Source: Flavobacteriales bacterium
Lineage (GTDB): Bacteria > Bacteroidota > Bacteroidia > Flavobacteriales_D > Sanyastnellaceae
Length of the DNA: 40,515 nucleotides
Assembly: GCA_029242765.1 (NCBI GenBank)
Contig: JAQWTJ010000050.1
Span: 1 to 40,515 of the forward strand
Reading direction: 5' to 3'
In this document: positions 1 to 40,515 of the stretch, piece by piece
Layout of the letters: each line of letters starts with the position of its first letter
How positions within the stretch are numbered: the stretch's first letter is position 1
The notes under the pieces: model-generated
Databases searched by the model: none
What the model was told of the DNA's origin: nothing
The model's input: only the letters and a program-made list of their open reading frames with translations
Made by a program: the position numbers and the translations under genes

Positions 1-1
1 G

Positions 2-748
2 ACCGCCCTGATTGCATTGATGGCCCAAGTCGGAAGCTTTGTTCCAGCCCGCTCGGTGCGCATGGGGATGGTCGATAAGATATTTACGCGGGTGGGCGCA
101 TCGGACAACATGTCCCAAGGCGAATCAACGTTCATGGTGGAAATGAACGAAACGGCATCGATTCTGCACAACTTGAGCGATCGAAGCTTGGTCTTGCTGG
201 ACGAAATCGGCCGCGGAACCAGCACCTATGACGGGATTTCCATCGCCTGGGCGATTGCCGAGTTTTTACACGATCACCCTACATGCAGGGCCAAGACCCT
301 GTTTGCAACGCATTACCACGAGCTTAACCGCATGGCCGACCGCTTCGAACGCATTCAAAATGCGAACGTGTCTGTGGCAGAAGTTGACGGCCGCATCCTG
401 TTTCTACGCAAGCTCGAGCCGGGCGGGTGCGAGCACAGTTTCGGTATCCATGTGGCGGTGCTCGCCGGTATGCCCACCGCTTTAATCCGGCGTGCAGAAG
501 AGGTTTTGTTGCAACTTGAATCCGCTGCGGGAAAAGCCGAAAACAGCAAGGAGAAAACCTATCCTATAAGCTCGAAGAACGCACCTGAATTGGCTGAAGA
601 GGGTGCTATGCAATTGAGTTTTTTTCAACTCGACGACCCTGTATTGCAGGACATCAAAGACACGCTACTGGCCACAGACATCGATCAATTGACCCCCTTG
701 GAGGCGCTGATCAAATTGCACGAAATCAAGAAGAGGGTGGGCGGTTAA
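2..748 (+). CDS. mutS: DNA mismatch repair ATPase MutS, C-terminal part (5' end outside window)
   Basis: MutS recognises mismatches and small loops in newly replicated DNA and recruits MutL. Only the C-terminal ATPase part is present; the frame is open to the left edge, so the gene starts upstream of the window. Visible are the Walker B segment [16 protein letters not shown], the following ATHYHEL motif and, near the end, the MutS tail with QLSFFQL and [15 protein letters not shown], typical of bacterial MutS1 and not of MutS2, which would carry a Smr domain. The stop codon lies inside the 3' end of the convergent alanine dehydrogenase gene (23-base overlap). I see no sign of frame damage. 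Confidence 0.97.
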
Positions 749-1964
749 TGCCCGCAAGAAGCAGGTTCAAATCCCGATAAGGCCAATCAAATGCCTCGGC
801 CAGATCCGCATTGACCAAGCTGCCGTTGTACAAATACAATCCGCTACGAATCATAGGGCTGTCGTGGATAGCTCCAGCTATTCCACCCGATTCTCCAACA
901 CTCAACATCAAAGGGCCGAGACCGTTGCTCAGGGCTTGGCTCGCCGTTCGCGGCACCCGGCTCGGGATATTCGGAATACCGTAATGGGTCACCCCATGCT
1001 TAATGAACACGGGCTTCTCGTGGGTTGTGACGCGCGAGGTTTCAAAGCAGCCGCCGCTGTCAATGCTTACGTCCACAATCACCGCGCCTTCTTTCATGCC
1101 CTCCACCATGGTCTCTGTCACAATGCACGGAGTGCGACCGTGGGTTGGACGTACCGCTCCGATGACCACGTCAGCACGCGCCAGAACATCTTGGAGCGCC
1201 TTCGGATTCAACGTGCTGGTCCAAAGCCGGCGGCCCATTTCGCCTTGCAAACGACGCAATCGATACGGGCTGGCATCAAAAATGCGCACCTCAGCACCCA
1301 TGCCCTTTGCGGCCCGAGCCGCATATTCCCCCACCGTGCCGGCACCAATAATAGCCACTTGGCTTGGTGCAACGCCGCTCAAGCCCCCGAGCATCGTGCC
1401 GTTGCCGTATTTCGGATGTGCGAGAAAACCCGCTGCAATCGAAATCGATGTGGTTCCTGCAATCTCACCCATCGCACGGACCAGTGGAAACACACCCATC
1501 TTATCACGCATAAAATCCCAAGCAACTGCCGTGATTTTTCGCTCCATCATCATTTCGATGGTTTCCTTGGGTTGCGTGCTGAGCTGAAGTCCTGAAAAAA
1601 TCGTTTGCCGATCTCGCATATGGGCCAATTCCTCTGCCTGCGGAGGCGCCACTTTTAAGATGACATCGCATTCAAAAACTGAGCTCGCGTCGTCGGAAAT
1701 TTCCGCGCCCATTTCGCTGTAATCCGTGTCAGTAAAATTGGCATGCACCCCGGCCTCTGATTGCACAACCACACGGTGACCGTGAGCAACAAGCAGCCCG
1801 ACTGCGTCAGGATCCAACGCAACACGACGCTCCTTGAGCGCAATTTCCTTCGGAATTCCAATGCGCAACGATTGGTTGCGCACATCCAAAGCCAGCATTT
1901 CCTCTTGGGGCAAGATTGATGCTTTGACAGCCAAGCGCCGGATCGATTCCTTCGTCGTTTCCAC
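726..1964 (-). CDS. ald: Alanine dehydrogenase (NAD-dependent)
   Basis: Predicted cytosolic oxidoreductase interconverting L-alanine with pyruvate and ammonium using NAD. The 412-residue protein has the AlaDh/PNT N-terminal domain, beginning near residue 34 with [18 protein letters not shown], and a central Rossmann fold with [22 protein letters not shown] (GxGxxG). It ends after the second half of the catalytic domain, without the membrane segments of a transhydrogenase subunit. The N-terminal region with LPQEEML before the domain is usual for Bacteroidota homologues and supports the GTG start at 1964. It lies just downstream of tsaE and porX on the same strand, an order seen in other Bacteroidota. 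The related NAD(P) transhydrogenase alpha subunit is the alternative, less likely because no beta subunit is nearby. Confidence 0.9.
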
Positions 1965-1973
1965 GGCCTCAAT

Positions 1974-2447
1974 TTAAGCTTGATCCTTCTCCCCCGACGC
2001 CCTGAGCAACTCAAAACTGCGCCCATCGCTTTGTTCAATTCCTATTCGCAGGAGCCATCCATCGGCTGGAAAAATGTCCGCAGCCCGCTCAGGCCACTCA
2101 ATCAACAGCAAGGCATCTTCATCCATCAAGGACTCAAGATCCAGGTCAATCAATTCACTTTCAGACTCGATACGGTACAAATCGAGGTGGTATATTTTTC
2201 GCGGCGCCCCAGACACTTCGCTCGACGGCAAGTAGCTCTGCACCAGAGAAAAAGTCGGGCTTGACACCGGCTCGCTCATCCCCCAAACCTTGCACAAGGC
2301 CGCCACAACAGTCGTCTTTCCTGCGCCCATCGGGCCTTGCAGGGCCACCGCACCTCGCGCGGGCAAAAATGCAGCAAGCTCAGAAGCCATCGCCGGAAGG
2401 CTCACCAAGTCCACAGACTCTGCACTCCACTTTCGAATCAATCCCAT
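1974..2447 (-). CDS. tsaE: tRNA threonylcarbamoyladenosine biosynthesis ATPase TsaE
   Basis: TsaE is the small P-loop ATPase that works with TsaB and TsaD to place threonylcarbamoyl on A37 of tRNAs reading ANN codons. The protein has the Walker A loop GPMGAGKTT, then the family signature SSPTFSLVQSY and, downstream, HLDLYRIESESEL and LIEWPERAADIFP, in the usual TsaE order. I chose the ATG at 2447 (157 residues); a TTG at 2459 would overlap the porX stop as TTGA and add four residues. It sits between porX and ald, probably in one transcript with porX. Nothing appears missing. Confidence 0.93.
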   Translation of the reverse strand: MGLIRKWSAESVDLVSLPAMASELAAFLPARGAVALQGPMGAGKTTVVAALCKVWGMSEPVSSPTFSLVQSYLPSSEVSGAPRKIYHLDLYRIESESELIDLDLESLMDEDALLLIEWPERAADIFPADGWLLRIGIEQSDGRSFELLRASGEKDQA

Positions 2448-2455
2448 GGTCCCGA

Positions 2456-4009
2456 TCAACGCCCGCGCATATGAATCAGTGGAACGAGCATCTCCTCCAT
2501 CGAAACGCCGCCATGCTGGAAAGAACCGGTGTACTTCTGCACGAAGGTGTTGAAGTTGTTCGGGTAAACCATGAAATCTCGCGATGTGGCAAACAAATAG
2601 CTCGTGGCGACGTGTTGTTTGGGCAGTCCGAAATCAGAAGGATGTGAAAGCTTGATTACATCCTTGCCGTCCGTATTTATCGTCTTGCCCGCTTTATAAC
2701 GCGGATTGCTCGTGATGTCACGCTCTCCGTTCACTTTCACAGGGTGCTCGACCTGAATCGTGCCATGGTCCGTAGTCAATACCACCTCGAGCCCCTGCGC
2801 AGCAGCCAACTCCAACAGCTGCTTCAAGGGGCTGTGATCAAACCAGCTGGCCGTAATCGACCGGAACGACGCCTCGTCCGCAGCAAGCTCCTTGATGATA
2901 CTGGATTCTGTGCGCGAATGGCTGAGCATGTCGACAAAATTGTAAACCACCGCTGTGAAATCTTGGTTCTTCAAACGATGGAAATTATCCGTCAACTTCT
3001 GCCCCGATTCCTTGTCCGTGATCTTGTGATAAGACCAATCCCCTTCAAAGCGCCAAGTCGCCAATTGCCGGCGTAGAAGCTCCTCCTCATGCGCATTCTT
3101 GCTGCCCTTCTCGTCTTCCCACTTCCATAAATGGGGTGTTTCAGCGGCAATTTTAGCGGGCGTCTGCCCAGCGAACAAGGCATTGCGGGCGTACTGCGTG
3201 GCGGTGGGCAGCAGCGACCACTGCATCTTCTCACTCACGATGCGGTACGAACCTGCAAGCTCGCCAGAAATCGCCTTCCACTGGTCGTAGCGGAAATTGT
3301 CAATCAGTACGAACAGGACCTTTTTTCCATCCTTGAGCAGGGGCCGCACCGCTTGAGGCAAGACATCCAAAGCAAGTGTTGGTCGATTATTCGGCTCTCG
3401 AATCCAGTCCGCGTATTCATCGTCAACGAAGCGACAAAACTGCCGGTTGGCCTCGATGCGTTGGTTTGAAAGGATCTCCAACATCGCCTGATCCCCCGTT
3501 TCCGAAAGCTCGAGATCCCAATGCACAAGCCGAGCGTGAATTTCTTCCCAATCCGCAGCATTCAAACGGTCGCCCATCCGCATGCTGAGCTCGCGAAATT
3601 CGCGCTGATAGTTGGACATGGCCTGGTCCCCCACAAGCTTCCGGCCTTCAAAAATCTTCTTCACCGAACTGAGGATTTGCACGGGGTTCAGCGGCTTGAT
3701 TAGGTAATCAGAAATCTTCCCGCCAATCGCCTCCTCCATGATGTGCTCCTCCTCACTCTTTGTGATCATCACACAAGGCAAATGTGGACGGCGCGCTTTG
3801 ATTTTTTGCAAAGTCTCCAGACCGGTGATGCCCGGCATATTCTCGTCCAAAAACACCAGATCCACAATGTGTTCGTCGAGCAGCTCGACCGCCGAGGCGC
3901 CGTCAGGCACACCGGTCACGTCGTACCCCTTGCCTTCAAGGTACATAATGTGGGGTTTGAGCAGTTCTATTTCGTCGTCGGCCCAAAGGATGTGTGGTCG
4001 TCTACTCAT
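2456..4009 (-). CDS. porX: PorX: response regulator with PglZ phosphodiesterase domain (type IX secretion regulator)
   Basis: PorX is the Bacteroidota response regulator paired with the sensor PorY. It controls type IX secretion and, from work on Porphyromonas, is a zinc-dependent phosphodiesterase acting on oligonucleotides. The 517-residue protein starts with a CheY-like receiver: acidic pair ADDE (residues 10-13), phospho-acceptor Asp55 in VFLDENMPG, conserved Lys105 in LIKPLNP. After a helical linker comes the alkaline-phosphatase-like PglZ domain, with VLIDNFRYDQW (Asp237, Asp242) and, near the end, LTTDHGTIQVEHP, the metal-binding region. No DNA-binding domain is present, as expected. 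No porY-like partner is adjacent; the histidine kinase at 35207 has its own regulator. The start is ATG at 4009, 87 bases from a divergent HD-domain gene. Confidence 0.95.
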   Translation of the reverse strand: MSRRPHILWADDEIELLKPHIMYLEGKGYDVTGVPDGASAVELLDEHIVDLVFLDENMPGITGLETLQKIKARRPHLPCVMITKSEEEHIMEEAIGGKISDYLIKPLNPVQILSSVKKIFEGRKLVGDQAMSNYQREFRELSMRMGDRLNAADWEEIHARLVHWDLELSETGDQAMLEILSNQRIEANRQFCRFVDDEYADWIREPNNRPTLALDVLPQAVRPLLKDGKKVLFVLIDNFRYDQWKAISGELAGSYRIVSEKMQWSLLPTATQYARNALFAGQTPAKIAAETPHLWKWEDEKGSKNAHEEELLRRQLATWRFEGDWSYHKITDKESGQKLTDNFHRLKNQDFTAVVYNFVDMLSHSRTESSIIKELAADEASFRSITASWFDHSPLKQLLELAAAQGLEVVLTTDHGTIQVEHPVKVNGERDITSNPRYKAGKTINTDGKDVIKLSHPSDFGLPKQHVATSYLFATSRDFMVYPNNFNTFVQKYTGSFQHGGVSMEEMLVPLIHMRGR

Positions 4010-4096
4010 ATCTACGTTTGCTGCGAGTTGGGGCGTTAAATTGCAGCGAATGCTGGGCCCATTGCACTTTGCAAATAAACCCCCAAACTGCCGCGG

Positions 4097-5335
4097 ATGA
4101 ACCCATCAAGCAACAAGCTCCTCAACGACCCGGTGCACGGGTTCATTGCCTTGCGCCATCCCGAATTTTTGGAGGTCTTAGACCACCCGTATTTGCAGCG
4201 TTTGAGGCGTATATCCCAATTGGGTCTTAGCCATCTGGTCTACCCAGGCGCCGTTCACAATCGCTTTCACCACGCGGTGGGGTGTCTGCATTTAATGCAG
4301 TCGGCCCTGGACCAATTGCGCGCAGGAGGGGTCGAAATAAGCGACCGCGAGTTCAAAGGGGCCTGCTTTGCAATCTTGCTGCACGACGTGGGGCACGGGC
4401 CGTTCAGCCATGCGCTTGAGCACAGCTTGGTGCGCGGGGTGCAGCACGAAGAGATCGGTGTTTTGATCATGAACGATTTGAACGCCCATTTTGGGGGCTT
4501 GCTCGACGATGCGATTGACATGTTCAATGACAACTATCCGCGAAAGTTCTTTCACGACCTGATCTCATCACAACTCGACATGGATCGACTGGACTATCTC
4601 CAGCGCGACAGTTTCTTTACAGGCGTAACCGAAGGGCAAATCGGAAGCGAACGCATCATCAAGATGCTCAAAGTCCACAAAGACCGCATCGTGGTCGAAG
4701 AGAAGGGTATATACTCCGTGGAACAATTCGTGATGTCGCGACGTTTGATGTACTGGCAGGTCTATCTACACAAAACAGTCATTGCGGCCGAGTGGATGAT
4801 GATGGGCATCTTGGAACGAGCGCGTGAGTTGGCACTTGGCGGGTGCGAGATATTCGCCACCCCGGCCTTGCGCCCCTTCCTCTACGAACAGCTCGACCGG
4901 GCTCGAATTCTGGCCGACCCTGAGATTCTCAGCAACTTCTGCCGTCTGGACGACACCGATGTTCTCACGGCCATAAAGGCTTGGCAACACGCGGACGACC
5001 GCGTGCTAAGCTCGCTTTGTGATCGACTGGTCAACCGTAAACTGTTTCGCATCGAGCTTCGCAACGAACCGTTCACCCAAGCCGACATCGACGAACGCAT
5101 CCAAGCAGTGATTGCGAAGAATGATGTCACAGCTGAAGAGGCGGCCTACTTTGTGGTGCACGACCGCATCGACAACAGCGCGTACAGCACGGCCGCCCAC
5201 GGAATCAACATATTGTTCAAATCGGGCGAGGTTCGCGACGTAGCCTCAGCTTCAGATCATCTGAACTTAAATGCCTTGAGTGTGCCCGTCGAAAAGCACT
5301 TCCTCGCCTATCCAAAAGACCTCCCCCGGCGTTGA
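4097..5335 (+). CDS. HD-domain phosphohydrolase (dNTPase/SAMHD1-like superfamily)
   Basis: A 412-residue soluble HD-superfamily metal-dependent phosphohydrolase. The metal ligands are in the expected order: NRFHHAVGCLHLM (His59), LLHDVGHGPFSHALEH (His96-Asp97, with further His residues) and QLDMDRLDYLQRD (Asp163/Asp166 region). This arrangement is that of the conserved Bacteroidota HD protein distantly related to dNTP triphosphohydrolases and SAMHD1. The substrate cannot be named from sequence: dNTPs are the guess by homology, and other nucleotides are possible. The gene stands alone, divergent from porX and convergent with the RNase E/G gene. The ATG at 4097 begins directly with the family-like sequence NKLLNDPVHGFI. 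Confidence 0.88.
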   Translation: MNPSSNKLLNDPVHGFIALRHPEFLEVLDHPYLQRLRRISQLGLSHLVYPGAVHNRFHHAVGCLHLMQSALDQLRAGGVEISDREFKGACFAILLHDVGHGPFSHALEHSLVRGVQHEEIGVLIMNDLNAHFGGLLDDAIDMFNDNYPRKFFHDLISSQLDMDRLDYLQRDSFFTGVTEGQIGSERIIKMLKVHKDRIVVEEKGIYSVEQFVMSRRLMYWQVYLHKTVIAAEWMMMGILERARELALGGCEIFATPALRPFLYEQLDRARILADPEILSNFCRLDDTDVLTAIKAWQHADDRVLSSLCDRLVNRKLFRIELRNEPFTQADIDERIQAVIAKNDVTAEEAAYFVVHDRIDNSAYSTAAHGINILFKSGEVRDVASASDHLNLNALSVPVEKHFLAYPKDLPRR

Positions 5336-5380
5336 GCTCAGCCCAACCCCAAAGAAGGTCTTTCAGTATTTCAGGTGGAA

Positions 5381-6928
5381 TCAGTCGGCGATCTCCCCGC
5401 CGTCCTGATCATACATATTGAACTGCAAGAGCTCCATCGAAGAGTTGTCCTCCACTGTGATCTTGATGCCCATGTTCTTCCGCCAAACTTTCACCATGTT
5501 GTTGAAGAATCCATTGGTGATGTATGCGCTGACCATCGGATGCACCATCAGCGTAATCTGCTTTTGACCGCTGGCCACCGCTTCTTCCAAAGCCGTCTCA
5601 ATGTGGTCGGTAATCAGGATACTCGCCTCGATCTTGCCCGATCCATGGCATGATGGACATTGTTCCGAAGTGGAGATGTCCGTCACTTCACGGACGCGCT
5701 GGCGGGTGATTTCCACCACTCCAAATCGGCTGGGGGCGAGCACATTGTGCTTCGCCTTGTCCGGCTTCATTGCAGCGCGCATGGTCTCGTGAAGTTTCTT
5801 CTGATTCTTCCGATCGGCCATGTCAATGAAGTCCACACAGATGATACCGCCCATATCACGCAAGCGGAACATTCGGGCAATTTCACTGGCACATTCGAGA
5901 TTGGTCGCCACAGCGTTCTCTTCCTGAGAAGTCGCACCGGCTTTCCGTCCGCCACTGTTTACATCGATGACGTGCATAGCCTCGGTGTGTTCGATGATCA
6001 AATAGGCGCCACTTTTCAGATTCACCTGGCGGCCGAAGCTCGCCTTGATCATGCGGTGCACTCCGCGCTCATCAAACAAGTCCTTGGCCTTTGACTCCAC
6101 AACGATCTCCACTTTATCCGGAGCAATCGCACGCAACGTCTCGCGCACTTCTTCAGCCACTTCCGGGTCATTCACCGCAATGCGATTAAACTCAGGTGTA
6201 AGCAAGTCGCGCAGCAATGAGCTGGTCTTGTTGATCTCGCCGAGAACACGCTGACGCGGCTTGGCATTTTTCAAATTTGCATGCAAATCTTTCCAGCGCT
6301 GGTTCAAATCCTCAAGATCTGCATGCAGGTCTTTGGCGCCTTTTGTCTGAGCAACTGTGCGAACAATAATTCCACAATTGTCAGGACGAATGCTGTGAAG
6401 CAAATTCTTGAGTCGCGTGCGCTCACTATCCTTCCGGATGCGCTGGCTCATACTAATCTTGTTAGAAAACGGCACCAAAACCAAGTAGCGTCCAGCCAAG
6501 GTGATCTCCGCGGTGAGGCGGGGGCCCTTGGTGGAAATCGCTTCTTTGGCGACTTGGACCAGCATGGTTTGGCTGGCGGACACTTCGTCCTTGACTTTTC
6601 CTTTCTTGTCGATGTCCTTCTCCAGGCGGAAGCCCTTCAAACTGGACGATTGCTGCGATCCTTTAATAGAACGCTGTGCATAGGCCTTGGAGCTCCGGTA
6701 CTGAGGCCCGAGATCCAAGTAATGTAAGAACGCGTCTTTCTTGTGTCCAATGTCCACAAAAGCCGCATTCAGGCTGGGCAACACTTTCCGCACTTTGCCG
6801 ACATAAATGTCGCCTACTGCATACTCCTGATCGCCGTTGTCTTCGTGCAATTCAACCAAGAGACCGTCCTCTAGCATCGCAATGCGTAGGCCGTTCTTGG
6901 TCGAGTTGATGACCAACTCGATGTTCAC
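5381..6928 (-). CDS. rng: Ribonuclease E/G
   Basis: Endoribonuclease of the RNase E/G family, acting in rRNA maturation and mRNA decay. The 515-residue protein has an S1-like RNA-binding domain near the N-terminus (EYAVGDIYVGKVRKVLPSLNAAFVDIG) and then the catalytic core with the metal-binding stretch HVIDVNSGG and GGIICVDFIDM. The zinc-link pair CPSCHGSG lies in the C-terminal third. It has no long disordered degradosome scaffold, so the length fits RNase G. The start is a GTG at 6928, confirmed by alignment with the family N-terminus (elements like ELVINSTKNGLRIAMLEDG). Downstream of HU in the same direction, as in many Bacteroidota. A -7-like box ends only five bases before the start codon. 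Confidence 0.95.
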   Translation of the reverse strand: MNIELVINSTKNGLRIAMLEDGLLVELHEDNGDQEYAVGDIYVGKVRKVLPSLNAAFVDIGHKKDAFLHYLDLGPQYRSSKAYAQRSIKGSQQSSSLKGFRLEKDIDKKGKVKDEVSASQTMLVQVAKEAISTKGPRLTAEITLAGRYLVLVPFSNKISMSQRIRKDSERTRLKNLLHSIRPDNCGIIVRTVAQTKGAKDLHADLEDLNQRWKDLHANLKNAKPRQRVLGEINKTSSLLRDLLTPEFNRIAVNDPEVAEEVRETLRAIAPDKVEIVVESKAKDLFDERGVHRMIKASFGRQVNLKSGAYLIIEHTEAMHVIDVNSGGRKAGATSQEENAVATNLECASEIARMFRLRDMGGIICVDFIDMADRKNQKKLHETMRAAMKPDKAKHNVLAPSRFGVVEITRQRVREVTDISTSEQCPSCHGSGKIEASILITDHIETALEEAVASGQKQITLMVHPMVSAYITNGFFNNMVKVWRKNMGIKITVEDNSSMELLQFNMYDQDGGEIAD

Positions 6929-6933
6929 GTTTT

Positions 6934-6941
6934 CAAAAATT
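6934..6941 (-). promoter_or_regulatory. Candidate -7 promoter element for rng (AATTTTTG)
   Basis: On the minus strand the sequence AATTTTTG matches the Bacteroidota -7 consensus TAnnTTTG at 7 of 8 positions. It ends five bases before the GTG start of rng, which would place transcription initiation at or next to the start codon. No TTG lies at the usual 17-23 base spacing upstream, so only the -7 part is supported. Confidence 0.4.
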
Positions 6942-6987
6942 TACGATCCGGAACGCCCCTATAGTAGAGCGCGCCAAATCACAGAAG

Positions 6988-7080
6988 TCACTTCTTCTTT
7001 TTGTGACGATTCTTCCTGAGACGCTTCTTCTTCTTGTGCACCGCCATCTTATGGCGTTTACGCTTTTTACCACTCGGCAT
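6988..7080 (-). CDS. Tiny basic protein of the AURKAIP1/COX24 (mS38-like) family
   Basis: A 30-residue open frame reading MPSGKKRKRHKMAVHKKKKR and then LRKNRHKKKK before a TGA. More than half the residues are Lys or Arg. Very similar short proteins occur across Bacteroidota as AURKAIP1/COX24-domain proteins, related to the conserved tail of the mitochondrial small-subunit ribosomal protein mS38, so a ribosome-associated role is likely; that role is inferred from the family. It sits between the RNase E/G gene (60 bases downstream) and the TPR gene (11 bases upstream), on the same strand. Gene finders often miss it because of its length. The match to the family motif, with MPSGKKRKRHK and KKRLRKNRHKKK, is strong. 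Confidence 0.85.
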   Translation of the reverse strand: MPSGKKRKRHKMAVHKKKKRLRKNRHKKKK

Positions 7081-7091
7081 GATGGAATGGG

Positions 7092-7718
7092 TTATGAGTT
7101 AATTTGTGATTGAAGCACGGCCATCCTCTGCTGCACTCCGGCTGAAATAGCCGTGTCTGGAGCGAGTGGAAGGAAGCGTGCATAAAAAGACAATGCCAAG
7201 TCTGTACGGTTGAGCCGCTCATAGCTTTGTGCTATGAAGAACAAGGCATTGGCCTGGGTAGAGTCCAATGAAAGAGCTTTCTCAAAATGAACCAAGGCAT
7301 CGGCCGGTCGATCCTGGTCCAGCTCGAACATGCCGAGTTGAATCAATGGATCGGTACGGTCAGGTGCCAATTCAATAGCCTGAGCAAAGCGCGAACGCGC
7401 CTTATCAAACTGTCCACTTTGGATTGAAAAATGTCCGAGCGCTATAACCGCATCGACATTTGGCGAATCGCCAGCTGCCATTGCGAGCAACGCTTGGATG
7501 CCCTCCATCGGGTTTTCACCGTTGACCTTTGCCACGGCCATCGCAACGGGATCCTCCTCCACTGCCATTGACAATGAAATGGGGATGTCCATCGTCTCCT
7601 GTGCCGGTTTCTCGGCCTGAGGTGATCGTGGCAGCTGCATGACCAGCGACACGAGCAAAACGCTCAAAACCAAAATGGTTGGGAGCATCCAATTGCTTCG
7701 TAATCGCTGAAAAATCAT
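7092..7718 (-). CDS. Membrane-anchored TPR protein
   Basis: A 208-residue protein with one N-terminal membrane segment (about residues 11-28, MLPTILVLSVLLVSLVMQL) followed by TPR helices through to the C-terminus. Repeat-like units are visible around VDAVIALGHFSIQSGQFDKA, TDPLIQLGMFELDQDRPADA and QANALFFIAQSYERLNRTDL. Orientation would place the TPR part in the periplasm. The family is unnamed; TPR proteins of this kind scaffold other proteins, and no partner can be read from the sequence. It lies 18 bases downstream of HU and upstream of the tiny basic protein, an arrangement also common in Flavobacteriales. The start is ATG at 7718. Confidence 0.8.
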   Translation of the reverse strand: MIFQRLRSNWMLPTILVLSVLLVSLVMQLPRSPQAEKPAQETMDIPISLSMAVEEDPVAMAVAKVNGENPMEGIQALLAMAAGDSPNVDAVIALGHFSIQSGQFDKARSRFAQAIELAPDRTDPLIQLGMFELDQDRPADALVHFEKALSLDSTQANALFFIAQSYERLNRTDLALSFYARFLPLAPDTAISAGVQQRMAVLQSQINS

Positions 7719-7736
7719 GCGGTCGGTGATGGGGTA

Positions 7737-8024
7737 TTAAGCCTTGACGTTCGACTTCACGTTATCCATGAAGCTTTTCGCAGGTTTAAAAGATGGGATG
7801 TTGTGTGCTGGAATTTCGATCGTCTTGTTCTTCAAGATGTCGCGGCCAGTTTTTCTGGCGCGGCGCTTGATGATAAAACTTCCGAAGCCACGCAGGTACA
7901 CGTTACTTCCTGATTCGAGAGATTCTCTGACAGATTCCATGAATGCTTCGACCGTTGCTTGAACGTCTTGACGTTCAATTCCAGTCTTCTCAGAGATGCG
8001 GCCCACGATGTCCGCTTTAGTCAT
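7737..8024 (-). CDS. hup: HU/IHF family DNA-binding protein
   Basis: Nucleoid-associated HU-type protein that bends DNA. The sequence starts MTKADIVGRISEKTGIERQD and contains the DNA-binding arm region, with VYLRGFGSFIIKRRARKTGR and the tip motif IPAHNIPSFKPAKSF. I chose the ATG at 8024 (95 residues) because HU proteins of Bacteroidota begin exactly there; a GTG at 8039 would add MAENK. The leader contains a perfect 14-base palindrome, with a -7 box (TATTTTTG on the minus strand) just upstream. It is divergent from mutY and heads the HU, TPR, small protein and RNase E/G block. Confidence 0.94.
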   Translation of the reverse strand: MTKADIVGRISEKTGIERQDVQATVEAFMESVRESLESGSNVYLRGFGSFIIKRRARKTGRDILKNKTIEIPAHNIPSFKPAKSFMDNVKSNVKA

Positions 8025-8070
8025 TTTGTTTTCAGCCACCTTGCTTACGCTTTAGTAGTCAATATTTTGT

Positions 8071-8084
8071 ATCCCAATTGGGAT
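8071..8084. promoter_or_regulatory. Perfect palindrome ATCCCAATTGGGAT in the HU leader
   Basis: The 14 bases ATCCCAATTGGGAT are self-complementary throughout. They begin eight bases downstream of the minus-strand -7 box at 8092-8099, so the palindrome should lie within the first bases of the HU transcript. It could be an operator for a dimeric repressor or a 5' stabilising hairpin; the sequence alone does not decide. Confidence 0.45.
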
Positions 8085-8091
8085 TGGCGGG

Positions 8092-8099
8092 CAAAAATA
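8092..8099 (-). promoter_or_regulatory. Candidate -7 promoter element for HU (TATTTTTG)
   Basis: Reading the minus strand gives TATTTTTG, a full match to the Bacteroidota -7 consensus TAnnTTTG. Only a weak TTA stands at -33-like spacing (18 bases). Transcription would begin around 8086, leaving a leader of about 60 bases before the ATG at 8024. Confidence 0.5.
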
Positions 8100-8240
8100 G
8101 TGAACATCAATCGATTGTAAGCCGCCTTGGCAAAAAATCCTCACATTTGTTTTGTGCCAGACGCCCTCACCACCTCCGAAGCTAACCATGCAGTGCTAGT
8201 TGAGACTGAAATTCAAGCCGTTAACGAGGACGTCAACGAG

Positions 8241-9257
8241 GTGCATCCGCTGACGATTTCACTGTGCACATGGTACGCGAAATGCAGACGCGACTTGCCC
8301 TGGAGAAAAACCCGTGACCCTTACCCTATATGGCTTTCTGAGGTGATTCTTCAACAAACACGGGTCGATCAAGGCTTGGCATATTGGGAGCGTTTTCTCG
8401 AGGAGTTTCCCCGTGTTGAGGACCTGGCCCGCGCCGATTCGGAGCGCGTCATGAAATTGTGGCAAGGGTTGGGCTATTACTCAAGGGCGCGAAATGTGCA
8501 CAAGGCGGCCCAAGCCGTCGCGGCAGCCGGCGGCCGCTTTCCAAGTTGCGCATCCGAACTGTGCGACCTGCCCGGCGTCGGGCCGTATACGGCCGCCGCC
8601 GTCGCTAGCATCTGCTACAACGAGCCCGTGGCCGCCGTCGACGGGAACGTCATCCGCGTGGTTTCCCGCCTTTTAGACTTGGAGTTGCCGGTGGATCGTG
8701 CCCCGGGACGTGGCGCCATTGAAGGACTGGCTCAAGCCATGGTTGACCGCAACGACCCCGGCACGAGCAACCAAGCCATGATGGAACTCGGCGCGATGGT
8801 CTGCTCGCCAAAGGCTCCCAAGTGCTCCGATTGCCCTGTTGCTTCTGGCTGTTTGGCCGCAGCACGTGGCACGGCCCTAGAGCGACCGGTCAAGCACACG
8901 CGAACCCGCGTAGAAAACGTCCACTTCACCTTCGCGCTCCACCTTCACCCGAGCGGTGACCAAGTGTGGATGGAGCGTCGACCGGCGGGCGGCATCTGGG
9001 GCGAGCTGTGGTCCTTGCCCTTCACTGAAACACCCGACGAGCCCCAAAAAAATGGACTCGAGGCAAAGTCGTGGGGGCCCTTCAAGCACGAGCTGAGTCA
9101 CCGGCGCATCACAGCCAGTTGCCACTTATCTGAGCAAGGTGTTGAAGGGGCGTCCGGGAGGTGGGTCGACTTCGAAGACGTGGGTGAATACGCCTTGCAT
9201 CGACTGATGGAACGGATGTGGGAACAAATTGGACCTGAAATCGCGGGCAAGCGGTAA
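8241..9257 (+). CDS. mutY: A/G-specific adenine DNA glycosylase MutY
   Basis: Removes adenine mispaired with 8-oxoguanine. Visible are the catalytic Glu in WLSEVILQQTRVDQG, the helix-hairpin-helix LPGVGPYTAAAVASI with the catalytic Asp in AAVDGNVIRVVSRL, and the iron-sulfur loop CSPKAPKCSDCPVASGC (C-x6-C-x2-C-x5-C). A NUDIX-like C-terminal domain follows, with MERRPAGGIWGELWSLPF. The open frame extends upstream to a TTG at 8127, but I prefer the GTG at 8241: it gives 338 residues and places the conserved WY...RDLPWR the usual dozen residues from the start. No in-frame ATG exists upstream. It is the first gene of a run mutY, ssb, gldE, gldD, coaX typical of Flavobacteriia. Confidence 0.95.
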   Translation: MHPLTISLCTWYAKCRRDLPWRKTRDPYPIWLSEVILQQTRVDQGLAYWERFLEEFPRVEDLARADSERVMKLWQGLGYYSRARNVHKAAQAVAAAGGRFPSCASELCDLPGVGPYTAAAVASICYNEPVAAVDGNVIRVVSRLLDLELPVDRAPGRGAIEGLAQAMVDRNDPGTSNQAMMELGAMVCSPKAPKCSDCPVASGCLAAARGTALERPVKHTRTRVENVHFTFALHLHPSGDQVWMERRPAGGIWGELWSLPFTETPDEPQKNGLEAKSWGPFKHELSHRRITASCHLSEQGVEGASGRWVDFEDVGEYALHRLMERMWEQIGPEIAGKR

Positions 9258-9266
9258 ATTCGCACG

Positions 9267-9674
9267 ATGGCCAGCGTCAACAAAGTGACCCTTCTCGGGC
9301 ATGTCGGGCAAGACCCCAGCATCCGCTATTTGGAAAGTGGCGTAGCCATGTGCAGCCTTCGAATGGCCACTTCTGAAACGATGACGGACAGCAAAACGGG
9401 TGAACGAAAATCACGGACCGAGTGGCACAATGTGACGCTCTGGCGGCAAAGCGCTGAGTTCGCTGACAAGTATGTAAAGACGGGCGCTTTGGTCTACATA
9501 GAAGGACAGCTTCGCACGCGAACTTGGCAGGACAAGCAGGGCATCCAGCACAAATCGACCGAAATCATCAGCGATCATTTGCAGCTGCTCGACCGCAAGT
9601 CAGACGAAGCCGCGAAGCCGAGCACCGGACCCGTCCCGGGCGAAGCCGACGACATCAAAGACCTTCCCTTTTGA
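9267..9674 (+). CDS. ssb: Single-stranded DNA-binding protein
   Basis: Binds single-stranded DNA in replication and repair. The 135-residue protein opens with MASVNKVTLLGHVGQDPSIR, has the OB-fold core with EWHNVTLWRQSAEFADKYVKTG and VYIEGQLRTRTWQDKQG, and ends in a short flexible linker and the acidic tip DDIKDLPF, which recruits partner proteins. It lies ten bases after mutY, and its TGA overlaps the ATG of the gldE part by one base (TGATG), suggesting translational coupling. Confidence 0.97.
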   Translation: MASVNKVTLLGHVGQDPSIRYLESGVAMCSLRMATSETMTDSKTGERKSRTEWHNVTLWRQSAEFADKYVKTGALVYIEGQLRTRTWQDKQGIQHKSTEIISDHLQLLDRKSDEAAKPSTGPVPGEADDIKDLPF

Positions 9675-11560
9675 TGGGCCTAGCACTTTCTGTTGTTTTT
9701 GCGTTTTCAGCCGCGTGGTGGTGGGCCAGCGGGAGCATTGTGGTGCTCCTCGGCATAAGCGCCGCCGTCTCCGGTTCGGAAATCGCGTTTTTCTCACTCA
9801 AACCTCAAGACCGATTGGACTTGAAGGAGAGCGATGACAAGAACGCCTTACTCGCCATCGATCTGCTGACCCAGCCGGATCCGCAGCGTGCACCGAGGCA
9901 ACTTTTGGCCACCATCTTGGTGCTGAACAACGCTGTCAACATTGTCATCATCCTGATTTCCACTGTGGTGATGCGCAGCGCATTCCCACCAGGAATACTG
10001 AGCGCCACATGGGAATGGGTGGTTCACATTTTTTCCGTCACCTTTCTAATTGTGCTCTTCGGCGAAGTGATTCCGAAAATCTACGCCTCGCGCAACAGCT
10101 TGAAACTTGCCACCCGCATGGCGCGGCCCTTGAGTATTGCTCAGCGACTGTTGATTCCTGTGGCCCGGCCCATGGTGTCCTTTACTGCACAAATTGATCG
10201 CCGCCTTTCACGATTTCGTAAGGACGAAGTATCGGTTGCAGATTTGGAGCACGCATTGGAATTGACAGATTCGGGGGAAAGAACCGAGGACGAGAAGCGC
10301 ATTTTAACCGGTATTGTCAGCTTTGGAAAGAAGGATGTCAAACAAATCATGACCCCGCGGGTGGACGTGACGGCCTTCGCTATCGACACGCCTTGGGAGC
10401 AGCTCCTGCCTAAACTTGTCGCCTCCGGACACAGCCGTGTACCTGTGTACAGCAGCAGCTTTGACGAAATCGAAGGGGTGCTGTACATCAAGGATTTAAC
10501 TGGCGTGCGCAAAGCCCCGGACGCGGACTGGAACGCGCTGGTGCGCAAACCCTTTTTCGTGACGGAAAACATGAAGATTGACGACCTCCTTCGTGATTTT
10601 CAAAACCGTAAAGTTCACCTGGCAGTGGTGGTCGATGAGTACGGCGGGACGAGCGGGATCGTCACCTTGGAAGACGTCATTGAGGAGATCGTAGGGGAAA
10701 TTTCTGACGAATTCGACCAAGAACAAGTCCAATACAGCCGGGTCAGCAATAAGGTCTGCATATTCCAAGGCAAGACCATGCTAGTAGACATGTACCGCAT
10801 TCTAAATGTGGACGGCGAGGCGATGGAGGCGGCCAAGGGCGAGAGCGATTCCATCGGGGGCTTCATGGTTGAACAGGCAGGCAAGATGCTCGAGCCTGGC
10901 GATGGGCTCGAGTTTTCCGACTTGAAGTTCACTGTGGAGGCCGCAGATCGTCGCCGAATTTCACAGGTTCGCATTGAAAAGCTGGCGCTGTTCATCGCAC
11001 TCTTGGTTGGGCTGGCGGGATGCCGAGAAGTGCCTATCCCGCGGCCTCAAGGGTTCTTCCGCATCGAGCTGCACGACACCACATTTGCGGCCCAAGAAGT
11101 GGGCTGCGGACTGCGCCTGGACCGGTCGACTTCAGCCGGCTCGATACTGCGGCTGGAAAGCCCCGCTGACTCGTGCTGGTTCGATTTGGTCTACCCCGCT
11201 TATGATGCGCGCATCCACTGCACGTATGCGCAAACTGACGAATTGAACCGCCGGGTGGATGACGCCTTTCGTCTCGCCTATGAACACGAGGTGCGGGCTG
11301 ATGCAATTGGAACGCGTCAATTTTCTCGTCCCGACGGAAGCACAGGCGTCACATTTCATCTTGCGGGCGACGCGGCCAGCTCTTTGCAATTCGTGTTGAC
11401 CGACGGCAAAGACAAATTTTTGCGCGGCGCGCTCTATTTCAACCGGACGGCCAATGGAGATTCAACCCAGCCCGTCACCGACCGCATCGCCTACGACGTG
11501 CAACGGCTGATGGAAAGTGTGCATTGGCCTACATACGAACTTCCAGACGGACCGTTATGA
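9674..11560 (+). CDS. gldE-gldD: GldE-GldD in-frame fusion: CNNM/CBS/CorC membrane protein joined to the gliding lipoprotein GldD
   Basis: One uninterrupted frame of 628 residues encodes two gliding proteins normally made from adjacent genes. Residues 1-433 are GldE: a CNNM/DUF21 membrane domain (SGSEIAFFSLK near residue 36), two CBS domains and a CorC/HlyC domain (VVDEYGGTSGIVTLEDVIEE near residue 318). Residues 434-628 are GldD: IEKLALFIALLVGLAGC (434-450) has the form of a lipoprotein signal with lipobox LAGC, then the GldD-like start PRPQGFFRIEL. GldD is a gliding and type IX secretion lipoprotein in Flavobacterium. No stop and no ATG, GTG or TTG lies in frame at the junction, only ATT at 10973 and CTG at 10982. 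Possible explanations are a true fusion, a precursor cut by lipoprotein signal peptidase, a rare ATT start, or a paired sequencing error. The ATG at 9674 fits the GldE N-terminus; the stop overlaps coaX (ATGA). Confidence 0.88.
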   Translation: MGLALSVVFAFSAAWWWASGSIVVLLGISAAVSGSEIAFFSLKPQDRLDLKESDDKNALLAIDLLTQPDPQRAPRQLLATILVLNNAVNIVIILISTVVMRSAFPPGILSATWEWVVHIFSVTFLIVLFGEVIPKIYASRNSLKLATRMARPLSIAQRLLIPVARPMVSFTAQIDRRLSRFRKDEVSVADLEHALELTDSGERTEDEKRILTGIVSFGKKDVKQIMTPRVDVTAFAIDTPWEQLLPKLVASGHSRVPVYSSSFDEIEGVLYIKDLTGVRKAPDADWNALVRKPFFVTENMKIDDLLRDFQNRKVHLAVVVDEYGGTSGIVTLEDVIEEIVGEISDEFDQEQVQYSRVSNKVCIFQGKTMLVDMYRILNVDGEAMEAAKGESDSIGGFMVEQAGKMLEPGDGLEFSDLKFTVEAADRRRISQVRIEKLALFIALLVGLAGCREVPIPRPQGFFRIELHDTTFAAQEVGCGLRLDRSTSAGSILRLESPADSCWFDLVYPAYDARIHCTYAQTDELNRRVDDAFRLAYEHEVRADAIGTRQFSRPDGSTGVTFHLAGDAASSLQFVLTDGKDKFLRGALYFNRTANGDSTQPVTDRIAYDVQRLMESVHWPTYELPDGPL

Positions 11561-12321
11561 GCGATCAACAGGTTGTTTGTTGGGCCATCGACCCGGGCCA
11601 TACGCGTTTGAAGCTCGCCGCCTTCTCGGCCGAGGCATCCCCAGAAGATGAGCCCTTATGCAGTGGGGCATGGTCATGGGACGCGCTTGCCCAACAACCG
11701 GCCCCTTGGAAGACGTGGCCTGAGCCTTCGAACATATACACCCTCGATCGCACGGGCGCTCGAGTGCGACTGGGGGCATTGGAATGGCCCTGCGAAATCA
11801 CTTGCATTGGCCCCGAAGCCACAGCTCATTTGCATTGCGACTATACTGAAGGCTCCCCAGGAATGGACCGCTGGGCCAATATGGCCGCCTGCCATGCCCA
11901 AAGCCCTGAAGGTGCGAACATCATCATCGACGCCGGCACCTGCACAACGATTGACTTGAGAGTCGGCTCACGATTTCTCGGCGGAGCCATCCTTCCCGGA
12001 TTACAGATGCGCGCTCAGGCCATGGCCTCCGACACCGACACTCTGCCCGCATTGGATTTTACATCAGCAATGCGTCCCCACTTTCCAGGGCGCAGTACGA
12101 AAGAAAGTTTGGCCGCCGGTGTGGTCTGCGGAGCGGTGGCCGAATGCGCCGGTCTTGCGCGCCAATTGTTGGAAAAATCCCCCGATGCAAGAATAATTGT
12201 GACAGGAGGATGCGCTCAATATTTTGATAGCGTCGATGGATTGATGACTTTCGCGGATTCATTATTGACCCTCAAAGGGGTGTCGGCCTTGGCCGCTCAT
12301 CTCAGCGACGCATCACACTGA
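11557..12321 (+). CDS. coaX: Type III pantothenate kinase
   Basis: Catalyses ATP-dependent phosphorylation of pantothenate, the first step of coenzyme A synthesis. The 254-residue protein belongs to the ASKHA-fold CoaX type: an N-terminal phosphate loop of the DxGNTxxK kind (here AIDPGHTRLKLAAF), GMDRWANMAACHA, the central IDAGTCTTIDL, GGAILPGLQMRAQAM and a late IIVTGGCAQYF. The His-for-Asn change in the first motif is a small departure. The ATG at 11557 overlaps the gldE-gldD stop by four bases. The open frame reaches further upstream to 11524, but that extra part lies within gldD and lacks family similarity. Confidence 0.93.
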   Translation: MSDQQVVCWAIDPGHTRLKLAAFSAEASPEDEPLCSGAWSWDALAQQPAPWKTWPEPSNIYTLDRTGARVRLGALEWPCEITCIGPEATAHLHCDYTEGSPGMDRWANMAACHAQSPEGANIIIDAGTCTTIDLRVGSRFLGGAILPGLQMRAQAMASDTDTLPALDFTSAMRPHFPGRSTKESLAAGVVCGAVAECAGLARQLLEKSPDARIIVTGGCAQYFDSVDGLMTFADSLLTLKGVSALAAHLSDASH

Positions 12322-12323
12322 CC

Positions 12324-13727
12324 GTGAAATCACTCATTTTCACTACCTTAGCACTGATTTTGACCTGCAGTTTTGCTGCCGGACAAACCTCATTGTCCCC
12401 CTATTCACGTTTTGCATTCGGTGATTTTATCGCGCCGGGGGGTGCGGCTCAGTTGGGCATTGGCGGATTGGGCGCCGCCTGGATCGACCGTTCTTCCATC
12501 AATGCTGCCAATCCAGCAGCGGCCTCCTTCCTGCATCGCACCTCCTTCCAAAGCGGTTTAGGTGTGCACAGTTTGAAACTCGCCGAAGGCTCCTCAACGG
12601 GCAGTGGCCAATTCGGAGGTTTGGACGCTGTCAGCCTGGTACTCAAGAAACGTGGCGGCCGGGGGGCTTTTCAATTCGGAGTTCGCCCGCTTTCAGGCAG
12701 CGGTTACGCAATCACCGACAAGTTTGAGCAGGACGGCATCGGCGAGGTGGAAATCAGCTACACCGGTAAAGGCGGCCTCAGCGCCGCTCACGCCGGCTGG
12801 AGCTACCGTTGGGATGGGCAACGCTGGAGGTCACTTGGCACTGCATCCGGGACAGCCATCGATAGCGTCCGCGTGGTTGCACACGGCACAGCTCTGGGCG
12901 TACACGTGCAGCAGATCTTCGGTGACTTGGCGCAAACCCGATTTGCCGACATCATTGACCCCGGCTATCTCGACACCCAAGTGAAGCGTTCGGCATTGCA
13001 CCGTGGCATTGGGCTCAAGCTCGGATTTATGCACGAGCGCCTGATTAGCGCGACGTACGACCAAGATCGAAAACTTCGGTCCAGCACCCTTTTACGTATA
13101 GGCGCCACCGCTTCCCCCAGCTTTGGCCTAACGGTCGAAGAATCCATCGAACGGACCACCGCCCAAAACCTCAGTGGCGTGATCACCCAAATCGACTCAG
13201 TCGAAGTAACCTCCTCAGTGAGCACTGCGGACTTTCCACTCACCTGGACGGTTGGCTTCATTCTTGAGCGGAGCACGGCAAGCGGCCGGCGCCTAGAGCT
13301 CGGTCTCGAACTTGGGCTCGCCGATTGGACCGCGAACAACACCAGCAATCCAGATTTACTTGACCCCGGCGTGCATTTTGCTGAGGCCTCCCACCGGGCC
13401 ATCGGTTTTTCCTACACCCCACGGAACGTAGAAGACAGCAGAAGCCTGCTAGAACGCTCCACCTACCGCGCGGGCTACCGACAGTCTTCGGGCTACCTCA
13501 CATTCGATCAACACCGGGCCCTGCGAAAAGTCCTTTCGCTTGGGCTCACGGCCCCCATGCTTGGCTCACGGTCAGGTTCTCAGTTTCACTTTGGCATCGA
13601 TTTTGGAGAACGACTCATAGAAGGCGACTCCGAAGCGCTCCGCGAAAGCATAACCACTCTACGATTCGGCGTCTCCCTCTCGCCCTTCTTCAAGAATATT
13701 TGGCTGGTTCCCCGCCGATACGACTGA
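12324..13727 (+). CDS. Predicted outer-membrane beta-barrel protein of unknown function
   Basis: A 467-residue exported protein. Residues 1-20 are a signal peptide ending CSFAAG, with Gln21 as predicted mature residue. The mature part begins with the Bacteroidota motif SLSPYSRFAFGDF, followed by a Gly- and Ala-rich opening resembling FadL- or PorV-like barrels, and many alternating amphipathic strands to the end (for example LRFGVSLSPFF). No enzyme motif is visible. Homologues with the SPYSR..G.GD start are often found next to coaX and lptC in Flavobacteriia, so a role in envelope biogenesis is possible, inferred from position only. It starts at GTG 12324, two bases after coaX. Confidence 0.75.
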   Translation: MKSLIFTTLALILTCSFAAGQTSLSPYSRFAFGDFIAPGGAAQLGIGGLGAAWIDRSSINAANPAAASFLHRTSFQSGLGVHSLKLAEGSSTGSGQFGGLDAVSLVLKKRGGRGAFQFGVRPLSGSGYAITDKFEQDGIGEVEISYTGKGGLSAAHAGWSYRWDGQRWRSLGTASGTAIDSVRVVAHGTALGVHVQQIFGDLAQTRFADIIDPGYLDTQVKRSALHRGIGLKLGFMHERLISATYDQDRKLRSSTLLRIGATASPSFGLTVEESIERTTAQNLSGVITQIDSVEVTSSVSTADFPLTWTVGFILERSTASGRRLELGLELGLADWTANNTSNPDLLDPGVHFAEASHRAIGFSYTPRNVEDSRSLLERSTYRAGYRQSSGYLTFDQHRALRKVLSLGLTAPMLGSRSGSQFHFGIDFGERLIEGDSEALRESITTLRFGVSLSPFFKNIWLVPRRYD

Positions 13728-13785
13728 CGACGAGCGACCGCCCTGAGAACGCATCAATCAATAGACCCGACTTATCACCAGCCCT

Positions 13786-15180
13786 ATGAACAGCCCTTTC
13801 AAGCTACTGGCCCTCGTCCTTCTAACAGGATCCGCTGCGATGATGGCCACAACGGCCGAAGCCCAGAACGAGAAATACGGCAGCACCCCCGAGCAGCAAC
13901 AATCCTGCAAGGAGGCCTTGAGCTTGTACTCGACCTACTACAAGCAAAAGAGTTACGACGACGCTTTGCCTTTTTGGAGATCGGCTTGTGCCACTTGCCC
14001 CGACGGCGTTAAACAGAGCCTGTACATGCACGGCGTGACCCTGTTGAAAGGTTTGCGTAAAGCGTCCTTGGCCGCCGAGCCTGTGGACTCCGTTCGCGTG
14101 ACTGAATTGAACGACAGCATTTTCATGCTTTACGACCGCCGTATGGAGTTTTACCCCTCGACAAAGACGAAGCCAAACAACGGATGCGATGTGCTGGTGC
14201 GCAAAGCCACCGATTGGCTTAAATTCTATAAAGAGGACCACGCCACGGCCAATGTTTGGTTCAAGGAGGCCATCGACTGCTTGGGCACCACAACACCGGC
14301 CAGCGCCTTGAGTTCGTACTACTTGACGCTGCACTACGCCAAACGCGATGCAGAAACCGAGGAGGAAAAATCAAAAGCAATCACGAGCATTCTTTCAGAT
14401 TATTTGATGATTCAAGGTTTTATCAATGACGGATTGAAAGCCGCCGAATCAGCTGGTGACGCGCGCGGTGAAAAGGGCTACATCTCAGCCAACAAGAACG
14501 TCAACCAGGTGTTTTTGAAAGTGGCCGAGTGCGAAGACATGGTGCCCTTGCTGGCAAGCAAAACAGCTGAAGCCCCTGACGATTTCGATTTGAAAGTCAA
14601 ATCACTCGCCCTGCTAGAAAACAGAAACTGCACCGACAACGATTTGTACTTGCCCCTTGCGCGCGCCGTGTACGACTCGCTCAAAACACCGAGCGCAGCA
14701 TTTGCAATCGGAAGATTGCTTTTGAAGGAGGGGGACTTCGTCACGGCCATTGTCTATTTGGAAGAAGCTGTAGAGAACAACCAAGACTCTACTTTACAGG
14801 CGAAATACGAGCTGAAGACAGGGCTTGTGGCTTCCAACTTGGGCCAAATTGACAAGGCGATGAGCTATGCAAAAAGCGTGCGGCGCAGCGAGCCTAAAAA
14901 CGGCCTGGCCTACTTGCTCATGGGCGACGTGATTGCAGCGTCTGCGAGCCGTTGCGAAGACGGTGCGATCGGCGGTCGCGCAGTATATTGGCTTGCGACA
15001 GATTACTACAACAAGGCAAAATCCGTGGATAACGAAGTGCAAGAAAAAGCGAACAAGAAGATCAGCGCCGTAAAAAAGCAATACCCTACGGTGGACGACT
15101 TGTTCACCTATGGCAAGAGCGAGGGCGATTTGTTTCACCTGAATTGCTTCGGAGAAAGCACCAAGATTCGAGCGCGTTAG
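13786..15180 (+). CDS. Periplasmic TPR-repeat protein
   Basis: A 464-residue exported helical-repeat protein. The signal peptide ends MMATTAEA with Gln27 predicted as mature N-terminus. Mature sequence has TPR-like helices throughout, most clearly near the C-terminal half (GDFVTAIVYLEEAVENN, LQAKYELKTGLVASNLGQIDK and GLAYLLMGDVIAA). Several Cys residues (CKEALSLY, CATCPDG, CLGTTT, CEDM, NCTDND) could form disulfides. Its function is unknown; the place between the barrel protein and lptC recurs in related genomes, which hints at outer-membrane assembly. It starts at ATG 13786, 58 bases after the preceding stop. Confidence 0.78.
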   Translation: MNSPFKLLALVLLTGSAAMMATTAEAQNEKYGSTPEQQQSCKEALSLYSTYYKQKSYDDALPFWRSACATCPDGVKQSLYMHGVTLLKGLRKASLAAEPVDSVRVTELNDSIFMLYDRRMEFYPSTKTKPNNGCDVLVRKATDWLKFYKEDHATANVWFKEAIDCLGTTTPASALSSYYLTLHYAKRDAETEEEKSKAITSILSDYLMIQGFINDGLKAAESAGDARGEKGYISANKNVNQVFLKVAECEDMVPLLASKTAEAPDDFDLKVKSLALLENRNCTDNDLYLPLARAVYDSLKTPSAAFAIGRLLLKEGDFVTAIVYLEEAVENNQDSTLQAKYELKTGLVASNLGQIDKAMSYAKSVRRSEPKNGLAYLLMGDVIAASASRCEDGAIGGRAVYWLATDYYNKAKSVDNEVQEKANKKISAVKKQYPTVDDLFTYGKSEGDLFHLNCFGESTKIRAR

Positions 15181-15213
15181 AATCCCTGTGAACTAAACTC
15201 CCCACCGGCCTCA

Positions 15214-15786
15214 ATGAAAAGCACCCTTGAACCCCTCATTTGGATTGGGCTTTGCGCCGGTCTCTTGACGGGGTGCCAGAACGATCTGGAAACGGTGCAT
15301 GACTTTGAAGACGCCAGTGATCACGCCAGCCAAGTGATGGAGGGCGTAGAAATCAAGTACACCGAACGCGGACAATTGACCCATAGTATGTCGGCTGGGC
15401 GCATGGACCGGCACGCCGTCATCAACGAGGCCCGCTCAAAAGAAACGGGACGGTGGCTGGTCACGGGTGGTTTCAGCTTGAGTTTGTACGACTCAGCTGG
15501 CACTACTTCTGCTGTTCTTCAGGCAAGCAAAGGTGACTTTTGGGAGGACAACGCCCATCTGACGGCTCGAGAAAACGTCGTGCTGACAAATCAACAGGGC
15601 GATCGATTGGAAACCGACTTGTTGTATTGGTCGAGCGATTCAGACCGAATTCACACACCCCGCCCCGTCCGTGTGCTCACGCAAGACGGCGTGATTGAGG
15701 GCACAGGTCTAGAAGCCGACAGCCGTTTCGACAGCTATCGTATTTTGGAGCCCACAGGCCGCCTTTATGTCAAAAAGCCCCAATGA
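15214..15786 (+). CDS. lptC: LPS export ABC transporter periplasmic protein LptC
   Basis: LptC passes lipopolysaccharide from the LptBFG transporter to LptA across the periplasm. The 190-residue protein has a short N-terminal hydrophobic segment ending LLTGC (Cys21), so it is probably a lipoprotein, as in many Bacteroidota LptC. It then carries the beta-jellyroll pattern of the family (VEIKYTERGQLTHSMSAGRM, ARENVVLTNQQGDRLETDLLYW and GTGLEADSRFDSYRI). It overlaps the next small gene by four bases (ATGA at 15783). No lptA, lptB or lptF lies in the window. Confidence 0.87.
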   Translation: MKSTLEPLIWIGLCAGLLTGCQNDLETVHDFEDASDHASQVMEGVEIKYTERGQLTHSMSAGRMDRHAVINEARSKETGRWLVTGGFSLSLYDSAGTTSAVLQASKGDFWEDNAHLTARENVVLTNQQGDRLETDLLYWSSDSDRIHTPRPVRVLTQDGVIEGTGLEADSRFDSYRILEPTGRLYVKKPQ

Positions 15787-15965
15787 ATATTCACCGCATC
15801 GTTGAGATCTTCTTTCTGGTCATTGCCATCGCCTCGTCGATTGCGGCCGTCCGTGAGATTGCGTTGTACGGCTGGGATGCTGGGCGCAATATGCTGTTCG
15901 TGCCGGCCATGGCCTTCGGTTGGTTTTACATGCGACGCACCGTGAGAAAGCGCCTGGCGAAATGA
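15783..15965 (+). CDS. Small two-helix membrane protein
   Basis: A 60-residue protein with two hydrophobic helices (about residues 8-24 and 36-50) and a very basic tail with MRRTVRKRLAK. Start and stop overlap the neighbouring genes by four bases each (ATGA with lptC and ATGA with the CNNM gene), which argues strongly that it is translated. Small unnamed proteins of this kind stand at the same place between lptC and a CNNM gene in related genomes. No function can be assigned; co-expression with lptC suggests an envelope role. Confidence 0.8.
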   Translation: MNIHRIVEIFFLVIAIASSIAAVREIALYGWDAGRNMLFVPAMAFGWFYMRRTVRKRLAK

Positions 15966-17260
15966 GTGCTATTACGATGAGCACCATGGACTTGACGATA
16001 CTCGTACTGTCTTTGCTGGCTTCGGCGTTTTTTTCCGGCATGGAGATGGCTTTTGTCTCGGCCAATCGACTTCAAGCAGAACTCGATATGAACCAAGGGG
16101 GCAAAGCCTCAAGGATTGTTGTGCATCTGCTCGGCCGCCCCGAGCGCTTCATCACCACCATGCTGGTGGGCAATAATTTGGCGTTGGTGCTATTTGGACT
16201 GCAAAGCGCTAAGCTTATCAGCATCGCTCTGTTTGGTGCCCCGGCTTGGGAGGACGTGGACCACCCGATGGCCGCTCTAGCCACACAGACCATCATGGCG
16301 ACAATCACCGTCTTGTTGTTGGCTGAATTTTTGCCGAAGTCGATCTTTCAAATCCGGCCAAACAAATGGCTGCGCTGGGTTTCTATCCCTTTACTTCTGG
16401 TCCATTACATCTTGCTTTTGCCAGCAATCGTGGTGCTGGGGATCTCGCGACTGCTGATGGGGCGCCGCAAGCAGGTCGATGCCGATGAGAGTGCCGACCA
16501 ATTGGGTACAGTCGATCTCGATTATTATTTGCGGGCCTTGAATGAGCGGCCGTCGAGCGAGTCCGAATTGGACTTGAACAACGAGATAGAAATTCTACAG
16601 AATGCCCTCGAACTGCCCGATGTAAAAGCGCGTGATTGCTTGGTGCCCAGGAATGAAATCGTGGCCGTATCAATTGAGGAAGAGATTGCAGAGTTGGAAG
16701 CACTATTTGAAGCCACTGGGCTGAGTAAAATCGTTGTGTACCTGGAAGATGTCGACCACATCATCGGCTACGTGCACACGAAAGATCTGTTCCAAAACCC
16801 CAGCAATATTCGGAGCATTCTACACCCCACGTTCATCATCCCCGAACCGATGGGGGCCGACGAGATCATGAAGGAGTTCATTCGGCGTAGAAGGCATTTG
16901 GCCGTGGTGGTCGACGAATTTGGAGGAACTTCAGGAATCTTGACAATGGAGGACATTGTGGAAGAGTTGATTGGAGAGATTGAAGATGAGCACGATGCGG
17001 ATGCATTAACCGAACGTGAATTGAGCCCCGGGCATTTCTTGCTCAACGCCCGACTCGAAATTGACGCATTGAATAAGCGCCACGGTTTTGGACTTCCAAA
17101 GGAAGAAGATTACGAAACCTTAGGGGGATTAATCATTCACCACGCCGAGCACATTCCGGAAGTGGGGCACGTGCTGCAGCTGGGAAATATCACGCTAATC
17201 GTCACCGCGGTGCTCGGCCACCGCATTGATGCAATTGAGCTGCACAAAAGCGACGGCTGA
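15962..17260 (+). CDS. CNNM/CBS/CorC-type membrane protein (hemolysin C-like, second copy)
   Basis: A 432-residue relative of GldE in the same gene run. An N-terminal CNNM/DUF21 domain with several membrane helices carries SGMEMAFVSANRL near residue 25; two CBS domains follow, then VVDEFGGTSGILTMEDIVEELIG and a CorC/HlyC domain at the C-terminus. Family members are linked to magnesium or cobalt efflux, and several serve as cation-responsive regulators, so the substrate is uncertain. I chose ATG 15962, overlapping the upstream stop as ATGA; further ATGs lie at 15977 and 15986. It lacks a GldD-like extension, which makes it a useful contrast to the fused copy at 9674. Confidence 0.88.
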   Translation: MSAITMSTMDLTILVLSLLASAFFSGMEMAFVSANRLQAELDMNQGGKASRIVVHLLGRPERFITTMLVGNNLALVLFGLQSAKLISIALFGAPAWEDVDHPMAALATQTIMATITVLLLAEFLPKSIFQIRPNKWLRWVSIPLLLVHYILLLPAIVVLGISRLLMGRRKQVDADESADQLGTVDLDYYLRALNERPSSESELDLNNEIEILQNALELPDVKARDCLVPRNEIVAVSIEEEIAELEALFEATGLSKIVVYLEDVDHIIGYVHTKDLFQNPSNIRSILHPTFIIPEPMGADEIMKEFIRRRRHLAVVVDEFGGTSGILTMEDIVEELIGEIEDEHDADALTERELSPGHFLLNARLEIDALNKRHGFGLPKEEDYETLGGLIIHHAEHIPEVGHVLQLGNITLIVTAVLGHRIDAIELHKSDG

Positions 17261-17275
17261 CCGGGAGGGATTGCG

Positions 17276-17283
17276 TATATTCG
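17276..17283 (+). promoter_or_regulatory. Candidate -7 promoter element for the PpiD-like gene (TATATTCG)
   Basis: TATATTCG matches TAnnTTTG at 7 of 8 positions and ends 25 bases before the ATG at 17309. It lies in the only gap of some length in this part of the run and would let the isomerase be transcribed on its own. No TTG lies at -33 spacing. Confidence 0.4.
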
Positions 17284-17308
17284 CGCACCATTCAAAAAAC
17301 CGGATATC

Positions 17309-19378
17309 ATGGCAATGATTGAAAGAATTCGCAACCGTCAAGGACTCCTGATGGTGATCATCGGAATCGGCATGCTCGGCTTCCTCGTTCCCTTTGACGC
17401 TGTGATGGCGATGATGGGCTCTGGTGCGGGAAGCAACAATGCGGGTGTCATTGACGGTCAAGAAGTTTCTTTGCAGGACTACCGCATCATGGTGGAGAAC
17501 CGCAAAGCCTTGTTCACCTACAAGGATGGAAAAGCAGCACAGAATGAAGTCTGGGGCGACCTGGTCCAGAAAATGCTCTTGAGCGATGAATTGGAAGATA
17601 TCGGGTTGAGCGTTTCACAGGAGGAGTTTGACGATATCCGGTTCGGCGACAATATTTCCCCTTACGTGAGAGGTTCATTCTACGGTGGCAACGTCACAGA
17701 GGAAGCAAAAATGAATTGGCAGGCCACGTTTAGCCAAATGTTCACTGCCGAACGCGCCAAGTACGAGGGCTACTCCAGCATTATCGTCAGCAAGCGCGAG
17801 ATGGAAAAGTTTGATGCATTGGTCAAATCGGGAATTTTGGCCAATTCCATCGAAGGCAAATCTGAATACCTCGCAGGGGCATCCAAAGTGGACTTCGAGT
17901 ACGTTTTGATGCGCTACTCCACCACAGCTGACGGCGATGTAGAAGTGAGCGATTCCGACGTGAAAGCCTACTACAACGCACACGCCGACGAAGCTCGCTT
18001 CGCTCAAACAGCAGGGCATGACATCGAATACGTTCGCATTCCAATCCGTGCTTCTGCTGAGGACCGCACAAATGCGCAAGCTGAGTTGACGGCCACTGCT
18101 ACTGCGTGGGGCGCAGCCACGGACGACGCTGCCTTTATGGAGGCTGCAGGCTTGAGCGGTGTGTACACGCAGAGCGACTTGAAGTCAGTTCAAATCCAAC
18201 GCGAGGGCAATTCAGCCGCATTGACTGCAGCCGCAGTGGGTGAAGTGGTCGGCCCATACTTTGACGGCGATTTCATACGACTCGACCGCATTATCGCCCG
18301 CGAAAGCATCGCCGACTCTACGGTTAAATGCCGTCACATTTTGCTCAAAGCAACCGATGTAAAAGACGAGGCAGAAATGGCCGTTTTGCACGCCCGTGCC
18401 GACTCAATCAAGCGCCGCTTGAGAGCTGGAGACAGCTTTTCCGACTTGGTCAACAAGCACACCGAAGACCCCGGTTCAAAAGCCACCGGAGGCGAATATG
18501 AGTTCCAACGAGGACGGATGGTCCAGTCCTTTGAAGACTTTGTCTTTGATAACAAGGTGGGACACATCGGAACAGCGGAAACCAACTACGGCTTGCACTT
18601 GATTGAAGTGCTTGATCAACAGTGGACCGCTGAGCAAGTCACCTTGGGTCGTGTGAGTAAAAGCCTGACCATTTCGGGTGACGCCGCAAAAGAAGCGTAC
18701 GATGTCGCCAGCGATTTTGCCTTTGAAAACGAATCAAGTGAGGCGTTTCGCGAAGGGGCTGATGCAGCAGGCTACGCCGTTGTGGAGTCCCGAGGTTTAA
18801 CGCGCTCTGCTTCTGGAGTCACAGGCTTGCCTCGTGCAGGCGAGGTGATCGGTTGGGCTTTCGGTGCTGAGACCGGCGACGTGAGCAATCCGTTCCGCAT
18901 CGATGACGACTACGTGATTGCCACACTGGTTCGCGTGAAGGAAGCTGGCACACCGCCCTTCGAATTTGTCGAAGATGCAATGCGCCGTGGGGCCATCACT
19001 GAAAAGAAGGCCGAAATGTTCACGTCAAAAATGACGGGCTCGACTTTGGAAGAGATTGCTACATCAGCGAATGGAAAAATTGAAACGGCCGCGGGGGTTT
19101 CCCTTCAGACGCCTTCGATCCCTGCAGCTGGCGGCTCTGAGCCTTTGGTGATTGGAATTGCGTGCGGCCTAGAGGTCGGGGAAATGCGTGGTCCTATAGA
19201 AGGGCAGAACGGCGTTTGGTTTGTGCGCGGCAAGGCCCGCACCGAAGCCGCATCTAAGGAAAATTACGATCGCGAGATGGGCGTACTCAACGGTCAGCGT
19301 CAGGCCAGCGCCACCCGAGCGCTAATCGGTGCTATAACCACTGCAGCTGACGTGGAAGACTTGCGCTCAGGCAACTGA
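17309..19378 (+). CDS. ppiD: Membrane-anchored PpiD/SurA-like peptidyl-prolyl isomerase
   Basis: Periplasmic folding helper of the PpiD type. Residues 11-34 form a single N-terminal membrane helix (LLMVIIGIGMLGFLVPF), followed by a SurA-N-like chaperone region with internal helices. A parvulin PPIC domain lies at about residues 337-425, with CRHILLKATD, GDSFSDLVNKHTEDPGSKATGG and the late motif NYGLHLIEVLDQ. A long C-terminal helical part contains a second, poorer parvulin-like segment. The 689 residues match Bacteroidota PpiD. It follows a promoter-like TATATTCG and is the last gene of the plus-strand run, converging on queA with only three bases between stops. Confidence 0.9.
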   Translation: MAMIERIRNRQGLLMVIIGIGMLGFLVPFDAVMAMMGSGAGSNNAGVIDGQEVSLQDYRIMVENRKALFTYKDGKAAQNEVWGDLVQKMLLSDELEDIGLSVSQEEFDDIRFGDNISPYVRGSFYGGNVTEEAKMNWQATFSQMFTAERAKYEGYSSIIVSKREMEKFDALVKSGILANSIEGKSEYLAGASKVDFEYVLMRYSTTADGDVEVSDSDVKAYYNAHADEARFAQTAGHDIEYVRIPIRASAEDRTNAQAELTATATAWGAATDDAAFMEAAGLSGVYTQSDLKSVQIQREGNSAALTAAAVGEVVGPYFDGDFIRLDRIIARESIADSTVKCRHILLKATDVKDEAEMAVLHARADSIKRRLRAGDSFSDLVNKHTEDPGSKATGGEYEFQRGRMVQSFEDFVFDNKVGHIGTAETNYGLHLIEVLDQQWTAEQVTLGRVSKSLTISGDAAKEAYDVASDFAFENESSEAFREGADAAGYAVVESRGLTRSASGVTGLPRAGEVIGWAFGAETGDVSNPFRIDDDYVIATLVRVKEAGTPPFEFVEDAMRRGAITEKKAEMFTSKMTGSTLEEIATSANGKIETAAGVSLQTPSIPAAGGSEPLVIGIACGLEVGEMRGPIEGQNGVWFVRGKARTEAASKENYDREMGVLNGQRQASATRALIGAITTAADVEDLRSGN

Positions 19379-19381
19379 TCA

Positions 19382-20656
19382 CTAGGTTTTGCTCGGCTGA
19401 AAGCTGAGTAAGCAGGCGTCACCATAGCTTAAGAATCGATACCCCGCCTTAACGGCATGGGCGTAGGCCTTGCGCCACATGGGGCCAACAGCTGCCTCTA
19501 TAATGCACAGCAGGGTGCTGCCTGGCATATGAAAGTTGGTGACAAGTCGGTGCGTTGATCGGATGCGGTAGCCCGGCACAATCATAATTTCAGTGCTGAA
19601 TTTCACGGCGTCTTGACCCGTCGACTCCAGAACGTCCAACAAAGACTCAACGGCTTGTTCATACGTGCCGTATTCAGGCAAATCCGAACGATCAATCCAC
19701 TGCGGAATGTGTGCTGATGCGCCTGAAGCAAGGGCCTCTTTTACTGCGGCGGCTTGGGCGACTAACGCGTGTGGCACTGCATCTTGCGCTGAATCATCCG
19801 TTGCAATGCGTAGCAAACACGCAAGCCAATACACGCTTTCCAAGGTTCGCAGCGTGGTGGTGCCCACCACCGTCCGATCGGGTTGCTCGGCAAGAACTTG
19901 CAGGGCCCCGCGTGAAATTTCGCAACGCTCTGCGTGCATGACGTGTTCAGCTAGCGGACCGCTGACCGGCTTGAAGGTGCCGACCCCCACATGAAGCGTG
20001 ACATGAGCTGAAGCGACATCCCGGGCCTTGAGCGCGGCGAGGACTTCCTGCGAAAAATGGAGACCGGCTGTGGGAGCAGCCACGCTCCCAAGTTTCTGAG
20101 CAAACAAGGTCTGGTAGCGATCGGCATCACGTTCGTCCGAGTCGCGGTTCATATAGGGTGGAAGAGGGATGGAGCCGGCCCGGTCCAGTACTTCGGAGAA
20201 GCTTGCGCCACCTTTCCACGAGAAATGAACACAGAAGCGGCCTTCGAATTCGGGCAATCGTCTTGCGAGGATGTTCATTTCGCAAAGCGAAGGTTCGTCG
20301 GATCCGATGGACACATCGCCATGCTTCCATCGCTTGGCGCCACCAATCAACACGACCCATGTGCAACTCTGGGTGGCGGCCATGGCCTGCTCTACGCTAA
20401 GCCCGTTGGGGTCGAGAAGTAGAAATTCTACCGCTCCGCCGGTGGGCTTACACCCGCGAAGGCGGGCCCGAAGAACGCGGGTCTGGTTGGTCCACAGGAC
20501 GCTCCCCTGTGGCAAGAGCTTGGGCAAGTCAACGAAGTTGTAATCGGACAGGCCGTTGGGCGTAGACTGACCGAAGGCGAGCAGTCGGCTGCCGTCACGA
20601 CGCACTGCGGGGCGCGCTGCGATGCAGCTCTCTGGCAATTCGTAATCAAGATTCAA
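19382..20656 (-). CDS. queA: S-adenosylmethionine:tRNA ribosyltransferase-isomerase QueA (Bacteroidota long type)
   Basis: Transfers and isomerises the ribosyl group of S-adenosylmethionine onto 7-aminomethyl-7-deazaguanine in tRNA, giving epoxyqueuosine. The 424-residue protein has family segments NLDYELPESCIAARPA near the N-terminus, APTAGLHFSQEVL, HVTLHVGVGTFKPV, VGTTTLRTLE and NFHMPGSTLLCIIEA. It is longer than the E. coli enzyme, as usual in Bacteroidota. The start is a TTG at 20656; no ATG lies in frame nearby, and the N-terminus aligned there resembles the family. A promoter shared with the divergent gene lies immediately upstream. Confidence 0.9.
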   Translation of the reverse strand: MNLDYELPESCIAARPAVRRDGSRLLAFGQSTPNGLSDYNFVDLPKLLPQGSVLWTNQTRVLRARLRGCKPTGGAVEFLLLDPNGLSVEQAMAATQSCTWVVLIGGAKRWKHGDVSIGSDEPSLCEMNILARRLPEFEGRFCVHFSWKGGASFSEVLDRAGSIPLPPYMNRDSDERDADRYQTLFAQKLGSVAAPTAGLHFSQEVLAALKARDVASAHVTLHVGVGTFKPVSGPLAEHVMHAERCEISRGALQVLAEQPDRTVVGTTTLRTLESVYWLACLLRIATDDSAQDAVPHALVAQAAAVKEALASGASAHIPQWIDRSDLPEYGTYEQAVESLLDVLESTGQDAVKFSTEIMIVPGYRIRSTHRLVTNFHMPGSTLLCIIEAAVGPMWRKAYAHAVKAGYRFLSYGDACLLSFQPSKT

Positions 20657-20663
20657 AGCGCGG

Positions 20664-20683
20664 CAAATATTGGGCGATATTTG
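20664..20683. promoter_or_regulatory. Back-to-back -7 boxes shared by queA and the divergent SDR gene
   Basis: The 20 bases CAAATATTGGGCGATATTTG form an inverted repeat: CAAATAT at 20664-20670 and ATATTTG at 20677-20683. Reading outward, each arm supplies a -7-like box: GATATTTG for the plus strand and AATATTTG for the minus strand, each 7 of 8 against TAnnTTTG. They end five and seven bases before the start codons at 20689 and 20656. For queA a TTG lies 23 bases upstream of the box. The arms may also be an operator. Confidence 0.5.
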
Positions 20684-20688
20684 AAGCC

Positions 20689-21642
20689 ATGTCTCAAGGT
20701 GTGCATTTCATTATTGGAGCAAGCGGTCAACTCGGCACTGAGCTCGCATTGTCATTGGTATCAAAGGGGGAGCACGTGGTGCTTTCCGACGTTCGCCGTC
20801 CGGCGCATCAGAATCTGCAGAGCTTGGAGTACGTGACACTCGATGTCAGAGATCGGGGGGCAATTGATGCGGCCTTGATTGCAGCGGAAGCGTCGCATGT
20901 GTATTTGCTGGCAGCTGCTTTGAGCGCACGGGGTGAAGGCGATCCTGAATGGGCGTGGGACCTGAACATGCGAGGGCTGTTGAATATAATGGAACACGCG
21001 TCCGATTCGCAAACAGTGAAGCAGGTGTTTTGGCCGAGCAGCATTGCCGTGTTCGGCCCGGAAACGCCTGCTGCCGCACCGCAATGCGGTGAACGGAAGC
21101 CAACCACAGTGTACGGTATTTCGAAGAATGCTGGCGAACAGTGGTGTGCTTGGTATCGAGAGCATCGCGGCGTCGATGTACGCAGCGTACGCTTTCCTGG
21201 CTTGATCGGCCACCGGGCGGTTCCGGGCGGCGGCACAACGGACTATGCCGTGGACATATTTATTGAGGCCAACTTGACGGGCCGTTATACGTGCTACTTG
21301 AACGAAGATGAGCGCTTGCCCATGCTGTACATGGACGATGCGGTGGACTGCATCCACGACTTGATGGCGGCACCGGCTGACCGGCTCAAGGTGGCCACTT
21401 CGTATAACGTGCACGGAATGGACTTCACGCCAGCTGAGCTGGGGGCCGCAATCGCCGAACGGGTTGAAGGCTTCACGATGGACTACGCTCCGGATTTTCG
21501 ACAGGCGATTGCAGCGAACTGGCCCGACTCGCTTTTGGATGCTGAAGCCCGAGCCGACTGGGGGTGGTCGCCTAAAATTGGGATGAACGAGTTGGTGAGT
21601 ATCATGCTCGAAGCAAAAAAAGTCGTACTCAGCGAAACCTGA
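20689..21642 (+). CDS. NAD-dependent epimerase/SDR, probable L-threonine 3-dehydrogenase
   Basis: A 317-residue extended short-chain dehydrogenase. The NAD-binding motif GASGQLG is at residues 9-15, and the catalytic pair is seen in TVYGISKNAGEQW (Tyr143, Lys147), after a Ser in WPSSIAVFGPE. The whole sequence, including RSVRFPGLIG and the C-terminal substrate lid, resembles the bacterial SDR-type L-threonine dehydrogenase described from Flavobacterium; threonine would be oxidised to 2-amino-3-oxobutyrate. No kbl ligase gene is close by, so the assignment rests on sequence alone; a sugar-nucleotide epimerase is the alternative. The start ATG at 20689 lies only six bases after a -7 box. Confidence 0.82.
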   Translation: MSQGVHFIIGASGQLGTELALSLVSKGEHVVLSDVRRPAHQNLQSLEYVTLDVRDRGAIDAALIAAEASHVYLLAAALSARGEGDPEWAWDLNMRGLLNIMEHASDSQTVKQVFWPSSIAVFGPETPAAAPQCGERKPTTVYGISKNAGEQWCAWYREHRGVDVRSVRFPGLIGHRAVPGGGTTDYAVDIFIEANLTGRYTCYLNEDERLPMLYMDDAVDCIHDLMAAPADRLKVATSYNVHGMDFTPAELGAAIAERVEGFTMDYAPDFRQAIAANWPDSLLDAEARADWGWSPKIGMNELVSIMLEAKKVVLSET

Positions 21643-21687
21643 GCGTGCCGCGTGTCGTAGGTGGGGGGAACTCTTCCACTTGATACG

Positions 21688-22266
21688 ATGCGCACTCTGA
21701 AATTCCCCCTCGCTCTGCTCGGCCTTGCTGCCTTGCTCTCCATTCCTTTCACCGGCCACACTTCTGGCGGCGGCGACGACGACGACGATCGCTCGGTGTA
21801 CACAGCGGTGCTCGGTATTGAGTCGGGAATCGAAGGTTTTCCTGCAGATGCAATTTTTGAGGAGGGCGCCCTGCTCGACGGTGAGCGCCACGGTGTGTGG
21901 TCGCGGTTTCGCGCCGACGGTGCCATGCGTTCGCAGGTGACCTACGAAGCGGGCCGCCCCAACGGACCCTACAGCTTGTATGACAAATTGGGCAATGTCA
22001 TGGAGGAAGGAAATTGGACTCGAAGTGCAAATACAGGTGAATTGCGACGCTACTTCCCCAACGGAACGCTGCGTCAAATTTTCACATTCGACAACATCGG
22101 CAAGCGCCACGGCGAACAGCGCTATTACCACGACAACGGCCAATTGGAAATGGTGGTCAATATGACCCACGGCGCTGAAGAAGGTGATGTGGTGCGCATG
22201 GACCGTACAGGACGCGTGATCTCGCGCACCTCGTTCCGCACTGGCATTCGCAAGGCCAAGTCGTAA
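21688..22266 (+). CDS. Secreted YwqK/MORN-like repeat protein
   Basis: A 192-residue protein with an N-terminal hydrophobic segment (MRTLKFPLALLGLAALLSIP) followed by a short Gly/Asp-rich stretch (SGGGDDDDD) and several repeats of the YwqK type. Repeat units include GERHGVWSRFRADGAMRSQV, GRPNGPYSLYDKLGNVMEEG, TGELRRYFPNGTLRQIF and KRHGEQRYYHDNGQLEM. These repeats resemble MORN units and occur in exported Bacteroidota proteins; no binding partner is known. The predicted cleavage site is not followed by Gln, unlike other exported proteins here. I chose ATG 21688 over an upstream GTG at 21661. Confidence 0.78.
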   Translation: MRTLKFPLALLGLAALLSIPFTGHTSGGGDDDDDRSVYTAVLGIESGIEGFPADAIFEEGALLDGERHGVWSRFRADGAMRSQVTYEAGRPNGPYSLYDKLGNVMEEGNWTRSANTGELRRYFPNGTLRQIFTFDNIGKRHGEQRYYHDNGQLEMVVNMTHGAEEGDVVRMDRTGRVISRTSFRTGIRKAKS

Positions 22267-22277
22267 AGTTTTATTTA

Positions 22278-22324
22278 GGACGAAAGTCCGTCACTTGATG
22301 TGCTGGTGGGTCGACCATCCCGCC
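22278..22324 (+). other. Stem-loop-rich stretch between the YwqK gene and the terminator
   Basis: Two hairpins can be drawn: GGAC-GAAA-GTCC at 22278-22289, with a GNRA-type loop, and GGTGGG (22305-22310) pairing with CCCGCC (22319-22324). A rho-independent terminator follows eleven bases later. Together they could be the structured 3' end of the YwqK transcript or a short RNA of about 90 bases. I could not match it to a known RNA family from memory. Confidence 0.3.
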
Positions 22325-22334
22325 TCACCAATAT

Positions 22335-22369
22335 AGCCGGTCCTACGCATTGCGTTGGGCCGGCTTTTT
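22335..22369 (+). terminator. Rho-independent terminator after the YwqK-repeat gene
   Basis: AGCCGGTCC (22335-22343) pairs with GGGCCGGCT (22357-22365), allowing one T-G wobble, and is followed by a run of five T (22365-22369). It lies between the YwqK gene and the cysS promoter and ends the upstream transcript. Confidence 0.85.
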
Positions 22370-22370
22370 G

Positions 22371-22400
22371 TTGTGCGGGGGGTACATTGGACGATATTTG
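22371..22400 (+). promoter_or_regulatory. Candidate cysS promoter: TTG-N19-GATATTTG
   Basis: A TTG at 22371-22373 stands 19 bases upstream of GATATTTG (22393-22400), which matches TAnnTTTG at 7 of 8 positions. The spacing is right for Bacteroidota promoters, and the pair lies directly after the terminator and before cysS (start 22424). Confidence 0.65.
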
Positions 22401-22423
22401 CGCCGCAGAAATAGACCTGGACG

Positions 22424-23929
22424 ATGGACCACCCCGAAATCAAGCTCTCGCCCTACGCAGCGGATCTAACCATTTCGAACAATTTAACGCGCAGCAAGGA
22501 CCGCTTCGAGCCCTTGAACGCGCCATACGTCGGCCTTTACGTCTGCGGTCCTACGGTGTACTCGAACGTCCATTTGGGAAACGTCCGCACGTTTCTAACC
22601 TTCGATGTGATCTACCGGTATCTCTGCCAATTGGGATATCAAATCCGCTACGTACGCAACATCACTGACGTCGGCCACCTCATCGGTGACACCGATGAGG
22701 GCGAGGATAAAATCGGTGCCAAGGCCCGCTTAGAGAACCTCGAGCCGATGGAAATCGTGCAGCGCTACACGAACGACTTTCAAGACGTGATGCGCGTGTT
22801 CAACATTTTACCCCCCTCGATCGAGCCCACGGCCACCGGCCACATCATCGAGCAGATTGAAATGATTGAACAGATCATGTCCAATGGCTTTGCCTACGAG
22901 GCCAACGGTAGCATCTATTTCGACGTGCGAAAATTCTCTGAAAAGCATGATTATGGCGCATTGAGCGGTCGAAAAATCGACGACCTGCGCAACGCAACGC
23001 GCGAGCTTGACGGTCAGAGTGAAAAGCGAGACCCTTTGGATTTTGCGCTGTGGAAGAAGGCGGGGGCCACCCACCTGATGCATTGGCCTTCACCTTGGAG
23101 TGTGGGCTTCCCTGGATGGCATTTGGAGTGCTCTGTGATGAGCACCCGCTACCTCGGCAAGCAGTTCGACATCCACGGTGGTGGCATGGACTTGAAATTT
23201 CCCCACCACGAATGCGAGATCGCCCAAAACATCGGTGCCTATGGAGGCGAACTTCCGGTCCGCTACTGGATTCATGGCAACATGTTGACTGTCAACGGAC
23301 GAAAGATGTCCAAGTCGGAGGGCAACGGATTCACTCCTGAAGAGTTGATCTCTGGGAACCACAAGCTCTTGGAGCGCGGGTACTCCCCGATGACGGTTCG
23401 CTTTTTTATGTTGCAGGGGCATTATGCAGGGACACTGGACTTTAGCAACGCTGCGCTCCAGGCGGCCGAGAAGGGGCTACAGCGCTTGATGGCGGCGTGG
23501 GCAAAAATTGAAAATTTGCCCACGACCGATACAGGCGCCGTCGACATTGCCGGCCTGCGTGACCGATGCTACGCCGCGATGAACGACGACTTCAACACGC
23601 CCGTCTTGATTGCCACGCTCTACGACGGAGTGAAATGGATTAACAACGCTGCAGACGGCCGCCTACAAATCACGGCCGAGCAGAAGAGCAGCCTTAGCGA
23701 GCTGTTCCGCACCTTCGCTGGCGACGTGATGGGCCTAAAATTTGAAGTCGACACGTCCGAGAACGTCGACAACCGAAGCGACGGGCTCATGGCCCTCATT
23801 TGCGAACTTCGGGCCAGCGCCAAAGCAGATAAGAACTGGGCGATGGCCGACGAAATCCGTGATCAACTCGCCGCCATTGGCGTACAAATCAAAGACGGAA
23901 AAGATGGTGCAAGTTGGGAATTTGACTGA
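22424..23929 (+). CDS. cysS: Cysteinyl-tRNA synthetase
   Basis: Class I synthetase charging tRNA-Cys. The 501-residue protein shows the zinc-binding and entry motif [19 protein letters not shown] (Cys and HLGN as the HIGH-type signature), [25 protein letters not shown] for the rest of the zinc site, and KMSKSEGN near residue 292. The C-terminal anticodon-binding DALR-like helical domain is present ([15 protein letters not shown], then [10 protein letters not shown]-type helices). Start ATG 22424 follows a promoter with TTG-N19-GATATTTG. The 3' end overlaps the glutaminyl cyclase gene by 26 bases. Confidence 0.96.
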
Positions 23930-24953
23930 GCGCTTTCCTACGCTGGCACTGGTCTTGGCAGCCGTCGCAATCGCGGTCACGGGTTGCTCAGACGAAGGCA
24001 GCAGCAACTCCAGCAGATCAAGCAACGCTGGCAAGAACACCTCGACCCAACACAGTGAATCTTGGGTGAATAAAGCCCCTTCTTTTTCGGGTGACAGCGC
24101 CTACTCCAACGTTGCCGCACAGGTGGACTTCGGAACCCGTGTCCCGAATTCGCCTGGACACAAGGCCTGTGGTGATTGGCTCATCGAAGAACTCGAAAAG
24201 GCCGGAGCCCAACTTTATGTCCAGGAGGCGTCCGTCACAGCTTTTGATGGCACGGAACTGGCGATTCGCAACATCATCGGGAGCTTCAACCCAGAGGACC
24301 CACGCCGCATCTTACTCTACGCTCACTGGGACACGCGACCATGGGCCGACAACGACACGGTACGCATCCACGACCCCATCGATGGTGCAAACGACGGTGC
24401 ATCTGGTGTCGGTGTGCTCCTGGAAATCGCACGCCTCATCCAGTTGAAGAACCCCCAAACAGGCGTGGACATCGCCTTTTTTGACGCCGAGGACTACGGC
24501 TCACCGTCGTGGGTTCCTGCCGATCAAAAAGAGTACACAGACTGGTGCTTGGGCTCGCAGTATTGGGCTCGCAAACCCCATGTTCCAGGCTATCGCGCCC
24601 GCATGGGCATCCTTCTGGACATGGTGGGCGCCGGCGATGCTGTGTTCAACAAAGAAGGGACGTCCAATGAAATGGCCCCCGGACTGGTGGATCGCGTCTG
24701 GACCATGGCCCACAAGTTGGGACACGGGGACCGCTTCCGTACAGCTGTGACGCCAATCACTGTGGATGACAACCTATTCGTCACCCAATTGGCCCACATT
24801 CCCTCAGTGAACATCGTGCATTATCACATCGCACGAGTGCCGATGGGTTACTTCAAATACCACCACACCCACGGCGACAACATGTCGGTCATCGACCCTG
24901 CCGTACTGCAGGAAGTGGGCGAAGTTGTTGCAGCTATGGTCTGGAACAAATGA
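23904..24953 (+). CDS. Glutaminyl-peptide cyclotransferase-type M28 lipoprotein
   Basis: Predicted lipoprotein that turns N-terminal Gln of exported proteins into pyroglutamate. The 349 residues start with a lipoprotein signal ending AVTGC (Cys28), then an acidic and Ser/Asn-rich linker (CSDEGSSNSS). The M28-type zinc-hydrolase fold follows: LLYAHWDTRPWAD (His141, Asp143), DPIDGANDGASGVGVLLE (Asp164), FFDAEDYG (Glu196/Asp197) and a late HTHGDNM (His323). This pattern fits bacterial glutaminyl cyclases of Bacteroidota better than M28 aminopeptidases, but only an assay would separate them. The start ATG lies within the 3' end of cysS, and no better start lies downstream; the frame itself extends further upstream inside cysS. 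CSDE resembles surface-export signals of Bacteroidota lipoproteins. Confidence 0.87.
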   Translation: MVQVGNLTERFPTLALVLAAVAIAVTGCSDEGSSNSSRSSNAGKNTSTQHSESWVNKAPSFSGDSAYSNVAAQVDFGTRVPNSPGHKACGDWLIEELEKAGAQLYVQEASVTAFDGTELAIRNIIGSFNPEDPRRILLYAHWDTRPWADNDTVRIHDPIDGANDGASGVGVLLEIARLIQLKNPQTGVDIAFFDAEDYGSPSWVPADQKEYTDWCLGSQYWARKPHVPGYRARMGILLDMVGAGDAVFNKEGTSNEMAPGLVDRVWTMAHKLGHGDRFRTAVTPITVDDNLFVTQLAHIPSVNIVHYHIARVPMGYFKYHHTHGDNMSVIDPAVLQEVGEVVAAMVWNK

Positions 24954-25038
24954 CGGTTTTCAACCGCCGGCATAGGGCAATCTGACCGTCGAGGCATTTT
25001 ACGAGGGCGCGTCTAGTGTAGTTTTCGGTTGCCCTCAA

Positions 25039-26961
25039 ATGCCACAGACCACCTCCACCACCAAGCCCTTTTTTGCACTGCTTCTCGCATTGTGCCTAGG
25101 GTTTTCTGGTGCAGCTCTGGAAGGCATTCAGGCCCAATCCATCGTGCTTCACGATGCCGATTCACTCCACCGAACCGGTCAAGACGCGCGGGCGTTGGAC
25201 GCCTACCAAACCGCCGCGCAATTGCACGACCCCTGCGTCCAAGTTCTGGCGTATCAGGGCATTGGCCGAATACACCGCGCTTGGAAGAACCCGCATGATG
25301 CAGAAGCTGCCTTTGGGGAGGCAATGCGTTATAGCGCTCGATGTCAGGGTGTTACAAGTGAGCAGCACCGGCTTGAATGGGCCTTGGCCTTGATAGAAAC
25401 AGGGCAAGCTGAAAAGGCCACCGCTCCGTTAATCGCGCTGGTCGGACTCAACGGCCCCTACGCTCAAGAGGCCCTCCACAATTTAGGACACATCGCCTTT
25501 GACACGGGAGACTTCGAAAAGGCCGCTGATCATTTTTTTGCCCTCGCAGAACGGCTCGACAAGGCCTCGCGCACACTTGCTGCTGAAGGGGCCTTTGAAT
25601 GGGGTACGCTCAGTTATTTGCTGGCCTTCCCCGAGGACAAAGGCGGTGAGCAGCGCATCAACGATTGGGTGCAACGGCCCAACTGGGCAACCAAAGCGCC
25701 CGCTCTGCGTTGTGCTCGGCTCGTGCATTGGGCCGGAGTGTTGTATGAGGTGGGGCAAGTGAAGCGGGCCGAGAGGCTACTCGCTGCGATGCCCGAAGAG
25801 GCCGGCCCCAGCCATTTGGCGCGATCCTCAGCCTTGCAAAGCCGAATTCACGAGCGCAAAGACAGGCGTTTGGAGGCCCTCATCAGTTCTGCAGAAGCTG
25901 TAAAGCATGCGCAACGAAGCAAGAACTCAGAACTCATCCAGACCGTGGCCCGGCAGCGCTGCAGGCTACTAAAAGACGAGGGGCGCTACATTGAGGCCTT
26001 GGTGATGCTCACGCTTGCCGACAGTCTGGCCACGGCCACCACTCGCATTGAAAGCTCTGCAGCCAATCGCTTTTGGGAAGAACCCTTTATTCGTGAACTT
26101 GGCGATGCGCGAACGGCGCTGTGGGCGCGAACCGAAAAAATGCAGCGCTTGGGGTTGCTGCTGCTCGCACTGCTGAGTGTATTCACAGGCACACTCGCCG
26201 TGGCCGCCATACGAAGTCGAAAAAAGTTTGCCCGTAAAGCCCAACACTTACAGCGCGTATCGCTGCCTGCAGTTGAAGAACAATTGACTGAATTGGGGCA
26301 ATCAGCTCGGCAAGCAAGCCTCATTTTGAAAGATGCTGCGCTATCGCCGATGCAGAAAAAAGCAGTCGTGGATTTCGAGCTGATCAGCGAACTCTGCACG
26401 GAAAAACTCCAACCATCTGCAGTGAACCTCAGCTCAATTTGCGCTCAAATCGATGCAAAACACACCAAACGTATCGAATGGTCGGTCACGGAGGAGACCG
26501 TCGTCAACAATGACGCTGGGCGCATCGCAAACTTCCTTTCACATCTTCTCGAACGCATCGAAGCTCGTCAAATGAAGGTGGATCTCCGAGCTGCTGGAAA
26601 CAGCTTACATGTGGTTCTCCATAGCTTCTCCGACACGCAGTGGTGGCCACGGGACGTCAGTCTTTTTACAGGAGACAAGCGCGATAAAGACTGGTCGTTG
26701 GTCCGGATGCGCTGCGAACACCTTGGGGGGGGCATTCGCTTAGACTGCGACGCCTCAGGCGCGGGTCAAATGCACGTTTCGTTGCCAAATCTGCGTCCTT
26801 CCAAAGGAAGCGCCCAGTTCTCCAAGACGCCTGGAAACGCGCAGCCGATTCCGCCCGTTGAACCGTTGGGACTATCCTCCTTGATTCACCTCTCGGCTGA
26901 GCAGTCGCTCACGCAGCACGCCACCGACGACACAAAGATGTACATCTTTAGGCCCGGGTGA
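25039..26961 (+). CDS. TPR protein with a membrane helix and a degenerate histidine-kinase-like C-terminus
   Basis: A 640-residue protein built like a Bacteroidota TPR-containing sensor kinase. The signal peptide ends ALEGIQA, with Gln33 predicted mature N-terminus. A long TPR-type region follows to about residue 350 (repeats such as LDAYQTAAQLHDPCVQVLAYQG and AQEALHNLGHIAFDTGDFEK), then one membrane helix at about 371-391 (LLLLALLSVFTGTLAVAAI). The cytoplasmic part is helical with a HATPase-like tail. There is no H-E/D phospho-acceptor box and no N box with paired Asn; the tail WSLVRMRCEHLGGGIRLDCD recalls only the last helix of the ATPase fold. I read it as a pseudo-kinase sensor. Its 3' end overlaps pheS by 14 bases. 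Confidence 0.75.
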   Translation: MPQTTSTTKPFFALLLALCLGFSGAALEGIQAQSIVLHDADSLHRTGQDARALDAYQTAAQLHDPCVQVLAYQGIGRIHRAWKNPHDAEAAFGEAMRYSARCQGVTSEQHRLEWALALIETGQAEKATAPLIALVGLNGPYAQEALHNLGHIAFDTGDFEKAADHFFALAERLDKASRTLAAEGAFEWGTLSYLLAFPEDKGGEQRINDWVQRPNWATKAPALRCARLVHWAGVLYEVGQVKRAERLLAAMPEEAGPSHLARSSALQSRIHERKDRRLEALISSAEAVKHAQRSKNSELIQTVARQRCRLLKDEGRYIEALVMLTLADSLATATTRIESSAANRFWEEPFIRELGDARTALWARTEKMQRLGLLLLALLSVFTGTLAVAAIRSRKKFARKAQHLQRVSLPAVEEQLTELGQSARQASLILKDAALSPMQKKAVVDFELISELCTEKLQPSAVNLSSICAQIDAKHTKRIEWSVTEETVVNNDAGRIANFLSHLLERIEARQMKVDLRAAGNSLHVVLHSFSDTQWWPRDVSLFTGDKRDKDWSLVRMRCEHLGGGIRLDCDASGAGQMHVSLPNLRPSKGSAQFSKTPGNAQPIPPVEPLGLSSLIHLSAEQSLTQHATDDTKMYIFRPG

Positions 26962-27982
26962 ACTGCGCGTTGAAACGCATGTCGTTTTCAAAGAAGAGTC
27001 GTAAATCACCGATTTGCCATTTGAGCATGGCGATGCGCTCGATGCCCATTCCGAATGCAAATCCGCTGTAGACCTCTGGATCAACTCCTGAAGCCTCAAG
27101 CACAGCGGGGTCCACCATCCCACAGCCCATGATTTCAAGCCATCCTGTGCCCTTGGTGATGCGCTTGTCTACCTCCGTTTTCAGGCCCCAATACACATCC
27201 ATCTCGGCGCTGGGCTCGGTGAACGGGAAATAGCTGGGGCGCAGGCGAATCTTCACGTCCGCACCGAACAATTGCTGGGCAAACATCAAGAGTGTCTGTT
27301 TCATATCCGCAAAGCTCACCCCCTTGTCGATGTACAGGCCCTCGACCTGGTGGAAGATGCAATGTGAGCGAGCCGAAATGGCCTCATTGCGGAACACCCG
27401 ACCGGGCATCACCAGGCGGAATGGCGGATCGCGGCGCTCCATCTCGCGCACTTGCACCGAACTGGTATGTGTGCGCAACAACAAATCCGGGTCGCGCTGG
27501 ATGAAAAAGGTGTCCTGCATATCACGAGCCGGGTGCTCTTCTGGAAAGTTCAAGCCAGAAAACACATGCCAATCATCCTCAATCTCAGGGCCGTCCGCCA
27601 CGACAAAACCCATCCGAGCAAAAATGTCTAATATCTCTCTGCGCACCAAGCTCAAAGGGTGATGCGAACCGACCTTGACGCCACCGCTGGGCAAGGTTGG
27701 GTCTTGCCCGCTGGTCTGTGCATCAAATTGCGCGTCCAAGATTGAGGAAGCTTCGTCAAACAGGGTTTGCAGTGCGCCCTTAAACGCGTTGAGAGCTTGG
27801 CCCATCTCGCGCTTCTGCTCGCCGGGCACTTGGCGAAAACGCTCGTTCAAGTCCTTGAGCAGCCCTTGCCTTCCAAAGTGGGTGATGCGAAATTCCTCAA
27901 GAGCTTCAGGCGTCTCCAATGCCTCGGCTTGCGCCTCAGTCAAGAGTCGGTCCAGTTCAACGCGGTCTAAAATATCTGCCAT
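26948..27982 (-). CDS. pheS: Phenylalanyl-tRNA synthetase alpha subunit
   Basis: Catalytic subunit of the alpha2-beta2 enzyme charging tRNA-Phe. The 344-residue protein has a coiled-coil-like N-terminus and the class II core: GFVVADGPEIEDDWHVFSGLNFPEEHPARD, motif 2 with FRNEAISARSHCIFHQVEG, and motif 3 near the C-terminus in FAFGMGIERIAML. The partner pheT is not adjacent: it lies 2.5 kb away on the opposite strand at 30533, which is not rare in Bacteroidota. The cyclophilin gene begins upstream in the same direction (18-base gap), so the two may share a transcript. Confidence 0.97.
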   Translation of the reverse strand: MADILDRVELDRLLTEAQAEALETPEALEEFRITHFGRQGLLKDLNERFRQVPGEQKREMGQALNAFKGALQTLFDEASSILDAQFDAQTSGQDPTLPSGGVKVGSHHPLSLVRREILDIFARMGFVVADGPEIEDDWHVFSGLNFPEEHPARDMQDTFFIQRDPDLLLRTHTSSVQVREMERRDPPFRLVMPGRVFRNEAISARSHCIFHQVEGLYIDKGVSFADMKQTLLMFAQQLFGADVKIRLRPSYFPFTEPSAEMDVYWGLKTEVDKRITKGTGWLEIMGCGMVDPAVLEASGVDPEVYSGFAFGMGIERIAMLKWQIGDLRLFFENDMRFNAQFTRA

Positions 27983-28000
27983 GTCCTGTGGAGCTTGGAA

Positions 28001-28711
28001 CTACTTGAGCACCCGGATGCTCATGACCACATCCTCGAGCGGACGGTTGCTCTGGTCTACCGCTCCGGTGGTCACCGCGTCGATGACCTCTAGCCCTTGG
28101 ATCACTTGTCCGAAAACCGTGTAATTCATATCGAGAAATGCTGTGCCGCCCAAACGACTGTACGCCTCGACCTGATCAGGCATGTAGGCGAAGGGCTCAC
28201 CCGTGGACTCGGTGATGCGAGAGGCAAAAGTGGCCAATTGATTCGGGCTTGTGATGCGGCCCTGGGCGAGGTAGAATTGGGATCCACTCGATGCAAATTC
28301 AGGGTTCACGCGATCGGGTTGGCGCGCAGCGCACAGGGCCCCTTTGACGTGGACGAACCGGCTATCAATTTCTTTAGGTATCGTGTAGCCCGGGCCGCCA
28401 CTTCCCAAACGTGCTCCAGTGGGCGCTTCCTTTGATTTCGGGTCGCCGCCCTGAATCATAAAGTCCTTCATGACACGATGAAACAGCAAACCTTCGTAAA
28501 ACCCTTCATTGACGAGCTTGACAAAATTGTCGCGATGCAATGGGGTTTCATTGAATAGCTCCAGGGTCATGGTGCCAAAAGTGGTCGTGATTTCCACCTT
28601 GACGCGGTCTTCCTGTGGCTCGAATTGGCTTGCTGATTGAGCGAAGCCTGAGCAGACTAGAACGAAAATTGCGGCTGAAGCGAAGATGAATTGAAGAGTT
28701 GAGCGAACCAT
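28001..28711 (-). CDS. Cyclophilin-type peptidyl-prolyl isomerase, exported
   Basis: A 236-residue protein with a signal peptide ending LVCSGFA and Gln25 as predicted mature N-terminus. The cyclophilin domain begins with VKVEITTTFGTMTLELFNET and contains the catalytic Arg in LLFHRVMKDFMIQGGDP, followed by ASSGSQFYLAQG and a late FGQVIQGLEVIDAV. The order is complete, so isomerase activity is likely. It would assist folding in the periplasm together with the PpiD-like protein at 17309. It lies upstream of pheS, and a 75-base gap separates it from a divergent small lipoprotein gene. The start is ATG 28711. Confidence 0.92.
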   Translation of the reverse strand: MVRSTLQFIFASAAIFVLVCSGFAQSASQFEPQEDRVKVEITTTFGTMTLELFNETPLHRDNFVKLVNEGFYEGLLFHRVMKDFMIQGGDPKSKEAPTGARLGSGGPGYTIPKEIDSRFVHVKGALCAARQPDRVNPEFASSGSQFYLAQGRITSPNQLATFASRITESTGEPFAYMPDQVEAYSRLGGTAFLDMNYTVFGQVIQGLEVIDAVTTGAVDQSNRPLEDVVMSIRVLK

Positions 28712-28786
28712 CGGGCGTTTTTTGCGTTATTTGTTCGTTGAACGGGTTGTCGCCATCTTGCGACCCCCAGAACGTGCCACGAAATT

Positions 28787-29197
28787 ATGAAATCGCACCG
28801 CCATTCCCACGCCTTTTGCAACCTTCGTTCAATCGGCGCATCCATCTTCGGTTTTTGTCTTCTAGCCATGGCCTTCACCGGCTGCGTTGAAATCGAAGAC
28901 ACCGTTGCTATCATTTACGTACAAAACAGCTTGGAGGCTCCCGTCCAAGGGGCTGAAGTGCGCCTCTATGCTGTGGGTTCCGCAGACCAAGACTTCATTG
29001 GCGAAGTTCGATTCGACACCACGCAAGTGACCAATGCCGCGGGCAGCGTTTCGTTTGACTTCAGCGAATTCTACGAGCAAGGCCAAGCCGGTTTTGCCGT
29101 TCTGGACATTGCCGTCACCAAAGGATCACTGACGGGCGTGGGGATTATCAAGGTTGAAGAAGAAACCACCAGCGAGCAGACCGTCACGATCGACTGA
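28787..29197 (+). CDS. Small predicted lipoprotein of unknown function
   Basis: A 136-residue protein. The N-terminus has a basic segment and a hydrophobic stretch, FGFCLLAMAFTGC, whose Cys33 would be the lipid-modified residue; Phe at -3 is slightly unusual. The mature part starts CVEIEDTVAIIYVQNSLEAPVQGAEVRLY, which looks like a prealbumin- or Ig-like beta-sandwich of the carboxypeptidase regulatory type, with TNAAGSVSFDFSEF. No enzyme motif is seen. It faces the cyclophilin gene across 75 bases and is followed by the tRNA-Pro region on the other strand. A further ATG at 28868 is too close to the Cys to serve as start. Confidence 0.7.
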   Translation: MKSHRHSHAFCNLRSIGASIFGFCLLAMAFTGCVEIEDTVAIIYVQNSLEAPVQGAEVRLYAVGSADQDFIGEVRFDTTQVTNAAGSVSFDFSEFYEQGQAGFAVLDIAVTKGSLTGVGIIKVEEETTSEQTVTID

Positions 29198-29228
29198 TTG
29201 CTACAAGCGCATACCCCCGTATTTAGTG

Positions 29229-29268
29229 GAAAAAAAAGTGGAAAGCGTAAAAACAACACTTTCCACTT
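29229..29268 (-). terminator. Rho-independent terminator after tRNA-Pro
   Basis: On the minus strand AAGTGGAAAG (29268-29259) pairs perfectly with CTTTCCACTT (29245-29236) across a 13-base loop, and eight T follow (29236-29229). The hairpin begins at the last base of the encoded CCA end of the tRNA, so transcript end and tRNA end touch. On the plus strand the same hairpin lacks a T run. Confidence 0.85.
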
Positions 29269-29343
29269 GGTCGGGATGACTGGACTCGAACCAGCGACCA
29301 CACGTCCCCCAGACGCGTACTCTACCAACTGAGCTACATCCCG
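29268..29343 (-). tRNA. tRNA-Pro (anticodon GGG), CCA encoded
   Basis: Reverse-strand cloverleaf: acceptor CGGGATG pairs with CATCCCG, the D arm is GCTC-AGTTGGTA-GAGT, the anticodon stem CGCGT/ACGTG has loop CTGGGGG giving anticodon GGG, and the T arm is GCTGG-TTCGAGT-CCAGT. The discriminator is A, followed by an encoded CCA (29270-29268). It reads CCC and CCU proline codons. It lies 53 bases downstream of the receiver-CRP regulator stop on the same strand. Confidence 0.95.
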
Positions 29344-29396
29344 ATGATTTCGCTTAGAGGAGCGCGAAAATAGAACAACATTTGGGATGCTGGCGA

Positions 29397-30449
29397 TTAT
29401 TTGCCAGCAAATTGACGAAGGGCAGACTCGTCTAAAATCCGCACAGCACGGCCGTCAAGTTCGACCCAACCGTCGCTCTTGAAGTCCGACAAAGCACGGA
29501 TCAAGCTTTCTTTTGCCGTGCCCACAACACCGGCCAAATCCTCACGTGACATCTCGGGCGAACCCGGATTATCAGCAAAGCGTTCGTGAAGCTCTAACAA
29601 GGCGATAGCTGTGCGCTCGCGAACCGAGGCGTAAGCTAGGGCTAGCAAGCGCTCCTGGTTCTGCTCCACCTCACCTGCGAGCATCCGTACAAAACGCATG
29701 GAAACATCGCGGTTGCGGTGCATCAAATCAAGGAAAACCTGACGAGGGATGGCGTGAATTTCAGCTTCTTCCAACACCTCAGCCGTCGCTCCATATTCGT
29801 CTCCACCGAGCACCTCGTTGTAACCGAAGAATTCACCCGATTTAACCAACTCCACAATGAGCTCTTTGCCGTACGAGTCAGTCCGCAGCACTTTTACGAT
29901 GCCAGAAATAACGTAATACACGTAAAGAGCCTGGTCACCTTCCGTGTAAACCATGCGTTTGGCATCGTACGATTTCGGTTTGTCACCAAGTTCAATTCCA
30001 GGGATACCGGTCTGTTGCGAAGCGTCTTCGATGAATTCCTTCAAACGCGTGGGCGCTTGGCCGTACTCGCGCTGGGTGATCGCACTCTTGCGCAAACGCA
30101 CCTTAATCGTGGCCAGCAAATCTTGCTCAGAAAAAGGCTTGACCAAGTAATCATCTGCACCTGAACTCATACCGCGCCGCACTTCGCCAGCCCCATCACG
30201 CGAAGTCAGAAAAATAAATGGGATGCGCGCAGTTCTGGGGTTCGAACTCAAATAATGCAGCACGCCGTAACCATCGAGTTCGGGCATTTCAACATCGCAC
30301 ACGATCATATCGGGCAATTCTGAATTGGCCATGTCGACACCTTCCTTGCCATCACAGGCCTGAACAACTTGATAGCCAGACAGTTCCAAAATGTCAGCAG
30401 TCGTTCTTCGGAGAAATGCATTGTCCTCAATGAGTAAAATCTTCTTCAC
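29397..30449 (-). CDS. Receiver-CRP/FNR fusion transcription regulator
   Basis: A 350-residue regulator joining three domains. Residues 1-120 are a CheY-like receiver: acidic pair in LLIEDN, phospho-acceptor Asp52 in IVCDVEMPELDGYG, Lys in DDYLVKPFSEQD. Next is a cyclic-nucleotide-binding fold (YYVISGIVKVLRTDSYGKEL and GEFFGYNEVLGG), and last a CRP-type helix-turn-helix (MSREDLAGVVGTAKESLIRAL). It should act as a phosphorylation-controlled CRP-like DNA-binding protein; the effector of the sensor fold is unknown. The GTG start at 30449 places VKKILLIEDN at the N-terminus; an upstream ATG at 30518 would add 23 residues without family likeness. No histidine kinase is adjacent. Confidence 0.9.
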   Translation of the reverse strand: MKKILLIEDNAFLRRTTADILELSGYQVVQACDGKEGVDMANSELPDMIVCDVEMPELDGYGVLHYLSSNPRTARIPFIFLTSRDGAGEVRRGMSSGADDYLVKPFSEQDLLATIKVRLRKSAITQREYGQAPTRLKEFIEDASQQTGIPGIELGDKPKSYDAKRMVYTEGDQALYVYYVISGIVKVLRTDSYGKELIVELVKSGEFFGYNEVLGGDEYGATAEVLEEAEIHAIPRQVFLDLMHRNRDVSMRFVRMLAGEVEQNQERLLALAYASVRERTAIALLELHERFADNPGSPEMSREDLAGVVGTAKESLIRALSDFKSDGWVELDGRAVRILDESALRQFAGK

Positions 30450-30468
30450 GTCGCAGATTTGGTTTCCC

Positions 30469-30476
30469 CAAACATA
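30469..30476 (-). promoter_or_regulatory. Candidate -7 element for the receiver-CRP regulator (TATGTTTG)
   Basis: TATGTTTG on the minus strand matches TAnnTTTG in full and ends 19 bases before the GTG at 30449. A TTC, not TTG, lies 22 bases upstream. A promoter for the divergent pheT must lie in the same 83-base gap but is not clear. Confidence 0.5.
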
Positions 30477-30532
30477 CGCGAGCGCGGGCAGTCGTGGTGA
30501 ATTATCTTGCCGCCGCATACACCCCCTCCCTT

Positions 30533-33004
30533 ATGAAGGTTTCATATGACTGGATAAAATCGTGGTTACCACTTGAGGCCAATGCAAATGCGGCCCCTGA
30601 GAGCATTTCTGCTGCTCTGACGGCATCGGGCCTCGAAGTCGAAGGCCTCGAGGAAGTGGTGGCGACCCCCGGCGGTCTTGTAGGCATGGTGGTGGGCGAA
30701 GTGCTCGCATGCGAGCAACACCCCGGAGCGGACCGGCTGAAAGTAACCAGTGTGGACGTGGGCAGCGAAGAACCGCTTTCTATCGTGTGCGGCGCACCGA
30801 ATGTGGCGGCCGGGCAGAAAGTGGTGGTGGCCACCGTGGGGGCGTTCTGCCACCCAAGCGATGGCGAACCCTTCAAAATCAAAAAGGGCAAAATTCGTGG
30901 GGAAGTCTCTATGGGGATGCTCTGCGCTGAAGATGAACTCGGCTTGGGCGCTGGCCACGACGGCATTCTCGTGCTCGACAGCAGCAACGCCACCGGATCG
31001 CTAAGCGTCGGCACACCGGCCGCCGAAGCGCTCGGGCTGGAATCGGACCATGTGATTGAGATCGGGCTGACGCCCAACCGCACCGACGGCATGAGCCACT
31101 TCGGGGTGGCGCGCGATTTGCGGGCGGCGCTCCGCTTTGGCGACGGAACAAGTGATTTAGACGGCGACTTGCCTGCTCTGCAGCCCATGACGGGCGATCG
31201 TTGGGCCACCTTGCCCAAAGGAGACTGCCCGATCGACGTGCAGGTGCAAGCTTCCGACGGCGCACCGGCTTACATGGGCCTCTTGCTGGAAGACGTCCAG
31301 ATGTGTGCCTCGCCAGATTGGTTGGCCCGCCGACTGCGCGCCATCGGCTTGGAGCCAAAGAACATTGCCGTCGACGTGACCAATTACGTGCTGCACGACA
31401 TCGGTCAGCCCTTGCACGCTTTTGATGCTGATCGGATCGGCGGAGGGAAAATCATCGTTCGCCGAGCCAGCGAGGGCGAAGCTTTCCTCGGGCTCGACGA
31501 AAAGGAGTACAAGCTTTCAGCAGCCGACTTGGTGATTGCCGACGCGGACTCGCCGCTGTGTTTAGCCGGTGTGTGGGGCGGAGCGAAGAGCGGCGTCACC
31601 GTAGAGACCACTCGTGTTTTCTTGGAGAGCGCTTGGTTTGATCCGGTATCCGTTCGCAAGTCGGCCCGTCGGCATGGTTTGTCGACCGATGCGTCATTCC
31701 GCTTTGAGAGAGGGGTTGACCCAGCGATCACGTTGCACGGGTTGCAGCGTGCAGCGGCCTTGCTCGTAGAGCTGGCAGGCGCCCGCATTTCTGGTGGTGT
31801 CTCGACCTCGGTGTCGGGCTTGCCACAAGGCGCCAACATTCGCCTGGACTGGGACTATCTCGATGTCTTGGTGGGCGTTGCCCTGGATCGCCAGCGTGTC
31901 CGTAACATCTTAGAGTCACTTGACATTCATCTGACTGCAGAAAACGAGGAAGGCTTGGATTTGAGTGCCCCGGCCTACCGCCGCGATGTGACCCGCCCGG
32001 CCGATGTGGTGGAAGAAATTCTACGCATCCACGGCTACGACCACATCCCTGCTCCCCAAGGTATGCGTGTGGCGACTCAAACACCGCCCAAGATTGATAT
32101 GGAAGGCATCCAACGCGAAATTTCAACTTTGCTTGTAGGCCGCGGTTACACGGAAATCATGTCGAACTCGCTCACCAAATCAAGCTACAGCGAGTTGGTT
32201 GAGGACCCTTGCTTGGACCCTGCTGCTGAGGTGAGGCTGCTCAATCCGCTGAGCAGCGACACGGCCATCATGCGCCAAAGCCTCGTTTTTCAAGGGCTGG
32301 AGGTGGTGGCACGCAATCGCAATCATCAGCACAGCAACTTGCGGGTGTTTGAATTTGGCAAAGGTTACTTTCAAAAAGAAGGCGAGGCCAGCGAAACCAC
32401 CCCTGCGGTCACATATCAAGAGCCGCGCTTTTTGGCGCTGTGGGCCAGCGGCGAAGGGTCTGATTTATATACACTCAAAGCCGAAGTCGAGGCGCTCCTT
32501 GCCCGCATGGGTGTTGATTCCAAGGGTGAAACACCGCTGGAAAGCACCGGACTTTTCTCCGAAGGAGTGGCCTTGAAGACCAAGCGAGGCGGCACGGTTC
32601 GCATCGGCCAAATCACACCGGCCTTGGCGCGGGAATTCTCAATTTCTGACCCTGTTTTTTGGGCCGAATTGCCTTGGGACAGCCTCTGTGCTGCGTCGGG
32701 CAACTGCCGCGTAAAAGCCACGGCGTTGCCGCGGCACCCCTGGGTGCGACGCGACTTGTCACTCAACATCCCGTCGGGCGTCACCTATGCTCAGATCGAG
32801 AAAACCATCCGGTCCACGGCTGGAAAACTGTTGAGAAGCGTCGAACTGTTCGACGTGTACCGTGCCGATGATGCGACCTCGTACGCGGTCGCATTGACCC
32901 TGCAGGACCCCGATAAGACCCTGAACGACAAGGTGATCGACAAGACAATGCAGCGGGTCATCGGCGCATTGGACTCGCAACTTCGCGTCTCGCTTCGCAA
33001 GTAA
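30533..33004 (+). CDS. pheT: Phenylalanyl-tRNA synthetase beta subunit
   Basis: Large subunit of the Phe-tRNA synthetase. The 823-residue protein starts MKVSYDWIKSWLPLE and has the tRNA-binding OB domain (VGEVLACEQHPGADRLKVTSV), the B3/B4 editing domain (AIGLEPKNIAVDVTNYVLHDIGQPLHAFD), B5 (RRDVTRPADVVEEILRIHGYD) and a C-terminal FDX-ACB domain with HPWVRRDLSLNIP. The ATG at 30533 gives the family N-terminus, so an in-frame start at 30494 is not needed. It is not beside pheS, which lies on the other strand. It probably heads a run with the acyltransferase 23 bases downstream. Confidence 0.96.
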   Translation: MKVSYDWIKSWLPLEANANAAPESISAALTASGLEVEGLEEVVATPGGLVGMVVGEVLACEQHPGADRLKVTSVDVGSEEPLSIVCGAPNVAAGQKVVVATVGAFCHPSDGEPFKIKKGKIRGEVSMGMLCAEDELGLGAGHDGILVLDSSNATGSLSVGTPAAEALGLESDHVIEIGLTPNRTDGMSHFGVARDLRAALRFGDGTSDLDGDLPALQPMTGDRWATLPKGDCPIDVQVQASDGAPAYMGLLLEDVQMCASPDWLARRLRAIGLEPKNIAVDVTNYVLHDIGQPLHAFDADRIGGGKIIVRRASEGEAFLGLDEKEYKLSAADLVIADADSPLCLAGVWGGAKSGVTVETTRVFLESAWFDPVSVRKSARRHGLSTDASFRFERGVDPAITLHGLQRAAALLVELAGARISGGVSTSVSGLPQGANIRLDWDYLDVLVGVALDRQRVRNILESLDIHLTAENEEGLDLSAPAYRRDVTRPADVVEEILRIHGYDHIPAPQGMRVATQTPPKIDMEGIQREISTLLVGRGYTEIMSNSLTKSSYSELVEDPCLDPAAEVRLLNPLSSDTAIMRQSLVFQGLEVVARNRNHQHSNLRVFEFGKGYFQKEGEASETTPAVTYQEPRFLALWASGEGSDLYTLKAEVEALLARMGVDSKGETPLESTGLFSEGVALKTKRGGTVRIGQITPALAREFSISDPVFWAELPWDSLCAASGNCRVKATALPRHPWVRRDLSLNIPSGVTYAQIEKTIRSTAGKLLRSVELFDVYRADDATSYAVALTLQDPDKTLNDKVIDKTMQRVIGALDSQLRVSLRK

Positions 33005-33027
33005 CCTCTCTGGAAACCCCCTGAAAC

Positions 33028-34533
33028 GTGGCTCGCACGAATCGACCATCACGTCTGAAACAATCGAAACTGACCCGCAGACTCAAGCGAGTCAAAAGGG
33101 TTCAAGACCGGCTGAAGCGGGTCCGACGCCTGCCGAAGATTAGCAGCGCTAAACGCTTGAAAAGGCCGCCCCGCGCCAAGATTTTTCCTTCGTTTGAACT
33201 GCCCGTGCACCGCCGGCACCTGCTGTACTTTTTCATACGACCGTGGGCGCGTTGGGCAATCAAGACGCTTTTCAAGGTGGAATCCGTTCAAGGGAGCGAA
33301 CATCTCCCCCGAAAAGGAGCGGCTTTGATGTATGCCAATCACCAAAATGGCCTAATCGACCCTGTCGCTTCATGCGTACTGCTCAAGCGCCAATTGCACT
33401 TTTTCACTCGCGCCGATGTATTCCGCAGTCGTGTGAGGCGCGTTTTCTTATTTCGCGTGAACATGCTCCCTGTGTACCGCCGACAAGACCGGGTGCGGGA
33501 CTTGGCCGAACGCAACACGAAGACATTTAAGGCGGCCCTTGGACGGCTGCACCAAGGGGCGGTGTTGGGGATTTTTCCTGAGGGCGGGCACTATCACGAA
33601 CGGCGCTTGCGCGATTTTCGAAACGGATTGGCGCGACTTCTGAGCCTTGCGCTCGAAGACGGATTGGGTACGAAGCAGGCCCCGCTCACCGTGGTGCCGG
33701 TGACCATAAATTTTGCAGGCCTGTACAATTACCGCTCGCGGCTGGACATGGAGGTGCAGCCTGGGCTCAAACTGTACGACTTGGTCGGCCGCGAAACAGA
33801 TGGTCTGAGCCCTTCACAACGCGTAGCGGTGACCCAAATCTTGCACAGCACATTGCAGACCACAACGCCGCAACTGCTAAGCGGCGAACTGAATTCTGGC
33901 CATTTGGCAGCCACACTCTTTTTAGAAGGCACAGGGCTGCGCGATGAGGCCTTGCGAGAGGCAATCGACCGGTCGGGTAAATCGTTAGACTGCGCTCACA
34001 AGAACTGGAATGATGGGCGGATGGTCTCCCAGTTTCAAAAGCTGGAGGAAAGTGCGGGGCCACCGCTGGAAAGCCGTTTGTACGAGGCGTTGGGGCGTCT
34101 ACACGCAGGGCGTCCCACTCAACTAAAGAGCAGCGATGTTTTGCGGGCCCCCTTTTGGCTTGTTCACCGCTGGATAAACCGTCCTGTTATTGCAGGAATT
34201 GTGCGCTTAAGCAAGCGCAACGCTCGGGAATTGGCCTTCGTCTCAACCTTAAGTATCCCACTGATTATGACCGTGTTGCCCCTGTGGTGGGCCCTAATAT
34301 CTTTGACGATGGGATGGATGATTCCACAGGAATTATCAGAGCACGTGCTGCTCAATGCGGCAGGTGTTTTTCTCGCCTTTCGTTGCGCTCAATCCGTCGC
34401 TATGCCTATGGAAGACCGCATCCTATCAAGGCAAGCTGAGCGGCACGCTCGCCAACTTTTGTCGCAGTCCAAATTTGGAGCGTTGTGGGCCACTTGGGCG
34501 GGTGAGACCGGCATCTTAGATTTACCACGATGA
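33028..34533 (+). CDS. PlsC-type 1-acyl-glycerol-3-phosphate acyltransferase with uncertain basic N-terminal extension
   Basis: Membrane-associated glycerophospholipid acyltransferase. From about residue 60 it has the family start VHRRHLLYFFIRPWARW, the HX4D motif NHQNGLID, then FPEGGHYHERRL for substrate binding, and a C-terminal membrane segment around IPLIMTVLPLWWALISLTM. The first 59 residues are almost wholly Lys/Arg with short repeats (RLKRVKRVQDRLKRVRRL) and unlike the family. A GTG at 33205 would start the protein at MHRRHLLYFF and leave about 200 bases untranslated. I list the longer GTG-33028 form because the frame is open with no stop; the choice is unresolved. The stop overlaps the response regulator start as ATGA at 34530. 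Confidence 0.85.
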   Translation: MARTNRPSRLKQSKLTRRLKRVKRVQDRLKRVRRLPKISSAKRLKRPPRAKIFPSFELPVHRRHLLYFFIRPWARWAIKTLFKVESVQGSEHLPRKGAALMYANHQNGLIDPVASCVLLKRQLHFFTRADVFRSRVRRVFLFRVNMLPVYRRQDRVRDLAERNTKTFKAALGRLHQGAVLGIFPEGGHYHERRLRDFRNGLARLLSLALEDGLGTKQAPLTVVPVTINFAGLYNYRSRLDMEVQPGLKLYDLVGRETDGLSPSQRVAVTQILHSTLQTTTPQLLSGELNSGHLAATLFLEGTGLRDEALREAIDRSGKSLDCAHKNWNDGRMVSQFQKLEESAGPPLESRLYEALGRLHAGRPTQLKSSDVLRAPFWLVHRWINRPVIAGIVRLSKRNARELAFVSTLSIPLIMTVLPLWWALISLTMGWMIPQELSEHVLLNAAGVFLAFRCAQSVAMPMEDRILSRQAERHARQLLSQSKFGALWATWAGETGILDLPR

Positions 34534-35210
34534 GCAAGTACCGCATCCTTTTGGTTGACGATGAACCCGACATTGTTGAGTTGGTTCAATACAATCTAGA
34601 AAAAGAGGGCTTTGAGGTGGTCGCGGCTTCCAACGGCCGCGAGGCTGTGGAAAAGGCAGAGAAGTATAGGCCGGACTTGGTTTTATTGGACTTGATGATG
34701 CCTGAAATGGATGGGATGGAAACCTGCCATGCATTGCAGATGATTCCACATTTGAGCGAAACGATCATCGCATTTTTGACCGCACGTGGAGAAGACTACA
34801 GCCAAATTGCGGGCTTTGATGCAGGGGCCGATGACTACATTACTAAACCGATTAAGCCCCGGGTACTGGTCAGTCGAATCAAGGCTTTGCTGCGGCGAAA
34901 GGCAAAGGACGACAAGAGTTTGAGCCGGTATGAAAGCGATAGCTTGACAATTGATCCCGAGAGCTACAAAGTGATCAAGGACGGGGTGGAGCTGAGAATG
35001 ACTCGGAAAGAATTTCAACTTTTAGCTCTGCTGGCCAGCCGGCCTGGGCGGGTGTTCACCCGAGAGGTGATTCTCTCAGAGGTCTGGGGACAGGACGTGG
35101 TGGTGGGAGATCGCACCATTGACGTCCACATTCGGAAATTGCGCGAGAAATTGAGCGCCCCATTGATCCGAACCGTGAAAGGGGTGGGTTACAAATTTGA
35201 AGACGCATGA
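34530..35210 (+). CDS. OmpR/PhoB-family response regulator
   Basis: A 226-residue two-component regulator. The receiver has the acidic triad in LLVDDEPDI, phospho-acceptor Asp54 in LVLLDLMMPEMDG, and Lys106 in DDYITKPI. The winged-helix output domain includes MTRKEFQLLALLASRPGRVFTREVILSEVWG and ends with TVKGVGYKFE, the usual PhoB-type finish. Start and stop overlap the acyltransferase gene before it and the histidine kinase after it by four bases each, so the three are likely co-translated. Target genes are unknown; a phosphate regulator is a guess from similarity only. Confidence 0.93.
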   Translation: MSKYRILLVDDEPDIVELVQYNLEKEGFEVVAASNGREAVEKAEKYRPDLVLLDLMMPEMDGMETCHALQMIPHLSETIIAFLTARGEDYSQIAGFDAGADDYITKPIKPRVLVSRIKALLRRKAKDDKSLSRYESDSLTIDPESYKVIKDGVELRMTRKEFQLLALLASRPGRVFTREVILSEVWGQDVVVGDRTIDVHIRKLREKLSAPLIRTVKGVGYKFEDA

Positions 35211-36250
35211 AAGTGCGCTCTCCCCGTGGCGTTGCGCTGCTAGCGGCATTGGTGATCAGCACTTCAGCTTGCGTGTTGATTACAATACTCGCCGTCTGGC
35301 GGGGTGTGGAGATTGATGGACGTGAATTGGGGTGGTTGACAATGGCGCTCTTCGCCGTCAGTTTCTTCATCACTTATGCCCTCATTCAGCGCTTCATCTT
35401 CCACAAAATTCGAGTCATTTACAAGAATATACACCGCTACAAGGGGACGAAGGAGCGCGCTGGTGATTTCAATATGGGCGACGATGTGATGGAAGATGTG
35501 AAGCTCGAGGTCGAGGAATGGGCGAGCGAGCGAGCGAACGAAATTGCTGAATTGAAGGCGGCTCACTCATTTCGGCGCGAGTTCATTGGCAACTTAGCGC
35601 ATGAGCTGAAGACCCCCATTTTCAACATCCAAGGCTACGTGTTGACCCTAATTGAAGGCGGGCTGAATGATCCAGAGATCGCCCAGAAATTTTTGGCGAA
35701 AGCGGCAAAAAACGTGGACCGAATGGCCGGGATGATCGAAGACCTCGACATCATTTCGAAAATGGAATCGGGGCAACTTGACGTTTATTCTGAGCCCTTC
35801 AACTTGGGTGAGTTGGTCAGCGACGTCGTCGAGGCCTTGGAGGTGAGGGCTTTCAAAGCGGGCATCGCATTGGAAATCACAGAGGGGAGTATTCGGAGTC
35901 AAATGGTGGAGGGCGATCGGTCTAAAATAGAACAAGTGTTGACCAATTTAGTTAGCAACAGCCTGGCCTACGGCGTGGAGGGTGGAAAAACACAGTTGCG
36001 GTTTTACGACATGGATACCCAGGTTTTGGTCGAGGTGGCCGACGATGGAATCGGCATCAAGGAGAGCGATTTACCTCGGATATTTGAACGCTTTTATAGG
36101 GTGGACAAGAGCCGGTCTCGCAATGCTGGCGGAAGCGGCCTGGGCCTGGCCATTGTCAAGCACATTGTCGAATCGCACGGGCAGAACATCACCGTTCGAA
36201 GCACCTACGAACAGGGCTCAACTTTTTCATTCACGTTGGCCAAGGCCTGA
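35207..36250 (+). CDS. Sensor histidine kinase (PhoR-like)
   Basis: Partner of the regulator upstream. The 347-residue protein has two N-terminal membrane helices (about residues 9-32 and 43-64) with a very short external loop, then a helical linker, the phospho-acceptor box with His132 (FIGNLAHELKTPIFNIQGY), and the ATPase domain with N box TNLVSNSLAYG, G1 DDGIGIKESDLPRIFERFYR and G2 GGSGLGLAIVKHIVESHG. It lacks a PAS or large periplasmic sensor domain, so the signal may be sensed in the membrane. The start overlaps the regulator as ATGA. It ends just before a convergent MBL gene. Confidence 0.93.
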   Translation: MKVRSPRGVALLAALVISTSACVLITILAVWRGVEIDGRELGWLTMALFAVSFFITYALIQRFIFHKIRVIYKNIHRYKGTKERAGDFNMGDDVMEDVKLEVEEWASERANEIAELKAAHSFRREFIGNLAHELKTPIFNIQGYVLTLIEGGLNDPEIAQKFLAKAAKNVDRMAGMIEDLDIISKMESGQLDVYSEPFNLGELVSDVVEALEVRAFKAGIALEITEGSIRSQMVEGDRSKIEQVLTNLVSNSLAYGVEGGKTQLRFYDMDTQVLVEVADDGIGIKESDLPRIFERFYRVDKSRSRNAGGSGLGLAIVKHIVESHGQNITVRSTYEQGSTFSFTLAKA

Positions 36251-36252
36251 TG

Positions 36253-36918
36253 TCAACTCTGCAACCAGCCGGTGCCTGCAGCATTGACCATGGGGTTGGT
36301 GGCGCGCTCTGCACCGATGGTCGTGCTGGGGCCGTGGCCTGATAGCACCGTGTATTCCTCCGGCAGGGTGTACATCTGTTCTACGATGGATTGAGCCAAT
36401 GTTGCCGCATCACCACCGGGCAAATCCGTCCTCCCCACGCTGCCATTGAACAGGACATCGCCGCCGATGACGTGCTTGCGCTGGTGATCGACAAACACGA
36501 CGTGGCCCGGGGCATGGCCCGGGGTAAATCGCACTTCAAGTTCACATTGTTCCCACTTGAGCGTCGTGCCCTCTTGCAGGTCGGCGATCGGCGGAGGCGG
36601 CGTGTCCAGTGGCACGCCGTACATCTGGGCGGCAGGCAAGGCAAAATTATAGGTCACCACATCGGCCGGATGAATGCGGGGGGAGAGTCCGTAGCGCTCC
36701 AGCATGCCAGCGCAGCCCATCACGTGGTCGAGATGGCCGTGGGTTAATAGCACCGCACCAGGGACCGCCTCGAGTTCGACGAGGGCCTGCTCAAATTCAT
36801 CCCATTCACGGGGGTTGGACATGCCAGGATCGATAACTAAAACCAGAGCTGGGGCCATCGGCCAGAGCACGGTATTCTCCTGAAAAGCGTTGAAAGAAAG
36901 CGTTCGCACAAAGTGCAA
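36253..36918 (-). CDS. Metallo-beta-lactamase-fold hydrolase (glyoxalase II-like)
   Basis: A 221-residue zinc hydrolase of the MBL fold. The metal site is seen as LLTHGHLDHVMG (His60, His62, Asp64, His65), followed by FTPGHAPGHVVFVD and GGDVLFNGSVGRTDLPGGD, and a late LSGHGPSTTIG. The N-terminus RTLSFNAFQENT matches the family of small cytosolic hydroxyacylglutathione-hydrolase-like proteins, whose substrates are often unknown. The start could be TTG at 36918 or GTG at 36909. It faces the large TolB-like gene with almost no space between the start codons and converges on the histidine kinase (two bases between stops). Confidence 0.85.
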   Translation of the reverse strand: MHFVRTLSFNAFQENTVLWPMAPALVLVIDPGMSNPREWDEFEQALVELEAVPGAVLLTHGHLDHVMGCAGMLERYGLSPRIHPADVVTYNFALPAAQMYGVPLDTPPPPIADLQEGTTLKWEQCELEVRFTPGHAPGHVVFVDHQRKHVIGGDVLFNGSVGRTDLPGGDAATLAQSIVEQMYTLPEEYTVLSGHGPSTTIGAERATNPMVNAAGTGWLQS

Positions 36919-36919
36919 G

Positions 36920-39900
36920 ATGCAAAGGCGGCGTGGTTTACCTTGGTTTCCGATGTTGCAACGTGCCTTGTCATTGACCCTTGTGTGTGTTACCCTGTTG
37001 ATTTCAGGCGAGTTGAGCGCTCAATTTCACGACGGAACGGTGATGGAATTCGGTCAGCAACGCGTCCAATACCGGCAATTCACGTGGCTTTACTACCCAG
37101 GCGACTTCTTCCAGGTCTACTATTACGAAGGCGGTCGGGACTTGGCGGGCCATGCGCTCGACGTATTGACGGAAGAATTGGCTCCGATTGAAGACCTTTT
37201 CAATGCCAACCTGAACGGGCCCGTTCAGGTGATTGTATTCAACAAACACGCCGATTTTCGTCAAAGCAACATCGGAATCAGCGAGGCCCAGGAAACCAAT
37301 ATCGGCGGAACCACAAGAATCGAAGGTGGCAAGTTGTTCGTCTGGTTTGACGGCGACCACGCCTCGTTCAACCGGCATCTGCGCGCCGGACTGTACCGCC
37401 TGTTAACCCGCCAATTGCTCTTCGGCAGCGATTGGAAGGAGTGGGTGAAGAACGCCTCGCTGCTGAGCCTGCCGGATTGGTACGAAAAAGGACTGGTCGC
37501 CTCCTTATCTGCGAATTGGGACGCTGGTCTAGCGGGAAGAACAGCCGATCTGGTGGCGCAAGGCGGGATTCCTCGCGTCGGACTGCTCCAAGGTGAGGAA
37601 GCCACGGTGGCGGGGCGTTGCCTTTGGGATTACATCATCGATACGTACGGTCGAGCCGTGATTCCTCAAGTTTTGACAGCCACCCGCAGCGGGCGAAGTG
37701 TCGAATCTGGCTTCCGTATGCTCGGTCTGGACGCCGCACAACTCCTGGCTTCAGCCCAACTTTACCACTTCGAGGCCTTCAACTTGGGCAAACTGCAACC
37801 CGGGGTATCACAACAACCGGGACATCGAAGCACCCGGGCCGAACGCCGCACCATGGGGGAATGGCCCTGTCAGTCTAAAAAATCACTGAATTATCGCCAA
37901 CTGCGACCCTCCCCCGACGGGCGATTTGCCGTATCAGTAGTGAACGACCGGGGCCAAGCGAGCCTCTGGCTTCACGACAGCGCCACGGGGTCGAGTCGAC
38001 GTATTGCGCGCTATGATCACAAACTTCCGCGCATTGTCGACCCGACTTGGCCCGCCCTTGCATGGCACCCCTCCGCCCCGCTGCTGGCCAGTATTCACGA
38101 GGAACACGGGCGCGTATGGCTCACAACAACGAACGTCGAAACACTTGAACAAGTCGAGCGAGAGCTTTTCCGCATCGAAAAAGTCCTCGCCTTGGATTTC
38201 TCCCCCGACGGTCACAACATCATCTTCAGCGGGGTGCGACACGGCCACTCCGACCTGTACCTCTACCGCATTCTTGCGGCGTCCCAATCCCCGCTGCTCA
38301 GCGATGCTTTCGACGACCTCGACCCGCGCTTCTTGCCCGACGGCTCTGGAATCGTGTTCAGCTCGAACCGGCCCAAATCCGGCCCGCTCGATCTGTTCGT
38401 GTACCGCCTGGCCGACGACACCATCGACCGCCTAACCGACACGCCTGAAGTGGATGAGCGGCAAGCGCGTCCGCTGGGCGGCGGGCGCTTTACATTTCAG
38501 CGTCCCGATGATCCTGACGCCTTGCAATTGGCCTCACTGGACAGCGTGATTCAATCGGTGGACACGGCTATTCACTACCGCCGCTTCACCCGCTATGACC
38601 GTGTGGTAAATTGGGATTTGCCTCCACTCAATTATGAGATTACCAACGATGGAAGGTGGGGGGCCATGTTCCTTTTCGACGGTCGACCCAAATGGAAAAC
38701 GGGGGCACTAATCGATCCTCAATTGGTGTCTTCCAATGCCAATTTGACTTCTGGGCAAATGGGGCAGTCGGGAGAGCTGGGGCAATCGGTCCACGCCGCA
38801 CCGCCACAGATTTCGGTCGAATTGCAGCCCGGTCAGGTGAACATCAGCCGCTACGTTTTTGAGCGAGAACATCGCAATCAAGGGCGAGAGGGCAACCCCG
38901 TAAACAACCCTGCAAGCACCTCAGAAACTCACAGTTCCAACCAAAACAACGGCACCACGTCCGCAAACCACGCTACCGAATCACCGCATTCAAATCGCAC
39001 AGCAATCGACCGACCATCCCCCCGGAACTACCATCTGAATTACGCTGTGGACGAAGTGCTGAGTCAAGTCGACAACACCTTCTCAACCAGCTTCTATCAA
39101 CCTCTCTCCAACCCTTCAGCAGGCAGCCCTGGACTGAGCGGTTTGATGAAAGTGGGGATGAGCGACGTGTTTGAGGACGTTCGCTGGGTTGGAGGCGTAC
39201 GGCTTGCGGGAAGTCTGGAGAACAGCACCTTCGCGCTGAGCTTCCAAGATTTGACACAGCGCGTCGATCGGCAGTGGATCATCGAACGGCAGGGGTACGA
39301 AAGCGTGGACGAGAGCATTCAAGGAATCGTCCGGGTTCACACCCAAGCCGTGCATTACCGTAGAACATACCCCTTCAGCGAAGTAGCCAGTGCTCGACTC
39401 ACCGCCACCTACCGCCTTGACCGGACCGCGTACTTGGCCACGGATCCCTTCAACATGCGGCGCGACAACCTGTACCAACATGGACTGGGTGGCGATTTCG
39501 CGCTGGTCTTCGACAACACCTGGTGGCGCGGCTTGAACCTGCCAAACGGCACGCGTGCCAAATGCTGGGTCGAGTACCTTGCCGAGCCGGAAAGTTCTGG
39601 TGAATATTTCTCGACGCTGGGCTTTGATGCGAGGCATTATCAGGCCCTCTACGGCCGATTGACGCTTGCGCTGCGCGCCGCCGGAAGCACGAATCTCGGC
39701 TCCCGCAAACTTCTGCATTACTTAGGCGGTGTAGACCGAGCGCTCGTCCCATTGGTCAATCAAGATTTGCAAATCCCCGAAGGCAATTTCGTCTACCAAA
39801 CCAACGCCACGCCTATGCGTGGATTCAAGCGAAACTCACGAAGTGGAGGCTCCTTTGCGTTGTTTTCCAGCGAAATTCGCTGGCCGCCCTTCACCACATT

Positions 39901-40207
39901 TTTCCAGCCGCAAACGCTCAACCCCTTGCTCGAGAACTTCCAAATTGTGGGATTCGCTGACATTGGCACGGCTTGGACCGGGGCCGACCCCTATGATCAG
40001 GACAACGCCTTCAACCACGTCACGGTCGCGCAACACCCTGTCACCGTAACCGTTGACAACAACCACGAGCCTATCATTTGGGACTTTGGTTTCGGGCTCC
40101 GTGGTGAAATACTCGGTTATTTTGTTCGCGCCGATTGGGGCTGGGGCGTGGACGACGGCCTCCTCCTAGACCGCATCTTTCAACTTTCACTCACCACCGA
40201 TTTCTGA
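36920..40207 (+). CDS. Large exported protein: degenerate peptidase-like domain, TolB-like propeller and C-terminal outer-membrane barrel
   Basis: A 1095-residue protein with three parts. A signal peptide ends SGELSA with Gln35 predicted mature N-terminus. Up to about residue 280 it resembles the peptidase-MA-like domain found in related Bacteroidota proteins (QVIVFNKHADFRQSNIG, then LPDWYEKGLVASLS), but the zinc motif HExxH is replaced by RHLRAGL, so it is likely inactive. Then comes a TolB/WD40-like propeller with repeated SPDG-type units (PSPDGRFAVSVVND, FSPDGHNIIFSGVRHGHSDLYLY, FLPDGSGIVFSSNRP), an Asn/Ser/His-rich linker at about residues 647-705, and a C-terminal region of alternating strands ending in Phe like an outer-membrane barrel. 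Function unknown. ATG 36953 is an alternative start with a good signal peptide. Confidence 0.8.
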   Translation: MQRRRGLPWFPMLQRALSLTLVCVTLLISGELSAQFHDGTVMEFGQQRVQYRQFTWLYYPGDFFQVYYYEGGRDLAGHALDVLTEELAPIEDLFNANLNGPVQVIVFNKHADFRQSNIGISEAQETNIGGTTRIEGGKLFVWFDGDHASFNRHLRAGLYRLLTRQLLFGSDWKEWVKNASLLSLPDWYEKGLVASLSANWDAGLAGRTADLVAQGGIPRVGLLQGEEATVAGRCLWDYIIDTYGRAVIPQVLTATRSGRSVESGFRMLGLDAAQLLASAQLYHFEAFNLGKLQPGVSQQPGHRSTRAERRTMGEWPCQSKKSLNYRQLRPSPDGRFAVSVVNDRGQASLWLHDSATGSSRRIARYDHKLPRIVDPTWPALAWHPSAPLLASIHEEHGRVWLTTTNVETLEQVERELFRIEKVLALDFSPDGHNIIFSGVRHGHSDLYLYRILAASQSPLLSDAFDDLDPRFLPDGSGIVFSSNRPKSGPLDLFVYRLADDTIDRLTDTPEVDERQARPLGGGRFTFQRPDDPDALQLASLDSVIQSVDTAIHYRRFTRYDRVVNWDLPPLNYEITNDGRWGAMFLFDGRPKWKTGALIDPQLVSSNANLTSGQMGQSGELGQSVHAAPPQISVELQPGQVNISRYVFEREHRNQGREGNPVNNPASTSETHSSNQNNGTTSANHATESPHSNRTAIDRPSPRNYHLNYAVDEVLSQVDNTFSTSFYQPLSNPSAGSPGLSGLMKVGMSDVFEDVRWVGGVRLAGSLENSTFALSFQDLTQRVDRQWIIERQGYESVDESIQGIVRVHTQAVHYRRTYPFSEVASARLTATYRLDRTAYLATDPFNMRRDNLYQHGLGGDFALVFDNTWWRGLNLPNGTRAKCWVEYLAEPESSGEYFSTLGFDARHYQALYGRLTLALRAAGSTNLGSRKLLHYLGGVDRALVPLVNQDLQIPEGNFVYQTNATPMRGFKRNSRSGGSFALFSSEIRWPPFTTFFQPQTLNPLLENFQIVGFADIGTAWTGADPYDQDNAFNHVTVAQHPVTVTVDNNHEPIIWDFGFGLRGEILGYFVRADWGWGVDDGLLLDRIFQLSLTTDF

Positions 40208-40220
40208 CAGCATTTATTCC

Positions 40221-40515
40221 ATGGCTTCCCTTGACCTCTCCCTCAACCTCTCTACAGTGCTCATCTTGGTGATGATTGGCGCTGCGGCGGGCACACTTTC
40301 AGGCTTCATCGGCGTCGGTGGTGGGGTAATCATCGTGCCGGCCTTGATCTTTTTCTTCGGCCTGAGCCAAGTGGCCGCCCAGGGCACTTCGCTGTTGTTG
40401 ATGTTGCCGCCGATCGGTGCGCTTGCGGTGGTCAATTACTGGAAAGCCGGGGTGGCCGATTTCCGCATGGCAGGCGTGATGGCGGTGGCATTCGTTCTGG
40501 GGGGCTGGCTGGGAA
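40221..40515 (+). CDS. TauE/SafE-family permease, N-terminal part (3' end outside window)
   Basis: The first 98 codons of a membrane protein of the TauE/SafE sulfite or organosulfonate exporter type. After a short N-terminus comes a hydrophobic segment with LILVMIGAAAGTLSGFIGVGGGVIIVPAL, which carries the family's Gly-rich signature, then further helices (VAAQGTSLLLMLPPIGALAV and MAVAFVLGGWLG). The gene runs off the right edge. It starts at ATG 40221, 13 bases after the previous stop, so co-transcription is possible. The transported substrate cannot be inferred. Confidence 0.88.
   Translation, partial: MASLDLSLNLSTVLILVMIGAAAGTLSGFIGVGGGVIIVPALIFFFGLSQVAAQGTSLLLMLPPIGALAVVNYWKAGVADFRMAGVMAVAFVLGGWLG

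Follow-up and report, generated by a model that had tools for sequence, protein, structure and literature searches.

A recurrent fusion of gldE and gldD in Bacteroidia with a putative internal lipoprotein signal

In this study, we asked whether gldE and gldD, two neighbouring genes in gliding flavobacteria, are truly one gene in a draft Flavobacteriales genome (2.22 Mb, 110 contigs, 97% complete), and how a lipoprotein could be made from a gene that carries its signal in the middle. A requirement in gliding and in type IX secretion characterizes the GldD family. The window analysed here, 40,515 nt in length, is the whole of one contig of that genome (C3). The fusion is confirmed as real: the frame is open over two complete families and the arrangement occurs in 41 genomes, which cannot be put down to chance. 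Searched with the whole protein, the same genome yields this locus and a distant CNNM paralogue only, and the GldD model has one match in it.

The fused frame and its internal signal

The forward strand of the window contains a single open frame that runs from an ATG at 9674 to a last codon at 11555-11557, followed by TGA at 11558-11560, and whose translation is 628 residues long. That one frame extends from the start of GldE to the end of GldD had been proposed in the initial annotation, and both NCBI curated family models bear this out: TIGR03520 (GldE) scores 477 bits against a cut-off of 376 over residues 23-435, and TIGR03512 (GldD lipoprotein) scores 147 bits against a cut-off of 120 over residues 443-618. 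In the Pfam collection the order along the protein is CNNM (PF01595), CBS (PF00571), CorC (PF03471) and GldD_lipo (PF25593, 149 bits against a cut-off of 27). The frame can be extended upstream, to 678 residues from a TTG and to 697 codons from stop to stop; ATG 9674 is the likely start because it overlaps the stop codon of ssb (TGATG), which lies at 9267-9674 on the same strand and matches PF00436.

The GldE part, with its CNNM transmembrane, CBS and CorC domains, occupies residues 1-436 (9674-10981), the last GldE strand being modelled at residues 429-436. The family match ends at residue 435 and the signal begins at 437, in agreement with the earlier claim that a complete GldE stands ahead of an end-to-end join. 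At the join, VRIEK436 is followed directly by the putative internal lipoprotein signal LALFIALLVGLAG (residues 437-449; 10982-11020) and by Cys450 (11021-11023), the expected lipidation site, just before which the protein would be cut; GLAG-C450 thus presents a hydrophobic stretch, a small residue and a Cys. The mature GldD part comprises residues 450-628 (11021-11557). A lipoprotein signal with a lipobox had been recognized at the outset and is retained here; its extent is revised, as the hydrophobic stretch is 13 residues long and the charged front is the tail of GldE itself. These 13 residues are free of D, E, K, R, N, Q and H, and the median for such a stretch is 14 among 156 separate GldD proteins. 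Because the signal is internal (residues 437-449) and not at the N terminus, the fused protein would work like a lipoprotein processed by LspA without being an ordinary member of that class.

Recurrence in Bacteroidia and origin of the join

A search for relatives with GldE proteins of more than 600 residues, suggested in the initial annotation, found them at the level of genus, order and class. Both genes are present in 16 of the 17 genomes of the genus that were searched (G009 gave no gldE-gldD match), fused in 14 of the 16 and separate in two, G003 and G007. In the same order, G055, which belongs to another family, is also fused; a GldD survey of the order gave a match in 284 of 299 genomes, and among the matches listed, none of them from the genus, that of G055 was the sole frame of fused length. 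Across the class, 394 further Bacteroidia genomes were sampled (395 with the present one), and no fewer than 26 of them carry the fusion, each counted only after a check on the DNA for one open frame with both domains. They include seven genomes of family f40 (16 searched, 15 with both genes), six of f39 (eight searched, seven with both genes), one of three in f10 and all six examined in f72, where a seventh genome, G584, was left out. Five of 80 named loci listed are fused, all five being contigs of genomes in this genus. In a phylum-wide search of 296 genomes, our genome was the sole fusion among the matches listed; those listed as same phylum end at about profile position 460 at most, covering GldE only, and five long matches (L277-L281) together with L282 carry a stop right after GldE, as checked on the DNA of L277-L281.

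Some long class matches over both halves were rejected as fusions. A stop lies, for example, inside those of G448, G627, G563, G439, G603, G655, G421, G323, G568, G652 and G381, and the DNA of these genomes has separate genes in one frame. At L005 (from G007) and L108, the genes are separate and in different frames inside an otherwise fused clade, which may reflect a re-split or a base error.

The nearest relative of the window is G003 (75% identity over 588 tree columns), a sister with support of 100/100 in which the genes are separate and the gldE stop overlaps the first in-frame gldD ATG (ATGA). An alignment of the two DNAs contains a single 35-nt gap, located at the join and covering both the GldE stop and the GldD ATG codons. 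A length of 35 nt is not divisible by three, as is required for the two frames to fall into register. We infer that the change was a loss in the lineage of the window and not a gain in G003, and that gldE and gldD were most likely joined here through the net loss of some 35 nt. The same alignment disposes of an ATT at 10973-10975 that had been put forward as an alternative gldD start: it encodes Ile434 of GldE and is aligned with a GldE valine codon, GTA, in G003, which rules out a decayed gldD start at this position.

The fusion in the window is probably an event of its own within the genus, since the GldE core and the Cys are 13 residues apart in the window versus 30-37 in the other 13 fused genomes, and these belong to the other clade of the genus, together with one separate genome, G007. 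The genus tree has three changes between fused and separate, at least two of them forced by starred branches; one fusion with later splits may instead account for the pattern. Beyond the genus, a quick tree built from the GldE and GldD sequences of 131 genomes (40 fused, 91 separate) needs 13 such changes, all forced by starred branches, compared with 34.4 when labels are shuffled. This tree has SH-aLRT support only and contains long branches, its genomes were selected so that fused families would be represented, and gains are indistinguishable from splits on it (L083 was left out, its protein being identical to that of L082, and L269 has no GldD on its stretch). Our reading of this tree is that about ten independent joinings may have occurred. 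The starting point for a fusion appears to be easily reached: the open frames of many separate gldE and gldD genes overlap or abut, and in five f65 genomes (L277-L281) the two genes share a frame, GldE being separated from the gldD ATG by one stop codon plus zero to two further codons.

Fate of the fused product

The fused product is probably a two-protein precursor from whose internal lipoprotein signal GldD is freed by LspA. The net deletion of about 35 nt, in removing the stop codon of GldE and the start codons of GldD, would yield one 628-residue protein. The membrane part of GldE would insert, its CBS and CorC domains remaining in the cytoplasm, and the internal signal would cross outward, so that GldD emerges in the periplasm. 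Lgt would lipidate Cys450 and LspA would cut before it, producing a normal lipidated GldD and leaving GldE with a short hydrophobic tail. A self-resolving precursor of this kind had been suggested from the window, and comparison with other fused proteins favours it.

In each of the 40 distinct fused proteins a hydrophobic stretch precedes a Cys that has A, G or S at -1, and 35 of the 40 (five miss) fit a PS51257-like pattern. Such a Cys is present in 156 of 161 distinct separate GldD proteins, counted after removal of a second L174 fragment and of one duplicate; 132 of the 161 fit the pattern and 29 miss it, the Cys-less ones being counted among the latter. By parsimony over seven fused clades of at least two rows (33 rows), three of the seven being from one genus, the Cys column has 0 changes, position -1 has seven changes, restricted to G, S and A, and the columns from -12 to -2 have 8-16 changes each (mean 12.9). 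That the Cys has not changed while neighbouring columns have done so about 13 times each indicates that selection has very probably preserved the cutting site since the fusion, although the contrast is somewhat flattered because Cys changes slowly in general. This conservation argues that the lipobox is still in use, and says nothing on the completeness of cutting. The hydrophobic part of the signal itself appears only weakly constrained: in seven pairs, two of which share a row, the uncorrected ratio of replacement to silent changes is 0.39-0.76 for the signal and 0.40-0.91 for the linker (one undefined), as against 0.04-0.14 for GldE and 0.09-0.21 for GldD.

The topology that the precursor would need is suggested by the GldE half. 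In the CNNM/CorC family the CBS-pair and CorC domains are cytoplasmic, so a signal following the CorC domain would run outward. In 36 of the 40 fused proteins a K or R lies among the 12 residues that precede the uncharged run; the other four have none there. In passages of a report on archaeal CorB, each chain has three membrane helices followed by the CBS-pair and CorC domains (PMC8242095). An LspA gene is present in our genome (PF01252, C80:65507-66058 of G000, E 1.4e-29); LspA matches occur in 16 of the 17 genomes of the genus and GldL matches in 14 of the 17, our own included in both. The window itself contains PorX, a type IX secretion response regulator, at 2456-4009 (NF052313, 720 bits). 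Several points count against the precursor. The window has no linker, the signal starting directly at the CorC domain, so that insertion might be poor, and two of the 16 genomes of the genus, the nearest sister among them, keep the genes separate. The five signals that miss the pattern, the four fronts lacking K or R and the weak constraint on the hydrophobic part weigh in the same direction. In a model of the full-length protein (pTM 0.45) each half is mostly of high confidence, the last GldE strand ending at residue 436 and the first GldD strand starting at 471; residues 442-463 have pLDDT <50, the alignment carried little information at the join and the relative placing of the halves is not fixed.

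Another possibility is that the internal stretch serves as an extra membrane helix, and that GldD works permanently joined to GldE at the inner membrane. In the other 39 fused proteins the GldE core and the Cys are 22-37 residues apart, which would permit such a tether. Anchored GldD without a lipid may also be viable: of the five separate GldD proteins lacking the Cys, four (L025, L031, L117 and L126) retain a hydrophobic stretch at the N terminus, suggesting that GldD can function when anchored at the inner membrane, and in the fifth, L096, the frame starts too late. Yet for a site fallen into disuse, a Cys without change and a -1 position confined to G, S and A inside fused clades would be unexpected, and the 13 residues of the window are short for a membrane-spanning helix. 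We therefore regard the permanent tether as unlikely.

It is less likely still, indeed quite improbable, that initiation at an internal non-ATG codon also makes a separate GldD, the fused frame being partly incidental. Many fused genes have a TTG or GTG near the signal, 11 of the 40 have at least one ATG in the stretch that follows the GldE core and stops eight residues short of the Cys, and ATT, CTG and TTG are present in the window. Against this, the same stretch is without ATG in 29 of the 40 and without ATG, GTG or TTG in six of the 40, the window included; the nearest in-frame ATG upstream of Cys450 in the window, at 10886, is 45 codons before it and within the CorC match. Many of the candidate codons are only 9-17 codons away from the Cys on its upstream side, within or beside the hydrophobic core, and would give a short signal; by homology, the ATT at 10973 belongs to GldE. 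Finally, an assembly or base-calling artefact, which a single assembly in 110 contigs with a separate nearest sister (G003) might have invited, is rejected as very unlikely, since the difference from G003 is a 35-nt gap and not one base, making a base-call error unlikely, and the same architecture recurs in 40 other genomes, five of which also appear in public records.

Related systems, possible meaning and neighbouring genes

Compared with the separate gldE-gldD pair of gliding flavobacteria (TIGR03520 and TIGR03512), described for example in Flavobacterium johnsoniae, the fused genes belong to the same families and stand in the same order; they differ in forming one frame, with neither stop nor ATG at the join. 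This is a recurrent fusion of a known gene pair and not a new kind of system. The GldE part resembles the CNNM/CorC family, sharing its CNNM, CBS and CorC domains and matching solved chains, whereas none of the 39 matched sequences of solved structures covers the GldD part. Another parallel is FbcH, the cytochrome b/c1 precursor of Bradyrhizobium japonicum, a single product that contains a membrane protein followed by an exported one and is split at an internal signal sequence, a signal peptidase acting on the cytochrome c signal. Like FbcH, the gldE-gldD product unites two known proteins in a single frame that also encodes an internal signal, at which cleavage would be expected here; unlike FbcH, its site is a lipobox, for which Lgt and LspA would be expected to be necessary, and the fusion appears to have arisen several times.

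The initial annotation knew of no described fusion of these genes. This holds for the literature searched, which excludes most subscription papers and gave no report of a gldE-gldD fusion, although the fusion itself is present in many genomes. Papers that contain GldE, GldD and the word "fused" concern other fusions in the passages seen, and no mention of an "internal lipobox" was found in the same literature.

If the fused protein is indeed such a precursor, this points to LspA splitting a two-protein product, an unusual role, in an arrangement that has arisen repeatedly. The recurrence of this fusion is also a hint of joint action by GldE and GldD, with a bearing on their roles in gliding and type IX secretion. 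As a tentative extension, perhaps the lipoprotein pathway acts as a precursor-splitter throughout Bacteroidia, gldE and gldD having fused some ten times because GldD is released by LspA in any case, and the fusion having been favoured because the two proteins act as a 1:1 inner-membrane pair; if true, GldE would be a working partner of GldD. For annotators, over-long GldE proteins can be real.

The mature GldD part, modelled alone (11021-11557; mean pLDDT 90.1), is structurally similar to Mog1p (1eq6; Z 11.1, rmsd 3.8, 148 aligned) and PsbP (2vu4; Z 9.9, rmsd 3.5, 128 aligned) by VIA-align. A Foldseek search with this model gave no match at E 0.001 or better, so the assignment of a Mog1p/PsbP-like fold is tentative and gives no function.

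Several other genes in the window deserve mention. A second CNNM protein at 15920-17260 (search match 16004-17248) scores 188 bits to GldE, under the cut-off of 376. The product of 12324-13727 has no Pfam match and is BamG-like at 158 bits, under a cut-off of 250. QueA, at 19382-20656, has 424 residues against a model of 345 positions and matches it in two stretches, perhaps owing to an insertion or extension. Lastly, the protein encoded at 29397-30518 combines a response regulator receiver, a cNMP-binding domain and a Crp helix-turn-helix.
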